Shown here piece by piece: positions 1-64,000 of a stretch of DNA of 64,000 nucleotides (the stretch's first letter is position 1; every line of letters starts with the position of its first letter). The stretch lies in contig DATCTN010000012.1 of NCBI GenBank assembly GCA_036567965.1, positions 62,001-126,000 on the forward strand, written 5' to 3'. Origin of the DNA: Candidatus Kryptoniota bacterium (lineage in GTDB: Bacteria > Bacteroidota > Ignavibacteria > Kryptoniales > JAKASW01). Under the pieces are notes generated by a model. It had not been told where the DNA came from. It saw only the letters and a list, made by a program, of their open reading frames with translations, and did not search any database. A program made the translations under genes and the position numbers.

Positions 1-2
1 AT

Positions 3-197
3 GAACTTCTGAACAACTCACTCAACGCAGTCCTTACCAGGAGGGGCTACGAAGACGTCTCGGTCATCAAGGGCGGAAACCAAATACAGGCTGCGAAGAT
101 TCTCGGGCTGACACGCTCGAGGCTCCGCTACCGGATGCAGCAGCTCAGGATCAAGTACGAGCCCAAAAAGGAAGCGTCCGCGGGATCAGGCGGATGA
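3..197 (+). CDS. C-terminal fragment of a Fis-type (NtrC-like) DNA-binding regulator
   Basis: This open frame enters from the left edge and stops at 195-197, so only about 64 residues are visible. The tail has the pattern of a Fis-family helix-turn-helix: a glycine-asparagine turn, then AAKILGLTRSRLRYRMQQL, the typical recognition helix that closes sigma-54 activators of the NtrC family. The extreme C-terminus is a short basic/polar extension. Without the upstream part I cannot say whether a receiver, PAS or AAA+ domain precedes it. Its stop overlaps the gltX start (ATGA at 194-197), so the two genes are probably cotranscribed. A plain Fis-like protein is a less likely alternative. Confidence 0.75.
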   Translation, partial: ELLNNSLNAVLTRRGYEDVSVIKGGNQIQAAKILGLTRSRLRYRMQQLRIKYEPKKEASAGSGG

Positions 198-1648
198 CTT
201 CAGGGATCGTCAGGGTAAGGTTCGCGCCGAGCCCGACAGGCTTTCTTCACGTCGGCGGACTCAGGACCGCGCTTTATAATTTCCTCTTCGCGGCAAAGAA
301 CGGCGGAAGATTCGTCCTCAGGATCGAGGATACCGACCGGAACAGGTATGTCGAAGGCGCCGTGGATAACCTCATCAAGACAATGAAGTGGGCCGGGTTG
401 GATTATGATGAAGGCCCGGGCGCCGGAGGAGACTTCGGGCCTTACGTTCAGAGCGAGCGGACGAAAATTTACAGTAAACATGTCGACGAGCTTTTGGAGA
501 AGGGCGCCGCTTACAGGTGCTTCTGCACCACGGAACGGCTGGAGGCGATGCGAAAAGAACTGCAGAAGAAGAAGCTAACTCCAAAATATGACCGGACATG
601 TCTCCGGCTCCCTGATTCCGAAATCCGTGAGAACATCTCTTCGGGAAAACCCTATGTCGTCCGGATGAGAGTACCGGACAACGTCACGGTCCGTTTCTCC
701 GATGTTATTCGAGGAGACGTGGAATTCAAAAGCGAACAGATCGACGATCAGGTCTTGTTGAAATCGGATGGCTACCCTACGTACCATCTTGCCAATGTCG
801 TGGACGATCACCTGATGGAGATTTCACACGTCATCCGGGGGGAAGAATGGCTTTCGAGCACACCCAAACATGTTTTATTGTACCAGGCTTTCGGCTGGAC
901 GCTTCCGATCTTTGCTCACCTTCCGCTCCTTCTAAATCCGGACCGGTCGAAATTGAGCAAGCGACAGGGAGATGTTGCGGTCGAAGACTATGAGCAAAAA
1001 GGCTATTTAAAGGAAGCACTCGTCAATTTTATCGCCCTCCTTGGCTGGAACCCCGGAGATGAGCGCGAAGTCTTCACACTTGAAGAACTACAGAAGGAAT
1101 TCACACTCGAGAAGGTGAACAAGTCCGGAGCGGTGTTCAATATTGAGAAACTGAATTGGCTGAATTTCCAACACCTTCGCCTGAAACCGGATGCGGATGT
1201 GCTTTCAATGCTTAAAGAATTCCTTGTGAAATCCGGAATTGACTCAAGAAATTTCGCAGATGAGTACTTGCTGCGGGTCATTAGCGCAATGCGGGACCGA
1301 GTTTCTTTTGTGAAGGACTTTTATGAGAAGAGCCCGTATTTCTTCAGGCCGCCGCTTGAGTATGACGAGGGAGTTGTCAGGAAAAGATGGAAACCCGAAT
1401 CAGGAAAGTATCTGAATGCGCTCTCCAAAGAGTTCTCCCGAATTTCCGCCGCACGAAAGGAAGACTACGAATCTGCCCTCCACAAAGTGGCTGAATCGCT
1501 GAAGATCCCGAACGGCGAGCTGATCCATCCGCTTCGCTTAGCGGTATCGGGGATGGGCGAAGGACCGGGCCTCTTTGATATCGTGTATATACTGGGAAGG
1601 GACGAGACCATCAGAAGAATTGATTCGGCAATCGAGAAGATCAAGTGA
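194..1648 (+). CDS. gltX: Glutamyl-tRNA synthetase
   Basis: Class I aminoacyl-tRNA synthetase charging tRNA-Glu with glutamate in the cytoplasm. At 484 residues it is the usual bacterial length. The N-terminus has the [12 protein letters not shown] signature, in which the HIGH-type motif is at residues 19-22. The second ATP-binding motif, KLSKR, is at residues 253-257. The C-terminal third is the helical anticodon-binding part. The ATG at 194 overlaps the preceding stop, and its own stop overlaps the GTG start of glnS, so translation is probably coupled along this run. A separate GlnRS directly downstream suggests, though does not prove, that this enzyme discriminates against tRNA-Gln. Confidence 0.97.
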
Positions 1649-3348
1649 GCAAAATGGAAAACGAGAAGAATCAGGAATCGCAGAAAACTGAATCGCCGGA
1701 GAGAAGGAATTTCATCCGCGACATAATCGATGAAGATCTGAAGAGCGGAAAGTACAAGAAGGTCCACACCCGTTTTCCACCGGAACCGAACGGATATCTT
1801 CATATAGGTCATGCGAAATCGATTTGTCTCAACTTCGGCACTGCGAAGGATTATGACGGCCGGTGCAATCTGCGCTACGACGACACCAACCCGACAAAAG
1901 AGGAAGTTGAATATGTCGACTCGATCGAAGAAGACGTAAGGTGGTTGGGTTTCAGCTGGGACGACAGAAAATACTATGCGTCGGACTATTTTGACAAATT
2001 GTATGACTACGCGGTCGCTCTGATCAAGAAGGGCGTTGCGTACGTCGATGAACTTGACGCCGACCAGATTCGTGAACATAGGGGTACACTTACTCAACCT
2101 GGAAAGGAGAGTCCATATCGCAACAGGAGCATTGAAGAGAACCTGAATCTCTTCGAGCGTATGCGAAAAGGAGAATTTCCGGACGGCTCGAAAACGCTCC
2201 GGGCTAAAATTGACATGTCGTCGCCTAACATAAATATGCGGGATCCTGTTATGTACAGGATACTTCATGCAACACATCACCGGACCGGAGACAAGTGGTG
2301 CATTTACCCGATGTACGATTGGGCCCACGGACAATCGGATTCGATTGAAGGGATCACGCATTCTATCTGCACGCTTGAATTTGAGGACCACCGACCCCTT
2401 TACAATTGGTTTGTGGAACAGCTCGGGATACATCACCCGAGACAAATTGAGTTTGCCCGACTGAATCTCACTTACACAGTGATGAGCAAAAGGAAATTGC
2501 TGCAGCTTGTGCAGGATGGGAATGTGAGCGGCTGGAACGATCCGCGGATGCCGACGCTTTCAGGTTTGAGAAGGCGAGGATATACTCCCGAGGCGATCCG
2601 AATGTTTGCCGATCGTATCGGAGTTTCGAAAGCCGACAGCATCATCGACGTGTCGGTTCTTGAGGATTGCCTGAGAGCAGATTTAAATAAACGAGCTAAG
2701 AGAGTAATGGCAGTCCTTCATCCTCTAAAACTTGTAATCGATAATTATCCGGATAAGCATGTGGAGGAGCTGGAAGCGGTAAATAATCCTGAAGATCAAT
2801 CGATGGGGACACGCAAGATTCCGTTCTCGAAAATCTTATACATCGAACAGGATGATTTTCGGGAAAATCCTCCGAAGAAATATTTCAGGTTGTCACCCGG
2901 AGCGGAGGTCAGACTTCGTTACGCGTATATAATTAAATGTACGAATTTCGTGAAGGATCCGACGACGGGGGTCATAACGGAAGTTCATTGCACTTATGAT
3001 CCCGAAACGAAGAGCGGTTCACCGGCAAGCCAGAGAAAAGTGAAAGGGACAATCCACTGGGTCTCTGCCCAACATGCGGTTGACGGGGAAGCGAGGGTGT
3101 ACGACAGGCTGTTTAGCGTTGAAGATCCAGCGGGTGAGAATTGGAAATCATTCATAAACCCGAACTCATTAGAAATCGTGAGTAACTGCAAGCTTGAGCC
3201 GGGGCTCTCAACTGCAAAGCCTCAGGACAGATTTCAATTTGAGAGGCTTGGCTACTACTGCGTCGACGACGACTCGAAACCGGGAAGACTCATATTCAAT
3301 AGGACAGTGACTCTCCGCGATACTTGGGCGAAGATTCAAAAGTCATGA
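1645..3348 (+). CDS. glnS: Glutaminyl-tRNA synthetase
   Basis: Class I synthetase charging tRNA-Gln directly, rather than by the GatCAB transamidation route. The protein is 567 residues, close to the E. coli enzyme. HIGH is at residues 53-56 after the [12 protein letters not shown] signature, and the KMSKS-type motif VMSKR is at residues 279-283. The C-terminal half has the two beta-barrel anticodon-binding regions expected of GlnRS. The start may be the GTG at 1645, which overlaps the gltX stop, or the ATG at 1654, which would remove three residues. The leading 35 residues are hydrophilic and variable. It is the last gene of the gltX run; about 235 non-coding bases follow. Confidence 0.96.
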
Positions 3349-3364
3349 GAAAGAGGGGATCGAA

Positions 3365-3505
3365 ATTGAATCACGGAGACAAAGGGGACAAGGAGGTTTT
3401 GCAGAGAGCGTACCTTTCACCGCCGGCCCGTGGTTCCTGCCCTCCAAATCAGGCACTCTTGTCCGTCTTTACCTCCGTGTCGCCATGTCCCGGTGGTTGA
3501 ATTAT
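3365..3505. repeat. Imperfect inverted repeat downstream of glnS
   Basis: Two GA-rich segments, about 3365-3406 and 3460-3505, are imperfect reverse complements of each other; the shared core reads roughly CAC-GG-GACA followed by GACA-GGAGGT with one gap. They enclose about 55 bases. The pair could form a long hairpin in a transcript from glnS. No T-tract follows, so it is not a standard terminator. It may be a dispersed intergenic repeat of this genome, which cannot be decided from one window. Confidence 0.4.
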
Positions 3506-3583
3506 TCACGTCCAATCATCCTGCAAACTTCTCCAAAGGCTTTCCTTTATCCCGGGATTTGAGTAAGATAAGGCGTCGAATAG

Positions 3584-3670
3584 GAAAAGTCAGGGAGGGG
3601 CTATGTTTTCGCATTTGGTAAGTGCGGCGACTTACGGCGTAAACGCATTCATGGTCGACGTCGAAGTCCA
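3584..3670 (+). repeat. 87-bp direct repeat, upstream copy
   Basis: Bases 3584-3670 are identical over all 87 positions to 4375-4461. The repeat holds the comM ribosome-binding site (AGGGAGGGG), its start codon and its first 22 full codons. The two copies flank the transposase insertion at 3671-4374, so the repeat period is 791 bases. See the matching downstream copy and the RAYT gene. Confidence 0.95.
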
Positions 3671-3722
3671 TGGTAAGCTGTTCGACAGTTATACTGTCGA
3701 ACTTGATCCAACAAGAGTTTAA
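3603..3722 (+). pseudogene. Truncated 5' copy of comM
   Basis: This frame starts at the duplicated comM start codon and matches intact ComM for its first 22 residues ([20 protein letters not shown] and two more). It then runs into the inserted element and ends at a TAA at 3720-3722 after 39 codons. The ribosome-binding site is intact, so a short peptide may still be made. It looks like a remnant of the insertion event, not a functional gene. Confidence 0.8.
3681..3701. repeat. REP-like palindrome, left of the transposase
   Basis: Perfect 9-base arms TTCGACAGT and ACTGTCGAA enclose a 3-base loop (TAT). The same arms recur at 4301-4327 with a different loop. The palindrome is a good candidate for the hairpin recognised by the Y1 enzyme encoded between the two copies. 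Confidence 0.8.
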
Positions 3723-3729
3723 CTCTTGT
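3711..3729. repeat. Second perfect palindrome, left of the transposase
   Basis: Arms ACAAGAGTT and AACTCTTGT flank a single T, giving a 19-base perfect palindrome 9 bases after the first one. It has a different sequence from the TTCGACAGT pair. It ends 18 bases before the preferred transposase start and could hairpin in the mRNA leader or act as an operator. Confidence 0.7.
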
Positions 3730-3747
3730 CAGGCAGCGCTAAATGAA

Positions 3748-4284
3748 ATGACACCTTGTTCATTTTCAGAACAGACTGGATACTATTTCTGCACTGATAC
3801 GATTGTTGGATGGCAATGCATATTCACTTCCCCGGACTTCTTTAACGTGATTATCGACTCCCTGAAGTTCTGCCGGATGATGAAAGGGCTACGGATCCAC
3901 GGTTATGTTATTATGCCGAATCATGTGCACGCAGTCCTTTCATCGGAGAAAGCGATTTTGTCGGGAATCGTGCGCGATCATAAAAGGTTTACCTCTGCTG
4001 AGATTTCGCGTCTGCTACTTGAACGGAACGATCAGAAACTCATCCGATACTTCAAAGTAGCAGCGAACAGGGCCGGGAGAGGAAATGATTTCAAGGTGTG
4101 GCAGACGGGATGCCACCCGGTGGGTCTCCTCAGTCATGAATTCTTTCAGCAAAAGTTGGACTACTTACACTTAAATCCCGTTCGCAAGGGATTCGTTGAC
4201 AGACCGGAACACTGGCTTTATTCGAGCGCTCGCAACTACTATCTCGACGATGAATCGATTATGACCATCGACCGCCTGGAGTAG
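3748..4284 (+). CDS. REP-associated Y1 (HUH) tyrosine transposase
   Basis: Single-strand DNA transposase of the IS200-like Y1 superfamily, RAYT subgroup. The HUH metal motif is visible in [12 protein letters not shown], and the family-typical C-terminal block [18 protein letters not shown] is followed by YSSARNYY. The likely catalytic tyrosine is in the helix around [11 protein letters not shown], by analogy with the family. From ATG 3748 the protein has 178 residues, a normal RAYT size. The same frame is open from ATG 3670, which lies on the insertion junction and reads through both palindromes, so I prefer 3748. The gene is intact with no stops or frameshifts. It lies just inside duplicated comM sequence and may be read from the comM promoter. 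Confidence 0.88.
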
Positions 4285-4300
4285 ATCTCCACCGCGAATA

Positions 4301-4327
4301 TTCTTCGACAGTACAACTGTCGAAGAA
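4301..4327. repeat. REP-like palindrome, right of the transposase
   Basis: Perfect 12-base arms TTCTTCGACAGT and ACTGTCGAAGAA surround a 3-base ACA loop, starting 16 bases after the transposase stop. The inner nine bases of each arm equal those of the left palindrome at 3681-3701, so the gene is framed by two copies of one REP sequence. A T-rich stretch follows at 4337-4342, so it may also end transposase transcription. Confidence 0.8.
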
Positions 4328-4374
4328 CGTATTGTCATTTTTTGGTGGTCTCAACAAAAAATAGATTCGAGTCA

Positions 4375-4461
4375 GAAAAGTCAGGGAGGGGCTATGTTTT
4401 CGCATTTGGTAAGTGCGGCGACTTACGGCGTAAACGCATTCATGGTCGACGTCGAAGTCCA
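4375..4461 (+). repeat. 87-bp direct repeat, downstream copy
   Basis: This is the second identical copy of the 87-bp segment at 3584-3670. It keeps the ribosome-binding site and start of comM, so the full-length gene downstream remains translatable. Any promoter further upstream is now separated from comM by 791 extra bases. Confidence 0.95.
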
Positions 4462-5938
4462 CATCGAATCGGGTCTTCCAAAAGTTATAGTTGTCGGCTT
4501 GCCCGATAGCGCTGTGCAGGAAAGCCGAGAGCGGGTTTCAGCAGCGGTCAAGAATTCGATGTTCAAGTTCCCGAGCAGGAGAGTGATCATCAACCTCGCG
4601 CCCGCCGACATAAAGAAAGAGGGGAGCGCATTCGATCTTCCGATTGCCGTGGGTGTTGTCGCGGCCATGGGACAAGTGGAAAGCGGCGAGCTTGACGACT
4701 TCGTTATACTTGGCGAGCTCGCACTCGACGGAACTGTCAGGCACATCCATGGTGTACTTCCGATCGCCGTCGAGGCACGCGACCGGGGGAAGAAGGCGAT
4801 AATACTTCCAAAAGGAAATGCAAAAGAAGCGGCTATGGTGGATGGGATTAACGTGTATCCAGTCGAGACACTTGCCGAGACGATACAATTGATAAACGGC
4901 GAGTACAAATTTCTCGAGCCGTTTCACGTTGATAAGGAAGAATTATTCAACCAGGAGCAGATATATCCTCTCGATTTTGCCGACGTGAAGGGACAGGAAA
5001 ATGTTAAGCGCGCTCTGGAGGTCGCTGCGGCTGGCGGTCACAATGTCATCATGATAGGTCCGCCCGGAAGCGGCAAGACAATGCTCGCGAAAAGACTCCC
5101 CACTATTCTTCCGGACATGACCTTCGACGAAGCCCTGGAAACCACTAAGATACATTCGGTAGCGGGGCTCCTTCCGGTCGATGCGGGGTTGGTTGCGACG
5201 CGTCCTTTTCGATCGCCGCACCATACGATTTCGGATAGCGCGCTCGTCGGAGGAGGAACGATACCGAAGCCGGGCGAGATCTCGCTTGCACATCATGGAG
5301 TCTTGTTCCTTGATGAACTTCCGGAATTTGACAGGAGCGTTCTTGAGGTCCTTCGTCAACCGCTTGAAGACGGTCACGTTACAATAAGCAGGACGAAGTT
5401 GTCACTCGATTACCCGTCCCAGTTCATGCTTTTGGCCGCAATGAACCCATGTCCATGCGGAAATTACGGGAACCCGTCGGCGACCTGCAATTGTACCATG
5501 ACCATGATACAACGCTACATGTCCAAGATAAGCGGGCCGCTTCTCGATAGAATCGACATCCATATCGAAGTTCCTGCTGTGAAATACGCGGAGCTCTCGA
5601 GCAAGAGATCGGGTGAGCTATCCGCCGCTGTGAGAGAGCGAGTGAAGAAGGCGCGGTGCATTCAGCGGAAAAGGTTCGAAGGGCGAAAAGGTCTGTTCAA
5701 GAACGCAGACATGCAAAGCAAAGAGATTAGAGAATTCTGCCAGCCGGACAAACAGGGCGAAGAATTACTGAAGCAGGCGATAACGAAACTCGGACTCAGC
5801 GCGCGTGCTTATGACAGAATCCTGAAAGTTGCGAGGACGATCGCGGATCTTGGAGAGAGTAAAGATATCATGCCGGAGCACATTGCGGAGGCGATTCAGT
5901 ACAGAACTCTCGACAGGCAGCTGTACCTGGAGGTGTAG
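4394..5938 (+). CDS. comM: YifB/ComM family Mg-chelatase-like AAA+ ATPase
   Basis: A 514-residue AAA+ protein of the ComM/YifB family. In naturally transformable bacteria, ComM is a hexameric helicase that promotes branch migration during recombination of incoming DNA. The N-terminal domain begins with the family signature around [11 protein letters not shown] and [16 protein letters not shown]. Walker A (GPPGSGKT) is at residues 222-229, Walker B is in [11 protein letters not shown], and a C-terminal Mg-chelatase-type domain carries the [19 protein letters not shown] block. A cysteine cluster ([18 protein letters not shown]) lies between them, as usual. The ATG at 4394 is preceded by AGGGAGGGG. 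Its 5' end is duplicated upstream by the RAYT insertion, but the gene itself is complete. Confidence 0.95.
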
Positions 5939-6197
5939 GCGAGATCAATATCAGAGTTGGTAACTTGGCAATGGATCTATGAATGACTTATCACCAGCAG
6001 CTCGAGTGTCAGCCGCTTTCTGCTGTGCGGTTAATAACACGATACGGCGTTAGGAATTGATTCACCGGAGACTACTCCGCCAGATGTGCAGAATTGATTT
6101 TCATGTTAGGCTGAAATATTATTTAGATGCTGGTATGCTCGTCCAAGATCTTTCCGCCGGCGAGATGAGCAGATTCATTTAGCGGGAGGTGCACGAG
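5939..6197. other. Intergenic region after comM
   Basis: About 260 bases with no supported gene. I see no clear terminator, promoter pair or repeat here, apart from the GGGAGG ribosome-binding site of the next gene at 6184-6189. Confidence 0.5.
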
Positions 6198-6746
6198 ATG
6201 ACATTTGCCTCGTTGATTATGCTACTGACTGTCGCGGCGTGTCCGCCTGATTCGAACGCGACATCTGTAGACTCCGCTGCGCGTGCAACAACTGCCGTTT
6301 CGTTTCCTCGGTTCGCCTCCGAAATACGCGTGGGACTCGACGGCTTTGAATTCCAGCAGAGTTTTTTCCCTTATTATTTCACGAGCGCTGATCTGAGAGT
6401 AGGTATCGGGCCGTCGAGTGCCGGCGTGGGAGCGACTCTGTATCCGGTAAAATATTTTTTTGGACAGCTAAACATCGGGCTCCCCCGCTACATGGTATAT
6501 CAATCAGACGTTGACCCCTTCAAGCCGGATTATTATTACTCCTATCGGATCGGTGCACTTCTTCCGCTTGGTCGCTCAGCATTTTACGTCAGCGTATCCG
6601 GAGAGAAGATGTGGATGGTGGACACGAGGAATTGCGTCAACTGCGGTTTTCTTGCATGGGCACCGGGGGAAACCTCTACACTCGAATACCGAAAGCTCAT
6701 GAAAATCGTGAACACGGTCTATGTCGGACTCGGCTGGAGATTCTGA
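6198..6746 (+). CDS. Small exported protein, probable outer-membrane barrel
   Basis: I do not recognise this gene. From ATG 6198 it encodes 182 residues, with a hydrophobic N-terminus (MTFASLIMLLTVAACPP) that looks like a signal peptide, possibly with a lipobox-like cysteine. The rest alternates hydrophobic and polar residues, is rich in tyrosine and glycine, and ends in aromatic-terminated YVGLGWRF, as outer-membrane beta-strands often do. GGGAGG lies 8 bases before the ATG. A GTG at 6189 in the same frame overlaps that site and is less likely. The coding evidence is good; the function is unknown. Confidence 0.65.
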   Translation: MTFASLIMLLTVAACPPDSNATSVDSAARATTAVSFPRFASEIRVGLDGFEFQQSFFPYYFTSADLRVGIGPSSAGVGATLYPVKYFFGQLNIGLPRYMVYQSDVDPFKPDYYYSYRIGALLPLGRSAFYVSVSGEKMWMVDTRNCVNCGFLAWAPGETSTLEYRKLMKIVNTVYVGLGWRF

Positions 6747-6826
6747 GAAAGGTCTTATTCGCTGTTCCAGCTTAACTTAAAGTGTTGGATGCGCCCTAAT
6801 AATTCTGCGGACCCACAACCTTACAT

Positions 6827-6842
6827 CACGCTGCTCAGCGTG
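6827..6842. terminator. Hairpin between convergent genes
   Basis: CACGCTG and CAGCGTG pair around a two-base centre in the 129-base gap between two convergent genes. It could end transcription from both sides. Neither side has a clear T-tract, so an intrinsic terminator is only tentative. Confidence 0.3.
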
Positions 6843-6875
6843 ACGGCTTCAACTCAGCGCAACTTCTTCCAGTGA

Positions 6876-7859
6876 CTATTCCTCCACCCGGAATATTCCG
6901 AGGTACCGGGTGAACAAGAAGTGGCCAAGGAGAACGCCGACGAATTCAATCCCTATCATGGTTACCGAGACAAGGATAAGTCTGCTTGTATCATGGAACA
7001 GACCTTCGGTCGACGCCTTGAATAGCGCAAGAAGTATTCCCGCGACAAGTGAAACCACTATTGCAAAATTCCACGGGTGCTTGCGCGGATTGATGCCCAG
7101 CGCTCGCGACTCGGCCGGAGCAACTGACAAAATCTTCCCGAGACCCTTTACGATCCCCGCAAGGACCTTCCCTTTACTCTCCAACCATTTGCCCAGACTA
7201 CCAAGATCGTCCAGGAAATCCTCGATGTGTATATCGATCCGCGGAGAGAGCGCAGCGGCCAGTGCCCAGGTGAGGAGGAGAAGCACCACGACTCCCAGAA
7301 CTGCAGTCACGATAGAACCAAAAATGGTCTGTCGCCATTCGGCAGGATATATCCCGAGTATGAGTATTCCTACGAGGCAGTTGATGAGCGCCATCCTTCT
7401 TGCCGGAAGGTCGGCGGACAAGCCGGCATTGTAAGCGAGCAAATCGATACGCCACGCCGTGATCGCAGCGAGTATAGTCATACCAGCCACCAGAAAGGCG
7501 AGAATTCGTCCTTGAGGTGAAAATATCCATTCCGAAGGATACCTGATCATTGCGACTACATAAGCTGCGAGTGTTACAGCGACAGACTGCACGGAAACGG
7601 TGCATCCTCGGATGACGAGGAGTTTTTGACTTGCGGATATGTCACTCGTTGAACGCGGGATGAAAACTCTCAGCATTGAAACGATAGCCGTAAAGAGTGT
7701 AAGTTGAACTCCGAATCCACCGACCGCGTCGAACGGATCTTCTGAAAACGGATTTACACGCGCGAGAGCAGTAACATGCTTGCTCACGAAGAAGAACGCG
7801 GCAAACACTACCGCAAGGATAAACACAAATACGACAGTTGGCTTGAACGACTTTGGCAT
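6876..7859 (-). CDS. Multi-pass integral membrane protein of unknown function
   Basis: A 327-residue protein with about eight hydrophobic segments: one at residues 8-26, a group through residue 220, and two near the C-terminus. A hydrophilic, partly amphipathic cytosolic-type stretch at about residues 225-275 separates the two membrane halves. No catalytic or transport motif was recognised. The start is well supported: GAGGAGG precedes the ATG at 7859 with normal spacing. The gene stands alone, convergent with 6198-6746 and divergent from metH. A stress-related or envelope role is possible, but nothing in the sequence decides it. Confidence 0.75.
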   Translation of the reverse strand: MPKSFKPTVVFVFILAVVFAAFFFVSKHVTALARVNPFSEDPFDAVGGFGVQLTLFTAIVSMLRVFIPRSTSDISASQKLLVIRGCTVSVQSVAVTLAAYVVAMIRYPSEWIFSPQGRILAFLVAGMTILAAITAWRIDLLAYNAGLSADLPARRMALINCLVGILILGIYPAEWRQTIFGSIVTAVLGVVVLLLLTWALAAALSPRIDIHIEDFLDDLGSLGKWLESKGKVLAGIVKGLGKILSVAPAESRALGINPRKHPWNFAIVVSLVAGILLALFKASTEGLFHDTSRLILVSVTMIGIEFVGVLLGHFLFTRYLGIFRVEE

Positions 7860-8277
7860 AAATCAAACCTCCTCTAAGTCAATTTGAACCGCTCTCATTA
7901 TCCAATTGGGACTGCCTCCGCAAGAATATCGCAGACATCGGGCATATTTGCAATAAGATTTGCATCAACCAAGCCGCTGCGGTTGGAATGGGTTTGCAAA
8001 TTGCTAACAACTCTGCCCGCGTCAGCGTAAATGGAACATGGTTGCATGCTAAACGAGACATGTTGGGTTTGGAGCAAAATCCGCAGACCATTCACAACGG
8101 TACGCCATCGACAGAAGAACCAGAGCGTGGAGCTCCTCATATGATGTGGAATTTGTCGGAATGTTCTATCGGTTTTATCTTCGACTCGTCAATGCGCGAA
8201 ACATCATCTGGTGCAGACTTTTTCGTGTTGAGCGATCCGTTTGAATTTCCCATAATCGAAGCTAAATTGATTGAAAA
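7860..8277. other. Divergent intergenic region between a membrane protein gene and metH
   Basis: A 418-base gap. I looked for SAM, SAH and cobalamin riboswitch signatures, which are common before metH, and found none. Open frames exist on both strands (7988-8281 plus, 7898-8140 minus), but neither has a convincing ribosome-binding site or a recognisable protein. Promoters for both flanking genes must lie here; none is strong enough to mark. Confidence 0.4.
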
Positions 8278-10110
8278 TTGAGCCAAATGACAAGCAAAGA
8301 ACTTTTAGAGATTATTGAACATAGAATTCTTGTCTTCGACGGTGCCACGGGGACAAGCCTTCAATCGCAAAATCTCTCAGCCGCCGATTTCGGAGGTGAG
8401 AGTTTTGCCGGATGCAACGAATACTTGAACCTGACATTTCCCCAAGCTCCCGAAAAAGTCCACAGAGGATTTCTTGATGCGGGAGCGGACGTTATTGAAA
8501 CCAACTCGTTCGGCGCTACATCGGTGGTTCTTGTGGAGTACAGACTTGCTGAGCGCGCATATGAAATAAACAAACGTTCCGCTGAAATTGCCAGAAAAAT
8601 CGCCGACGAGTATTCCTCAAATGGAAGACGACGGCTCGTTGCAGGTTCAATGGGCCCGACAACGAAACTTCCTTCGCTCGGCCATATCGGTTTCGATGCA
8701 CTGCGTGATTCATACAAAGAGCAGGTGAGAGGCCTCGTGGACGGCGGTGCCGATCTTCTGATCGTGGAAACATGTCAGGACCTTCTTCAGGCGAAAGCGG
8801 CGCTCGCTGCAATAAGCGAATTTATGTCTGAGAGCGGAACAGAGGTGGCAGTCATCCTCTCAATTACGATTGAGACAATGGGAACGATGCTCATGGGGAC
8901 GGAAATCTCAGCCGCACTCACAACGATAGAGCCGTACAACATCGTGACCGTATTCGGTATGAACTGTGCCACCGGCCCGAAAGAGATGGAGGAGAATGTC
9001 CGCTACCTCTGTGAGAATTCCCCAAAGCCTGTGTTCGTCATGCCGAACGCCGGACTGCCGGAGAACATCGGAGGACAAGCTTGCTATCATCTCACTCCGA
9101 ACGAGCTGGACTACTGGATGCGGAGATTTGTGAATGAATTCGGAGTAAGCATAATCGGCGGCTGCTGCGGAACGACTCCCGAGCATATTGCGCGTCTCAC
9201 GAAAATCGCGGCGGAATCTCGACCGAAAGAACGTGAGTTCGCTTATGTCCCTTCGGTTTCGTCCATTTACTCGAGTGTTGCTCTTCATCTCGATCCTGCG
9301 CCTGTGATTGTCGGCGAGAGGTGCAACGCGAATGGCTCTAGGAAGTTCAAAGAGCTACTCCTTGCAGAGAATTACGATGCCATGGTCCAGTTGGCGAAGG
9401 AACAGATGAAAGAAGGAGCTCACATCCTGGATGTATGCGTCGCGTATGTCGGCAGGGATGAAGTCCGCGATATGCGCGAGGTAATGATGCGGTTTAACAC
9501 GCAGGTCGCTCTGCCGCTTATGATCGACTCCACCGAGTATGCCGTGATTGAGGAAGCGCTGAAGCGTTACGCGGGTAAAGCAATTGTCAACTCGGTAAAC
9601 CTCGAGGATGGCGAGGAACGGCTCAGACGTGTCCTGCCGCTTTGCCGAAAATATGGGGCAGCTGTCATCGCTCTGACCATCGACGAATCCGGCATGGCCA
9701 AGACGCGAGAGAAGAAATTCGAGGTCGCTAAAAGGATCCATGATCTCGCGATCGATAAGTACGGAATGCGCGAGGAAGACCTGATCTTCGACACGTTGAC
9801 CTTTACTCTGGGTTCCGGCGACGAGGAGTTCCGCAAATCGGGAATCGAAACGGTCGAAGCGATCAGGATGATCAAGAGCCGGTTTCCGAAGTCGTACACG
9901 ATCCTTGGAGTATCCAACGCTTCATTCGGCCTGAACGCCCACGTGCGGCATGTACTTAATTCCGTTTTTCTGCATTATGCGATCGAAGCGGGGCTTGACC
10001 TTTCAATTGTAAATGCCCAGAAGATCATGCCGCTGTATAAGATAGACGAACGTGGTAGAGAACTTTGCCGACAGTTGATTTATGACGAGCGGAAATATGA
10101 GGTGGCATAA
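8278..10110 (+). CDS. metH: Methionine synthase, N-terminal half (homocysteine and methyl-THF domains)
   Basis: First of two polypeptides that together make a cobalamin-dependent methionine synthase. Residues about 10-330 are the zinc-dependent homocysteine S-methyltransferase barrel; the three zinc cysteines are Cys230 (GMNCATGP) and Cys296-Cys297 (GGCCGTTPEH). Residues about 345-605 are the pterin-binding barrel that takes the methyl group from methyltetrahydrofolate (VGERCNANGSRKF, ILDVCVAYVGRDE). The cobalamin and reactivation domains are absent here and are encoded by the next gene, five bases after this stop in another frame. The start is the codon at 8278, with a second Met at residue 4. 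Confidence 0.93.
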   Translation: MSQMTSKELLEIIEHRILVFDGATGTSLQSQNLSAADFGGESFAGCNEYLNLTFPQAPEKVHRGFLDAGADVIETNSFGATSVVLVEYRLAERAYEINKRSAEIARKIADEYSSNGRRRLVAGSMGPTTKLPSLGHIGFDALRDSYKEQVRGLVDGGADLLIVETCQDLLQAKAALAAISEFMSESGTEVAVILSITIETMGTMLMGTEISAALTTIEPYNIVTVFGMNCATGPKEMEENVRYLCENSPKPVFVMPNAGLPENIGGQACYHLTPNELDYWMRRFVNEFGVSIIGGCCGTTPEHIARLTKIAAESRPKEREFAYVPSVSSIYSSVALHLDPAPVIVGERCNANGSRKFKELLLAENYDAMVQLAKEQMKEGAHILDVCVAYVGRDEVRDMREVMMRFNTQVALPLMIDSTEYAVIEEALKRYAGKAIVNSVNLEDGEERLRRVLPLCRKYGAAVIALTIDESGMAKTREKKFEVAKRIHDLAIDKYGMREEDLIFDTLTFTLGSGDEEFRKSGIETVEAIRMIKSRFPKSYTILGVSNASFGLNAHVRHVLNSVFLHYAIEAGLDLSIVNAQKIMPLYKIDERGRELCRQLIYDERKYEVA

Positions 10111-10115
10111 GAGTT

Positions 10116-11894
10116 ATGGCTGAACTCAAATGTACTTATGACCCGCTCGTTGAGCTGATGAATTATTACTCGGGTGCGAAGTCCCAACCCGGCGGGGAGG
10201 AAGACACCGGATCGCTCTCCCTTGAGGATGGGCTTAAGAAAAGGATTGTAGACGGCAACAAAATCGGGATAGACAGCGAACTTAAAAAAGCTCTTGAGAC
10301 ATATCCGCCTCTCAGAATTATTAACGAGATTCTTCTTGATGGAATGAGAGTGGTCGGAGAACTTTTTGGAAGCGGGCAAATGCAGCTTCCGTTTGTACTT
10401 CAATCCGCCGAGACCATGAAAACTGCTGTCAAGTACCTCGAGCCTTTCATGGACCGGCTCGAGGGAGTCCAGAAAGGCATCATGGTCCTTGCGACCGTCA
10501 AGGGCGATGTGCACGACATCGGCAAGAACCTGGTCGACATCATACTCACGAATAACGGCTACAAAGTAGTCAATCTTGGAATAAAAGTACCGATCGAGCA
10601 GATCATCGAAGCCGCGGAGGAAAATCACGCCGATGCCATTGGGATGAGCGGTCTGCTCGTGAAATCGACCGTAGTCATGAAAGAAAACCTCGAGCAGATG
10701 GAACATCGCGGCTTGAAAATTCCTGTGGTGTTGGGCGGAGCGGCGCTCACTCGCAGGTATGTGGAGAATGATCTCCGAAGCGTCTACAACGGCTACCTCT
10801 CGTATGCCAACGATGCGTTCGACGGTCTCCATTTCATGTCCCGCTTAAGGGATCCCGCGTATTCAAATACAAATAGAGCGGGAGAAGACATCAAATCGGG
10901 AAAGATCGATGTCGCGGAACTCAAAGGCGCCACCACGTCCTCGTCATCTCTGAATAAAGCCCTCGAGTTGAATCGGACCAGGAAAGTAGAACCGGAGCGC
11001 GATCGGTCCCACCGCAGCAAAGTCAGTGCGGATGTTCCGGTTCCGATCCCTCCCTTCTTTGGGAGCACGATAGTGAGCGACATTAAGGTTGAGAAGATTT
11101 GGGAATATTTGAACGAGGTCGCGCTCATACGTGGACAGTGGCAATTCAGAAAGAAGGGAAAGGACGAAGGGGAATATAACCGGCTTCTAGAAAACAAAGT
11201 CTACCCTGCTCTTTCCGAATTGAAATTGAAAGTGAAAAGAGAAAGACTTTTCGAGCCGAAAGTTGTTTATGGTTACTTCCCATGTCAATCCGATGGAAAT
11301 GATCTGATTATATATCGTCCTGTGGATGAAAACGATCTATATTCGAAATGGAAATCGCTGAAACCCGGAGCTCCCGTTAAGACACAACTCCTTGAATGGG
11401 TACGGTTTAGTTTTCCGAGACAAAGCGACGACAGGTTCCTCTGCATCTCAGATTATTTCAAGTCCGTAAGTTCGGGAACATATGATGTAGTTGAGTTGCA
11501 GACCGTGACGATCGGGACCAGGGCGAGCGAGTACACGCACCACATGTTCGACGCAGGGAATTACCAGGACTATCTTTATCTTCACGGCCTGAGTGTGGAG
11601 AGCGCGGAAGCGCTGGCGGAATACTGGCATAAGATCGTAAGAACTGAACTCGGTATCCAATCTGAGGATGCCGGTGATGTCAGGAAACTCTTTTCTCAGG
11701 GCTATCGCGGCTCGAGGTATTCATTTGGATATCCCGCGTGTCCGAATCTCGAGGACCAGTCGAAGCTCTTTAAGCTTCTCAGCCCGGAGCGAATCGGCGT
11801 GACTCTGACCGAGGAATATCAGCTCGTCCCGGAACAGAGCACTACGGCAATTGTTGTTCATCACCCGGAGGCGAAGTATTTTAATGTCAAATAG
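10116..11894 (+). CDS. metH: Methionine synthase, C-terminal half (cobalamin-binding and reactivation domains)
   Basis: Second half of the split MetH. The four-helix cap (LPFVLQSAETMKTAVKYLEP) precedes a Rossmann cobalamin domain with DVHDIGKN, in which His133 is the expected lower cobalt ligand. After a variable linker at about residues 255-310, the AdoMet-dependent reactivation domain runs to the C-terminus (RGQWQF, then SFGYPACPNLEDQ). The two proteins add up to 1202 residues, the normal length of single-chain MetH. AGGTGG at 10100-10105 lies 10 bases before the ATG, so this is an independently translated subunit, not an obvious sequencing frameshift. The linker is unusually polar and could mark where the fusion was lost. 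Confidence 0.92.
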   Translation: MAELKCTYDPLVELMNYYSGAKSQPGGEEDTGSLSLEDGLKKRIVDGNKIGIDSELKKALETYPPLRIINEILLDGMRVVGELFGSGQMQLPFVLQSAETMKTAVKYLEPFMDRLEGVQKGIMVLATVKGDVHDIGKNLVDIILTNNGYKVVNLGIKVPIEQIIEAAEENHADAIGMSGLLVKSTVVMKENLEQMEHRGLKIPVVLGGAALTRRYVENDLRSVYNGYLSYANDAFDGLHFMSRLRDPAYSNTNRAGEDIKSGKIDVAELKGATTSSSSLNKALELNRTRKVEPERDRSHRSKVSADVPVPIPPFFGSTIVSDIKVEKIWEYLNEVALIRGQWQFRKKGKDEGEYNRLLENKVYPALSELKLKVKRERLFEPKVVYGYFPCQSDGNDLIIYRPVDENDLYSKWKSLKPGAPVKTQLLEWVRFSFPRQSDDRFLCISDYFKSVSSGTYDVVELQTVTIGTRASEYTHHMFDAGNYQDYLYLHGLSVESAEALAEYWHKIVRTELGIQSEDAGDVRKLFSQGYRGSRYSFGYPACPNLEDQSKLFKLLSPERIGVTLTEEYQLVPEQSTTAIVVHHPEAKYFNVK

Positions 11895-11897
11895 AAC

Positions 11898-13613
11898 ATG
11901 CTGAAGAATCTTACCATAAAGAACTTCGCTTTGATCGAGGAACTTGAGATTGAGTTCGGCAGCGGTCTGAATATCATTACCGGCGAAACCGGGGCCGGCA
12001 AGTCCATCATAATCGATGCGTTCAGTCTGATTCTCGGCGAGCGCGCCAACGTCGAGGATGTCCGGAGCGGCGCCGACAAGTCGATCGTTGAGGGCATATT
12101 CACGGTTACGGGTAACAAGAAGGTCCGGCGGCTTCTTGAAGAATCGGGCATCGAGTGCGGAGACGAAGTGATCGTCCGGCGTGAGGTCAACCAGAAGGGA
12201 CAGAGCCGCGCGTTCGTAAACGACACCCCGCTCCAGGTCTCGCAACTTAAGGAGCTCGGAGATTCCCTCGTCGATCTTCATGGCCAGCATGAGCACCAGT
12301 CACTCCTTCGCCCCGAGACGCATATCGATCTCATAGACGACTTCGGCGGTCTCGAGATGCTCCTCAAAAATTTTCGCGGCTCATATCGCGAGCTCGAGAA
12401 TCTGATCGGTGAGATGAAGGACCTCGTCTCAAGGCGGAATGCTTTGAAAGAGAAACAGGATCTCTACGCGTTCCAGATCAAGGAGATTGATTCCATCGAC
12501 CCAAAGCCGGGTGAAATCGATCTGCTCGAGTCGGAGCTGAAGATTTTGGAGAACGCCGAGAAGTTGTTTGAGGCTGCGGCGAAACTGTATGAGCTCTTAT
12601 ACGACAGCGAAAATTCCGTCCACGATCAACTCGTCGTGGTGAGGAACCAACTTGAAGACTTGGCACAAATCGACAAATCGTTCGAACCTCTTCGTGACGA
12701 AACCGAGACCGCAAAGGCAGTTGTGGACGACATAACCAGATTCGTGCAAAGCTATAGCAGCAAGATCGATTTCAATCCTCAGCGGCTCGAGGAAATTCGG
12801 GAGAGGCTGGGGGTCCTGACCTTGTTCAAGAAAAAGTACGGCGGCTCTCTGGAGGCGGCGATCGAATATAGGGAGAAGATAGGGAGGGAATTTTCGCTTG
12901 CGGAAAATTTTGACGACGAGATCCGGAAACTCGAGTCTCAAGTCGAAGCGGTCAGATCCGGCCTGTCCGAGACTGCCGAAAGACTCTCGGCAAAGAGACG
13001 GGAGGTTGCCGAGCGAATCAGTCGCAGCATTGTCGGCGTTCTGGGCGAAATTGGAATAGAAAAGGCGAAATTCGAAGTCGTTATTTCCAATAAATCGTAC
13101 CAAGGCGCTGATGCGGCTTTGAAGCCGCTTGTCAGACTCGGAAGAGATTTCTACGACACGACCGAAAAGGGTTTTGATTCGGTCGAATTTTACGTCTCGA
13201 CCAATGTTGGCGAGGAGCCGCGCCCACTGGCAAAGGTTGCATCGGGCGGTGAGATTTCAAGGATCATGCTTGCTCTCAAATCGATCCTTGCCAAGAGCGA
13301 TCGGCTTCCGCTCCTCGTGTTCGATGAAATCGATACCGGTATTAGTGGCCGGATTGGTGCGAAAGTGGGGAAGATGCTGAAAAATCTTTCCGGCTTTCAT
13401 CAGATTGTCGCGATCACTCATCTCCCGCAGATTGCCGGACAGGCTGACGTTCATTTCAGAGTGGAGAAGGTCGTGAAAGGCAAACGGGCAGTTACGCGCG
13501 TAGAAAGACTGTCGGAGGACGAGCGGGTACTTGAGGTCGCTCGTCTGTTAAGCGGCGAAGATGTCACACAGGCAAGTATCTCGGGTGCAAAAGAACTCAT
13601 CGGGATGAAATGA
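11898..13613 (+). CDS. recN: DNA repair protein RecN
   Basis: SMC-like ATPase that acts at double-strand breaks. The protein is 571 residues, the usual length. Walker A, GETGAGKS, is at residues 29-36. A long central coiled-coil-prone region rich in Glu, Lys and Leu follows, and the C-terminal lobe holds the ABC signature near VASGGEISRIMLALK and Walker B with the catalytic pair Asp476-Glu477 (FDEIDTGISG). The gene starts three bases after metH and its stop overlaps the cysS start (ATGA at 13610-13613), so it belongs to the metH-recN-cysS transcription unit. Confidence 0.96.
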   Translation: MLKNLTIKNFALIEELEIEFGSGLNIITGETGAGKSIIIDAFSLILGERANVEDVRSGADKSIVEGIFTVTGNKKVRRLLEESGIECGDEVIVRREVNQKGQSRAFVNDTPLQVSQLKELGDSLVDLHGQHEHQSLLRPETHIDLIDDFGGLEMLLKNFRGSYRELENLIGEMKDLVSRRNALKEKQDLYAFQIKEIDSIDPKPGEIDLLESELKILENAEKLFEAAAKLYELLYDSENSVHDQLVVVRNQLEDLAQIDKSFEPLRDETETAKAVVDDITRFVQSYSSKIDFNPQRLEEIRERLGVLTLFKKKYGGSLEAAIEYREKIGREFSLAENFDDEIRKLESQVEAVRSGLSETAERLSAKRREVAERISRSIVGVLGEIGIEKAKFEVVISNKSYQGADAALKPLVRLGRDFYDTTEKGFDSVEFYVSTNVGEEPRPLAKVASGGEISRIMLALKSILAKSDRLPLLVFDEIDTGISGRIGAKVGKMLKNLSGFHQIVAITHLPQIAGQADVHFRVEKVVKGKRAVTRVERLSEDERVLEVARLLSGEDVTQASISGAKELIGMK

Positions 13614-15079
13614 AAACTGAAATTTATCTGTACAACTCGCTCACGAGGAAAAAGGAAAAATTTGTTCCGGTTCACAACGACAGGGTTGGAATTTACGTTT
13701 GCGGTCCGACAGTTTATAACCATTCACATATCGGACACGGCAAGAGTTATGTCTCCTTCGACACTATTGTAAGGTTCTTCAGATTTGTGGGGTATAAGGT
13801 ATTGTATGTCCAGAACATTACCGACGTGGGCCACCTGACGGACAACGCCGACGAAGGCGACGACAAGATTGAAAGCGAAGCCAGGAAGGACCGGATCGAT
13901 CCGATGGAGATAGCCGAAATGTTCATAAGGAGTTATTTCGAAGACATGGACATGCTCGGCGTGCAACGGCCCAATATCTCTCCGCGTGCCACCGGCCATA
14001 TTCTGGAACAGATCGAACTCGCGAAGAAGCTCGTCGCAAAAGGGTTCGCGTATGAGACCGGAGGGAATGTTTATTTCGATGTAAGGAAATTCCCCGAGTA
14101 TGGGAAACTCTCGGGAAAAAAGATTGAAGATCTGATTACGGGTACTCGAGTGGATGTGAGGAGCGACAAGGCGAACCCTGCAGATTTCGCGCTATGGAAG
14201 AAAGCTGAGGCCGGACATATCATGCGATGGCCGTCCCCTTGGGGTGAAGGTTTTCCGGGCTGGCACCTCGAGTGCTCCGCAATGAGCATGAAGTATCTCG
14301 GAGAGTCGTTCGACATACATGGAGGAGGGTTAGACAATGAATTCCCTCACCATGAATGTGAAATTGCGCAGAGTGAATCGGCAACGGGCAAGCCGTTCGT
14401 GAAATACTGGTTGCACAACAATATGGTTACGGTAGACGGCGTCAAAATGAGTAAGTCGCTTGGAAATTTTGTTACCCTGAAGGACGCTTTTAAGAAATTC
14501 GATCCCGTTACTTTGAGATTTTTTATTTTACAAAGCCACTATCGGAGTCCGCTCGACTACTCGGATGAGGCAATATCGGGTGCAGCAAAAGGTCTTGACC
14601 GCCTCAGGAATGTGATCAGACTACTGACGAGTATTTCCGGGGAAAGTATTTCCGATGTGAAATTTGAAAATCTCCCGGAGGAACCAGTTAATTTGCGCCG
14701 GTATTACGGCGAGTGGCTTGCCGCAATGGCTGATGATTTCAATACACCTCTTGCGATCGCATCACTCTTCGAGATGGTCAAGGACATCAACACCATTCTA
14801 TCATCGTCGACCCCGATGTCGCGCGAGACTGCGGGTCTTGTTTATTCTTTCATTATGAAGCTTGCCGGCGACGTATTGGGCATTGTGCCGTCGGCTGCAA
14901 GTCTTCAGGGCCGTGAGAAGCTGGAGGCCGGGCTTGTCGAGCTTTTGATGAAACTAAGAGCGGAAGCCAGACTGAATAAAGACTTCAAGCTTGCCGACAG
15001 GATTCGCGATGAGCTTATCGGCCTCGGAATTGTTCTTGAAGACGGGAAAGACGGGACACGATACAAGGTGACCGGATGA
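13610..15079 (+). CDS. cysS: Cysteinyl-tRNA synthetase
   Basis: Class I synthetase for tRNA-Cys. The protein is 489 residues. Zinc-binding Cys31 lies in [19 protein letters not shown] is at residues 40-43, and KMSKS is at residues 279-283. Further zinc ligands are visible in WHLECSAMS and [12 protein letters not shown]. The C-terminal helical domain is complete. It overlaps recN upstream by four bases and the asparaginase gene downstream by four bases, indicating translational coupling within one operon. Confidence 0.97.
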
Positions 15080-16092
15080 GGAGACGCGAATTCATAAAGA
15101 AGAGCGCCGTGGCGGGAGTGGGAGCCTACGCTGCAACGAAATTAGGGATGCCGAAAATCATTACGAGAAACGGAGGAAGGATGGGTTCCCAGGTAGTATT
15201 GTCGACATGGAATTTCGGAATGCAGGCAAATGAGACGGCCTGGAAAACCTTGAGTGATGGCGGGAGCGGACTCGACGCCGTGGAACAGGGGATAATGACG
15301 ATCGAAAACGATCCGTCTATCATGAGTGTAGGGTACGGTGGACTCCCCGACGAAGATATGAAAGTGACCCTGGACGCGTCCATAATGGATTGGCGCGGTA
15401 ACTGCGGAGCTGTCGGCGCTATTGAAAACATCAAGAACCCGATCGGGGTTGCCAGAAAAGTCATGGAGCGCACCAAGCATGTCATGCTGGCCGGAGAAGG
15501 CGCATATAAATTTGCTCTTGCTCAGGGCTTCAAGCACACCGATCTCCTCACCGACGAAGCAAGGAAGAAATGGCTCGAGTGGAAAGAGAGCATGAGCGAT
15601 AAGGACAACTGGGTTCCCGAGCACGACATGAACGATCTCAACGACAACCATGACACGATAGGGCTCCTCGTCCTCGATGCGAAAGGACATCTCTGCGCGG
15701 GCGTTTCTACGTCCGGACTTGCTTTCAAGATTCACGGCAGGATCGGTGATTCGCCGATTATAGGGGCCGGACTCTACGTCGATGGTAAAGTGGGAGCAGC
15801 TGCCTCCACGGGCGTCGGTGAGGCGAACATACGCATTGTTGGAAGTCATCTCGTTGTCGAAAGCATGCGCGGCGGAATGACACCGCAACAAGCGTGCGAG
15901 ACTGCTGTCAAGAGGGCCATCGATGTGCATTCGAAACTGATAAAGGCTGATAAAACGTTCCAACTTGCTTATATTGCACTGAACGCAGATGGCGATGTGG
16001 GCGGTGCGGCCATTAGAAAAGGATTCCAATATGCGCTACGCGGAAGCGGCGTCAATCAACTCTACGACTGCAAGTTCCTGTATAATGATTAA
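15076..16092 (+). CDS. Exported N4-(beta-N-acetylglucosaminyl)-L-asparaginase / isoaspartyl peptidase family
   Basis: Ntn-hydrolase of the type-2 asparaginase family, which hydrolyses N-glycosylated asparagine or beta-aspartyl bonds. The precursor is 338 residues. The N-terminus, [19 protein letters not shown], fits a twin-arginine export signal. Autocleavage is predicted before Thr194 in NHDTIGLLVLD, giving the alpha and beta chains. Downstream motifs (STSGLAFKIHGRIGDSPIIG and GAAASTGVGE) are those of the glycosylasparaginase branch. It sits between cysS and an amidohydrolase-like gene; the cysS overlap suggests it is read in the same operon. The exact substrate is not visible from sequence. 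Confidence 0.88.
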   Translation: MRRREFIKKSAVAGVGAYAATKLGMPKIITRNGGRMGSQVVLSTWNFGMQANETAWKTLSDGGSGLDAVEQGIMTIENDPSIMSVGYGGLPDEDMKVTLDASIMDWRGNCGAVGAIENIKNPIGVARKVMERTKHVMLAGEGAYKFALAQGFKHTDLLTDEARKKWLEWKESMSDKDNWVPEHDMNDLNDNHDTIGLLVLDAKGHLCAGVSTSGLAFKIHGRIGDSPIIGAGLYVDGKVGAAASTGVGEANIRIVGSHLVVESMRGGMTPQQACETAVKRAIDVHSKLIKADKTFQLAYIALNADGDVGGAAIRKGFQYALRGSGVNQLYDCKFLYND

Positions 16093-16103
16093 CTGAGAAG
16101 GCA

Positions 16104-17495
16104 ATGAACTCCACAAAGATCCTGACCGGGGCGTATGTTTTCACTTGCAACGATGAAATGCAGAGCGGGTTATATAATGTGCTGGTCCGGTCGAACCTCG
16201 TCGGCGAAGTCTCAAAAGATATCGAGTTGTTGCGGAGGAAATATCCTGAAGCCGAAATTGTAGATACCGCAGGTAAAATTCTCCTGCCGGCTTTCTTCAA
16301 TGCGCACTATCATCCTGAAGCTATCATCTGCAGGTTCATTGAACCGCGCCGGCCGGTTTCGCAGTGGCGGGATGAGTATCTGCTCAAAGTAGAATCGGTG
16401 CTGGACGCGCAGCCGGAGAGCTTCTACGAGAAGATGTATCACCTCGCTTTTTTCGGGCTCCTTCAATCCGGGGTTTGCGGTATCGCCTTCTCGATAATTG
16501 GCGACGAAGCGGGAGCGAGAGGAATGTTCTCGGCTGTCAAGCTGACTGGCATCGAGGCGGTCGCGTTTGCCGAGAGCGAATCGCAATCGGCATTTCTGAA
16601 GAAGGCAGTCGATAGTCACCTCAAGATCGGATTGTTCGTACCTTACCAGAAAGATCTTACACTCTTCGGCATCAGCGCAGTGTCTCGGACAAATTCCGAT
16701 GCGCCGGGTTGGATCCTCTCGCACATAGATGAGGATTCCGAAGATGTCCAAACCACCAAGACGAATTTCAACGCGAACCTGATCCAACTTCTCAAGAGAA
16801 GCGGACTCCTGCGCGCGGCGACGTTCTTAGTCGGGATGAACGACACTCCTCCCAACTCGCTGAAGATTGCGAGAAATGCCAGCGCAAAAATCATACTTGT
16901 ACCGAGCCGCCTCAACGCGCAAAGCTATAGAACGATCAGGAACGTATTCGACAAATATGCAATCGGATCCGACTGGGAGACTCCCGGTCTATTCGGTCAG
17001 ATGAGAAAGCTCCTCGAATTCGGATGCCCGCCTGAAGAAGCACTCGCCAGCACGACCAGAGTAAGCGCTGGGATGTTCAACATGGGCTCCAGACTCGGAA
17101 GCATCGAGACCGGTAAGCTGGCTAATCTCTCTTTCGTGGATGCGAAAAAGATTTCCGCTCGCAGGCTCAGTAAGCTCCCGCACAAGGAGGCCATTTCCGC
17201 CCTGCTCGAAGATTACTCCGACTCCGACGTGTCCGATGTCATGGTCGAGGGCGAGTTCGTTTATAAGGATAGAAAGCTTCTGATATTCAGCGAGTCGGAT
17301 TTGATGAGGGAACACAACGAATTAACAGAGGTGCTGAACAAGTACAAAGAACAGACGATGGTGTCCGAAAGCAAGTCATATTCTCCGAAGGTGCCTCAGA
17401 CAAGAGGGGAAAACCTTTCGGAGCTGGACGACGAAGCACAGAAAATTGAGCTGCCAAAGAATACGCGGAAGGTTTTTGGAGAAGACGAAATATAA
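16104..17495 (+). CDS. Amidohydrolase-superfamily protein with altered metal site
   Basis: A 463-residue protein resembling the chlorohydrolase/cytosine-deaminase branch of the amidohydrolase superfamily. The first metal pair is present (NAHYHPEAI), a histidine occurs in GWILSHIDED, and the late aspartate is in YAIGSDWETPG. Where relatives carry the next metal-binding histidine, this protein reads TFLVGMNDTPP, so one ligand seems to be lost. The C-terminal block GSIETGKLANLSFVD is the usual composite domain. After about residue 400 a charged, low-complexity tail follows. It lies 11 bases after the asparaginase gene. It could be a divergent hydrolase or a non-catalytic relative; the substrate is unknown. 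Confidence 0.72.
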   Translation: MNSTKILTGAYVFTCNDEMQSGLYNVLVRSNLVGEVSKDIELLRRKYPEAEIVDTAGKILLPAFFNAHYHPEAIICRFIEPRRPVSQWRDEYLLKVESVLDAQPESFYEKMYHLAFFGLLQSGVCGIAFSIIGDEAGARGMFSAVKLTGIEAVAFAESESQSAFLKKAVDSHLKIGLFVPYQKDLTLFGISAVSRTNSDAPGWILSHIDEDSEDVQTTKTNFNANLIQLLKRSGLLRAATFLVGMNDTPPNSLKIARNASAKIILVPSRLNAQSYRTIRNVFDKYAIGSDWETPGLFGQMRKLLEFGCPPEEALASTTRVSAGMFNMGSRLGSIETGKLANLSFVDAKKISARRLSKLPHKEAISALLEDYSDSDVSDVMVEGEFVYKDRKLLIFSESDLMREHNELTEVLNKYKEQTMVSESKSYSPKVPQTRGENLSELDDEAQKIELPKNTRKVFGEDEI

Positions 17496-17508
17496 AAGGA
17501 GACAGTTG

Positions 17509-18282
17509 ATGAAGTCCACGATTTTTGCAGCCATATTTGTTCTGTCCTCCGCGGCGTTTGCGGGTGGGGTCAATGGCAGCGCCGGCAGCAACGGTCAGAT
17601 CGAATCGCGCTATTTGATCGACATGCCGACAGCAGGCATTTTACACAACGGAATGATCGGGATGAATGTGCACTTTTATGAGATGAGCGGGCTACTGGTT
17701 TCACTGGAGGCGGGTGCGTTTAATAGGTTGACATTCGGCCTGAGTTACGGAGGAACTAACGTGATCGGGTCGGGTCCCGTGGGCTGGAACAAGAACCCCG
17801 GAGTCAATATCAGATTCCGGTTGATCGATGAGACGCCCGACTTTCCCGCGCTTGCGATCGGCTACGATTCCCAGGGGAAAGACGAGTATCTCTCGCAATA
17901 CAGCCGGTATTCCTACAAATCGCCGGGCTTCTTCGCTTCCGGATCGAAGTATTTCACAATGCTTGGTTACCTGGGCGTTCACGGGGCTGTCAACTATTCG
18001 CTGGAAGACGGAGACGGAAACAAGAACATAAATTTTTCAGTGGGCGCCGACAAGACAATCGGCAGCGATATCTCGGTAATGCTGGAGTATAATTTCGGAT
18101 TTAACGATAACCTTACGGACACGCTTCGCTTGGCGCAGCCCGGGCGCGGGTTCATGAACGCGGGCGTGAAATGGAGCGTTGGGAACGGCTTCACAGTCGA
18201 ATTCGATTATAAGAACCTACTCGATCTTAAGAAGACCGGGAGCCTCCGCACAATCAGGATCGAATACGTCCAATCGATGTAA
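17509..18282 (+). CDS. Predicted outer-membrane beta-barrel protein
   Basis: Unrecognised exported protein of 257 residues. The ATG at 17509 follows AAAGGAGA by 7 bases and gives a clean signal peptide (MKSTIFAAIFVLSSAAFA, then GGVNGS). The mature part has alternating amphipathic strands with many Gly, Tyr and Asn residues (for example INFSVGADKTIG and ISVMLEYNFGFND) and ends in a strand-like VEFDYKNLL followed by IRIEYVQSM. It lies 13 bases after the amidohydrolase-like gene and is the last gene of that run. Related conserved barrels occur in Ignavibacteria-type genomes, but I cannot name the family. Confidence 0.72.
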   Translation: MKSTIFAAIFVLSSAAFAGGVNGSAGSNGQIESRYLIDMPTAGILHNGMIGMNVHFYEMSGLLVSLEAGAFNRLTFGLSYGGTNVIGSGPVGWNKNPGVNIRFRLIDETPDFPALAIGYDSQGKDEYLSQYSRYSYKSPGFFASGSKYFTMLGYLGVHGAVNYSLEDGDGNKNINFSVGADKTIGSDISVMLEYNFGFNDNLTDTLRLAQPGRGFMNAGVKWSVGNGFTVEFDYKNLLDLKKTGSLRTIRIEYVQSM

Positions 18283-18329
18283 CCATCCTACTTCATCACT
18301 CGTCTATGGTTTTGGTATTAATTTATTTT

Positions 18330-18353
18330 AAGGCTTCCTGAGCGCCTTGTTTT
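18330..18353 (+). terminator. Possible intrinsic terminator
   Basis: AAGGC and GCCTT pair around a 9-base loop and are followed by GTTTT. The hairpin lies 48 bases after the stop of the barrel gene at 17509-18282. The stem is short, so this is only a probable end to the long metH-recN-cysS run. Confidence 0.4.
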
Positions 18354-18394
18354 CAAATTAGATGTTATTGAAATTGAGCAAAGGAAGTAGTGTG

Positions 18395-18673
18395 ATGACA
18401 AATATGACGGCGGAGATGAACGGGGGTGCGATGGACGGTCGGTTGAGCAAAGAGTCCGGTTCGGGAAAGTGCGAGATGCTCGATCAGCCGGCGGTCATCA
18501 GCACGAGTGCTCTTTGCCGGCGCCAAAGTGGTACTCTTCCTTTAAGCATATACGAAACGTTCCACGAGTTCTCCGAAGAGGAGAAGAGGTTTCAGTACGA
18601 AGGGGATGACGCAGGCAGGTCCGGATCGGTTAAGCGTTTGGACGATCCGCCGCGTCAAAAAAATACGAGGTGA
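18395..18673 (+). CDS. Small hypothetical protein upstream of a lipoprotein gene
   Basis: A 92-residue hydrophilic protein with no signal peptide or membrane segment. I do not recognise it. The case for it being real is an AAGGAAG site 7 bases before ATG 18395 and the way its stop (18671-18673) is interleaved with the ribosome-binding site and start of the next gene. Its sequence holds two cysteines and an acidic stretch (FSEEEKRFQYEGDD). The frame is also open from 18362. The coding evidence is moderate. Confidence 0.45.
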   Translation: MTNMTAEMNGGAMDGRLSKESGSGKCEMLDQPAVISTSALCRRQSGTLPLSIYETFHEFSEEEKRFQYEGDDAGRSGSVKRLDDPPRQKNTR

Positions 18674-18678
18674 ATGTC

Positions 18679-19806
18679 ATGAAAACGAGAATGTTAGTTT
18701 TGAGTTTTTCAGCTTGGGCCGCATTCGCTTTCGGTGGATGTTACACTGAGTTCGCGGCGACGAGTAACGGCGGAGACAATTACGAATACTCGAACGACAA
18801 CAACTCGGGATACGGCTACAACGATACGACTTATGCGTACGATTCTACCGGTGCGCCAATTGTGAATAATTACTATGATAATAACGATTATGGTTATCCT
18901 TATAATTATTATGGCTGGAACGATAATTGGTACACTCCAAGTCCTGCATGGTGGTACTCGGACAACTGGTACTTCGGTCTCGGGTGGAATTCGTGGTATG
19001 GAGGTCCCGGGTCATGGTACGGTGGTTTTGGATATGGAAGCCCCTACTACTCGTACTACTCGCCGTATTATTACAGCCCGTTTTATCCGTATTCACCTTA
19101 CGGCGGCTACTACGCTTATCAGAACGGCAATCCGGCATCAAACGGACGGGTGAGAAGTTCGGGAGATACTCGTTTCGGACGGGACAACTATGGTGGTGGT
19201 ACTACCCCAACCACTGTTCTGCCGGGCAGCGGAGTCAGCACTGGAAGCGCGAACAACACAAGCAGCTCGACCGGAACCGCGGGCGCCTCTACATCGACCA
19301 GGACAAGAACGACCGGTAATAATCCGCCGGCAAACGGCAATGCGGACCAGCCGCGGACGAGATCAGGCAGCAGCAATCCGCCTCCCTCACAGAGTCCGTC
19401 TCAACCTCAGTCGCAGCCGCGCACTCGAGACACAGGTCCCACACGGCAGAGCACGCCTCCGCCGTCACAGAATCCATCGCCGAGTTCTCCACCTCCCTCG
19501 CAGCCGCAGTCACAACCGCAATCGCAGCCGAGAAGCAGAGGAAGAGGGATCTCTGCACAGTATCGCGGATACCAATACGGCCCTTCAGTGAGATATTACG
19601 GACCATCGAACCGTGTATTGACGAGGACTCAGACGCGCCAATATGCACCTGCACGGACGTTCTACGGTTCGAACCCGGCTCGTGTTTACGCAGCACCACA
19701 AGCACGCCGAGTTGAGAGCGCACCTCGCTCTTACAGCGCGCCGAGGGCAAGCGCCGCGCCCGCACGCAGTGGCGGTTCGAGTGGTGGTGGAAGGTCCCGA
19801 CGCTAG
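18679..19806 (+). CDS. Tyrosine/glycine- and proline/glutamine-rich lipoprotein
   Basis: An exported low-complexity protein of 375 residues. The N-terminus has a signal peptide ending in a lipobox (SAWAAFAFGGC), so the Cys is probably lipidated. Residues about 25-150 are extremely rich in Tyr, Gly, Trp, Asn and Ser (repeated YYSPYY and YGGP units). Residues 155-300 are Ser/Thr/Pro/Gln/Arg-rich with repeated SQPQSQP units, and the tail is basic and rich in Ala, Arg and Ser. GAGGTG lies 6 bases before the ATG at 18679; the GTG at 18670 is less likely. No enzymatic domain is present. A surface, adhesive or phase-separating envelope role is conceivable, but this is inference. Confidence 0.75.
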   Translation: MKTRMLVLSFSAWAAFAFGGCYTEFAATSNGGDNYEYSNDNNSGYGYNDTTYAYDSTGAPIVNNYYDNNDYGYPYNYYGWNDNWYTPSPAWWYSDNWYFGLGWNSWYGGPGSWYGGFGYGSPYYSYYSPYYYSPFYPYSPYGGYYAYQNGNPASNGRVRSSGDTRFGRDNYGGGTTPTTVLPGSGVSTGSANNTSSSTGTAGASTSTRTRTTGNNPPANGNADQPRTRSGSSNPPPSQSPSQPQSQPRTRDTGPTRQSTPPPSQNPSPSSPPPSQPQSQPQSQPRSRGRGISAQYRGYQYGPSVRYYGPSNRVLTRTQTRQYAPARTFYGSNPARVYAAPQARRVESAPRSYSAPRASAAPARSGGSSGGGRSRR

Positions 19807-19861
19807 CTCTGTCTTTTGACAATCTAGATTTATTAGTTTTGCTTTTTGCGATACAGCAAAC

Positions 19862-19889
19862 TTGAAAGTACACGACTCTAAAATATCTT
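19862..19889 (+). promoter_or_regulatory. Possible sigma-70 promoter before the FadL-type gene
   Basis: TTGAAA at 19862-19867 and TATCTT at 19884-19889 are separated by 16 bases and lie 19 bases before the next start codon. The match is imperfect and is a motif guess only. Confidence 0.3.
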
Positions 19890-19907
19890 AATCGGAACGG
19901 AAGCATC

Positions 19908-21368
19908 ATGAAAAGCAAATTAATAACAGTCGCAATCATTACTCTTTCGATTTCGCTCAACGCATTTGCTCAATATCCGGAAGACGCTCTCAGACTCGGA
20001 CAGAGCGAATACGGAGTCAGCGCTAGATCGATGTCCATGGGCAACGCGATGGTGGGTTTGTCGCAGGGTTATGATGCCGCCTTTTTTAATCCCGCCGGGT
20101 TGGCCCAGTCGCGCCAATCACAATTTGCGATGGGGTTGAACTTCCTCGGTTATAACAACGACGTGACCTACTACAATCAAAGTACCACCGGCTCAAGCTC
20201 TCAGACAGATCTCTCCAACCTTGGGCTCGTTTATCCATTCCCGACAATGAGAGGAAGTTTTGTAATCGCCCTCGGCTATAATCGCGGCACGGACTTCAAC
20301 TCGGCTCTGAGTTTTAATGGGTTTAATCCGAGCAGCTCGATTATTCCGACACTGAAGACCGATCCCAAGACAGATCCTCAAGGGACGTATGACATCCCCT
20401 ATAATGTCGGCCTCGAAGACACACTGGGGAATATTATTGTGAACAAAAATGTCGGACAGTCCGGAACAGTGTATGAATCGGGTGGGTTGAATCATTGGCT
20501 GGCAGCGGGCGCGGTGGATATAGCTCAGGACTTTTCAATAGGGTTGACGTTGAACCTGGTCAGCGGATCATATAAGTATAATCGTTCGTTCACTGAGACC
20601 GATCCAAGGCACCTCTACACGGGACAGTTGTCCGATCTCCAGGGAGCTGTCGGTTTTGGAAGCTTTGCTCTGAGCGATCAGGTAGATCAGGACTTGAGCG
20701 GATGGAACGCGAAGGTCGGCTTGCTTTATCGGTTGCCTGACGACCGCGGAAACACTATTGCGAGATTTGGCGTCACAATCCAATTTCCCACTTTCATTAC
20801 GGTTAACGAAACTTACTCCGACGGCGGCACGGCATCATATCTGTCGGGTACGACGATATCATACAATACCCCGGGCGGTAACAGCCAGTACGACGTAACC
20901 ACTCCGTTTGAATTTGGAGTCGGTGTATCAGGCGGAACATCCCAACTCCTGCTGGCGGCGGATTTAAAATATGAAGATTGGTCACAACTCCAATTCGGGA
21001 ATTCCAATCTTCCGTCGGATTTTATCGCGGGCTTGAATTCCCAGATAAAGTCTGAATTCAGGGCCACCGCCAACGTCGGCGCTGGACTGGAGTTTGCTCT
21101 CACCGACCCGCAATATTCCCTTTTTGTCCCGTTCCTCAGGGTCGGAGGTGAATACATACAGTCACCTTATGTCGGCGACGGCACCAACCAGGCCCAGAAG
21201 TTCTTGTCGGGCGGAGTTGGAGTTAAATTGCAGAACAGCATCGATCTGGATTTCGCGTACCAGTATGGGTGGTGGAATACGACGCATCAGTTGTATGATT
21301 CGTATAGTACAACAAGCGAAAAGATTACTAACACGAACTTCATGTTTACATTCGCTTATAATTTCTGA
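19908..21368 (+). CDS. OMPP1/FadL/TodX family outer-membrane porin
   Basis: An outer-membrane protein of 486 residues, in the size range of the FadL family that moves hydrophobic compounds across the outer membrane. A signal peptide (MKSKLITVAIITLSISLNAFA) precedes the mature protein. The N-terminal hallmark ARSMSMGNAMVG, with the following DAAFFNPAGLA, is typical of the family. The remaining sequence is regular beta-strand pattern, ending in FMFTFAYNF with a terminal Phe for BAM recognition. It precedes another barrel gene by 8 bases. The substrate cannot be told from sequence. Confidence 0.87.
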   Translation: MKSKLITVAIITLSISLNAFAQYPEDALRLGQSEYGVSARSMSMGNAMVGLSQGYDAAFFNPAGLAQSRQSQFAMGLNFLGYNNDVTYYNQSTTGSSSQTDLSNLGLVYPFPTMRGSFVIALGYNRGTDFNSALSFNGFNPSSSIIPTLKTDPKTDPQGTYDIPYNVGLEDTLGNIIVNKNVGQSGTVYESGGLNHWLAAGAVDIAQDFSIGLTLNLVSGSYKYNRSFTETDPRHLYTGQLSDLQGAVGFGSFALSDQVDQDLSGWNAKVGLLYRLPDDRGNTIARFGVTIQFPTFITVNETYSDGGTASYLSGTTISYNTPGGNSQYDVTTPFEFGVGVSGGTSQLLLAADLKYEDWSQLQFGNSNLPSDFIAGLNSQIKSEFRATANVGAGLEFALTDPQYSLFVPFLRVGGEYIQSPYVGDGTNQAQKFLSGGVGVKLQNSIDLDFAYQYGWWNTTHQLYDSYSTTSEKITNTNFMFTFAYNF

Positions 21369-21376
21369 GGTGAACC

Positions 21377-22063
21377 ATGACGAATGCGTATTTCCGTGGA
21401 CTGGCGACCTTCTTGTTGTTACTCACTATAGATTGTTCCGCACGCGCACAGGATGTTAAGCAGGGAATTTGCCCTCCTGCCACATCCAGTTCATACCGCT
21501 CCGTGAATTTCGGACAGACCGGCTTTCAGGATGACCTTTCCCCATTTTCTGCCCAGCAACATTTGATTTCCGCGCCGCAGTATTTTCCGGTAATGTTGAA
21601 CGCGACGTCGATAGGAGTCGGAGCCGTGGGGGAAGTACCGGTGTACAAGAATTACATCCTGCGCGCATCGATTCTGAACTTGAGTTCTGACGGATACACT
21701 TCGCCCTATTACCAGAGTGTCATTCTGCCTGTTGAATTTGGCCTCAGGATCCCGATAATCAACTCAAAGCTAGGGACTCTTTCATATACGCTCTACGCCG
21801 AAACCAGCGCGGGACTGTTATTGGGTTGGGCTTTTCCCACGAACGGGTCATTCTTAAACTATACAATTCCGAACTCCAGATTCACCAGCGGGGCAACCGC
21901 ATACCTCGGATTGGGAAACTCGCTTCGCTTCGACAAATATCTTGGATTGTACTTCAATGGCGGAATGAATTATTTCGATTTGTTTTCTTCGTCGTTCATG
22001 CCGAGATCGCGCTTCCTTGTCCCCTCGGTTGCTATAGGTTTCTACTTCAACATCGCCGGATAG
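21377..22063 (+). CDS. Exported barrel-like protein of unknown function
   Basis: A 228-residue protein with a signal peptide (about residues 1-24, ending near SARAQ) and a pattern of short amphipathic strands, many Tyr and Gly residues, and a C-terminal strand VPSVAIGFYFNIAG. GAGGTG lies just upstream of ATG 21377, and only 8 bases separate it from the FadL-type gene, so the two are very likely cotranscribed. No family was recognised. It may be a small outer-membrane barrel or a periplasmic partner of the upstream porin. Confidence 0.65.
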   Translation: MTNAYFRGLATFLLLLTIDCSARAQDVKQGICPPATSSSYRSVNFGQTGFQDDLSPFSAQQHLISAPQYFPVMLNATSIGVGAVGEVPVYKNYILRASILNLSSDGYTSPYYQSVILPVEFGLRIPIINSKLGTLSYTLYAETSAGLLLGWAFPTNGSFLNYTIPNSRFTSGATAYLGLGNSLRFDKYLGLYFNGGMNYFDLFSSSFMPRSRFLVPSVAIGFYFNIAG

Positions 22064-22112
22064 TCTTCTCATTTTTCTGTTAGATTGTTTTTCCGTTCAC
22101 TAAATTGTCAAA

Positions 22113-24536
22113 GTGAAACGGTTTAAGTTGGTTCTCGCCATCGCGTCCCTCACGTTGATTATTATTCTCGTCAGTATTCTCCTCCTGCTTCGGAAGATAG
22201 GCACCTCTTCGCTGCCCCAGGAAAAAGGGCATATCGCTCTTGCGGGCATCGGGTCCAATGTAGTAGTGTACAGGGACAGTGTCGGTGTACCTTATATAGA
22301 GGCGCGATCGGACTCGGACGCTTACTTTGCGCTCGGCTTTGTCCATGCCCAGGATCGACTCTTTCAAATGGAGGTGTACCGACGGCTCGGTGAAGGACGA
22401 CTATCCGAGATTTTCGGTGAGAGAACGTTGGATATCGATCTGCTTTTTCGGACGCTTCGATTCACTGAGCTCGCAGATTCACTCTACCAAACCGTGTCAC
22501 CGATAAGTAGAGACTTACTTAATTGGTACTGTAGAGGCGTAAACGCATATATTGAGACGACGAAGGCGTTACCTGCGGAGTTCACGATGTTGGAATTCCA
22601 TCCAAGGGAGTGGACGCCAAGAGACTGCCTCATTGTGGCAAGATTGATGGCCTGGGATCTCAATCTCGCCTGGTGGACCAAGCCGGTCTTCGGTGAAATC
22701 TACAATAAACTTGGTCCCGACAAGGCCTCAGTCCTGATCCCCCTTTTCTCAGACCGTCAGAATCTAAAACTCCCTCAGCGAAACCGAAAAGGCACATACA
22801 CATCGCTGGAGAGATTTATTGAGATCAACTCCGAGGCATACTCATTCCTGGAAGGCTCGAAATCCCCGGACGGTATCGGAAGCAACAATTGGGTTATTTC
22901 CCCCACGAGAACGGGGATGGGCTATCCGATTCTCTGCAATGACCCGCACCTCGCTTTCAGTCTCCCTGCGAGATGGTACTTAGTCTCCATAGCCTCCCCA
23001 ACTGTTCATGTGATCGGCGTTTCGATTCCCGGCGCGCCTGGAATCGTAATTGGAAGAAACGATCGGATCGCATGGGGCATGACAAACGTTATGGCAGATG
23101 ACGCCGATTTTTATGAAGTTCAACCTGACTCGGCAAATCCGGATTCCTTTCAGTATGACGGCAAACTCCTGGCATTTGCAAACAAGGTTGACACAATCGA
23201 GATAAAGGATAAACCAGCGTACGTCTTCATCAAACGTGAGGCGGAGCAGGGTCCGGTCGTCAGCGACGTCCTGTCCAACTCGTATAAGATGAGTTCTCTG
23301 CATTCACAATCGTCGGAGGATTCCGGAATTGTCGCCCTCCGCTGGTCAGCGTACTGGCCCAGCGACGAGATCAGGGCTATCTACTTACTGAATACCGCAA
23401 ACAACTACGAGGAGTTCCTCGCCGCGCTGAAAAATTTCGGTGCTCCTGCACAGAACTTCGTCTTTGCTGACGTGAATGGGAATATAGGATTCAAAGCCGC
23501 TGGAAATATTCCATTGCGGAAGTATCCTCTCCCGTTTCTACCTCAGGCGGGTAACAACAGTAAACTCGTTTGGGAAAGTTTTATCCCATTTGAACTTCTT
23601 CCGCAGAATTTGAATCCTGCCGGCGGCTTCTATGCGACGGCAAATAACAAGACAATACCCGAGAATTTTCCCTATTACCTCACCAATTTGTACGAAGCCT
23701 CGTCAAGGATCGACAGAATAAACTCTTTCATCGCTTCCCACGATACGATGAACTTGGGACTCAGCAAGACTCTCCAGCTCGATTACTATTCCGAATATAT
23801 GGTGGAGCTGAGTCGGAAGATTCTCGCTGCCTGCGACAGCGAAAACTTCTCCCCGAAGGAGCTCGTCTATCTCAGGAACTTTGATGGAAACATAATCGCG
23901 AAAAGCACAGCGGCTTCAATCTTGAACGCGACTTTTGTCGAGTTGATCAGGGACGTATTTGAACCGGAGTTGGGGACTTCGCTCTACAGGAAATACGTCC
24001 TGATCGGAAATGTTCCCACCAGAATGCTCGACGCTTACATCAATGACCCCCGATTAGTCGGCAAACTGTACGGAGCAGACAACGGTGATAGTCTTTTGAA
24101 CTTCAAGACCGCCGAGAGCTTTAACAACGCGTTGCAATCTCTCCGTCAGCGGTTCGGTGCGGACCCGATAAACTGGACGTGGGGGAGACTGCACACTTTG
24201 GAGTTGAAGCATCCCTTGAGTTCAAATTCCGTAATAAAGAGGCTCTACGATCTAGGTCCCTACGAAAGAGGCGGCAACAGCACAACCTTAAATAACGGCG
24301 AGTTTTCCCTCGACGATCCGTACGAAATGACTATCGGTCCGTCGATGAGAATGATCGTTGATCTCGGGAGACAAGGGGCTTATTTTTCTCTGCCCGGAGG
24401 AGAATGCGGGCAGTTGTTAAGTCTGCACTATTCAGACCTGATGAACGATTACCTTCGAGGTGATGTGAGATTTTTCCCGACCCGGATTCCCCTGGGTGAG
24501 GAAATGAACCGACTTGAACTCATTCCTCTGCAATGA
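22113..24536 (+). CDS. Penicillin acylase family Ntn-hydrolase, membrane-anchored
   Basis: An 807-residue member of the penicillin/cephalosporin/AHL acylase family, which cleaves amide bonds of acylated substrates. Residues about 5-27 are a hydrophobic N-terminal anchor or uncleaved signal. The family signature GVPYIEARSDSDAYFALGF and VHAQDRLFQMEVYRRLGEG is at residues 55-95. Self-processing is predicted before Ser257 (GIGSNNWVIS), which becomes the beta-chain nucleophile; NDPHL and the conserved Asn-rich segments follow. The start is a GTG at 22113. Its stop overlaps the sirtuin start (ATGA at 24533-24536). The natural substrate may be a peptide or an acyl-homoserine lactone; this cannot be decided here. 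Confidence 0.9.
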   Translation: MKRFKLVLAIASLTLIIILVSILLLLRKIGTSSLPQEKGHIALAGIGSNVVVYRDSVGVPYIEARSDSDAYFALGFVHAQDRLFQMEVYRRLGEGRLSEIFGERTLDIDLLFRTLRFTELADSLYQTVSPISRDLLNWYCRGVNAYIETTKALPAEFTMLEFHPREWTPRDCLIVARLMAWDLNLAWWTKPVFGEIYNKLGPDKASVLIPLFSDRQNLKLPQRNRKGTYTSLERFIEINSEAYSFLEGSKSPDGIGSNNWVISPTRTGMGYPILCNDPHLAFSLPARWYLVSIASPTVHVIGVSIPGAPGIVIGRNDRIAWGMTNVMADDADFYEVQPDSANPDSFQYDGKLLAFANKVDTIEIKDKPAYVFIKREAEQGPVVSDVLSNSYKMSSLHSQSSEDSGIVALRWSAYWPSDEIRAIYLLNTANNYEEFLAALKNFGAPAQNFVFADVNGNIGFKAAGNIPLRKYPLPFLPQAGNNSKLVWESFIPFELLPQNLNPAGGFYATANNKTIPENFPYYLTNLYEASSRIDRINSFIASHDTMNLGLSKTLQLDYYSEYMVELSRKILAACDSENFSPKELVYLRNFDGNIIAKSTAASILNATFVELIRDVFEPELGTSLYRKYVLIGNVPTRMLDAYINDPRLVGKLYGADNGDSLLNFKTAESFNNALQSLRQRFGADPINWTWGRLHTLELKHPLSSNSVIKRLYDLGPYERGGNSTTLNNGEFSLDDPYEMTIGPSMRMIVDLGRQGAYFSLPGGECGQLLSLHYSDLMNDYLRGDVRFFPTRIPLGEEMNRLELIPLQ

Positions 24537-25291
24537 TGATCACTGCAGATTTTCTCGAATCGCTCGCGTCCGCAGAACGAGTGGTGGCTTTGACGGGGGC
24601 AGGAATCTCTGCCGAGAGCGGTGTTCCAACTTTCAGGGGAACTGACGGCTTGTGGTCGAAATTGAAACCGGAAGAGTTGGCAAACTTCGATGCCTTCTTG
24701 AGAAACCCGGAACTCGTGTCGAAGTGGTACAAGCATCGAAGAGAGGTTACGCGTTCCGTCACGCCGAACCCTGCGCATTTTGCACTCGTAGAAATGGAGA
24801 AGCTCTTTCCGCGATTCGCAGTCGTGACACAGAATATTGACAATTTACATCGGAGGGCCGGCTCGAGACAGATAGCCGAGCTTCACGGCAACATTGAAAA
24901 GAACTATTGTCTCAATTGCGGAAAGAGATACGACGGCGAAGATTTCGACCGGAATAATTCTTTTAGATGCGCAGATTGTGGAGGGCTCATCCGTCCGGAT
25001 ATCGTTTGGTTCGGCGAGATGATTCCGTTCGACCAATGGCAGATGGCGCAGAAACTTTCTGAAGAGGCGGATTTCATGTTCGTGGTGGGGACCTCCGCTG
25101 TGGTGTATCCCGCAGCCGAGCTGCCTCTGACCGTGAAGAGGCATGGAGGCGCGATCGTTGAAGTAAACATCGAGGAAACTCCGATAACAGAGCTGGCGGA
25201 CCTTTCCCTTCAGGGGCCCGCGTCAGTAGTTCTTACTGAGGTCGTAAAAAAAATCAGGGAGTACCGTGGATCTGCAAAAGAAACAAAATAA
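24533..25291 (+). CDS. cobB: NAD-dependent protein deacylase, sirtuin family
   Basis: A sirtuin of 252 residues that removes acyl groups from lysines using NAD. The nucleotide motifs GAGISAESGVPTFRG and TQNIDNLHRRAG are present, with the catalytic histidine in ELHGN. A four-cysteine zinc site is formed by CLNCGKRY and CADCGG, followed by IRPDIVWFGEMIP. The Rossmann motif VVGTSAVVYPAAELP is near the C-terminus. It lacks the Tyr/Arg pair of typical desuccinylases as far as I can judge. It overlaps the acylase gene by four bases and pyruvate kinase by 26 bases. Confidence 0.92.
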   Translation: MMITADFLESLASAERVVALTGAGISAESGVPTFRGTDGLWSKLKPEELANFDAFLRNPELVSKWYKHRREVTRSVTPNPAHFALVEMEKLFPRFAVVTQNIDNLHRRAGSRQIAELHGNIEKNYCLNCGKRYDGEDFDRNNSFRCADCGGLIRPDIVWFGEMIPFDQWQMAQKLSEEADFMFVVGTSAVVYPAAELPLTVKRHGGAIVEVNIEETPITELADLSLQGPASVVLTEVVKKIREYRGSAKETK

Positions 25292-26696
25292 GAAAACCAA
25301 GATTGTCTGTACACTCGGACCTGCTTCCAACACCCGAGAGAAAATAAGATCGCTCATAGATGCGGGCGCCGATGTGTTCAGACTCAACTTCTCTCACGGA
25401 ACTCACGAGGAGCACGCCGCACAATTAGGCATCATCAGGGAACTTGAAGTCGAAACGGGAAAACGGTTCGCCGTGATCCAGGATCTTCAAGGGCCGAAAA
25501 TCAGAGTCGGGCAGCTGATCGAACCGATTCTGCTGAAGCGCGATGCCGTCGTGGTTCTGACAACAGAAAATGTCCAGGGTTCTGGAAATACTATTCCTGT
25601 GACATATGGTGGATTGGTGAAAGACGCCGTCCCCGGCGATAGAATTCTGATGGATGACGGTCTTCTTGAATTGAAAGTGAATTCCGTTTCGGGGAAAACA
25701 GTTTCATGTACGGTTGTCAACGGCGGTATGCTTTCATCTCATAAAGGAATAAATTTGCCGGGAGTGAAAGTAAGCATACCTTCTCTTACTGAAAAAGATA
25801 TCGAAGATCTCAAATTCGGAGTCGAACAGGATTTTGATTTCATTGCATTGTCATTTGTTCGTCATTCATCGGACGTCGTGGGTTTGAGGAGACGACTGGA
25901 AGAATTAGGCGGGAATCAGGGCATAATTTCGAAAATTGAGAAACCGGAGGCCGTTAAGGACATCGACGCCATTGTCGCCGCCAGCAACGCTATTATGGTT
26001 GCGCGCGGAGATCTCGGAGTGGAAGTCCCGATAGAAGAAGTCCCGATTCTTCAGAAGACCATAATTCGTAAATGCAACGAGCATGGTAAACCGGTTATCA
26101 CCGCGACTCAAATGCTCGACTCAATGATTCGTGAACCGCGTCCGACAAGAGCGGAGGCGACTGACGTTGCTAACGCAGTCTTCGACGGCACCGACGCCGT
26201 GATGCTGAGCGGCGAAACTTCCGTGGGCATCTTTCCTGTCGAATCGGTTAAGACAATGGTTCAGATAGTGAAGGCTGCAGAATCACGCTTAAACATGGTA
26301 CAGCATAAACTCAACTACAAAAAAGTCCGCGATGATTTCACTGACGCGATCGCAGAAGTCGCGTGGTCGCTGGCAAAGTCTGTTGAAGCCTCTTTTATTA
26401 TTTCAATAACGAATACGGGCACGACGGCTCGGGCACTCTCGAAATACCGGCCACAGGTGCCTGTCTACGCGCTTACTGAAAGTCTTGCTGTAGTTCGAAA
26501 ACTTGCTCTGATTTGGGGAATTGTTCCGGTGGAAGTGGAATCTCTGTCTGATACCGACGCGATGCTGGCACAGGTCAGCTCCATTCTCAAATCAAAGGCG
26601 CTGGCGGTCCCCGGCGACACATACATTCTCACGGCTGGAACGCCGCTTCTTTCAAGGGGGACCACAAATACGCTGCGGATAGAAAAGATTCTCTGA
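25266..26696 (+). CDS. pyk: Pyruvate kinase
   Basis: Glycolytic enzyme converting phosphoenolpyruvate and ADP to pyruvate and ATP. The protein is 476 residues. The N-terminal KTKIVCTLGPAS, the phosphate-binding RLNFSHG, the active-site segment ISKIEKPEAV and the MVARGDLGVEVP loop are all present, as is the metal and phosphate site near MLDSMIREPRPTRAEATDVANAVFDG. A complete C-terminal allosteric domain follows. The start is the GTG at 25266, preceded by AGGGAG at 25255-25260, which lies inside the end of the sirtuin gene. It converges on the cytochrome-porin gene with only 23 bases between stops. Confidence 0.96.
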   Translation: MDLQKKQNKKTKIVCTLGPASNTREKIRSLIDAGADVFRLNFSHGTHEEHAAQLGIIRELEVETGKRFAVIQDLQGPKIRVGQLIEPILLKRDAVVVLTTENVQGSGNTIPVTYGGLVKDAVPGDRILMDDGLLELKVNSVSGKTVSCTVVNGGMLSSHKGINLPGVKVSIPSLTEKDIEDLKFGVEQDFDFIALSFVRHSSDVVGLRRRLEELGGNQGIISKIEKPEAVKDIDAIVAASNAIMVARGDLGVEVPIEEVPILQKTIIRKCNEHGKPVITATQMLDSMIREPRPTRAEATDVANAVFDGTDAVMLSGETSVGIFPVESVKTMVQIVKAAESRLNMVQHKLNYKKVRDDFTDAIAEVAWSLAKSVEASFIISITNTGTTARALSKYRPQVPVYALTESLAVVRKLALIWGIVPVEVESLSDTDAMLAQVSSILKSKALAVPGDTYILTAGTPLLSRGTTNTLRIEKIL

Positions 26697-26719
26697 TAGG
26701 TCTTTCCTCGCACCCTTGC

Positions 26720-27808
26720 CTAGAAATAGACGTGCGATTGCACGAGCGCCTCAACTACGTGTCCCGAACCCGGGAGAATTGAATTGTCGAACCGCACCTG
26801 CGGCATCAAATCCAGGTGAGGAAGAGGGTAAACATTCAAGCCGACGATGTAGCGAGTGTAGGACGGTCCCCCCGCGTAACTTCTGAAATAGTCCAGCCTT
26901 GCCATTCCATACAACCCGTTGACGAAACTGTAAGTTACCTCCGCAAATGCCGCATTTGAATTTGAGTTGGCAGGAAGCACGCCGGGCAGGGAACTTGCCC
27001 AATCGTATTCGGCTAATATTGACAATCTTTCGGATGCGCCAATACCTGCGTGCACCCCGTACATTTTGGTCGCGCTTGTCAGGTATCCTTCCGCTCCGAT
27101 CATGAGGTTCATGAAACTCTTCGTGAGATATTCCGCTCTTCCAATGAACGCCTTGTTCGATGTGAAATTCAGATTGCTGAGTCCGTCACCGTTGGTAGCG
27201 TCGACAGTCACGAAAAAATTGTCGAACCGCGTACCGACTTCGATACCGAGGTCCCGGTAATCCGGAACAAACATCAACCCGACCTGGGGGAGCCCCTGGA
27301 GAAAACCGAGATTGCCGCCACGGGTGTAAGCGGTGTGATCGTCGAGCCGGATCCCGTATGAAGGCGAGAACGCTCCGAGCTTAACATACGATTCACCGGA
27401 GTTAAAACTGTATTTGCCGTAAGCCTCGTATGCGGTATTAACCATGTCGTACTTCAGGAAAAAATCTGTCGATGTGAAAAGTCGGACGAGCGAGTAAATG
27501 GATCCCTCCATCGATTGGAAGGTCGTCCTCTTCTGATATCCATCGTAAAGATATTGAAATCTCACATCTCCACCGAGAAGAATGTTGTCATTCAGTTGAG
27601 GATTGAAATTGAGATCTCCGCTGTGAGCCGGGACAAGGCGTAAGTGGTCGTCGACGAAGTCGGAACTGCCATAACTGTTCCTCAGCTCGCCGCCAGTGGG
27701 ATTGACATGGCAATTGGAGCATTGCATTCCTGTGAGTATCGAAAAGCGGGGAAGCGCGAGGACGGGTCCCGCGATTAGAATCAGTACAACCGGCAAGTAT
27801 CTTATCAT
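26720..27808 (-). CDS. Monoheme c-type cytochrome fused to an outer-membrane porin
   Basis: A 362-residue exported protein. A signal peptide ends near Ala18, and the mature chain begins LPRFSILTGMQ, followed at once by a heme motif CSNCH at residues 30-34 and NPTGGELRN. The remaining 310 residues are a predicted beta-barrel with alternating strands, ending in the aromatic-terminated VVEALVQSHVYF. This order, a small cytochrome domain plugging or capping a porin, is the architecture of Cyc2-type outer-membrane iron oxidases and related proteins, though this barrel is shorter and I cannot assign it to Cyc2. It starts one base after the upstream diheme cytochrome gene. Electron transfer across the outer membrane is inferred, not shown. 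Confidence 0.72.
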   Translation of the reverse strand: MIRYLPVVLILIAGPVLALPRFSILTGMQCSNCHVNPTGGELRNSYGSSDFVDDHLRLVPAHSGDLNFNPQLNDNILLGGDVRFQYLYDGYQKRTTFQSMEGSIYSLVRLFTSTDFFLKYDMVNTAYEAYGKYSFNSGESYVKLGAFSPSYGIRLDDHTAYTRGGNLGFLQGLPQVGLMFVPDYRDLGIEVGTRFDNFFVTVDATNGDGLSNLNFTSNKAFIGRAEYLTKSFMNLMIGAEGYLTSATKMYGVHAGIGASERLSILAEYDWASSLPGVLPANSNSNAAFAEVTYSFVNGLYGMARLDYFRSYAGGPSYTRYIVGLNVYPLPHLDLMPQVRFDNSILPGSGHVVEALVQSHVYF

Positions 27809-27809
27809 T

Positions 27810-28208
27810 TCAATTCTCAGGAGAGTTTACCGGCTCTTTTTGTCCGTGATGGCACGTGTAACATGTCGGCTCCTTCGCGTTCGGGTATGCGAAGTAATCC
27901 TGCTGAATCTGCACGAGCATCTTCAACATCATTCTTCCTTTGCGCTTCTCGGGCTTCTCATCGCTGGGAAAATCGTCGGTGTTATGGCAAAAATCGCAAT
28001 CCACGCCAAGACTGTTCTTTATCATCTTCATCCAGCCCTTCAGTTCATCTTTCGACTTCACGAACTTGAGGACCTGAAGGTTCTTCGCGAATGCGGGTTG
28101 AGATTGCTGAGTCGCATACACCCTCTTGTGGGCCAGCAGCGCGCCGATACCGATGCCCACTAGGATAAGTAATATAAACCAGGATTTTTTCAAAAAGTGA
28201 TTCTCCAT
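27810..28208 (-). CDS. Membrane-anchored two-heme c-type cytochrome
   Basis: A small cytochrome of 132 residues from the ATG at 28208. An N-terminal hydrophobic segment (about residues 9-27) looks like a signal anchor, so the protein is probably periplasmic. Two heme c motifs are present: CDFCH at residues 71-75 and CYTCH at residues 116-120. Between them, KRKGRMMLKML offers methionine axial ligands. This resembles the repeat unit of photosynthetic reaction-centre cytochrome c subunits (CytoC_RC family), which also occurs in non-phototrophs. An in-frame TTG at 28217 is an alternative start. It lies between two porin-like genes and could pass electrons to or from the heme-porin. Confidence 0.82.
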   Translation of the reverse strand: MENHFLKKSWFILLILVGIGIGALLAHKRVYATQQSQPAFAKNLQVLKFVKSKDELKGWMKMIKNSLGVDCDFCHNTDDFPSDEKPEKRKGRMMLKMLVQIQQDYFAYPNAKEPTCYTCHHGQKEPVNSPEN

Positions 28209-28249
28209 TTTTCCCAACCTAACAGATTGAATTGAGGAAAAGGTTCCTG

Positions 28250-29572
28250 TTAGAATGTGAAATTGAACATAACTCGCGGCTCAATTCTTCTCTGAACGAC
28301 ATAGTGGCCTTCGACTGGTGTGAATGTCCAGTAGTAATTAAATCCAACTGTCATAAACGGATACGGCTTGTAACCGAAAAAAGCGTACAAGAGTGAATGG
28401 CCGTCCAGCTTGAAAGCGTCCTTCAGAGTGTTGTTCGTATGTCTGTCATATCCCGCACTGAATACAACGATTGGAATTACATTGGGGAGCTGCGTCTCAA
28501 GGTGGAGCAGCCCGCCGTTCGGATCATGATCAATCCCGCGGTAAGCACCGACAATATAGAACTGTCCAAGAACAGACACGAGCAACGAACCGTACCAGCC
28601 CTGCGATTTCTTCGTGCCATCGAGCTGCTCAGCCTTGCTCGACAAGAAATTTCCTGATGAGTCGGCATCGAATCGTTCGATTTCATACAGTTGGTCGAAG
28701 TACTCCGGAATGAATCTGTCGCCGATCCACTGGCGCTCGAGTTTCACTGATGCTGTCACCGCACCAAGCCCTCGAAACGTGCCGAGTATACCGGCTGCGT
28801 TACCATGTCCAAAGTCTACAAACTGCGCGTAGTCATAGTATAGATCCGCATCGACAAACGGAGTACGGAGAACTGGCAATCCGGCATCGAATCCATATTC
28901 AGACATCCTTCCCACCGACCCATAAGTTGGCCCAGGACGCATGGTCATAGTTGGTACCATAACAATTGCAGAATTCTTGTTTTGGTCTGTCACGTAGGTC
29001 GCGCCGATTTCAAATCCGCCGATGATCGGGATCGCCCCAAGCTGGGTGAACCTCAACGGTCTGGCGTACGCTCTTCCTCCGACTAGTCCGGCCTGCTGGA
29101 AGTCGCCATACATCGCCTCGAAACCGTATTTGGTGAAATCAATATCCACTTCAGCGCCGATCTTTCTGTCGTCGAAGCTTGCACTGTTGTTGTAATTGTA
29201 CACGATCAACCCGTGGCCGAGAGTTGCCATGTCAAGTTGTCCGACCTGTACGTAGACCGGATCGTGCTTGTCACCCCATCGCACGTACCTGATTATCTTT
29301 CTGTATGCGCCGTCAGACCAGTCGACTTTTCTAATCTTGTTGGACTGGCTGTTTATGCGTAGCGTGAGGTCAAGTCCGACACCGATCTTGCCGAAAGATA
29401 GGTCCGGCATTACCCCGATCATGTAATATGGAGTACCATCAATCCAGGATACGCCCAGCCCGCCGGAAATCTGGCTCTGGCCCGGCGCCAATAAGGGCCG
29501 TGGATATTGCTGCCCGTATGAAATAGATGAGAACACTGCTGTCAAAACAAGAAGTGAAATTACGGATTTCAT
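28250..29572 (-). CDS. Outer-membrane porin-like barrel of the cytochrome operon
   Basis: A 440-residue exported protein with a signal peptide (MKSVISLLVLTAVFSSISYG). The mature part shows the alternating pattern of a large beta-barrel and closes with RRIEPRVMFNFTF, a typical C-terminal strand. No heme motif is present. The gene follows the spmB homologue by 18 bases and precedes the diheme cytochrome by about 41 bases on the same strand, so it belongs to one operon with them. Barrel-cytochrome pairs occur in outer-membrane electron conduits; whether this barrel holds a cytochrome or is a simple porin is open. Confidence 0.75.
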   Translation of the reverse strand: MKSVISLLVLTAVFSSISYGQQYPRPLLAPGQSQISGGLGVSWIDGTPYYMIGVMPDLSFGKIGVGLDLTLRINSQSNKIRKVDWSDGAYRKIIRYVRWGDKHDPVYVQVGQLDMATLGHGLIVYNYNNSASFDDRKIGAEVDIDFTKYGFEAMYGDFQQAGLVGGRAYARPLRFTQLGAIPIIGGFEIGATYVTDQNKNSAIVMVPTMTMRPGPTYGSVGRMSEYGFDAGLPVLRTPFVDADLYYDYAQFVDFGHGNAAGILGTFRGLGAVTASVKLERQWIGDRFIPEYFDQLYEIERFDADSSGNFLSSKAEQLDGTKKSQGWYGSLLVSVLGQFYIVGAYRGIDHDPNGGLLHLETQLPNVIPIVVFSAGYDRHTNNTLKDAFKLDGHSLLYAFFGYKPYPFMTVGFNYYWTFTPVEGHYVVQRRIEPRVMFNFTF

Positions 29573-29590
29573 ATTGGTCTCATTTACTTC

Positions 29591-30127
29591 TTATGAAAAC
29601 AAGATTCTGCAAATCGCAAGTGCGCCCAGCATGCCGACAAAATCCGCTATCAATCCGGCAGCAACAGCGTGTCTCGTGCGGTAGATATTCACGGCACCGA
29701 AGTACACAGCTATGACATAGAAAGTGGTCTCGCTGCTACCGTACATTGTTGACACGAGAACACCGATGAACGAATCGGGACCGAATTTTTTCATTATCTC
29801 CGTCATGAGCCCGAGAGAGCCGCTTCCACTGAGCGGACGCAATAACCCCATCGGCAGCGCTTCGGGCGGCATGCCGATAAGTTTTGCAAGCGGAGATAGG
29901 GCGCTTACCATTAAATCCATCGCACCGCTGGCGCGGAAGATCCCGATTGCCACAAGCATCGCGACAAGATATGGAATGATCCTTACCGCGACGTCGAACC
30001 CGCCTTTTGCCCCGGCGACAAACGACTCATAAACCGGAACCTTTTTCGATGCAGCGTAAGCTACGAACGCGGCCACGATAAGAGGGATAGCAACTATCGA
30101 TAACTCACCGAGTATTTCCTTTATCAT
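29591..30127 (-). CDS. spmB: SpmB-like nucleoside-recognition (Gate) domain membrane protein
   Basis: A 178-residue membrane protein of the SpmB family, here in a lineage not known to sporulate. It contains several hydrophobic helices and the conserved block LLRPLSGSGSLGLMTEI plus the SSETTFYVIAVYFG motif of the nucleoside-recognition (Gate) fold. Family members are thought to act as transporters or channels, but their substrate is unsettled. Its start overlaps the end of the spmA homologue by four bases, as in Bacillus spmAB. Downstream lie the porin and cytochrome genes. Confidence 0.85.
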   Translation of the reverse strand: MIKEILGELSIVAIPLIVAAFVAYAASKKVPVYESFVAGAKGGFDVAVRIIPYLVAMLVAIGIFRASGAMDLMVSALSPLAKLIGMPPEALPMGLLRPLSGSGSLGLMTEIMKKFGPDSFIGVLVSTMYGSSETTFYVIAVYFGAVNIYRTRHAVAAGLIADFVGMLGALAICRILFS

Positions 30128-31056
30128 TTAGATTCCGGTGTTATCTGAGAACGATATACCTTCAGGCGTTGCAGAATCTTGGATGCAGCAATACCCGCGA
30201 TAGTGGCAAGCCCTGCCCCAAAGAAGGAGGTCATTAGAATGATCGTGGGATCTTTCGAGCCGAGCGCGGCCCGGACCGCAATCGCCGTCGCAGGAATCAG
30301 CGTGAGCCCAGCGGTATTTATCGCGAGAAAGGTCACCATAGCGTTTGTTGCAATTCCTTTCTTCGGGTTCAACTCATCCAGCTCTTCCATCGCCTTCAGG
30401 CCCAGAGGCGTGGCAGCATTGCTGAGTCCCAGGATATTTGCAGCGACATTCATTATGATTGAACCCATTGCCGGATGGTCAGGTGGGATATCCGGAAACA
30501 GCCTTACCATTACTGGTTGCATCACACGCGCGATTATCTTGATCAGCCCGCTGTCTTCGGCAAGTTTCATGATGCCGAGCCAGAAAGCCATTACACCTAT
30601 CAGTCCAATCGCTATTTCAACGGCTGTCTTACTGTAACTTATCACCGCGTCGAGGACAGCTTTCGTCTTCACTAGCGAGGTTTTTGGAAAGACCACGAAA
30701 AGATTCGAGCCTTCTCTACGATCGACGTGGGCTGTCAACTGCGTCGCGTCACCGGCAGTTTCCGCAATAGTCTTCCATATCTGCGGCGCCAGCTCCCCAA
30801 GTTTCAAAGTGATGTCGTTTCCGCTCGTCGTGGCAGGGAATTGAAGAAGCGTGGTGTCGGCCGACTCCGCTCCGTAAAATTTGGCAAGCCGCTGGCCGGA
30901 TACTTTTACATTTCCGCTGCCTGGGGCTAGGCTGTCGAATGCGACTTCGAATTCCTGACCGTTGCGGTATCTGTCGCTAGCCGAATCGTAGATATCGCTC
31001 CCCGCAGCCGCGAGAACGCCTATCACGACCAAACCAATCCACACATAATTCAGCAT
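30124..31056 (-). CDS. spmA: SpmA-like nucleoside-recognition membrane protein with a large inserted domain
   Basis: A 310-residue SpmA homologue. The C-terminal 175 residues match the family (GLIGVMAFWLGIMKLAE, ANILGLSNAATPLGLKAM). The first transmembrane helix (residues about 4-22) is separated from the second by about 110 hydrophilic residues, where the Bacillus protein has only a short loop. The insert carries a predominantly beta-type pattern and probably sits outside the cytoplasm. It overlaps the spmB homologue by four bases. It may represent the version common in Bacteroidota-like phyla; the role of the extra domain is unknown. Confidence 0.83.
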   Translation of the reverse strand: MLNYVWIGLVVIGVLAAAGSDIYDSASDRYRNGQEFEVAFDSLAPGSGNVKVSGQRLAKFYGAESADTTLLQFPATTSGNDITLKLGELAPQIWKTIAETAGDATQLTAHVDRREGSNLFVVFPKTSLVKTKAVLDAVISYSKTAVEIAIGLIGVMAFWLGIMKLAEDSGLIKIIARVMQPVMVRLFPDIPPDHPAMGSIIMNVAANILGLSNAATPLGLKAMEELDELNPKKGIATNAMVTFLAINTAGLTLIPATAIAVRAALGSKDPTIILMTSFFGAGLATIAGIAASKILQRLKVYRSQITPESK

Positions 31057-31242
31057 CGGGGAAACCTGCTCACTTCTTCAGAAATCTGCCTGCCCGTCCG
31101 GGCAAATCATAAGTGCACATTTCACCATGGGTTGAATATAAACGCTTAATTTTATGCTTTCAACTGTTGGAAGGCTTCTGGGAGATTGGAATCGCCTGTG
31201 TGGAGGAGCTAACGTCAGCCGGTCGATAATGAAGACGTCGGG

Positions 31243-32310
31243 TCAAATTGCTTTTTCGATCAACTCGCCCATCTTTTCAGTCGAGACATGAGGGCCGCCG
31301 TCATATTTTATGTCGGCAGTGCGATAACCCTCGTTGAGCACTGTCTCTACGGCTAGAAAGATCTTTTTTGCCAAATCCTTATGCTTGAGTGAATATTCAA
31401 GTAACATCGCGGCCGACAAGATACTTGCTATAGGATTGGCGAGACCTTTTCCGGCAATGTCGGGAGCACTCCCGTGTACCGGCTCGTACAAAGCGTGCCT
31501 CTCTCCAATGCTTGCCGAAGGGAGCATACCGATCGACCCCGTTAACATTGAGGCCTCGTCGCTGAGTATATCTCCGAACATATTTTCTGTCAATATGACA
31601 TCGAAGTGCTTCGGATTTCTGACGAGCTGCATCGCAGCATTGTCGACGTACATGTGTTCAAGAGCTATCTCGTTGAAGTTGTTCTTGTGAACCCTGTTTA
31701 CAACTTCTCTCCATAACATGGAGGTATGAAGAATATTCGCTTTGTCTACCGACGTTACTTTCTTTTTCCTCGCGGCTGCGAGCTTGAACGCTGTAATAGC
31801 TATTCGCTCGATTTCCTCCTCGGTGTACGTCATAGTATTGACACCGCGCCTGGTTCCGTTTTCCTCAAATATCCCGGCAGGCTTCCCGAAATAAATTCCT
31901 CCTGTCAATTCCCTGACAACCACTATGTCGATTCCTTTCACCGCCTCCGGCTTGAGCGATGAAGACCCGATGAGAGAGTCGAACATGATTACAGGTCGAA
32001 TATTCGCATACAGGCCGAGTGATTTCCTCAATCCAAGCAGAGCCTGTTCCGGCTTCAGGTCGTACGGAAGCGAATCCCATTTCGGTCCTCCGACCGCTCC
32101 CAGCAGCACCGCATCGCTCGCCTTCGCGGCTGCGAGTGTTTCCTCCGGGAGAGGCTTGCCGAATATGTCGACTGCTGTTCCGCCCGCCTTGAGCTCGCTG
32201 AACTCGATCGTTTCATTGAGTATCCGTGATGCCTTCTTCAGAATCCTGACCGCTTGCGATGTAACCTCTGTGCCTATCCCATCACCCGGTATGACAGCAA
32301 TATTAAACAT
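31243..32310 (-). CDS. leuB: 3-isopropylmalate dehydrogenase
   Basis: NAD-dependent oxidative decarboxylation of 3-isopropylmalate in leucine synthesis; by family knowledge the same enzyme also handles 3-methylmalate in the citramalate route to isoleucine. The protein is 355 residues. Visible motifs are VIPGDGIGTEV at the N-terminus, the substrate arginines in GLYANIRPV, VVRELTGGIYFG, and the metal/NAD segment TENMFGDILSDEASML. It is the last gene of the branched-chain operon and overlaps leuD by 8 bases. Confidence 0.96.
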   Translation of the reverse strand: MFNIAVIPGDGIGTEVTSQAVRILKKASRILNETIEFSELKAGGTAVDIFGKPLPEETLAAAKASDAVLLGAVGGPKWDSLPYDLKPEQALLGLRKSLGLYANIRPVIMFDSLIGSSSLKPEAVKGIDIVVVRELTGGIYFGKPAGIFEENGTRRGVNTMTYTEEEIERIAITAFKLAAARKKKVTSVDKANILHTSMLWREVVNRVHKNNFNEIALEHMYVDNAAMQLVRNPKHFDVILTENMFGDILSDEASMLTGSIGMLPSASIGERHALYEPVHGSAPDIAGKGLANPIASILSAAMLLEYSLKHKDLAKKIFLAVETVLNEGYRTADIKYDGGPHVSTEKMGELIEKAI

Positions 32311-32884
32311 CGGTGCCCGTCGTCGACTTGATCATTCCTATTTGTCTGGCATAGGCGAACAGTCCCCCTGCGTTTATGATGTCCGCGGCATCACCAAGTG
32401 GGCTGAGCTTGCACGTAGCTTTTGAATTCGAAGAAATTGTATTTGACTCGAGGTCAATGGTTACTTCTTCACCGGTTTTGAATTGCCTGTAAATGTTTTC
32501 CACCGACTCGAGAGGCATGAGGAATCCACCGTCGACAGAATTCCTGTAAAATATTCGTGCGTACGTTTGCGCGACGACCGCCGTGATGCCTGCAACTTGC
32601 AAGGCAAGGGGTGCATGTTCCCGCGATGAACCGCAGCCAAAGTTTTTTCCAGCGACAATAATTTTAAATTCGGATTGATACTCGCCTTCTTTAACCAGTT
32701 TTATGCCGCCGGTTGGGAGTCCGGACTTTTCGTCCGGCACGCCGCTCATTGCAAATTTTCCATATAATTTTCTTTCTTCCGGCGAATGCGTGTTGTAAAC
32801 GAGATGCTTCGCCGGTATTATCTGGTCAGTGTCGATGTTGTCCCCGACAACGTATACCTTCCCGATGATTCTTTTTCCCTGCAT
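32303..32884 (-). CDS. leuD: 3-isopropylmalate dehydratase small subunit
   Basis: Small subunit of isopropylmalate isomerase; the swivel domain of the aconitase fold. The protein is 193 residues. The signature GDNIDTDQIIPAKHL is at the N-terminus and the loop GKNFGCGSSREHAPLAL supplies substrate-binding residues. It belongs to the subfamily paired with the shorter LeuC (LeuC2/HacA-like). It lies between leuC (21 bases upstream) and leuB (8-base overlap) and probably also serves citraconate hydration in the citramalate pathway. Confidence 0.95.
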   Translation of the reverse strand: MQGKRIIGKVYVVGDNIDTDQIIPAKHLVYNTHSPEERKLYGKFAMSGVPDEKSGLPTGGIKLVKEGEYQSEFKIIVAGKNFGCGSSREHAPLALQVAGITAVVAQTYARIFYRNSVDGGFLMPLESVENIYRQFKTGEEVTIDLESNTISSNSKATCKLSPLGDAADIINAGGLFAYARQIGMIKSTTGTDV

Positions 32885-32905
32885 TTTAACCTTCCTGGAA
32901 AATTT

Positions 32906-34201
32906 TCAGATGTAAATTCTTGGATCGGTGATCTTTCCTGTCAGCGCAGTGGCAGCCGCGGTGAGGGGAGAAGCGAGGAATACCTGTGAGTTCTTTGAGC
33001 CCATCCTGCCGGGAAAATTCCTGTTTGTCGTCGACAGGCAGACCTCAGAGCCGTTCAACCTGCCGAACGTGTCTTCCGGCCCTCCGAGACATGCGCCGCA
33101 GCTCGCGTTTCCGATCCTGCAGCCCGCATCTTCGAATATTGAATAAAGAGATTTGCCTCCAAGCATTGTGCTGTGCAAAGCATTTGTGATGTCCGTTGTC
33201 GCCGGTACGATGAACGTATCTACTGCAACGGGTTTGCCATTCAAGATCTTTGCTGCCGAAAGAAAATCCGTGAGCTTTCCGCCTGTGCATGAACCGATGT
33301 ACACGCGGTCTACCTTTACATTTGATAGATTCTCGACCGGTTCAACATTATCCGGTGAATGCGGCTTGGCAACAAGCGGGGAGATCTTAGAGACGTCGTA
33401 CACGCGCTCTGATTCAAAATTAGCGTCGGAGTCGTTCTTAATCGCCGTGAATGGCTTTTGCGTCCTCGCCTTTACATATGACGTTGTCTTTTCATCGGGA
33501 GTGATCACACCGTTCTTTCCACCTGCCTCGATGACCATGTTGCAGAGAGTCATTCTCTCTTCAATATTGAGACTGTGCACTGCATCGCCGGCGAATTCCA
33601 TTGCCCTGTACGAAGCACCATCGACACCGATGTCGCCTATAATTCTGAGGATCAGATCCTTCGCCATCAGGTGACCGGGCATTTCTCCATTGAAGATGAA
33701 GCGCATCGTCTGCGGGACTTTCACCCATAATTTCCCGGTACCCATTATGAACGCTGCATCGGTGTTTCCTATTCCGGTGGCGAACTCTCCGAATGCTCCC
33801 GCAGTGCAGGTGTGAGAGTCCGTCCCGAAAAGTACCTCACCGGGTCTCGTGAACCCTTCCTCCGGAAGCGCGATGTGGCACACTCCCTTGTACCTTGGGG
33901 TGCCAACGTCGTAGAAATTCCGTATCGACTGCTGGTTCACAAAGTCACGCAAGAAGACAACATTTCGCCTTGCATGCTGGTCTTCCGTGAATATGTAGTG
34001 GTCCGGGATAACGACGACTTTCTCGCTATCCCATAACTTCGCATGCTCACCAAATTCCTTTTTGAATATTGAAATCGTTCCGGGACCGGTCACATCGTGA
34101 GTCATCAGCACATCGACGTCGATCCAGACATTCTCGCCCGGTTGTACTTTATCCCTGCCTGAGTGGTTCGCGATTATTCTCTCTGTAATTGTCATTCCCA
34201 T
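32906..34201 (-). CDS. leuC: 3-isopropylmalate dehydratase large subunit
   Basis: Iron-sulfur subunit of isopropylmalate isomerase. At 431 residues it is the shorter, archaeal-like type. Motifs include MTHDVTGPGTISIF, LFGTDSHTCTAGAFG, GSCTGGKLTDF and CGACLGGPEDTFG, where the cysteines in SCTGG and CGAC are the cluster ligands. It is encoded between leuA (53 bases upstream) and leuD. The codon at 34201 gives the standard N-terminus MGMTITERIIANHSG. Confidence 0.95.
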   Translation of the reverse strand: MGMTITERIIANHSGRDKVQPGENVWIDVDVLMTHDVTGPGTISIFKKEFGEHAKLWDSEKVVVIPDHYIFTEDQHARRNVVFLRDFVNQQSIRNFYDVGTPRYKGVCHIALPEEGFTRPGEVLFGTDSHTCTAGAFGEFATGIGNTDAAFIMGTGKLWVKVPQTMRFIFNGEMPGHLMAKDLILRIIGDIGVDGASYRAMEFAGDAVHSLNIEERMTLCNMVIEAGGKNGVITPDEKTTSYVKARTQKPFTAIKNDSDANFESERVYDVSKISPLVAKPHSPDNVEPVENLSNVKVDRVYIGSCTGGKLTDFLSAAKILNGKPVAVDTFIVPATTDITNALHSTMLGGKSLYSIFEDAGCRIGNASCGACLGGPEDTFGRLNGSEVCLSTTNRNFPGRMGSKNSQVFLASPLTAAATALTGKITDPRIYI

Positions 34202-34254
34202 GTCAAGAATCTCATCCTTTACTCTTTATGGTATGTTCAAGAGGTCTTATGAAT

Positions 34255-35814
34255 TCAGACGGCATTGAGTTGAGTTGTTTCTGTCGAATGCGCTGAACTC
34301 TTCTTTGTTCTCGCCGAGATCGCGCGATTTGCAGCCTGGAGATAGGCTTCTACGCTTCCGGTGACGATGTCCGTGCTCGCTGCGTGTCCCGTGAAGATCA
34401 CGTTGTCGAAGATGACTTTCACGAACACTTCCCCGACTGCGTCACCGCCCCAGGTTACCGATTTGATGGTGTAGTCGACCAACTGGCCGTTGATATTCAT
34501 GATCCTTTCAAGCGCCTTATAAGCTGCGTCAACAGGTCCATCACCCGTGGCGGAATCACAATATTTCTGTTCTCCGTCAGTGAGCTCCAGTACGGCGGTC
34601 GACTTCACGCCTGTTCCGGTCATGACCTGTAGGCTCGAAAGAGTATAGCTCGACTCTTCCTGATCGAGTTCATTGTTCAGAATCGCGACCAGGTCTTCGT
34701 CGAGAATTTCTTTCTTCTTGTCGGCAAGTCTTGTGAATTCGGTATAGACATTATCGAGTTCTTCCGCGCTCAGCGAGTATCCGAGCTCTTCAAATCTTTT
34801 TTTGAGCGCGTGCCGTCCGGAATGCTTGCCAAGGACCAGAGTAGAATGTTTTATCCCGACCGATTCCGGGGTCATGATCTCGTATGTCATCCTGCTCTTT
34901 ATTATTCCGTCCTGGTGGATGCCGGCTTCGTGAGAAAACGCATTGGCGCCCACGATCGCTTTGTTCCGCTGTACCATCATACCTGTCAGCGTCGAAAGCA
35001 ATCTGCTCGACTTGTAAATCTCTTCCGTATTGATGTCGTGGTGGAAGGGAATGGCATCCGGCCTTGTCCGGAGAGCCATCACGAATTCCTCGAGCGAAGC
35101 GTTGCCCGCGCGCTCGCCGATCCCGTTGACTGTGCACTCAACCTGACGCGCACCGTTCAATACGGCCGAGACCGAATTGGCGACCGCAAGTCCGAGATCG
35201 TTGTGGCAGTGTACGCTCAGGACGGCTTTATCGATGTTCCTGACCCTCTCCCGAACGGTCTTTATGAGGTTTCCATATTCACTCGGGATGGAGTATCCGA
35301 CCGTATCGGGGAGGTTGACTACGACTGCACCCGCGTCAATAACAGCTTCGATGACCTGGCATAGGTAGTCCAGATCGCTTCGACTCGCGTCTTCGCAGCT
35401 GAATTCGACCTCGCCGGTCAATTTCTTCGCGTGCGAGACCGCATTGATCGACTGCTCGAGGACTTCCTCTCTTGTCTTTTTTAATTTGTGTTTGAGATGG
35501 ATGTCGCTTGTCGCGATGAATGTGTGGATGCGCGGCTTCGCGGCATATTGCAGCGCTTCAAACGCGCGGTCAATGTCGAGGGATGTCGCCCTTGAGAGCG
35601 CGGCGATAGTGCACCCCTTTACCTCCTTCGAGATCTCACGAACAGCCTCGAAATCGCCGTCAGAGGCAATCGGGAAACCCGCCTCTATTATGTCGACGCC
35701 GAGAGCTTCCAGCTGGCGCGCCATTCTCAACTTCTCCTTCGTGTTCATGCTGCAACCAGGAGATTGTTCGCCATCGCGCAGCGTCGTATCGAATATGAAA
35801 ATCTTATCCTTCAT
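34255..35814 (-). CDS. leuA: 2-isopropylmalate synthase
   Basis: Condenses acetyl-CoA with 2-oxoisovalerate, the first committed step to leucine. From ATG 35814 the protein has 519 residues. The catalytic TIM barrel starts [13 protein letters not shown], followed by [12 protein letters not shown] (metal histidines) and the [13 protein letters not shown] loop. The C-terminal LeuA dimer/regulatory domain begins near residue 385 and would bind leucine for feedback control. GAGGTGG lies 7 bases before ATG 35814; the frame is also open from a GTG at 35826. A 76-residue gene separates it from cimA. Confidence 0.96.
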
Positions 35815-35837
35815 GTTATCGACCACCTCTCGGCCTT

Positions 35838-36068
35838 TTATTGAAACATGTTGTTAATTGCGTCCGTGATGTCGTTGTGGGCCTTAAGTTGTCTCAAGTG
35901 CCGCTCTATCTGGAGATAATGCTCGTACTTCTGACTCGCAAGCGAACGGAACAGTCTTTTCGTTTCGTTATCCTCCGAGATTTCAGCGTGATCGTTATAC
36001 TGACGTATTGTCTCCATTTCATTGCTCAAGGCTTTCTCGAGCATCTCGATTCGTGTCTGGGCTTTCAT
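35838..36068 (-). CDS. Small helical protein resembling half of a ferritin-like domain
   Basis: A 76-residue all-helical protein inside the ilv-leu operon. It looks like a two-helix hairpin of the ferritin/rubrerythrin type: [20 protein letters not shown], then [20 protein letters not shown]. In rubrerythrins the second helix has a metal glutamate three residues before the histidine; here that position is Lys, so metal binding is doubtful. Four-base overlap with cimA and 23 bases to leuA put it firmly in the operon. A structural or regulatory partner of the synthases is possible, but the function is unknown. Confidence 0.7.
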
Positions 36069-37675
36069 TTCACTACCTCCGAATGACTTTTGTTGCTTTT
36101 ACTTTTATCGTTATCCTTCATCAGCTTGAAGACAATGGAGTCCACCATAGCCTTCCAGCTGGCTTCTATAATGTTTTCGGAAACTCCCACCGTGTTCCAA
36201 TTCGAATCCTCATCCGTTGTTTCAATCAAGACTCTCACTTTCGCGCTTGTACCCTCGTTACCGTCTACCACGCGCACCTTGTAGTCTGACAGTTTCGTCT
36301 CCTGGAGTTGTGGATAAAACTGTAAGAGTGCCTTCCGGAGCGCGTTGTCGAGGGCGTTCACCGGTCCGTTTCCCTCCGCCGCAGTGTGCTCTATCTTGTC
36401 GCCGACCCGCAGCTTTATGACGGCTTCTGTGTGAGTCACGCCGGCATTCGCCTTCTTTTCGGTGATGATCCGGAGTGCTTCGAGTTCAAATGGAATCTCG
36501 AGCTCGCCCACGTCTCTTCTCATCAGGATCGCTAGGGACGCGTCGGCGTCTTCGAAAACGTATCCTTCATTCTCGAGAGCCTTCAGCTCGTTTACAATTG
36601 CAGTTGCTTGACCGTTGCTCCCCGGAATACCTACACCAAGCTCCTGAGCTTTATAAAGCACGTTGCTCTTTCCGGATAGGTCACTCACAAGTACCCTCCT
36701 CGAGTTTCCCACCACACCCGGCTCGATGTGCTCGTACGTCCGCGCAGATTTCATGACTGCACTTACATGGACTCCACCCTTGTGAGCGAAAGCGCTCTGG
36801 CCGACGTATGGAAGATTCTTCCGCGGCTGAAGATTTGCCACTTCATTGACGTACCTCGACAACTCGGTCAGTTTCTTCAGCCTTTCCTTCGAAAGAACCT
36901 CGCGGCCCATTTTCAACTGTAGATTCGGGATTATGGAGCAGAGGTTTGCGTTCCCGCATCGCTCGCCGAATCCGTTGATCGTGCCCTGGACCTGGACACA
37001 TCCGGCCTTTATTGCCGCGAGAGAATTTGCTACGGCAAGTTCAGAATCGTTGTGTGCATGAATTCCCAGGGAAATCTTTACCGTGCTTGCCGCAGTTTCA
37101 GTTATCCTGGCTACGTCATCAGGCATGGTTCCGCCGTTGGTGTCACACAGGACGATGAAATCGGCACCGCCGGATTCGGCGGCGCGAATAGTCGTTAGAG
37201 CATACTCGGGATTCGATTTATACCCGTCGAAGAAATGCTCAGCGTCGTATACGACTTCCTTGTGCCTGCTCTTGAGATACTTTACGGTGTCGTGAATGAT
37301 CTCGAGGTTGCGCTCTTCGGTTGTTCCGAGCGCTTCCTTGACGTGCATATCCCATGACTTGCCAAAAATCGTAACGACCGGCGTCTCTGCCCTCAGGAGC
37401 TGGTTCACGTTCTCATCGGCTTCCGGAGTCGAGCCGGCGCGGCATGTGCTCCCGAACGCCGCAAGCTTCGCGTGATGAAGCTTGATCGACTTCATCCGCT
37501 CGAAGAACTCCATATCTTTCGGGTTCGATCCGGGCCAGCCGCCTTCAATGAAATCGACTCCGAACGAGTCCAGATGCTGAGCGATCTTGACCTTGTCCTC
37601 CGCACTGAAGGAGATCTCCTCGCCCTGGGTTCCGTCCCTGAGCGTTGTGTCGTATATGTATATCTTGTCGTTCAT
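36065..37675 (-). CDS. cimA: (R)-citramalate synthase
   Basis: Condenses acetyl-CoA with pyruvate to citramalate, the entry to threonine-independent isoleucine synthesis. From ATG 37675 (AGAGGA 6 bases upstream) the protein has 536 residues; the open frame extends further upstream to 37822 but into the ilvC gene. The LeuA-like barrel starts YDTTLRDGTQGEEISFS and has HAHNDSELAVANS and GFGERCGNANLC; TQGE in place of EQSPG is a hallmark that separates CimA from LeuA. A C-terminal LeuA dimer domain follows and may bind isoleucine. Its place between ilvC and leuA fits the role. Confidence 0.93.
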   Translation of the reverse strand: MNDKIYIYDTTLRDGTQGEEISFSAEDKVKIAQHLDSFGVDFIEGGWPGSNPKDMEFFERMKSIKLHHAKLAAFGSTCRAGSTPEADENVNQLLRAETPVVTIFGKSWDMHVKEALGTTEERNLEIIHDTVKYLKSRHKEVVYDAEHFFDGYKSNPEYALTTIRAAESGGADFIVLCDTNGGTMPDDVARITETAASTVKISLGIHAHNDSELAVANSLAAIKAGCVQVQGTINGFGERCGNANLCSIIPNLQLKMGREVLSKERLKKLTELSRYVNEVANLQPRKNLPYVGQSAFAHKGGVHVSAVMKSARTYEHIEPGVVGNSRRVLVSDLSGKSNVLYKAQELGVGIPGSNGQATAIVNELKALENEGYVFEDADASLAILMRRDVGELEIPFELEALRIITEKKANAGVTHTEAVIKLRVGDKIEHTAAEGNGPVNALDNALRKALLQFYPQLQETKLSDYKVRVVDGNEGTSAKVRVLIETTDEDSNWNTVGVSENIIEASWKAMVDSIVFKLMKDNDKSKSNKSHSEVVK

Positions 37676-37695
37676 GTTTATCCTCTCGGACGTTG

Positions 37696-38781
<1,086 letters not shown>

Positions 38782-38809
38782 TTATGTTCTGGATCCCGCT
38801 GTCTCATTT

Positions 38810-39301
38810 CTAAACCTCACCCTCGAATTCTCGCTTCAACGCGACGCGGCCGGTCCGTGCGATTTCTTTGATGCCGAACGGTTCCAGCATTTTTATCATT
38901 GCTTCCACTTTCTTCTCGCTCCCGGTGGCCTCTATTGTGATTGACCGCTGACTTATGTCAATGATTTTGGATCGGAAGATTTCCGAAATTTGCATCAGCT
39001 CGGAACGGGTGGTTTTGTTCGCTGAGACTTTAATCAGGATCAGCTCACGCTCCATGAAGCTGTCGTAAGTGAGATCCACAACTTTCGTAACGTCGATGAG
39101 TTTGTTCAACTGTTTAATGATCTGTTCGATAATGTCGTCGTCGCCTTTCGAGACTATCGTGACACGCGCGGCTGAATCATCTTCGCTTGTTCCGACCGAA
39201 ATACTGTCGATGTTGTATCCGCGTGCGCTGAACAAGCCCACGATCCTGTTCAACGCGCCGAATTTGTTTTCAACAAGTACGGATATGGTATGTTTCTTCA
39301 C
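38810..39301 (-). CDS. ilvN: Acetolactate synthase small (regulatory) subunit
   Basis: Regulatory subunit of acetohydroxyacid synthase, 163 residues. The N-terminal ACT domain (ISVLVENKFGALNRIVGLFS, RGYNIDSISVG) binds valine in characterised homologues. A second ACT-like domain follows after about residue 78. The gene overlaps ilvB by four bases, matching the one-to-one assembly of the two subunits. Confidence 0.95.
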   Translation of the reverse strand: MKKHTISVLVENKFGALNRIVGLFSARGYNIDSISVGTSEDDSAARVTIVSKGDDDIIEQIIKQLNKLIDVTKVVDLTYDSFMERELILIKVSANKTTRSELMQISEIFRSKIIDISQRSITIEATGSEKKVEAMIKMLEPFGIKEIARTGRVALKREFEGEV

Positions 39302-41031
39302 TTCACGGTCTCCATATGGGAATGTAATTTCTTGAGTTCTTCGACGCTCTTCGGATAATCCATTATCTGGGCGACCGTTCCTCCGCTCGGGATCATCGGG
39401 AAGACATTGTCTTCGCTTGTCGTCCTAAAATCTATCAGTACCGGCCTGTCGTTTATCTTCATCGATTCTTCGAGGATCGGGGCAACTTCGGCGGGTTTGT
39501 CAGTAACGAACCCGGCGGCTCCGAACGCTTCCGCGAGTTTCGCGAAATCCGGATTGTTCCCGAGCGAAACCTGGCTGTATCGCTTTTTGTAAAACATGTC
39601 CTGCCATTGCCTCACCATTCCGAGAAAACCGTTGTTCAGGATCACGATCTTTATCGGGAGCTTGTGACCAACGGCCGTCGCCAGCTCCTGGATGTTCATC
39701 TGAATTCCTCCGTCCCCGTTTATGCTGAAGACGGGTCTGTCTTTTACTCCGAACGCCGCACCTATGGAAGCAGGGAAGGAGAACCCCATCGTGCCCAGGC
39801 CGCCTGACGTAATGTTCGATCTCGGGTTCTTGAACCTGTAGAACTGTGCCGTCCACATCTGGTTCTGTCCGACATCTGAAGTCACTACCGCTTCGCCATG
39901 GGTCACTTCATAGATCTTTTCAATTACATACTGTGCCCGAATCCTATCGCCGTCTTCATACCTTAGCGGATGTTCATTCTTCCACGTACGTATCTGTTCG
40001 AGCCACTCCTTAGTGTCAAGCGGCTTCACCAGAGGAATCAACCTCTCGAGCACATGGCGGACATCGCCGACGATCGGCACATCGACCTTGACGTTCTTGC
40101 TAATCGCCGATGGGTCGATATCGATGTGAACTTTCCTGGATTTCGGAGAGAAGGACGCAGGATTGCCGGTGACGCGGTCATCGAATCTGGAACCGATCGC
40201 CACGAGACAATCGCATTGGTCGACGGCGATATTCGAGTACCATGTTCCGTGCATACCGAGCATTCCCATCGAGAGTTCGTCTTCGCCTGGGAATGCTCCG
40301 AGTCCCATCAGCGTCATGGTAACCGGCGCGTTCAGTTTCTTCGCGAGATTAACAATTTCCTTGGAGGCGTTCGAAGCAATGGCGCCCCCACCGACATACA
40401 GGACCGGTTTTTTCGATGCGTTAATGATCTCAACCGCCTTGTTTATTTGCCCCATGTGCCCGAAGTAGAACGGGTGGTAACCTCTCAACTTAACTTCTTT
40501 AGGATACGAAAATGCCGTTCGTGACGCCATCACGTCTTTCGGCATGTCGACAACAACGGGACCCGGTCTGCCGGTCGCAGCAATATGGAACGCGGCCCGG
40601 ATCGTCCATGCAAGTTCACGAACGTCCTTCACCAGGAAATTATGTTTCGTGATAGATCTTGTTATCCCGATTATATCGGCTTCCTGGAACGCATCGTTGC
40701 CAATCAAATGAGTCGCGACCTGGCCGGTGAACACAACGATCGGTACGGAATCCATATACGCGTCGGCAATCCCTGTCACCGTGTTCGTGGCGCCGGGGCC
40801 CGACGTTACCACAACTACTCCCACTTTGCCGGTAGCCTTCGCATATCCCTCGGCCGCATGTACTGCTCCCTGTTCATGTCTTGTCAAAATGTGCTTGATG
40901 TCAGACATGTCGTGCATTGCATCGTAGACACCGATCACGGCGCCTCCCGGATATCCGAAAATGTATTCGACCTTTTCCTCCATCAAGGCTTTTACAAAAA
41001 TCTCGGCGCCTGTAATTTCGTTCGTGCTCAT
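39298..41031 (-). CDS. ilvB: Acetolactate synthase large (catalytic) subunit
   Basis: Thiamine diphosphate enzyme that makes acetolactate from pyruvate. The protein is 577 residues, with the three domains in order: PYR domain (FGYPGGAVIGVYD, the catalytic Glu in RHEQGAVHAAEGYA), the central FAD-binding domain, and the PP domain with the ThDP motif INGDGGIQMNIQELATAV. It is the first structural gene of the operon, starting about 197 bases after the leader peptide stop codon. Confidence 0.96.
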   Translation of the reverse strand: MSTNEITGAEIFVKALMEEKVEYIFGYPGGAVIGVYDAMHDMSDIKHILTRHEQGAVHAAEGYAKATGKVGVVVVTSGPGATNTVTGIADAYMDSVPIVVFTGQVATHLIGNDAFQEADIIGITRSITKHNFLVKDVRELAWTIRAAFHIAATGRPGPVVVDMPKDVMASRTAFSYPKEVKLRGYHPFYFGHMGQINKAVEIINASKKPVLYVGGGAIASNASKEIVNLAKKLNAPVTMTLMGLGAFPGEDELSMGMLGMHGTWYSNIAVDQCDCLVAIGSRFDDRVTGNPASFSPKSRKVHIDIDPSAISKNVKVDVPIVGDVRHVLERLIPLVKPLDTKEWLEQIRTWKNEHPLRYEDGDRIRAQYVIEKIYEVTHGEAVVTSDVGQNQMWTAQFYRFKNPRSNITSGGLGTMGFSFPASIGAAFGVKDRPVFSINGDGGIQMNIQELATAVGHKLPIKIVILNNGFLGMVRQWQDMFYKKRYSQVSLGNNPDFAKLAEAFGAAGFVTDKPAEVAPILEESMKINDRPVLIDFRTTSEDNVFPMIPSGGTVAQIMDYPKSVEELKKLHSHMETVK

Positions 41032-41126
41032 ATTTCATGTCTCCGTTTCTTCTATAGGTTGTCTGATTCGGTCACATGTCCACCCGCTTCAGTCTTACAG
41101 CTTTTTAAATGAACAAATCCAAAGAC

Positions 41127-41258
41127 CTCAATACGCGCCCGGCACAGTACTGAGCTTCAGGTTATTCCCGCTTCGTCGATTTTGGATTTTAGTTCAGGTT
41201 TGCTTCTGGGGAATAACCTTCGGCTATTTAGCTAATAATGCCGAGTAGGATATTCCCC
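41127..41258 (-). promoter_or_regulatory. Candidate ilv attenuator with mutually exclusive hairpins
   Basis: Between the Ile/Leu-rich leader peptide and ilvB the transcript can fold in two ways. Segment A (41251-41258, GGGGAAUA, still inside the leader reading frame) pairs perfectly with part of segment B (41208-41215). Segment B as AGGUUAUUCCC (41209-41219) also pairs over 11 perfect bases with segment C (41159-41169). The A:B and B:C stems cannot coexist. A third hairpin, CUCAGUAC with GUAUUGAG, follows at 41127-41154 with one G-U pair. A ribosome stalled at the Ile/Leu codons would block A and favour B:C. No strong U-tract follows the third hairpin, so whether it controls termination or ilvB translation is open. 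Confidence 0.65.
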
Positions 41259-41392
41259 TCGCTAAGGAGGAGGAGAATAAGGATGGAAATAATGGAAATG
41301 AGGCCACGAAGATAAGAACCGACAACACTTTCGGACAGCGGGTAAGCCGTTCCCGCTACTAATGACTCATATGTAGTGCTATTGGTTATCAT
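41228..41392 (-). CDS. ilv leader peptide rich in Ile and Leu
   Basis: A 54-codon frame starting at ATG 41392 and stopping at 41228-41230, upstream of ilvB. Residues 31-43 read LISIISILILLLL, 11 of 13 being branched-chain residues, and NILLGIIS ends the peptide. In all, 23 of 54 residues are Ile, Leu or Val. This is the hallmark of leader peptides whose translation senses charged tRNA in ilv and leu attenuators. AAGGA lies just upstream. The frame overlaps segment A of the alternative hairpins. The peptide itself probably has no function once made. Confidence 0.75.
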   Translation of the reverse strand: MITNSTTYESLVAGTAYPLSESVVGSYLRGLISIISILILLLLSEGNILLGIIS

Positions 41393-41405
41393 CTTTCCTT
41401 AATAG

Positions 41406-41434
41406 AGTATAAGAAATGGTGTAGCCGTTGTCAA
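41406..41434 (-). promoter_or_regulatory. Sigma-70 promoter of the branched-chain operon
   Basis: On the minus strand, TTGACA (41429-41434) and TATACT (41406-41411) are separated by exactly 17 bases. Transcription should begin near 41399-41400, only about 7 bases before the leader peptide ATG, with AAGGA at the very 5' end. The spacing and near-consensus boxes make this the clearest promoter in the window. Confidence 0.7.
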
Positions 41435-41496
41435 TAGTTTCATCGGAATTATTTTGTTAAACCTGCATTAAGTTAAGGGAGTTATCTTCTGCCGGA

Positions 41497-41524
41497 TTGA
41501 TCATCCCGATCAGTTCTTGATCAA
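41497..41524. repeat. Paired TTGATCA sites between the divergent ilv and porX units
   Basis: TTGATCA occurs at 41497-41503 and again at 41517-41523, start to start 20 bases apart, with CCGATCA at 41506-41512 between them. The second copy is an 8-base palindrome, TTGATCAA. Two near-identical sites about two helical turns apart in a divergent promoter region look like an operator, but no protein is identified. Confidence 0.3.
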
Positions 41525-41632
41525 AGATCTAGATAATACGTCCCGGTGGCTGAAATGGCGGATTGTTTATTAGCGGCGTCAGCGATAAATTTTTTTGCGA
41601 GTCGGACGAAATAGTCGAAGAGAGGAGTCAAA

Positions 41633-43204
41633 ATGCCCGGGGAAAAGCATAGAATACTATGGGTAGACGATGAAATCGAGCTTTTGAAGCCGCATGTCAT
41701 CTTCCTGAAGGACAAAGGTTTCCAGGTGGATACAGCTACAAACGGACAGGATGCAATCGAACTCGTTCGCCAGAACTTCCGCGACCAAAACTACGATCTC
41801 ATTCTGCTTGACGAAATGATGGCCGGAATGGGCGGTCTGAAAACACTTGAGGCGATCAAAGGAATTGCTCCTGAAATACCTGTCGTCATGATTACGAAGA
41901 ATGAAGCCGAGTCTCTTATGGAAGAGGCGATCGGACAGAAGATAACCGATTATCTTACGAAGCCCGTGAACCCCAGTCAGATTCTTCTTACGGCAAAACG
42001 AATCATCGACGGTCACAGGATCACCGGTGAGCGCGTATCGCGTGATTATGTTACTGACTTCCGTGATATTTCGAGCCAGCTCGATAGTGAACTCACCTAT
42101 AAAGAATGGGTGGAGATTCACCAGAAGCTGACTTACTGGGAGCTCGAGATCGACGAGCATCCTGAGACCGGCTTGAAGGACCCGCTGACAGACCAAAGGC
42201 GAGCAGCGAACGCCGCGTTCGGGAAATACATCGAAAGCGTTTACAAGAATTGGGTCAATTCGAAATCCGAGAAGCCGAAACTCTCGCATGAGGTATTCGA
42301 AACCTACGTAATGCCGAAGATGACTCCTGGAAAACCGGTTGTGATGATCGTAATCGACTGCATGCGGCTCGACCAGTGGCTGATCATGGAAGATTACCTG
42401 CGAGACGATTTCGCCATCAACAAAGAATTCTATTATTCGATATTGCCCACGGCGACTCCCTATTCGCGCAACGCGATCTTCAGCGGGCTTCTTCCTCTTG
42501 AAATGGAAAAGCGGTTCCCTGAAATCTGGGACAAAGGAAATTCAGACGACGACTCGAGCAGGAACAGGTATGAAAAGGAATTGTTGACCGATCTGCTTCA
42601 GCGGAAGAGAATTCGAGTGGAACCGAAATATATCAAGATCATCGATCCTGATTTCGGAAAGAATATCGTATCGAATATTTCCAGCTTTGTCAGATTACCT
42701 CTGACCACGATAGTCGTAAATTTCGTAGACATACTGGCTCATTCGCGTTCCGACTCGGACATTTTGAAGGAGATTGCGCCCGACGAAAGTGCGTACAGGT
42801 CGCTGACGAAATCGTGGTTCCAGCATTCATATCTCCTCGATCTGTTCAAAGCGCTGGCCGAGACAAATGCGACTGTAGTGGTCACAACCGATCATGGGAG
42901 TGTGAGGAGCCTCAGGGGCTCCAAGGTTCTTGGTGACAGAGAGGCGTCAACGAATCTCCGCTACAAATTTGGACGGAACCTAAAATGCGACGACAGGCAG
43001 GCGATATTCGTGAAGAACCCGGAGGATTACATGCTCCCGAGGCGCGGTGTGACGATCAATTACATTATCGCCAAAGAGGATTTTTATTTTGTTTATCCCA
43101 CGGAGTATCATAAGTACCTGGAGCAATATCACGACAGCTTCCAGCATGGGGGGATCTCTCTTGAGGAGATGATTCTGCCGGTAATTTTCCTGGACCCAAG
43201 GTAA
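41633..43204 (+). CDS. porX: PorX-type response regulator with PglZ (alkaline-phosphatase-fold) output domain
   Basis: A 523-residue regulator. The N-terminal receiver (residues 1-125) has the acidic pair Asp12-Asp13, phospho-acceptor Asp60 in LILLDEMMAGMGG, and a conserved Lys in DYLTKPVNP. After a helical linker the C-terminal PglZ domain has the phosphatase-fold metal motifs VIDCMRLDQW and VVTTDHGS, and LPTATPYSRNAIFSG where homologues place the catalytic threonine. In Porphyromonas, PorX with PorY controls and contacts the type IX secretion system. The start has AGAGGAG just upstream. It is divergent from the ilv operon and is followed by tsaE. Confidence 0.92.
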   Translation: MPGEKHRILWVDDEIELLKPHVIFLKDKGFQVDTATNGQDAIELVRQNFRDQNYDLILLDEMMAGMGGLKTLEAIKGIAPEIPVVMITKNEAESLMEEAIGQKITDYLTKPVNPSQILLTAKRIIDGHRITGERVSRDYVTDFRDISSQLDSELTYKEWVEIHQKLTYWELEIDEHPETGLKDPLTDQRRAANAAFGKYIESVYKNWVNSKSEKPKLSHEVFETYVMPKMTPGKPVVMIVIDCMRLDQWLIMEDYLRDDFAINKEFYYSILPTATPYSRNAIFSGLLPLEMEKRFPEIWDKGNSDDDSSRNRYEKELLTDLLQRKRIRVEPKYIKIIDPDFGKNIVSNISSFVRLPLTTIVVNFVDILAHSRSDSDILKEIAPDESAYRSLTKSWFQHSYLLDLFKALAETNATVVVTTDHGSVRSLRGSKVLGDREASTNLRYKFGRNLKCDDRQAIFVKNPEDYMLPRRGVTINYIIAKEDFYFVYPTEYHKYLEQYHDSFQHGGISLEEMILPVIFLDPR

Positions 43205-43217
43205 GAGCCCGAATAAG

Positions 43218-43646
43218 ATGGAAATCCACATCTCAAAAGCTGAAAGCGAAACGATTGCACTTGGCAAGAAGTTCGCCGGTCAGTTGAAGGAAGGGGGATT
43301 CGTTGCGTTATACGGCGAGCTCGGCGCAGGCAAGACTCAATTTGTCAAAGGTGTCTGCGAGGCGCTCAAAGTGACGGAAGTCGTAAACAGCCCGACCTTT
43401 ACCATAGTGAACGAGTATCATGGTACGATGCCGGTATTTCACATCGACCTGTACCGGCTAAGCAATGTGGACGAGATTTTAGGAATTGGATTTGACGAAT
43501 ACCTCGAGGCCGGCGGGATTTGTCTCGTGGAGTGGGCGGAGAAGCTCGACGGTATCATACCGGGCAGGAGATTCGACGTGAAGTTGGCGGTGGTGGATGA
43601 GTCGACCCGCGAAATTTCAATAGCATCTCTAAACGAAGGCGAATGA
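43218..43646 (+). CDS. tsaE: tRNA threonylcarbamoyladenosine biosynthesis ATPase TsaE
   Basis: ATPase partner of the TsaBD complex that makes t6A37 on ANN-decoding tRNAs. The protein is 142 residues. Walker A GELGAGKT is at residues 33-40, followed by [11 protein letters not shown] and FHIDLYRL, and the late WAEKL motif. It follows porX by 13 bases and overlaps tsaB by four bases. The tsaE-tsaB pairing supports the call. Confidence 0.95.
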
Positions 43647-44356
43647 GTACGAACAGGATACTGGCGCTCGAGACAGCGACCAAGATTTGCTCCGTCGCAG
43701 TTTCTGAGAACGGCGTGGTCGCGGGAGAGTTTTCGATATACGTTCCGCACGCACATGTCGAACGGCTCGTGTCAGTGATCAATGATCTGCTGAAGAATCT
43801 TCGCTTGAAGTACAGCGATCTGGATGCGATCGCAGTCTCGAATGGTCCCGGCAGCTTCACCGGTCTCAGGATCGGGCTCAGCGTCGCTAAAGGAATAGCC
43901 TTTGCGGAAGACAAGCGGATCATCGCAGTTCCGACGCTTGATGCGCTGGCTTTGCGCGCCCGTATACTGGTTGATAGGAAGACCGTTGTCCCGGTACTTC
44001 ACGCCAGAGGAAGGGAATTTTATTATTGCAGATATAAATTCGTAAATTCATTTCCGGAGAGGTCGGGCGATTATAAAGTCTCTGGTCCAGCGGGAATCGC
44101 CGAGGAATTTGACTCCGAAACGATTTTCGTCGGCGAAGGCGTGGCCGAACTTGTCAAGGAGGATTGCATAAACGTGAAATTCGGTGAGCGCTCATTCTGC
44201 GAATTGACCGCCTCGGCTGTGGAGGTGGGCATGGCGGCCCAGGAGAAGTTCGACAGGCAGGAGTTTTCAGACCTTAGAACATTGGTGCCGATGTATGTCA
44301 AGGACTTCGTGACCGTTAAAGGCAATCCCTTAAAAAAAATCATGGAGAGAATCTGA
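43643..44356 (+). CDS. tsaB: tRNA threonylcarbamoyladenosine biosynthesis protein TsaB
   Basis: Non-catalytic ASKHA-fold partner that binds TsaD for t6A synthesis. The protein is 237 residues. It begins [15 protein letters not shown] and carries the diagnostic [21 protein letters not shown]. It overlaps tsaE by four bases and accD by one base, so the three are probably translated together. Confidence 0.94.
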
Positions 44357-45195
44357 TGTCCTGGTTCAAACGGTCTAAACAGAACATTGTCTCCGGCGAA
44401 AAAAAAGATTTGCCGGAAGGCTCATGGGTGAAATGCGAAAAGTGCGGAGAGGTACTTCACAAATCGCAGCTACAGGACAATCTCTGGACATGCAACAAGT
44501 GCAATTACCATTTCAGGATCGGGAGCAAAGAGTATATTCAGCTCCTTCTCGACAAGAAAAGCTTCAAAGAGACAGACAGGGCACTGAAGTCGAACGATCC
44601 TCTGAAGTTCACGGATACAAAGTCGTACAAAGTTAGAGTTGCCGAAGCTCAGAAGAAGACCGGACTTGTCGATGCAATAAGGACGGGAACCGGAGAGATA
44701 AATGGGCACAAGGTCGTGTTCGGCTGTATGGACTTCCAGTTCATCGGCGGTAGCATGGGCTCTGTAGTCGGTGAAAAAGTTGCACGTTCCGTCGATCGCG
44801 CGGTCAAGCTCAAGCGACCATTGATTTTGATTTCTCAAAGCGGCGGGGCGAGAATGATGGAAGCAGCGATTTCTCTCATGCAGCTGGCCAAGACGAGCGC
44901 TCGTCTGACGAGATTACATAAGGCCGGACTTCCGTACATTTCGATCATGGTCGATCCGACCACGGGAGGAGTGACCGCGAGCTTTGCCATGCTGGGCGAC
45001 TTCAATATCGCGGAACCCGGAGCACTCATCGGGTTTGCTGGTCCGCGAGTGATTAAGCAAGCAGTGGGTAAAGACCTTCCGGAAGGATTCCAAAGATCCG
45101 AATTCCTTCTCGACAAGGGATTTGTCGACTTTATCGCGCATAGAAAAGAACTTAAGGGCAAAGTAACACAGCTGTTAGATCTCCTGGAATCGTAA
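44356..45195 (+). CDS. accD: Acetyl-CoA carboxylase carboxyltransferase subunit beta
   Basis: Beta subunit of the carboxyltransferase that makes malonyl-CoA. The protein is 279 residues. A zinc ribbon (VKCEKCGEVL and WTCNKCNYHF) opens the protein, followed by the crotonase-like domain with FIGGSMGSVVGEK, ISQSGGARMMEA and DPTTGGVTASFAMLGD. The accA partner is not in this window. It shares one base with tsaB and is followed by arginase 6 bases later. Confidence 0.96.
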   Translation: MSWFKRSKQNIVSGEKKDLPEGSWVKCEKCGEVLHKSQLQDNLWTCNKCNYHFRIGSKEYIQLLLDKKSFKETDRALKSNDPLKFTDTKSYKVRVAEAQKKTGLVDAIRTGTGEINGHKVVFGCMDFQFIGGSMGSVVGEKVARSVDRAVKLKRPLILISQSGGARMMEAAISLMQLAKTSARLTRLHKAGLPYISIMVDPTTGGVTASFAMLGDFNIAEPGALIGFAGPRVIKQAVGKDLPEGFQRSEFLLDKGFVDFIAHRKELKGKVTQLLDLLES

Positions 45196-45201
45196 TCCGC
45201 A

Positions 45202-46107
45202 ATGACCATCAGGATTGTCGGAGTGCCGATGGATCTCGGCGCAGGGAGGCGCGGGGTCGATATGGGTCCGTCCGCGCTGAGGATTGCCGGTATCGCCGAG
45301 AGGCTCCGTGAAATCGGGCACACCGTATTCGACGACGGCGATATTCCGGTAAAGGTTCCTGAAAGCGCGGAGATCGACAACCCGAAGTTGAAGTACCTCC
45401 CCGAAATTGTCCGAGTATCGACAATACTCGCCCACAAGATCGGGACAATCATGGAGCAAAAGGAATTCCCGCTGGTGCTCGGCGGGGACCACTCGATCGC
45501 GATGGGAACAATTTCGGGGTTATCAGGCTTCGCGCGGAAGAACGGCTTGAGGTTCGGAGTCATCTGGATCGATGCTCACGCGGACATGAATACGAATGAG
45601 ACAAGCCCTTCCGGAAATATCCACGGGATGCCCTTCGCTGCAGTCCTTGGCGAAGGCGTCAAGGAGCTGACGACGATAGGCGGCGACTTCAGGAAGGTCG
45701 ACCCGAAAAACGCCGTTCTGATAGGTGTTAGAAATATAGACCGTGCGGAGAAGGAGATAATGAAGCGCACCGGAATAAAGTATTACACCATGGCTGACAT
45801 TGATAAATACGGTGCTCACAGGATAATCGGACGGGCACTGAAAGAATTCAAGGAGAATGTCGACCTGCTTCACGTTAGTTTTGATATCGATTCCGTTGAC
45901 CCATCCGTAGCAGCAGGAGTCGGAACACCGTCGCCCGGTGGATTAAGCTACAGAGAAACTCACCTCATAATGGAAACGATAGCAGATTGCGAGTGCATGA
46001 GCTCGCTCGAAGTCACCGAAGTTAACCCGATATTCGACGTGAGGAACGAATCCGCTGAGTTCGCCACCGCGGTTGTCGCATCCGCGCTCGGGAAAAAAAT
46101 CATTTGA
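45202..46107 (+). CDS. rocF: Arginase
   Basis: Manganese-dependent hydrolysis of arginine to ornithine and urea. The protein is 301 residues. All metal motifs are present: GGDHSIAMG, WIDAHADMNT, HGMPFA and SFDIDSVDPSVA, with the terminal EVNP(I)FD Glu. The glycine-proline-rich GVPMDLGAGRRGVDMGPSA start is typical of arginase rather than agmatinase. It sits between accD and panC with 6-base gaps. An ornithine carbamoyltransferase lies 5 kb downstream, so ornithine from arginase may be recycled or degraded. Confidence 0.93.
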   Translation: MTIRIVGVPMDLGAGRRGVDMGPSALRIAGIAERLREIGHTVFDDGDIPVKVPESAEIDNPKLKYLPEIVRVSTILAHKIGTIMEQKEFPLVLGGDHSIAMGTISGLSGFARKNGLRFGVIWIDAHADMNTNETSPSGNIHGMPFAAVLGEGVKELTTIGGDFRKVDPKNAVLIGVRNIDRAEKEIMKRTGIKYYTMADIDKYGAHRIIGRALKEFKENVDLLHVSFDIDSVDPSVAAGVGTPSPGGLSYRETHLIMETIADCECMSSLEVTEVNPIFDVRNESAEFATAVVASALGKKII

Positions 46108-46113
46108 GAATAG

Positions 46114-46971
46114 ATGAAGACAATAACTTCTATCGCTGAAATGCAATCGATTGCGGGAGAACTCCGCGTCGGTGGAAAAAGGATCGGACTCGTTCCGACT
46201 ATGGGATACCTCCACGAGGGACATCTAAGCCTTTTGGATGAAGCGCAGAAACAGTCGGATGTCGTTGTCATGTCCATATACGTAAACCCGACGCAGTTCG
46301 GGAGAGGCGAGGACTTCGAGAGGTACCCTCGCGATCTGGAGCGTGACGAGAAAATGGCTGCTGCACGTGGCGTCGAATATTTGTTCGAGCCGGTCGACAG
46401 GGAAATGTACCCGGAAGGCTTTCTTACGTTTGTCGAACTCGACAAGGTCTCTCATCTTTTTGAAGGAGAATTCAGACCGGGACACTTCAGAGGAGTTGCT
46501 ACGATTGTTACGAAGCTCTTCAATATCATCAGGCCGCATGTTGCTGTTTTCGGACAAAAGGATGCTCAACAGGTGTTCATCATCCAAAAACTAGTCAGCG
46601 ATTTGGATTTCGACGTCCGTATCCGCGTCGCCCCGATTGTTCGTGATCCCGACGGTCTCGCCATGAGCTCGCGAAATGTCTACCTTTCCGAATCGGAGCG
46701 CGCTCAGGCGTCGGTGATTTACAGATCGCTGAAGCTTGCCGAGAGGATCCTCAAAGAAGGTGATACGGACCTCGTTCATGTGAGGTCAGAGATGATAAGG
46801 CTTATTGACAGCGTTTCCGATGCGAAGATCGACTACGTGAGTTTTGTGAACACATCGACTTTCGATCGTGTAGAGTCGACCGATGGACTCGAGAAGGCGC
46901 AAGCGATACTGGCGGTCAGGTTTGGAAAGACGAGGCTGATAGACAATATGCTTTACGACCTGGGGCACTAA
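46114..46971 (+). CDS. panC: Pantothenate synthetase
   Basis: ATP-dependent ligation of pantoate and beta-alanine. The protein is 285 residues. The nucleotide motif VPTMGYLHEGHLSL, the YVNPTQFG segment, VFGQKDAQQ and the MSSRNVYLS block are all present. Its beta-alanine could be supplied by panD at 53878-54267. It follows arginase by 6 bases and precedes the Nudix gene by 42. Confidence 0.95.
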   Translation: MKTITSIAEMQSIAGELRVGGKRIGLVPTMGYLHEGHLSLLDEAQKQSDVVVMSIYVNPTQFGRGEDFERYPRDLERDEKMAAARGVEYLFEPVDREMYPEGFLTFVELDKVSHLFEGEFRPGHFRGVATIVTKLFNIIRPHVAVFGQKDAQQVFIIQKLVSDLDFDVRIRVAPIVRDPDGLAMSSRNVYLSESERAQASVIYRSLKLAERILKEGDTDLVHVRSEMIRLIDSVSDAKIDYVSFVNTSTFDRVESTDGLEKAQAILAVRFGKTRLIDNMLYDLGH

Positions 46972-47013
46972 TGGGCATGGTCTCTGTCTCTAATTTGAGC
47001 TACGGCTGCTGAG

Positions 47014-47670
47014 ATGAAGCTGAACGAACTCGCCGGATTGGCTAACAAGCTTCCACAAAATCCCGGTCTCAACGCGAGTGGAGAGTACTTTGTCTCAGTG
47101 GTCGTCCTTCTTTTGGTTCCGATCGATGGGGAGTACCACATCCTTTTCGAGAAGAGAGCACCTTCGATCAGGCAAGGGGGGGAGATTTCGCTGCCGGGCG
47201 GAGAGTTCGATGAGAGCGACGGGACTCTTGAAATGGCTGCGCTGAGGGAGGTCGAAGAGGAAGTGGGGATTCCAAGAAGCAAGATCAAGATTATTGGAAG
47301 GCTCGATTCGGTAATCGTGCCGCTAGGAGTCATGGTAAATGTATTTGTAGGAGTGTCCGACGTTTCAGAAAGTGAAATCACTGCAAACCCAAAGGAAGTC
47401 GAAAAGGCTTTTCTCATCCCCGTGTCGCACTTTCAGCACAACCAGCCGGAGACTTATGAATTGATGACCAGAATTTATCCTTCATTCACAGACGCCAAGA
47501 CCAACGACGAGGTCGTCCTTCTTCCGTCGAAGGAACTCGGGCTGCCCGAACGGTATTGGAAGTCGTGGGGTGGAGCAAGGCACAAAGTCTATGTGTTCAA
47601 AACCTCGGAGGGCACAATCTGGGGAATTACGGCAAGGATCATTATTGATTTCATAAAAAGGATGAGATGA
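47014..47670 (+). CDS. Nudix hydrolase, CoA pyrophosphatase-like
   Basis: A 218-residue Nudix enzyme. The Nudix box spans GGEFDESDGTLEMAALREV and EEEVGI, preceded by the NUDIX-family UPF0035 stretch SIRQGGEISLPGG that marks NudL/CoA pyrophosphatases. It would cleave coenzyme A or similar nucleotide diphosphates. Its position right after panC links it to CoA metabolism by context only. The C-terminal region includes WGITARIIIDF, which is common in this subgroup. Confidence 0.85.
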   Translation: MKLNELAGLANKLPQNPGLNASGEYFVSVVVLLLVPIDGEYHILFEKRAPSIRQGGEISLPGGEFDESDGTLEMAALREVEEEVGIPRSKIKIIGRLDSVIVPLGVMVNVFVGVSDVSESEITANPKEVEKAFLIPVSHFQHNQPETYELMTRIYPSFTDAKTNDEVVLLPSKELGLPERYWKSWGGARHKVYVFKTSEGTIWGITARIIIDFIKRMR

Positions 47671-47844
47671 AGACGCTACTATCGAAAAGGCTGATGGATT
47701 GATAACATGTCAGTGCGGCAGAGAGATAACGAAGCGTCCGAGTAACAGGTTCTGTCTCACGCGATCCGGTTCTAGTGGCCGCAGATGCGTGAGCATTTTG
47801 CAATCGGACTGGTCAAACCTATATGAAACGAAACTGGTCGTGCC

Positions 47845-48375
47845 ATGAAAACAAATGAATTATCACCGCCGAAACCCGGGTTACTCCTTTTATGGCTGGG
47901 AATTTCACTCATTCTCGTTATCGGCGACTATATCGCCGGGCCATTCATCCAGTTCCCGATTACTTACCTTGTCCCAGTGGCATTAGCATCCTGGTACAAT
48001 GGGCGCTGGGCAGGAATCACGTTTGCGATTCTGTTCCCACTCGTTCGACTCTACTTTAATGTTGAATTCTGGACAGTTCCATGGTCGGTAGGGGAGGCGA
48101 GCGTAAACATGTTCATCAGAGTCCTGGTGCTCTCCTCCTTTGCTGTCGTTGTCGATCGCAGGTCATCTCAAACCCGCATGCTTTCAAAAGAGCTCCGCCT
48201 ACTCGAGGGATTTCTTCCCGTATGTTCCTACTGCAAGAAGATCAGGGATGAGAAAGAGGAGTGGCAGCCGATGGAGAAGTATATCATGGCACACACAACT
48301 GCTATGTTCACCCACGGGATTTGCCCCAGCTGCAGAGAAGAACATTTCGGTGAGATGCTCAAACGCAGCACGTGA
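47845..48375 (+). CDS. Membrane protein with C-terminal zinc-ribbon motif
   Basis: A 176-residue protein. About four hydrophobic helices occupy residues 12-104. The tail has four cysteines, Cys127, Cys130, Cys160 and Cys163 (LPVCSYCKKIRD and HGICPSC), the short domain often found at the end of PAS, receiver and histidine-kinase proteins in sensor-rich bacteria. Here it is attached to a membrane module with no kinase or cyclase domain. The spacing and conserved Trp (EEWQPMEKYI) indicate a real domain. A sensory adaptor is a reasonable guess, not shown. The ATG at 47845 has no strong ribosome-binding site. Confidence 0.78.
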   Translation: MKTNELSPPKPGLLLLWLGISLILVIGDYIAGPFIQFPITYLVPVALASWYNGRWAGITFAILFPLVRLYFNVEFWTVPWSVGEASVNMFIRVLVLSSFAVVVDRRSSQTRMLSKELRLLEGFLPVCSYCKKIRDEKEEWQPMEKYIMAHTTAMFTHGICPSCREEHFGEMLKRST

Positions 48376-48421
48376 CGTAGTATATTACTCCCAGCGTAGG
48401 TTTGATTGACTTGACAAAGGT

Positions 48422-49186
48422 GTGAACTCAGATGTTGACTCGCGGATGATCGGATTCGGAAGGTTTCTCTTCTTTCTATTCATTTCGTTAGCACCGGCAT
48501 TTGCTTTCGCACAGCAGGATTGTTTCGACAGGAGTGACACTTGCAGTTACTCTATATCATCTCTTCCTCATCAGTGCGCCTCTTGCGGTATCGATACCAC
48601 TCCCTGCGTGGTCAGTGAATTCGATTTGCTCGGTACGGTCGATGGACTCACATTTTACTATACCCTCTGTTCAAGGCAGGAGAGCGGCGTACCTGATTCA
48701 CTTCAGGACAGTCTTCACATGGGCAAAGGACTTACAATCTCAATCGCACTTTTCGAAGGAATGAAAATCAGCGGAACGGTCAGGAAGGTCTGGGAAATTG
48801 GTGCATCCACGCGGGATTTCACCCTGACTGCGCCACAGTTTGTGAAAACCCGACTCGGAACCTTCATCCACGTTTTTATGACTAACGGCAACGGCGGGTG
48901 GGACATGGGATTCTATTTCTTGAGACGGTCCGGATCGTGGTACTCAATTGATATTCCAGATTGGTCTCAGCTTTTGAAGTCGTACCTTCCTGACCATTTC
49001 ACATTGTGTCGCGGGAGCGTAATCGATCTTGACAACATGTCGATCATTCTCCCCTTGTTCAAACCTGGAGACCCGTACTGTTGCCCAACGGGCGGATCAA
49101 TAAGAGCGCAGCTCGACGTGGTCGACAACAGGTTCATCGTGAAAGCTGCGATCTATGCTCCGACTGCTGTAGACCGTTTACATTGA
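48422..49186 (+). CDS. Cysteine-rich exported protein of unknown function
   Basis: A 254-residue protein that I do not recognise. From GTG 48422 it starts MNSDVDSR; ATG 48446 would begin directly at MIGFGRFLFFLFISLAPAFAFAQ, a good signal peptide, and may be the real start. The mature part has nine cysteines, clustered near the start (CFDRSDTC, QCASCG) and near residue 225 (PYCCPTGG), suggesting disulfides in the periplasm or outside the cell. Hydrophobic beta-type segments alternate with polar ones. It follows the membrane zinc-ribbon gene by 46 bases. Confidence 0.62.
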   Translation: MNSDVDSRMIGFGRFLFFLFISLAPAFAFAQQDCFDRSDTCSYSISSLPHQCASCGIDTTPCVVSEFDLLGTVDGLTFYYTLCSRQESGVPDSLQDSLHMGKGLTISIALFEGMKISGTVRKVWEIGASTRDFTLTAPQFVKTRLGTFIHVFMTNGNGGWDMGFYFLRRSGSWYSIDIPDWSQLLKSYLPDHFTLCRGSVIDLDNMSIILPLFKPGDPYCCPTGGSIRAQLDVVDNRFIVKAAIYAPTAVDRLH

Positions 49187-49484
49187 ACTGACACGTAGCC
49201 CCGTAAACGTCGATGAGTCACCACCTGACACCGACTATTCCGTGGGAGAGGCGTTTCCGGTCTTTCAAAATGGCCAGCACGTCTTGCGTCCTTGAAACTT
49301 TCCTCCGTTCCTTCTAACCTATTGTAGGTATGTTACTAGGGCCCGTTGACGCATTGCTACTAATAAAGCCGGCAATGGACAAGCCCGCCTTGACGAATAC
49401 CTCAAACCACTCCCACACATAGCGTTTTATCCGTATTCAGTTCCTAAGACATTCTCTTCTCAAAAACATTGAAAGGGATTAATC
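49187..49484. other. Intergenic region before the carbamoyl-phosphate cluster
   Basis: 298 bases without a supported gene, tRNA or clear hairpin. A promoter for the downstream operon must lie here or further upstream, but I see no convincing box pair. GAAAGGGA at 49470-49477 is the ribosome-binding site of the next gene. Confidence 0.4.
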
Positions 49485-50816
49485 ATGAAACGGACAAGAG
49501 TAATAATCCTCGGCGCGGCAGGAAGAGACTTCCACAATTTCAATACGGTATTCAGGGATAATGAGCAGTATGAAGTCGTCGCATTTACCGCGACGCAAAT
49601 TCCTAATATATCCGGACGCAAGTATCCTGCTGAACTGGCAGGAAAACTTTACCCAAAGGGGATTCTGATTTATCCCGAGGCACAACTTCCCCAGCTCCTT
49701 AAAGACAACAACATTGATCAAGTGGTCTTCGCATATTCCGACATCTCGTTTAATTACGTAATGACCAAAGCATCGCAGGTAACCTCACTTGGAGCAGATT
49801 TCAAACTTCTTGGCGTGAAGAACACAATGCTGAAGAGCAAAGTACCTGTAATTGCGGTCGTCGCGGTCAGAACTGGTGCGGGGAAGAGCCAAACTTCTCG
49901 TCGAGTATGTGACATACTTAGGGCAAAGGGATTGACCGTTGTCGCCGTACGTCATCCCATGCCGTATGGAGATCTGGTTAAACAGAAAGTCCAGAGATAT
50001 GCCAGCATCGATGACTTAAAGAAATACGAATGCACCATCGAGGAAATGGAGGAGTACGAGCCGCACATTACAAATGGAACAATCATATATGCTGGAGTCG
50101 ACTATGAGGCAATTCTACGGGAAGCCGAGAAGGAGGCCGACGTAATAGTGTGGGATGGAGGGAACAACGACACCTCATTCTACCGGCCGGACCTGACTAT
50201 CACGGTAGCAGATCCTCACCGCCCCGGCCATGAGCTTTCGTACTACGCGGGCATGGTAAATACCTTGCTTGCAGATATCGTGGTGATCAACAAGGTCGAA
50301 TCAGCGACCCGGGAGAATGTGGCAATTGTACGAAATAACGTGTTGAGCGTGAACGCGACGGCCAGAATAATCGAAGCCGCGTCCCCGGTTTCAGTCGAAG
50401 ATGAGTCGCTCATTCGCGGCAAGAGAGTTCTCGTCGTCGAAGACGGGCCCACCCTGACCCACGGCGGGATGTCATACGGCGCGGGCGTGATTGCCGCTCA
50501 AAAGTTCGGCGCGAAAGAGCTCGTTGATCCTCGCAGGTGGGCAGTCGACACAATTTCCGAGACTTTCAAGAAATATCCGAAGACGGGCACCCTTCTGCCC
50601 GCAATGGGATACGGTGACAAACAGGTAAAGGACCTGGAAGCCACCATCAATAAGGTGGACTGTGACACAGTAATAATCGGGACCCCGATCGACCTGAGGC
50701 GCGTTATCAAAATAAAGAAGCCGTCAGTCAGAGTGAGATATGAACTCGCCGAGATAACAAAGCCTGACCTCAAGGAGGTGTTAGAGGGATTTTTGACGGA
50801 GCATAAGTTATCTTAG
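49485..50816 (+). CDS. Cyclic 2,3-diphosphoglycerate synthetase-family P-loop protein
   Basis: A 443-residue P-loop protein resembling the family named after archaeal cyclic 2,3-diphosphoglycerate synthetase, though bacterial members have no proven reaction. The N-terminal 125 residues look like a Rossmann-type domain starting RVIILGAAGRDFHNF. The P-loop RTGAGKSQTSR follows, with Lys134-Ser135, and VIWDGGNNDTSFYRPDLTI is a Walker-B-like region. It has an ATG at 49485 with GGGA upstream. It precedes argF by 27 bases in what looks like one operon with carbamate kinase and pyrB. A role in carbamoyl phosphate or arginine metabolism is inferred from this context. Confidence 0.75.
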   Translation: MKRTRVIILGAAGRDFHNFNTVFRDNEQYEVVAFTATQIPNISGRKYPAELAGKLYPKGILIYPEAQLPQLLKDNNIDQVVFAYSDISFNYVMTKASQVTSLGADFKLLGVKNTMLKSKVPVIAVVAVRTGAGKSQTSRRVCDILRAKGLTVVAVRHPMPYGDLVKQKVQRYASIDDLKKYECTIEEMEEYEPHITNGTIIYAGVDYEAILREAEKEADVIVWDGGNNDTSFYRPDLTITVADPHRPGHELSYYAGMVNTLLADIVVINKVESATRENVAIVRNNVLSVNATARIIEAASPVSVEDESLIRGKRVLVVEDGPTLTHGGMSYGAGVIAAQKFGAKELVDPRRWAVDTISETFKKYPKTGTLLPAMGYGDKQVKDLEATINKVDCDTVIIGTPIDLRRVIKIKKPSVRVRYELAEITKPDLKEVLEGFLTEHKLS

Positions 50817-50842
50817 AAACACATCCTAAAAGGAGAATCGGA

Positions 50843-51763
50843 ATGAAGAAAGATTTCCTGAGTATTGCCGACTGGTCCGGAAAGGATTTGATCGCATTAG
50901 TTGAGCTTTCGGAAAAAATGAAAACGAATCCGGGAAAATTCAAGAAAGCCCTCCTGGGGAAATCCGTAGCGCTGATTTTTGAAAAGCAGTCGCTCCGGAC
51001 CCACGTCACGTTTGATGTGGGAATATACCAGCTCGGAGGACACTCGGTTTATCTGACGCAATCCGACATAAACCTGGGGAAGCGCGAAAGCATTTACGAC
51101 GTGTCGAAAAATCTCGAACGGTGGATGGATGCCGTTGTAGTCCGAACATATGCTCACCAGAATTGTGTTGACATGGGCAAATATATGAAGATTCCTGTCG
51201 TTAACGCGCTTACCGATTACGAACACCCATGCCAGGCTATCGGCGATTTCCTGACTGCGCGCGAATATCTGGGGAATCTCAAGAAGAAAAAATTTGTATT
51301 CGTCGGGGACGGCAACAATGTGTGCAACTCACTCATGCTGATGGCTGCGAAGATGGGAATGAATTTTGTGGCGGCCACTCCCGCCGGTTATGAGCCTGCC
51401 CGGGAAATCCTCGCTATGGCGAGAAAGGATGCCAGGAAGAGCGGCGCGAGTGTGGCGGTTGAACGCGATCCGAGAATTGCACTCGTCGGCGCCGACGTGA
51501 TATACACGGATGTTTGGGTGAGCATGGGCCAGGAATCAGAGAAAGAAAAGCGGCTGCAGGCGTTTCAGGGATATCAAGTGACCAGGGAGATGCTTAAACT
51601 GGCTCGCAAGTCGGCAATTTTCATGCATTGCCTCCCTGCGCACAGAGGCGAGGAGGTTGAAGACGACGTCATAGACTCTAAACAGTCGGTCGTTTGGGAT
51701 CAATCCGAAAACAGACTTCACTCGCAGAAGGCGATCCTGTATACGCTGTTAAAAGGAAGATAA
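50843..51763 (+). CDS. argF: Ornithine carbamoyltransferase
   Basis: Transfers the carbamoyl group from carbamoyl phosphate to ornithine, or the reverse in a catabolic pathway. The protein is 306 residues. The carbamoyl-phosphate motif is SLRTHVTF rather than STRTR; the essential Arg and Thr are kept, and the SLRT form occurs in related families. The ornithine loop (DVWVSMGQE) and HCLPAHRG are present, as is GHSVYLTQSD and the HPCQAIGDFLT helix. It lies between the P-loop gene and carbamate kinase. With both carbamate kinase and arginase nearby, it may work in either direction. Confidence 0.9.
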   Translation: MKKDFLSIADWSGKDLIALVELSEKMKTNPGKFKKALLGKSVALIFEKQSLRTHVTFDVGIYQLGGHSVYLTQSDINLGKRESIYDVSKNLERWMDAVVVRTYAHQNCVDMGKYMKIPVVNALTDYEHPCQAIGDFLTAREYLGNLKKKKFVFVGDGNNVCNSLMLMAAKMGMNFVAATPAGYEPAREILAMARKDARKSGASVAVERDPRIALVGADVIYTDVWVSMGQESEKEKRLQAFQGYQVTREMLKLARKSAIFMHCLPAHRGEEVEDDVIDSKQSVVWDQSENRLHSQKAILYTLLKGR

Positions 51764-51778
51764 AACTCGAGGATTTTC

Positions 51779-52735
51779 TTGGGACAAGTTCTGGTGGCTG
51801 TGGGCGGTAACTCGCTGATAAGAGCGGGTCAACGAGGTACCGTGGCGGAACAGGTCGAGAATATCCGTCAGACTGCAGCGCAGCTCGCAGAGATCGCTGC
51901 TTTGGGTAACAGTCTCGTCATAACTCACGGTAATGGACCGCAGGTCGGCGCACAGCTCCTTCGGTCGGAAGCCGGCTCATCGCAAACTTACTCGCAACCA
52001 CTTGACATCTGCGTTGCCGCCACGCAAGGCGAGATCGGATACGTTCTCCAGAATGCCCTTCAGTCGGAACTCGGAAAAAGAGGGATCACTGCCCCGGTTG
52101 TCACAATGATCACCCAGGTCAAAGTAAATCGCGATGATCCCGCGTTTTCGAGTCCGTCCAAACCGATCGGTCCGTTCTATCATAAAGAGGATGCAGAACA
52201 TAAACGAGACGAACTCGGATGGCAGATCTTGGACGATGCCGCTCGGGGATACAGGAGAGTTGTCCCGTCTCCGGAGCCTGAAGCGATCGTAGAAATTGAC
52301 GCCATCCGCAAATGCGTTGAGAATAATATCATCGTCATTGCCGTCGGTGGCGGGGGAATTCCCGTTTTCGAAAAGGACGCGAATATACAAGGGGTCGAAG
52401 CGGTTATCGACAAGGACAAGAGCTCCGCTCTCCTTGCAAATGAAATGGGCTTTCCTGTGCTGATGATTTCGACGGACGTCGAATTTGTGTACGTCCACTT
52501 CAAGCATTCCGACCAGAAGGCAATCCGCGAGATGACGCCGTCCCAGGCTGAAGAATATCTTGGAGCCGGTGAATTCTCACGCGGGAGCATGGGCCCGAAG
52601 ATCGAGGCGGCACTGGAGTTCATTCGACGGGGCGGTAAAGAAGTGATCATAACCGATCCTGTTCATCTCGCCCAGTCGTTGACGGGCGAATCGGGAACGC
52701 ATATCAGAAAACCGAGCGCAGGGGGTGGAAAATGA
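51779..52735 (+). CDS. arcC: Carbamate kinase
   Basis: Interconverts carbamoyl phosphate plus ADP with carbamate plus ATP. The protein is 318 residues. The phosphate-binding start LVAVGGNSLIRAG, THGNGPQVGAQLLRSE, VAVGGGGIPVFEKD and the DKDKSSALLANEMG segment are characteristic, with PKIEAALEFI near the end. The start is a TTG at 51779 with GAGGA 5 bases upstream. It overlaps pyrB by four bases. In fermenters this step makes ATP from arginine or other carbamoyl donors. Confidence 0.94.
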   Translation: MGQVLVAVGGNSLIRAGQRGTVAEQVENIRQTAAQLAEIAALGNSLVITHGNGPQVGAQLLRSEAGSSQTYSQPLDICVAATQGEIGYVLQNALQSELGKRGITAPVVTMITQVKVNRDDPAFSSPSKPIGPFYHKEDAEHKRDELGWQILDDAARGYRRVVPSPEPEAIVEIDAIRKCVENNIIVIAVGGGGIPVFEKDANIQGVEAVIDKDKSSALLANEMGFPVLMISTDVEFVYVHFKHSDQKAIREMTPSQAEEYLGAGEFSRGSMGPKIEAALEFIRRGGKEVIITDPVHLAQSLTGESGTHIRKPSAGGGK

Positions 52736-53640
52736 AATTGGATCACATTATCGAATCGCAACAGTTCACGGTCCCGATGCTGATGGAACTCTTCAAGATG
52801 TCAGATGATATGGAACGCGTAGTTGCCAGGGGCGGGACCGACGACTACAGGAACAAGCTGATGGCACTTCTTTTCTACGAGCATTCTACGAGGACCAGGT
52901 TCTCTTTCGAATCGGCAATGATGAGGTTGGGTGGAAAAGTTATCGGAACCGAAAGCGCTCACCAGTTTTCGTCTGTAATGCACGGCGAAACACTCGAGGA
53001 TACTGTTCGTGTCGTGAGCAATTATTCCGACGTCATCGTTCTGCGACACAGCGAGATCGGCTCGTGCGCGAGAGCTGCCGCAGTCTCTTCTGTCCCCATC
53101 ATAAATGCCGGAGACGGTAAAGGCGGACAACACCCTACACAGGCGTTGCTCGATCTATACACCATCTATCGCGAAACAAAAACAATTGACGGCGTCAGGA
53201 TCGCTATGGTGGGAAACCTTGCGGACGGGAGAACTGTCAGATCACTCGCTTACCTCCTCGGAAAATTTGAGCGGGTGAAACTCTACTTCGTAGCGCCTAA
53301 AAGTTTACAGATGAAACAGGATATCATTGACTACCTCTCGCATCATAATGTCTGGTACACAGCTGAGGATGAACTCCGAAAGGTGATCGGAGAGGTCGAT
53401 GTAGTATATATGACCAGACTTGAGGCAGCGCAACGAGACGGGATCGAATCGGGGAAATTTTATCTCGATGAATCGGTGATGAGGTATTTGCCGCACAAGT
53501 CGATAGTCATGCATCCGCTTCCGCGTTCAAATGAGATATCTCCGACGATTGATGGTGATCCGCGAGCTGCGTACTTCCGCCAAACTAAGAACGGCATCTT
53601 CGTGAGAATGGCTCTTCTTGTGTCGCTTCTCGGGCGCTAA
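52732..53640 (+). CDS. pyrB: Aspartate carbamoyltransferase catalytic subunit
   Basis: Makes carbamoyl-aspartate for pyrimidine synthesis. The protein is 302 residues. The carbamoyl-phosphate motif HSTRTRFSFESAMMRLGG, GQHPTQALLDLYTI, MVGNLADGRT and VMHPLPRSNEI are complete. No pyrI regulatory gene follows. It overlaps arcC by four bases, an unusual link between a biosynthetic carbamoyltransferase and carbamate kinase, and suggests shared use or protection of carbamoyl phosphate. Confidence 0.94.
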   Translation: MKLDHIIESQQFTVPMLMELFKMSDDMERVVARGGTDDYRNKLMALLFYEHSTRTRFSFESAMMRLGGKVIGTESAHQFSSVMHGETLEDTVRVVSNYSDVIVLRHSEIGSCARAAAVSSVPIINAGDGKGGQHPTQALLDLYTIYRETKTIDGVRIAMVGNLADGRTVRSLAYLLGKFERVKLYFVAPKSLQMKQDIIDYLSHHNVWYTAEDELRKVIGEVDVVYMTRLEAAQRDGIESGKFYLDESVMRYLPHKSIVMHPLPRSNEISPTIDGDPRAAYFRQTKNGIFVRMALLVSLLGR

Positions 53641-53877
53641 TACCGCCCGGTATCCCAACCCATCGGTCACGAACTGAGGCCCTTCCGGGACAACATTCGG
53701 AACTTCATTTGAGATTGCCTGGTCGCATAATGCACGAGAACGAAACTTGTATGATGCAACGTCCGTTTATGCGTTGAGGCCGCGGGAACGAGTACACGTG
53801 AGAGGCTTGCTAACTTTCCCGTCGCTTAATAACTTGATGGGTCAATTCATGGAGAATTTCACTTTATTGGAGCGTTC
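53641..53877. other. Intergenic region between pyrB and panD
   Basis: A 237-base gap with no supported ORF, tRNA or strong hairpin. TTGGAG just before 53878 serves panD. I see nothing else to annotate. Confidence 0.4.
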
Positions 53878-54267
53878 TTGCTGATCACACTGTGCAAATC
53901 GAAAATTCACCGCGCGCATGTCACACAAGCGGAACTCTATTACGAAGGAAGCCTGACCGTGGACACTCAACTTCTGGAAGTCTCAGGCATCCAGCCGTAC
54001 GAGAAGGTGCAGGTTGTCAACGTGAATAACGGTGAGCGATTCGAAACCTACACAATTCCGGGCAAGAAAAATTCAGGCATTGTCTGCCTGAACGGGCCGG
54101 CCGCGCGTCTTGGAAGCGTCGGTGATGAAATTGTGATTATATCGTACGCTGAGTATGATCAAAAGGAAGCAAAAGGATTCCAACCCACCGTCGTTCTCGT
54201 GGATGACAAAAACAAAATAAAGAAGGTGATCAAGGGTCACCTCGAAGACAAGCCGGGTAACACGTGA
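53878..54267 (+). CDS. panD: Aspartate 1-decarboxylase
   Basis: Pyruvoyl enzyme forming beta-alanine for pantothenate. The 129-residue proenzyme should cleave itself between Gly24 and Ser25 (LYYEGSLTVD); Ser25 becomes the pyruvoyl group. KIHRAHVTQAEL precedes it, and the NGPAARLG segment is present. The start is TTG at 53878 with TTGGAG upstream, giving MLITLCKSKIHR, the usual N-terminus. It overlaps the next gene by four bases. PanC is encoded at 46114-46971. Confidence 0.94.
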   Translation: MLITLCKSKIHRAHVTQAELYYEGSLTVDTQLLEVSGIQPYEKVQVVNVNNGERFETYTIPGKKNSGIVCLNGPAARLGSVGDEIVIISYAEYDQKEAKGFQPTVVLVDDKNKIKKVIKGHLEDKPGNT

Positions 54268-55037
54268 TCGACCATAAACCGTTCGTAACGGTCATAATGG
54301 CTGCCGGAAAGGGAAAGCGAATGCTGAACCCTGACATCCCTAAGGTGATGTTTGAGGTGAAAGGGAGACCCATGCTGGACCACGTTGTCGATCTGGCAAT
54401 CTCTGTGAACAGTGCCCGTGTGATAGCGATCGTTGGATTCAAACGTGAAAACGTCATCAGCCATCTTGAAAAGGTTTTCGGCTCGAGAATCGCCTTTGCC
54501 ATCCAGAAGGAACAGCTTGGAACGGGTCATGCAGTCATGCAAACGGAGGAACTGCTGGCAGACTACAACGGCGATCTCATAGTACTATCGGGCGATGTAC
54601 CACTTCTGACGCCCAAGACCATCGAAAACCTTCTTAAGACGCATTATGAGACGGGGGCCGTAATGACCGTATTGACTGCAAAAGTGGATGACCCATCGGG
54701 GTACGGCAGGATCATTCGCCACGCGGACGGATCAGTTGAGAAGATCGTCGAAGACAGGGATGCCACGCCAGAGGAGCGTAGGGTAAATGAGATAAACTCA
54801 GGTATCTATGCTTTCAAAAAGAAGGAGTTGTTTCAAGCACTTAAGCACGTCCAGCCAAATAATTCGCAACATGAGTACTATCTGACAGATGTTTTCGCTT
54901 ACTTCGTGAACGAAGGAATGAGAGTTAGTGCCATTTTGGCAGAACATTTTGACGAAATCAGAGGTATCAATACCATGGCACAGCTCAAGGAAGCTGAAGA
55001 AGCATTGAATTCAAATGGGCTTCTAAGGAGGCGTTGA
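54264..55037 (+). CDS. GlmU-type N-acetylglucosamine-1-phosphate uridylyltransferase, no acetyltransferase domain
   Basis: A 257-residue nucleotidyltransferase that matches the N-terminal half of GlmU. The signature TVIMAAGKGKRM, PKVMFEVKGRPM, EQLGTGHAVMQ, LSGDVPLLTP and GYGRIIR are present, and NSGIYAFKKKELF follows. The left-handed beta-helix acetyltransferase domain that completes typical GlmU, which is about 450 residues, is missing; the protein ends soon after the uridylyltransferase fold. It may act alone, with glucosamine acetylation supplied by another protein not seen here. The start is a GTG at 54264 overlapping panD by four bases. Confidence 0.85.
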   Translation: MIDHKPFVTVIMAAGKGKRMLNPDIPKVMFEVKGRPMLDHVVDLAISVNSARVIAIVGFKRENVISHLEKVFGSRIAFAIQKEQLGTGHAVMQTEELLADYNGDLIVLSGDVPLLTPKTIENLLKTHYETGAVMTVLTAKVDDPSGYGRIIRHADGSVEKIVEDRDATPEERRVNEINSGIYAFKKKELFQALKHVQPNNSQHEYYLTDVFAYFVNEGMRVSAILAEHFDEIRGINTMAQLKEAEEALNSNGLLRRR

Positions 55038-55039
55038 AA

Positions 55040-55234
55040 ATGTCATACGTCGAGCAAAGGAAAATGATCGATTCGTTAAGATACAAGACCGCGAAAATGC
55101 CTCCCAAAGACAAATATGATTATGAGATGTTCGCGAAGCGAGATAAGGACGATGAGGATCTTGACTTGATTTCCATGAAACGACTCAGAGAGCTCTACGA
55201 GAAGTATTCCGGGTACAAGAAACCCTCTCTCTAG
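55040..55234 (+). CDS. Small charged protein following the uridylyltransferase
   Basis: A 64-residue hydrophilic protein, strongly charged (KDKYDYEMFAKRDKDDEDLD), with a helical C-terminus. I do not recognise it. AAGGAGG at 55026-55032 sits at good distance before ATG 55040; an upstream in-frame TTG at 55034 is less likely. It lies 2 bases after the uridylyltransferase stop, so it is probably cotranscribed with panD and that gene. Confidence 0.6.
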   Translation: MSYVEQRKMIDSLRYKTAKMPPKDKYDYEMFAKRDKDDEDLDLISMKRLRELYEKYSGYKKPSL

Positions 55235-55505
55235 AAGTCCGGCGCGAACCGAAGGCTGACCACTTCTCTACTCACGTGTACCCGAATTGCTGAACCCACC
55301 TTAGAATTGAGATTTGAAGGCTTCGTTTCCTCTTTCCTCCCTGAAACAGCTGGCTGACGTTTTTCGATGAGTTGATCGAGCTTCCTCAAGCTGCTTCAAT
55401 CAGCCACCCGCATCGATCTTGAAATTTTCCTTGGGTCGGCACCGGCCAATTTGGGCAATTCTTGAGGGTCCCTGTGACAAATGACAACTATCCCAAAAAG
55501 ATGTT

Positions 55506-55534
55506 TTGGTTTTCTACCTTCGGGAATGTATAAT
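55506..55534 (+). promoter_or_regulatory. Probable sigma-70 promoter
   Basis: TTGGTT at 55506-55511 and a consensus TATAAT at 55529-55534 are 17 bases apart. Transcription should start near 55541, just before the inverted repeat at 55544. Confidence 0.5.
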
Positions 55535-55543
55535 TAAAGCGAG

Positions 55544-55591
55544 CAGTTCACTTTCATCTGGGACAATTCCATGGGAATGCTATGTGAACTG
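55544..55591 (+). promoter_or_regulatory. Inverted repeat at the 5' end of the transglycosylase leader
   Basis: CAGTTCAC at 55544-55551 and GTGAACTG at 55584-55591 are perfect inverted copies. Between them ATTCC and GGAAT form a nested hairpin with a three-base ATG loop. As the predicted RNA starts at about 55541, this would be a structured 5' end of an mRNA leader of about 150 bases. It could instead be an operator. No known riboswitch class was recognised. Confidence 0.45.
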
Positions 55592-55694
55592 TAATTCGTA
55601 GGGGCCGAAATGGTGATTGTTTTGGGGGCTCCACGAGGAAGAATCGATACACGTTGGCTATAGAGCGTCAGGCAATCGAAACTAAATTGGAGGG

Positions 55695-56420
55695 ATGATG
55701 AAGAGGCCAGAAGTTCGAGGTCTAATTATCAGAATATCTACACTTTTATTGTTAGGATTGGGAATTGTCATAACTGGGAAGCTGCATGCTGCTCGATATT
55801 CATATGACAGCACGGTTATTCCTGAGGCGTCCATACCAAAGCTCGACAAACAGACCTATGTTTTCCTGACCCACTACGGTAAAGAGCTTCAAGACATGAG
55901 TTACGAGTATGGGGTCGACTGGCGGCTGGCACTAGCGGTACTTCGCCAGGAATCCGCATTCAATCCGACCGTAATTTCGGACAAGGGTGCTGAGGGTTTT
56001 ATGCAACTCATGCCGAATACGGGTCTCTACTTGGCTTCACTGCACAATGTCCAGGATATCACAAGGCCGTCAGACAACATCAAGCTCGGGGTCATCCACC
56101 TTCGTGACATGCTTCGTAATTTTTCCGATACAGAGGGTGACAACAGGCTTGAGTTGGCAATAGCCGCTTACAACTGCGGTTATTCCCGCATCGAGGATGC
56201 GCAGACCATATCAAAATTCCTGGGGGATCCGACCGATTCCTGGAGCTCAGTTAGATCAGGTCTGACTCTTCTTTCCAAGCGATTTTCACCTCTTCATTCG
56301 CACGTTTGGGAAGATGGAAAGCCTACTGCGGGCTATTTTGCGGGCTCCGACGAGACTTTAGGCTACGTTGAAAGTGTGATGCAGTTTTACAATATTTACA
56401 GGAATGTATTGCGCAGGTAG
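55695..56420 (+). CDS. Lytic murein transglycosylase (SLT domain)
   Basis: A 241-residue exported peptidoglycan-cleaving enzyme. Residues about 9-32 form a signal peptide or anchor. The SLT fold is marked by LRQESAFNPTVISDKGAEG, in which the Glu is the likely catalytic acid, then FMQLMPNTG and the AIAAYNCGYSRI block. It resembles the slt/mltE group. GGAGGG precedes ATG 55695 (ATG 55698 is also possible). The predicted structured leader described above lies upstream. The PAP2 gene follows directly. Confidence 0.88.
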   Translation: MMKRPEVRGLIIRISTLLLLGLGIVITGKLHAARYSYDSTVIPEASIPKLDKQTYVFLTHYGKELQDMSYEYGVDWRLALAVLRQESAFNPTVISDKGAEGFMQLMPNTGLYLASLHNVQDITRPSDNIKLGVIHLRDMLRNFSDTEGDNRLELAIAAYNCGYSRIEDAQTISKFLGDPTDSWSSVRSGLTLLSKRFSPLHSHVWEDGKPTAGYFAGSDETLGYVESVMQFYNIYRNVLRR

Positions 56421-57138
56421 TTCTGGATCAGTCCTTTCTGGGCGGCAATCCGGAGAATTGAGGGTTACCGCCCTTTTTTGTCTCCTCCTTTGTCTCTTAC
56501 CCGCGTTGGTTCATGCCCAACCTCCCCCATGGGACGTTAGTATGTTCAGAAGCATTAACGATTCCAGGTCCGCTTTCCTGGATGCGACGGTTGGGGCAGA
56601 TGACTATGCGGTCCTCCCATTGGCAATCGCTACACCGTTGGCGTTCGGAGGTGTCGGGCTCATCGAGAAGGATGGATACACCTTTGACACGGGAGCTTTA
56701 GTTGGCTTGACAGAGGTCTCAGCTTACGCGGTATACTACGTCGTTAAGAATGTCATAGTTAAGCGTGATCGCCCATCCGTTACTTTGTCCAACGTGCATA
56801 CGATGCATCTCGATAGTGCTGACAAGTATTCCATGCCGTCGGGACACACATTAGCAGCATTCGCCATAGCGACCGCGCTGACGTTCAGGTACCCTGAACC
56901 TTATGTTTACATCCCGGCTTATGCGTGGGCGGCCTTCGTCGGTTACGGAAGAATGTATCTCGGTCTTCATTATCCGAGTGACGTCCTCGCGGGTGCTATA
57001 CTTGGAAGCGCGTCGGCCGTGGCGATTCATCTACTCAGTCCTCAGATCACTTCTCTTCGGAAGAAGATCATCGGTGACGGATTGGGGATTCAGTTGAGCG
57101 CAGCCCCGACTCTCGTAAATCTCCGCATCGACTTCTGA
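56404..57138 (+). CDS. PAP2-superfamily phosphatase, exported
   Basis: A lipid or polyphosphate phosphatase of the PAP2 superfamily. The three signature motifs are present: KRDRP, PSGH and R-X5-H-X3-D (RMYLGLHYPSD). Several hydrophobic segments follow a signal peptide ending PALVHAQ, so the active site should face the periplasm. The frame opens at ATG 56404, inside the end of the transglycosylase gene; TTG 56458, with GGAG 4 bases ahead, gives a cleaner 227-residue protein that starts at the signal peptide and is perhaps the real start. Typical substrates are undecaprenyl pyrophosphate or lipid A phosphates, which fits the neighbouring cell-wall gene. Confidence 0.85.
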   Translation: MYCAGSSGSVLSGRQSGELRVTALFCLLLCLLPALVHAQPPPWDVSMFRSINDSRSAFLDATVGADDYAVLPLAIATPLAFGGVGLIEKDGYTFDTGALVGLTEVSAYAVYYVVKNVIVKRDRPSVTLSNVHTMHLDSADKYSMPSGHTLAAFAIATALTFRYPEPYVYIPAYAWAAFVGYGRMYLGLHYPSDVLAGAILGSASAVAIHLLSPQITSLRKKIIGDGLGIQLSAAPTLVNLRIDF

Positions 57139-57167
57139 ACGGGAGGTGTGTCCTGAACTCCGACAGG

Positions 57168-58088
57168 TTGCGGATTTTCGCGGGCTACGTTTTGATATGT
57201 GTTATCTGGGGGACAACATGGCTCGCGATCAAGGTTTCTATATTCACGGTACCTCCGTTTCTCAGTGCGGGTATACGATTTACAATGGCCTCGATCATTA
57301 TCGTCGTAGTGTTGCGGATCCGTAACTACAAATATCATTTCAGTGTCCAAGAAACAATCTTCCTCTTATTAGTCGGACTTGGATCTTTTAGCGTACCATA
57401 TGGACTCGTGTACTGGGCGGAAGGGAGAATCACTTCCGGTCTCACCGCTGTCACTTTCGCGGTGATGCCTTTCTTCGCGGCGATTCTTTCGAGAATCATG
57501 CTCAAGACCGATGATCTGTCATTCTGGAAAATATTCGGGATACTTTTGGGCTTTGCGGGACTGGTGATCATGTTCGGCGGCGACTTTGAGGTAGGCTCCT
57601 TACAAAGAGCTGAAGGAATTCTGGCAGTAGTCCTCAGTGCTTTTTGTAATGCAATGGTGGCGGTTAATGTCAAGAAATTTGGAAGGCACATCGATCCAAT
57701 CTACATCAACTTAATACCGATGGCACTTGGGGCAGTTACGCTGATTCTGACGAGTGTCTTCGTCGAGAGCTGGAGTAATGTCCAATTCAATCTTTCAACG
57801 ATTTCTGCAATGCTTTATCTTGCCGTAGTCGGATCCGTTGTTGCCTTCGGTATCTACTTTTACCTTCTCAAGCACATCAGCGTCGTCCTTCTCTCCATGA
57901 CCTCATTCATTACTCCGGTCCTCGCATTGGCTGCCGGAGCGATTTTTCTTGGAGAAGATTTACCTTCAGGGACAATCATCGGAACAGGATTGATACTCGC
58001 CGGAATCTTGACTATGAATCTCTTTGCCGAAAGGTTTTCCGGAGTTAAACCAAATTCGAATGAAGATGAAAAGATTTCCGCCAAATGA
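57168..58088 (+). CDS. EamA-family (DMT) transporter
   Basis: A ten-helix metabolite transporter of 306 residues from TTG 57168. Two EamA repeats are visible: the first begins FAGYVLICVIWGTTWLAIK, the second near LQRAEGILAVVLSAFCNA. The conserved PFFAAILSRI and VLALAAGAIFLGEDL blocks match the family. The start is uncertain; a CTG at 57153 lies nearer the GGGAGG site, so TTG may be five codons late. Substrate unknown. It overlaps the M1 peptidase gene by four bases. Confidence 0.85.
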   Translation: MRIFAGYVLICVIWGTTWLAIKVSIFTVPPFLSAGIRFTMASIIIVVVLRIRNYKYHFSVQETIFLLLVGLGSFSVPYGLVYWAEGRITSGLTAVTFAVMPFFAAILSRIMLKTDDLSFWKIFGILLGFAGLVIMFGGDFEVGSLQRAEGILAVVLSAFCNAMVAVNVKKFGRHIDPIYINLIPMALGAVTLILTSVFVESWSNVQFNLSTISAMLYLAVVGSVVAFGIYFYLLKHISVVLLSMTSFITPVLALAAGAIFLGEDLPSGTIIGTGLILAGILTMNLFAERFSGVKPNSNEDEKISAK

Positions 58089-60058
58089 ACGCTAAATCAC
58101 TTTTCATCTGCTTCTTCATCGTGACACCTGTTGCATTCGCGCAAATCAAAAACGCGCTTTACACAGGAGGGGACAAGCAGATGGTGAGTTCAGAAGAAAG
58201 CATCAATTATGTATCTCCTCACGCTTACGATGTCCTGAAATATAATTTGTATATGGATTGGTACGCCGTCCTGCAAAATGAATCTCTACGATACAACGGC
58301 ATTATGGAAATCACATTTAGGCCTGACGCTACCAGCCCCCTTGACTCGATCAATCTCGATAACGATGGGGTTTATCTCAGAGTGGACTCGGCATTTGCCT
58401 ATAACCGGAGACTTTCGCTAAACAGCAACGGTAGCCGATTGATCGTCTATCTTGATACGAATCTTGTCGCCGGCGACACAGGGGTCGTGAGACTGTACTA
58501 CCACGTAACGAATCCCGGATTGTCGAATTCCAGCCCTCAAAAAGGCTTTTACCTGTATTATCGGGATGGATCTACGGTGTTCCATACGATTGCTTACACA
58601 ATGAGCGAACCAAGCGACGCGCACTACTGGATGCCGTGTTATGATGACCCGTCGGACAAAGCGTTGAGTGAGATCTCAGTCAGAGTCCCCGACGGATTCG
58701 TCGCAGCGTCGAACGGAAGACTTGCCGCGACTACGAATAATCACGACGGAAGCATAACCTACGATTGGGTTGAGGATTTTCCTATTGCAACATACCTGAT
58801 GTGCGCAACCGTTTCTCAGTTCGCTGTTGTTCAGGGAACGTTTGTCCGAGCGCCCGGCGACTCAATCCCTGTGCAGTATTATGTCTATCCGGAGGATTCT
58901 GCGGCCGCAGTGTCGAACGGTTCATGCGATGTAGACAGCGTAATCTCCATGATAAAGTTTTACTCTTCCATATATGGCCCATACCCGTTCGAGAAATACG
59001 CGATGACTTGTATCGAGCCGTTTTATTACGGCGGAATGGAGCACACAACCATCACGACAGTTAAGCGCAATTATGAATTCGACAGGCGAGTGGTAGCTCA
59101 TGAGCTCGCTCACCACTGGTGGGGCGATAATGTCACGCTTGGAACGTGGAAGGATATCTGGCTTAACGAGGGCTTCGCTACTTATTCCGAGGCGATGCAG
59201 CAGCAGCACCTGAGCGAATCGGATTTTCACTCCGAGATGCAATACTATGAGGCTCAGTTCTTTGGCGAGTACGATACCACGAAGTATGCCGCGTATGCTC
59301 CGCCACCGGGACTGATTTTCGGTCTCGCGGAATACTACAAGGGTGCATGGGTGCTCCATATGCTGAGGAGCATCGTCGGAGACTCGACGTTCTTCGATAT
59401 CATGAAGACCTACCGGGCCGACTTCCAATTCGGCAACGCCGTGACCACAGATTTTGCCGGCGACGTAAGCAAAGTGACCGGCTCCGACATGAGCTGGTTC
59501 TTCAACGAATGGATATTCTCGCCTGGGTACCCGATTTACAGCTACACGTATAGGAGGAGCGGGGACACGCTTAACTTCACAGTTGAACAAAACCAGGTGA
59601 ACGCCCCGTTCTTCAAAATGCCGATAGACCTTGGAGTTTACTCCGGAGGTACAACAAGTATCCTCCACTTCACCGATTCTCTCCAGTTGCAGTCGGTGTC
59701 GTTCTTCTTCAGCGGGACCATCGACTCCGTTTCGTTTGACCCTTCAGACAAAATCCTGAAGCTCACGTCGCCATGGAGCGACTCGATGACATCACCGTCT
59801 CCGGTCACGATCACCAGCTTTCCGAATCCATTTTCGAGGTCGACTACAATTCAATACGTGATTGCCGGAGACAGCAAAGTTACAATTGAAGTCTATGATA
59901 TTCTCGGAAGAAAGATCAGATCGATTGAACAGGGGTACCAGAGTGCGGGCTTTCATGACATTACCTTCGATGCAGTCGGTCTGGCGAGCGGAGCTTACTT
60001 GTGCCGCATCGTAACGGCATTCGGGGACCGAACCACTAAAATCTTACTGGAAAAATAA
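58085..60058 (+). CDS. Secreted M1-family aminopeptidase with T9SS sorting domain
   Basis: A 657-residue zinc peptidase. A signal peptide is at residues 1-20. The M1 fold shows GGMEHTTITT, a variant of GAMEN, and HELAHH with zinc His339 and His343, catalytic Glu340 and distal Glu362 (WLNEGFATYSEA). The C-terminal domain from about residue 577 starts FPNPFSRSTTIQY and carries VYDILGRKIRS, AGFHDITFD and LASGAYLCRI, the usual type A sorting signal of the type IX secretion system. It is therefore expected to be secreted and attached to the cell surface. Its stop overlaps the next gene by one base. Confidence 0.92.
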   Translation: MNAKSLFICFFIVTPVAFAQIKNALYTGGDKQMVSSEESINYVSPHAYDVLKYNLYMDWYAVLQNESLRYNGIMEITFRPDATSPLDSINLDNDGVYLRVDSAFAYNRRLSLNSNGSRLIVYLDTNLVAGDTGVVRLYYHVTNPGLSNSSPQKGFYLYYRDGSTVFHTIAYTMSEPSDAHYWMPCYDDPSDKALSEISVRVPDGFVAASNGRLAATTNNHDGSITYDWVEDFPIATYLMCATVSQFAVVQGTFVRAPGDSIPVQYYVYPEDSAAAVSNGSCDVDSVISMIKFYSSIYGPYPFEKYAMTCIEPFYYGGMEHTTITTVKRNYEFDRRVVAHELAHHWWGDNVTLGTWKDIWLNEGFATYSEAMQQQHLSESDFHSEMQYYEAQFFGEYDTTKYAAYAPPPGLIFGLAEYYKGAWVLHMLRSIVGDSTFFDIMKTYRADFQFGNAVTTDFAGDVSKVTGSDMSWFFNEWIFSPGYPIYSYTYRRSGDTLNFTVEQNQVNAPFFKMPIDLGVYSGGTTSILHFTDSLQLQSVSFFFSGTIDSVSFDPSDKILKLTSPWSDSMTSPSPVTITSFPNPFSRSTTIQYVIAGDSKVTIEVYDILGRKIRSIEQGYQSAGFHDITFDAVGLASGAYLCRIVTAFGDRTTKILLEK

Positions 60059-61170
60059 TGCAAAACAGAATCGTCAGCGCAAGATCGATTTCGTTAATAG
60101 TTGTTGCAACGCTCTGGTCCGCTTCAGCTTTTGGATGGGGACAGGACGGTCACAGAATTATCAACTCGTCATTCACAAAGCACTTCCCGCTGGATACCTC
60201 GTGGGTCGCCCGCTTCACTCAATATTATGCCGATCATGCCTCTGACGCCGACAACAGGAAAAGCTCCGACCCATCCGAATCGCCGAGACACTTCATCGAT
60301 ATCGACGCTTATGCTGAGTTCCATTCAAGCTGGTTTCCTCATGACATTGATTCTCTTATCGCGGAATATGGCTCGTCGACTGTAACAACAAACGGTACTC
60401 TCCCATGGGCGATAAAAGCCGATTATGACTCGCTTGTGGCATTTTTAAAGAGTGGAGACACGGTCAGCGCCAACAGAGTGATAGCAGACCTCGGACATTA
60501 TATCGGAGACGCCTGTCAGCCGCTCCACTGCACCGAGAACTACAACAGGAACGGAATCCATAGCCCTTACGAAAGCACTATGCTTCACGACTATCTTTCC
60601 GAAATCACGATTTCGCCCGACACTTCGAGGTACATCCCGGACGTTCTCGACTTTGCGTTTCGCGTGATATACGCGTCGAACTCAAAGGCCCAGGTAATTA
60701 TCGACGCTGATGATCAGGCAGGCGGCAAAAGCGCAAGACAGAATTCTCCGACGACTTACTACCAGACCTTATGGTCGCTACTCGATACGATGACGATCGG
60801 ACAACTTCAGACTGCGTCGGTGTCTCTGGCGTCTTTGGTGTACTCTGCCATGGTGGACGCAAGCCCGGCAACGGCAGTTCACCAATCGAATCCTTCGACG
60901 TTCATGATCTCGGAGGCGTACCCTAATCCATTTAATCCTACAACTAATATCGACGTCGACGTGCCTGCGGGTACTGGTACCGCGAACGTCTCTGTATATG
61001 CCTCCGATGGAAGAAGGATCCAGTCGTTCTCCACTTCGCTCCATGCTGGACACAACATCCTTTCTCTCAACCTTTCAGGTCAGGCCTCAGGAGTGTATTT
61101 CGCAAAGATCGAAACACTTTATGGAACCGAAAGAAACGTAAGAACCTTGAAAGCGATTCTTATAAAATAA
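60058..61170 (+). CDS. Secreted S1/P1-type nuclease or zinc phospholipase C with T9SS sorting domain
   Basis: A 370-residue exported enzyme. After the signal peptide the mature protein begins near WGQDGHRIIN, placing an N-terminal Trp27 and His32 as zinc ligands, as in the S1-P1 nuclease/zinc phospholipase C family. Other expected ligands are in HASDAD, PRHFIDID, ADLGHYIGDACQPLH and SPYESTMLHDY. From about residue 286 a type IX sorting domain follows (AYPNPFNPTTN, VYASDGRRIQS, SGVYFAKIET). Together with the preceding peptidase it forms a small operon of surface hydrolases that could scavenge nucleic acids, phospholipids and peptides. Confidence 0.9.
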   Translation: MQNRIVSARSISLIVVATLWSASAFGWGQDGHRIINSSFTKHFPLDTSWVARFTQYYADHASDADNRKSSDPSESPRHFIDIDAYAEFHSSWFPHDIDSLIAEYGSSTVTTNGTLPWAIKADYDSLVAFLKSGDTVSANRVIADLGHYIGDACQPLHCTENYNRNGIHSPYESTMLHDYLSEITISPDTSRYIPDVLDFAFRVIYASNSKAQVIIDADDQAGGKSARQNSPTTYYQTLWSLLDTMTIGQLQTASVSLASLVYSAMVDASPATAVHQSNPSTFMISEAYPNPFNPTTNIDVDVPAGTGTANVSVYASDGRRIQSFSTSLHAGHNILSLNLSGQASGVYFAKIETLYGTERNVRTLKAILIK

Positions 61171-61250
61171 TACTTCGATCATGCCCAAACCGTCTTGTTT
61201 GTTTTTTCTGGCCTGACAAAGTAGCTTAAGCCCTTGTAAAAAAGGAATTA

Positions 61251-63272
61251 ATGAAGCAGGAATATGTAGACGTACCTCAGGAGTCAGGTAACCTCGACTA
61301 CAAGAAAGTGAAGGTTGTGGTAATAACAACCGTCATGTTGTCCTTCATATCGTACTGGAGGGCTGCGGCGGTCGTAGTGTCGGACATTGGTTCGAGTGCG
61401 TTCTATGCGCTCGGTATTGCTGAGAAAGCCGTAGGTCCGTCTGCGCCTTTCTTCATCCTGTTTGTCATGTTGTTTGCTTACGGCATCAGGGCAGTATACA
61501 TCGAATCCTCAAGCATGTTTGTTCGCGGCGGCAGTTACCGGGTGGTCCGGAAAACCCTCGGGAGTACTTTCGCCAAAGTGGCTGTTTCCGCACTCGTCTT
61601 CGACTACCTGATAACCGCGCCGATCAGTGCTGTGTCCGCCGGACAATATCTTGAGGGACTCATCGACTCTCTCCTCGCTGGTGTGAATCCAAATCTGCAG
61701 GTGCCACCTAACTCCATAGCAGTCGGATCCGCGATCCTCATCGAGCTTTACTTCTGGCGAAAGAATATTATAGGAATTGAAGAGTCGAGCGAGAAAGCTC
61801 TTCGTATCTTTCAGGTTACTTCCGTCCTTGCCGGCATCCTCTTCGTGGGATCGATTATCACGATCTTCACACGTGGCGCGCATATCCCTTCATTCAGTGT
61901 CAGGCTATCCGATTCCGCGATGGGTTGGCTCAAGGGATTCAGCGTACTGAAGACCATCGGACTCGTGGGTGTGCTTATAGGTATGGGACACTCGATACTC
62001 GCCGTCAGCGGGGAAGAAACTTTAGCGCAAGTCTATCGCGAGATCGAGTCTCCGAAACTCAAGAACCTGAAGCGCGCCGCGCTGATAATGTTCGTGTTCA
62101 GCTTCATCTTCACCGGACTGAATTCCATTTTCGGTGCCATGATAATCCCGGAGGCCGACCTGATGGGCAAGTACAATGATAATGCCCTCAGCGGACTCGT
62201 GATGAATTTTGTCGGACCTCATACGATTCTCCTCACGCTCCAGGCGTTTGTGGTCGTCGTTGGGTTCCTGATACTTGCCGGAGCAGTCAATACCGCCCTG
62301 ATCGGAGCGAATAGCGTCCTCAATCGCGTGGCGGAAGACGGAGTCCTTCATGAATGGTTCCGTCGCCCCCATGGCAGATTCGGCACGTCCTACCGCATAA
62401 TCAACCTCCTCGCGATCATTCAGATTCTGGTCATTCTTGCCAGCAGAGGCGACGTTTTCCTCCTCGGGGAAGCGTACGCATTCGGCGTCGTCTGGACTTT
62501 TATCATGACCACCTTCTCGATACTCGTTCTGCGGCACAAGGACAAATCGGTGCGGGAATGGAAGATGCCGCCGAACTTGAAGTTAGGGAGGTACGAGGTT
62601 CCCTTGGGACTAATTTTCGTCTTCATAATTCTTTTTTGCATCGGCGTCACAAATCTTTTCACCAAGCCGCTCGCGACTGAGGGCGGAGTAACGTTCACCA
62701 TTATCCTCTTCGCACTCTTCGAATTTTCCGAGCGAGCAAACAAAAGACTTGACGCTTCACGCGGACCCGCGCTTGAAAAGTTCAACGTGTTCGCCCAAAA
62801 TAATCTGACAGCTGAAGCGATCGGCTGCAGAACCCCCCGCCGCAAGCTGGTGGCAGTCCGCGCTCCCAACCGCCTTAACCATCTTTACAGATGCCTTGAA
62901 GAGAGTGACCCCGACGAAGTCGACATTGTGGTTATGACAGCCAAAATAATCCCGGGACAGAGCACCACCGCAGCTAATACCATTGATCATTTCGAGGAAG
63001 AACTCTTCAGCGAAGTAATAAAAATCGCCGAGAAACAAGGGAAAACGGTATTGCCGATCGTTGTCCCGACAAACAACGCGGCCTACGCTATCGCTCACAC
63101 AACTGTTCAGATTGGCGCAGAAGAAGTATTCCTCGGAACCTCTGAGCGCTATCCTGCGGAATATCAGATGCAACAATTCGCCTTATACTGGGGAATGGTT
63201 GAGGCTGATGAGAATCATCATGTCAACATAAGAACCATCGGTCCTCGCGGTGAAATGAATTTCGAAATCTGA
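61251..63272 (+). CDS. APC-family amino acid permease with C-terminal USP-like domain
   Basis: A 673-residue transporter. About twelve hydrophobic helices occupy residues 20-505 in the amino acid-polyamine-organocation pattern (GSSAFYALGIAEKAVGPSAP, GGSYRVVRKTLG). From about residue 520 the protein becomes soluble and resembles a universal-stress-protein-like regulatory domain (RRKLVAVRAPNRLNHLYRCLE, EVDIVVMTAKI, NAAYAIAHTTVQIGAEEVFLGTS). Such fusions occur in APC transporters of several phyla. The ATG at 61251 follows AAGGAATTA. Substrate unknown. Confidence 0.87.
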   Translation: MKQEYVDVPQESGNLDYKKVKVVVITTVMLSFISYWRAAAVVVSDIGSSAFYALGIAEKAVGPSAPFFILFVMLFAYGIRAVYIESSSMFVRGGSYRVVRKTLGSTFAKVAVSALVFDYLITAPISAVSAGQYLEGLIDSLLAGVNPNLQVPPNSIAVGSAILIELYFWRKNIIGIEESSEKALRIFQVTSVLAGILFVGSIITIFTRGAHIPSFSVRLSDSAMGWLKGFSVLKTIGLVGVLIGMGHSILAVSGEETLAQVYREIESPKLKNLKRAALIMFVFSFIFTGLNSIFGAMIIPEADLMGKYNDNALSGLVMNFVGPHTILLTLQAFVVVVGFLILAGAVNTALIGANSVLNRVAEDGVLHEWFRRPHGRFGTSYRIINLLAIIQILVILASRGDVFLLGEAYAFGVVWTFIMTTFSILVLRHKDKSVREWKMPPNLKLGRYEVPLGLIFVFIILFCIGVTNLFTKPLATEGGVTFTIILFALFEFSERANKRLDASRGPALEKFNVFAQNNLTAEAIGCRTPRRKLVAVRAPNRLNHLYRCLEESDPDEVDIVVMTAKIIPGQSTTAANTIDHFEEELFSEVIKIAEKQGKTVLPIVVPTNNAAYAIAHTTVQIGAEEVFLGTSERYPAEYQMQQFALYWGMVEADENHHVNIRTIGPRGEMNFEI

Positions 63273-63373
63273 TTGAAGCTGGGGTGAACTTAGGACGTCG
63301 GATATCTGAACGGTTTGCTTTTTAAACATTCTTTCCTGATATTTTTGCGTATTAGTCACGATGAGAATTAGCA

Positions 63374-63516
63374 GCGGCGGTGCCCACACTGCCGCGGATC
63401 AGCGACTTCAATCTTCACCAACTTAGAAAAGACTTATCGGTTCAGATAAGCATTGCTATTGCAGGCGTACACTCGACGGATTTACGGGCGGGAGGCCGGC
63501 ACGACCCCCGTCGTAC
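63374..63516 (+). ncRNA. Candidate structured RNA before the 5-FCL gene
   Basis: The 325-base gap between the permease and the 5-FCL gene holds three strong hairpins: 63374-63395 (9-base stem with one G-U pair and a four-base loop), 63433-63450 (CTTATC with GATAAG) and 63467-63516 (CGACGG with CCGTCG, extended by GTA/TAC). A further stem pairs CTCCC at 63559-63563 with the downstream ribosome-binding GGGAG at 63583-63587. In many bacteria the 6S RNA gene lies directly upstream of this cyclo-ligase gene, which makes 6S a hypothesis; I could not identify its conserved bubble. The strand is assumed from the neighbours. Confidence 0.3.
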
Positions 63517-63597
63517 AACAAGAAAGGACGATAGCTTAGTGAATGGCATCGCAGGTTTCTCCCCGGTTTGCCAAATCCAGGCGGGAGCGATCTTAAA

Positions 63598-64000
63598 TTG
63601 ACTTCTAAAGAAGACATAAGAAAATCGATTTTGAAAATCAGGGAAGAGCTGAGCGAGGAAGAAGCGCTGCAAAGGAGTAAACTTGTGCTCATGCGACTCG
63701 AGAATATGCCTGAGTACAGGAACGCCGGGCTCGTGCACACCTACCTATCATCAAGACCAAATGAAGTCGATACAATCATGCTGGTCGCAAGATCGTACGC
63801 GCGCGGAAAACGCATTGCGGTACCCGTTATCACGGACAAAAAGGAAAGGAAGCTGGAAACCTCGGAACTTATCGATCTCGGTGATCTCACCGAAGGTCCG
63901 TTCCATATCAAGGAACCAAAAGTTTTCTCACCTGTACCGCTCGAAGAGGTCGACATCTTCATCATCCCGGCGGTTGCAGTCGACAGGTCGGGCAATAGGA
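63598..64000 (+). CDS. 5-formyltetrahydrofolate cyclo-ligase, N-terminal part
   Basis: ATP-dependent conversion of 5-formyl-THF to methenyl-THF. Only the first 134 codons are visible; the frame runs off the right edge. It begins (TTG 63598) SKEDIRKSILKIREELSEEE, the standard N-terminus with substrate-binding basic residues, and reaches EEVDIFIIPAVAVDRSGNR near the ATP-binding region. GGGAG 10 bases upstream supports the start. In this window it links to methionine synthase through folate metabolism only in a general way. Confidence 0.88.
   Translation, partial: MTSKEDIRKSILKIREELSEEEALQRSKLVLMRLENMPEYRNAGLVHTYLSSRPNEVDTIMLVARSYARGKRIAVPVITDKKERKLETSELIDLGDLTEGPFHIKEPKVFSPVPLEEVDIFIIPAVAVDRSGNR

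Follow-up and report, generated by a model that had tools for sequence, protein, structure and literature searches.

In Proteobacteria, ilv operons are known to be controlled through leader peptides, and T-boxes regulate ilv genes in other phyla. The enteric ilv, leu, his and trp attenuators have a leader peptide enriched in the amino acids that the operon makes, biased control codons, and RNA segments that pair exclusively as 1:2 or 2:3. Ilv attenuators of the leader-peptide kind are also documented in Corynebacterium (PMC10272879, PMC11857589), in Listeria, as Rli60 (PMC5864092), and in the ilv-leu leader of S. aureus (PMC5794164). In the Corynebacterium ilvBNC leader and ilvB-II motif, an I/L/V leader ORF of 15–17 codons at or near the transcript start, upstream of ilvBNC, is combined with alternative hairpins, one stem having a U stretch behind it (PMC10272879, PMC11857589). 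Rli60 and the S. aureus leader encode peptides sensing branched-chain amino acids (BCAAs) upstream of an ilvD operon, and Rli60 uses a terminator hairpin (PMC5864092, PMC5794164). Mycobacterial cys leader ORFs carry control codons without an obvious terminator; Rho or Shine–Dalgarno (SD) pairing has been proposed for these cys leaders and the actinobacterial LEU element, which concern other genes and amino acids (PMC1262725). For Bacteroides thetaiotaomicron, only small ORFs that recall leader peptides, and that await validation, are described (PMC7366714). Our full-text searches returned no report of ilv leader-peptide attenuation in Bacteroidota, and an earlier prediction may exist.

Here we analyze a leader in a 64,000-nt stretch of a Candidatus Kryptoniota genome (the window), for which a sequence-only reading had proposed a translation-sensing ilv attenuator outside Proteobacteria. 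Comparative evidence from sequence supports that interpretation, and we put the probability that the leader is a ribosome-mediated attenuator of the ilvBNC-cimA operon at roughly 0.8. The proposal holds for this lineage but not as a novelty, given the precedents in Corynebacterium, Listeria and S. aureus: ilv attenuators outside Proteobacteria are already known and not new on that count alone. What is new is the Bacteroidota setting, the wide conservation, a long-range helix termed 0:D, and a genus without a hairpin-plus-U-tract terminator.

Results

A leader ORF precedes the ilvBNC-cimA operon

The leader region lies on the minus strand between ilvB and porX (type IX secretion response regulator, NF052313; 41633-43204, plus strand), which is divergent from the ilv operon. 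The 54-codon Ile/Leu-rich leader described earlier upstream of ilv genes was recovered as an ORF containing LISIISILILLLL (Table 1). Its ATG is 14 nt past the −10 hexamer, and the 5′ UTR should therefore be very short. Across the genus alignment, TTGACA recurs at equal spacing from a TAT hexamer. About 196 nt separate the leader ORF from ilvB. The products of ilvB, ilvN, ilvC and cimA synthesize the same amino acids that the leader codons would sense. In a census of 6576 short ORFs (12–100 codons) from 338 kb of the same genome, the leader was the sole ORF with a run of at least 11 Ile, Leu or Val among 13 residues.

On the plus strand, the Leu codon run (41220-41320) reads AAGGAGGAGG and then a short ATG ORF; this AAGGAGG...ATG mini-ORF is probably a mirror of the Leu codons. 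A candidate His leader in the same genome was rejected, as the one match lay in another frame inside an apparent clpB.

Table 1 Features of the ilv leader and operon, by position in the window.
Feature	Position	Strand	Remarks
Promoter match, sigma-70-type, TTGACA-17-TATACT	41434..41406	-	11/12 consensus matches; called strong
Leader peptide ORF	41392..41228	-	54 codons + stop; kept in 12 genus genomes
Leader peptide product		-	MITNSTTYESLVAGTAYPLSESVVGSYLRGLISIISILILLLLSEGNILLGIIS, then stop; 54 codons; ORF translation
Control codons LISIISILILLLL	41264..41302	-	11 of 13 residues Ile/Leu/Val
Element 0 (GUGGCCUCA)	41299..41307	-	Start of control codons; can pair with D
Element A (GGGGAAUAUCC)	41248..41258	-	Inside leader ORF, near its end; pairs with B
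Element B (AGGUUAUUCCCC)	41208..41219	-	Shortly past leader stop; pairs with A or C
B-C interval	41171..41207	-	A-rich, C > G; G about 9% in genus
Element C (GGGAAUAACCU)	41159..41169	-	11-base pairing with B; starts 38 nt past B
C-D region	41122..41164	-	Hairpin CUCAGUAC/GUAUUGAG and element D
Element D (UGAGGUC)	41124-41130	-	Can pair with 0
Last hairpin before ilvB	41063..41092	-	Without U-tract; z −1.5
ilvB Shine–Dalgarno CGGAGAC	41039..41045	-	Core GGAGA kept throughout genus
ilvB, acetolactate synthase large subunit	39298..41031	-	TIGR00118, E 1.8e-247
ilvN, acetolactate synthase small subunit	38810..39301	-	TIGR00119, E 8.2e-62
ilvC, ketol-acid reductoisomerase	37696..38688	-	TIGR00465, E 1.4e-129
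cimA, citramalate synthase (isoleucine branch)	36065..37822	-	TIGR00977, E 1.1e-232

Two stems compete for the segment behind the stop codon

Element B has two partners. In A:B, GGGGAAUAUCC pairs with GGUUAUUCCCC (41208-41218); in B:C, AGGUUAUUCCC pairs with GGGAAUAACCU through 11 perfect pairs. Because both use B, they are mutually exclusive, as had been claimed, and folding against shuffled sequences agrees with the pairing: taken alone, the A:B segment reaches −24.7 kcal/mol (z −5.3), a value matched by none of 200 shuffles, and the B:C segment reaches −15.7 kcal/mol (z −3.2), matched by 2 of 200. The leader thus has exclusive stems, one of which overlaps the leader ORF. Unlike in the enteric attenuators, A falls within the final part of the ORF, B is past the stop codon, and there is an additional conserved long-range helix, 0:D. 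In several relatives, D can alternatively pair with the ACCU end of C. Where one further hairpin had been noticed downstream, we found two, both weaker: that of the C-D region (z −1.8) and the last before ilvB. At the latter position, hairpins of differing sequence are readable by eye in relatives.

The leader is conserved within the genus

A covariance model of the leader found a single copy in each of 12 of the 13 genomes of the genus; the thirteenth, 84% complete, is also without ilvB of the same type. The public records in which the leader core occurs are metagenome assemblies of Candidatus Kryptoniota or Bacteroidetes. In the sister (thermophilic) family of the order the model matched in none of seven genomes, and ilvB there stands behind a short-chain-dehydrogenase-like frame (two loci, read by eye). 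No I/L/V leader was seen at ilvD of the Kryptoniota genus in the three genomes read.

The sequence-only reading would have been refuted by orthologous leaders that had lost the Ile/Leu run or the base pairing; both are kept in 12 of 12 locus-bearing genomes. Differences within the Ile/Leu run number 200, 22 and 226 at codon positions 1, 2 and 3. So few changes at the second position, the one that defines Ile, Leu and Val, mean that these residues interchange while their class stays. The run and the C-terminal codons are retained among the genus leaders, as are, to a high degree, the last 25 residues of the peptide. One leader (L011) has a single base deleted right behind the stop codon, and thus beyond the reading frame. 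This coding signature marks a leader ORF with clustered codons for the operon product. An (S/T/P)TY motif near residues 6-8 (41350-41392, minus strand) occurs in all 12 genomes, in an otherwise variable N-terminus.

Inside the genus A:B is without variation, and its compensatory changes come solely from other families. The 0:D helix reads GGCCUC:GAGGYC in 10 of 12 genomes, and its flanks show changes (for example, UAAGCCUC:GAGGCUUA and UUGGCCUC:GAGGCCAA). In a broad-window test of genus 0:D the pyrimidine tract swamped any signal; in a narrow element test, which came second, 75 of 80 cells were paired in the 10 genomes, a count equaled by 30 of 5000 shuffles. Two leaders, L010 and L012, are without D and have a second C-like insert (GGGAAUGGUCC / GGGGAAUGACCC) between C and ilvB, which might also pair with B.

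The same layout recurs across the class

Six more families of the class (f3, f4, f5, f9, f12 and f16; 51 leaders) have I/L/V leader ORFs, 96–193 nt upstream of ilvD or ilvB. All 46 ilvD genes read in f3, f4, f12 and f16 have one, the ORF end having been placed by hand in two (L092 and L115); so do, in f9, the four ilvB genes and, in f5, a single ilvD. Three f5/f18 loci were unreadable and stand outside these counts. The peptide sequence varies between families, and what is shared is the I/L/V enrichment directly upstream of ilvD or ilvB.

A B:C stem could be drawn in the 62 tabulated leaders, in two of them after the ORF was reset; in L008, L010 and L012 another segment scores best as partner. 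The layout, too, is common to the class, with 0 at the first control codons and D between C and the gene. We scored pairing in 38 leaders of f4, f12 and f16, with slid and off-target windows as the yardstick. When partners were swapped between leaders, the cognate partner was better for A:B (1 of 5000), B:C (0 of 5000) and 0:D (0 of 5000). Fixed windows gave z −4.6 for A:B and −7.5 for B:C, most control windows staying within 2.2, and one off-target control pair (0 with the SD region) likewise stood out at z −3.7. In shuffle tests that preserve composition and ignore relatedness, so that exact figures are optimistic, the pair count was 93.9% for B:C (0 of 2000 shuffles), 94.7% for A:B (8 of 2000) and 76.2% for 0:D (0 of 2000). 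Two-sided changes occur in 4 of 10 pairs of B:C (for example, C-G to U-A), 2 of 6 of A:B (G-C to A-U) and 8 of 10 of 0:D. The covariation that the sequence-only reading had suggested looking for in relatives thus recurs across the class, in the same layout.

Two features were seen beside these leaders. In genome G084, leader L089 of f4 (2740-3050, minus strand) consists of tandem Ile-rich leader peptides, MKNTIINIIIIIIVIIG and MYKTNSHIIISIIIIVIIGIIDG, each ending in a stop codon and followed by a canonical terminator with a U-tract, upstream of ilvE and ilvD. SAM riboswitches lie near the ilvD leaders of two f4 relatives (L119, 933-1043, minus strand; L127, 585-687, plus strand).

Codon choice argues for a regulatory leader

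Among f4, f12 and f16 leaders, CTA makes up 44% of Leu codons and TTG does not occur; the corresponding shares in the genes of one f4 genome are 4% and 25%. In E. coli, CUA should be the sensitive control codon, and UUG and UUA the insensitive ones, an expectation drawn from theory and from mutants of the Salmonella leu attenuator (PMC1183508). The leaders of the Kryptoniota genus shift to CTC (0.55 versus 0.30) and ATT (0.75 versus 0.31), and part of this shift may serve RNA pairing.

A strongly hydrophobic product, with good conservation of its last 25 residues among the genus genomes, would also suit a small membrane protein with its own function, the stems being unrelated to it or regulating something else. 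We regard this as highly improbable: between families only the I/L/V enrichment persists, always before ilvD or ilvB; the changes at codon positions 1 and 3 and the biased synonymous codons (CTA, ATT) point to the codons; and A overlaps the ORF. Still harder to credit is a ligand- or tRNA-binding RNA, such as a T-box or ppGpp riboswitch, or a protein-binding leader. The ppGpp class does regulate ilv genes in other phyla (PMC10272879), but the window region has no Rfam match even at E up to 5, in a release that may or may not contain the ilvB-II and ilvB-OMG motifs. The relatives' leaders likewise lack an Rfam match, the two SAM riboswitches being the only ones nearby, and no T-box core or conserved aptamer was matched in the window region or in those leaders. 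Such an RNA would, moreover, leave the conserved Ile, Leu and Val codons unexplained. Comparison instead supports, at the level of sequence, a ribosome-mediated attenuator with a translated ORF, codons under selection, and the two stems.

Proposed switch and output stage

In the attenuator that we propose, a ribosome would load on the leader ORF very close to where the mRNA begins. With charged tRNA ample, it would pass the Ile and Leu codons, reach the stop codon and depart; A:B could then form, leaving C unpaired and expression low. With charged Ile or Leu tRNA scarce, it would stall at the last Leu codons, or at Ile and Leu codons in or past A, masking A so that B:C forms and expression rises. 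From the geometry and known attenuators we infer both that stalling selects between A:B and B:C and that shortage raises expression.

The output stage differs from that of the enteric attenuators, in that the genus has no U-tract terminator hairpin. The earlier remark that no U-tract is visible was borne out: no hairpin followed by a T run was detected before ilvB in the window, and none of the 12 genus leaders has a U-tract behind D or any hairpin. Its caution over whether termination or ilvB translation is the output was therefore well placed. A classical attenuator has an intrinsic terminator before the first gene, which is missing in the genus and present in some relatives in the class.

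A non-canonical intrinsic terminator, in which the same sensor lets the C-D hairpin or the long-range 0:D helix halt RNA polymerase, appears doubtful. The folding energies of the genus C-D regions range from −5.5 to −20 kcal/mol, and in several f4 and f12 relatives 6–8 U directly follow D, so that 0:D plus the U-tract would resemble a terminator; L089 has its canonical terminators behind tandem Ile leader peptides. Against it stand the genus leaders described above and many f4, f12 and f16 leaders that are likewise without a U-tract. In a small census at convergent gene ends, made with a laxer hairpin rule, U-tract hairpins were not enriched in the same genome (8 of 56 versus 5 of 44 controls), and the same script found them enriched in E. 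coli (13 of 44 versus 4 of 36); a strict rule gave 1 of 38 versus 1 of 38.

Control of translation start by the same sensor, with pairing near the SD differing between the states, is unlikely. In one variant the Leu run UUCUCCUCCUCC would pair with the SD GGAGA, following the LEU element, whose run of Leu codons binds the SD of leuA (PMC1262725); in the other, a D:E hairpin beside the SD would act, like that of some f4 and f16 leaders. GGAGA and UCUCC are both retained in the genus leaders and could pair, but such complementarity is expected of Leu codons and any SD, and predicted SD accessibility is uncoupled from A: blocking A shifts it by a mean of just 0.03 in the genus model, where no output stage is visible. 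The f16 relatives and part of those in f4 have an SD-abutting hairpin (for example, UCUGAA...UUCAGA), and in 4 of 4 f16 leaders the SD is predicted to become less accessible once A is blocked; that sign, however, is opposite to expectation, and D:E gives just a weak signal in the cognate test (z −1.9). For relatives in the class, U-tracts past D, the SD-abutting hairpin and the L089 terminators appear possible as other outputs.

For the genus, the most likely output is premature termination without a U-tract. That Rho brings it about falls a little short of even odds. Rho is encoded in the same genome, and the B-C interval is, by its composition, a possible Rho entry site: it is G-poor and, with A:B formed, would lie open, which fits Rho-dependent termination. 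Otherwise, an unrecognized terminator or control of translation start would provide the output.

Discussion

By its working the leader is an attenuator, and it departs from the classical transcriptional kind in its terminator. It shares the peptide enriched in product amino acids, the exclusive stems and the biased control codons with the enteric attenuators. With Corynebacterium it shares the place of its I/L/V ORF and the alternative hairpins, and it differs in its 54 codons and in lacking both a U-tract and an Rfam match; Rli60 and the S. aureus leader belong to another phylum and are other elements. Our broadest reading, which we hold tentatively and at slightly under an even chance, is that the outer 0:D helix encloses the A:B/B:C switch in an attenuator type found across this class of Bacteroidota, acting in the genus without an intrinsic terminator, through Rho or translation start.

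Attenuation by ribosomes stalled for amino acids is documented for Proteobacteria, Actinobacteria and Firmicutes. A layout shared over seven families would make attenuation an old and general control of BCAA synthesis in this branch of the Bacteroidota, and it would allow attenuation to be tested where U-tract terminators are seemingly little used.
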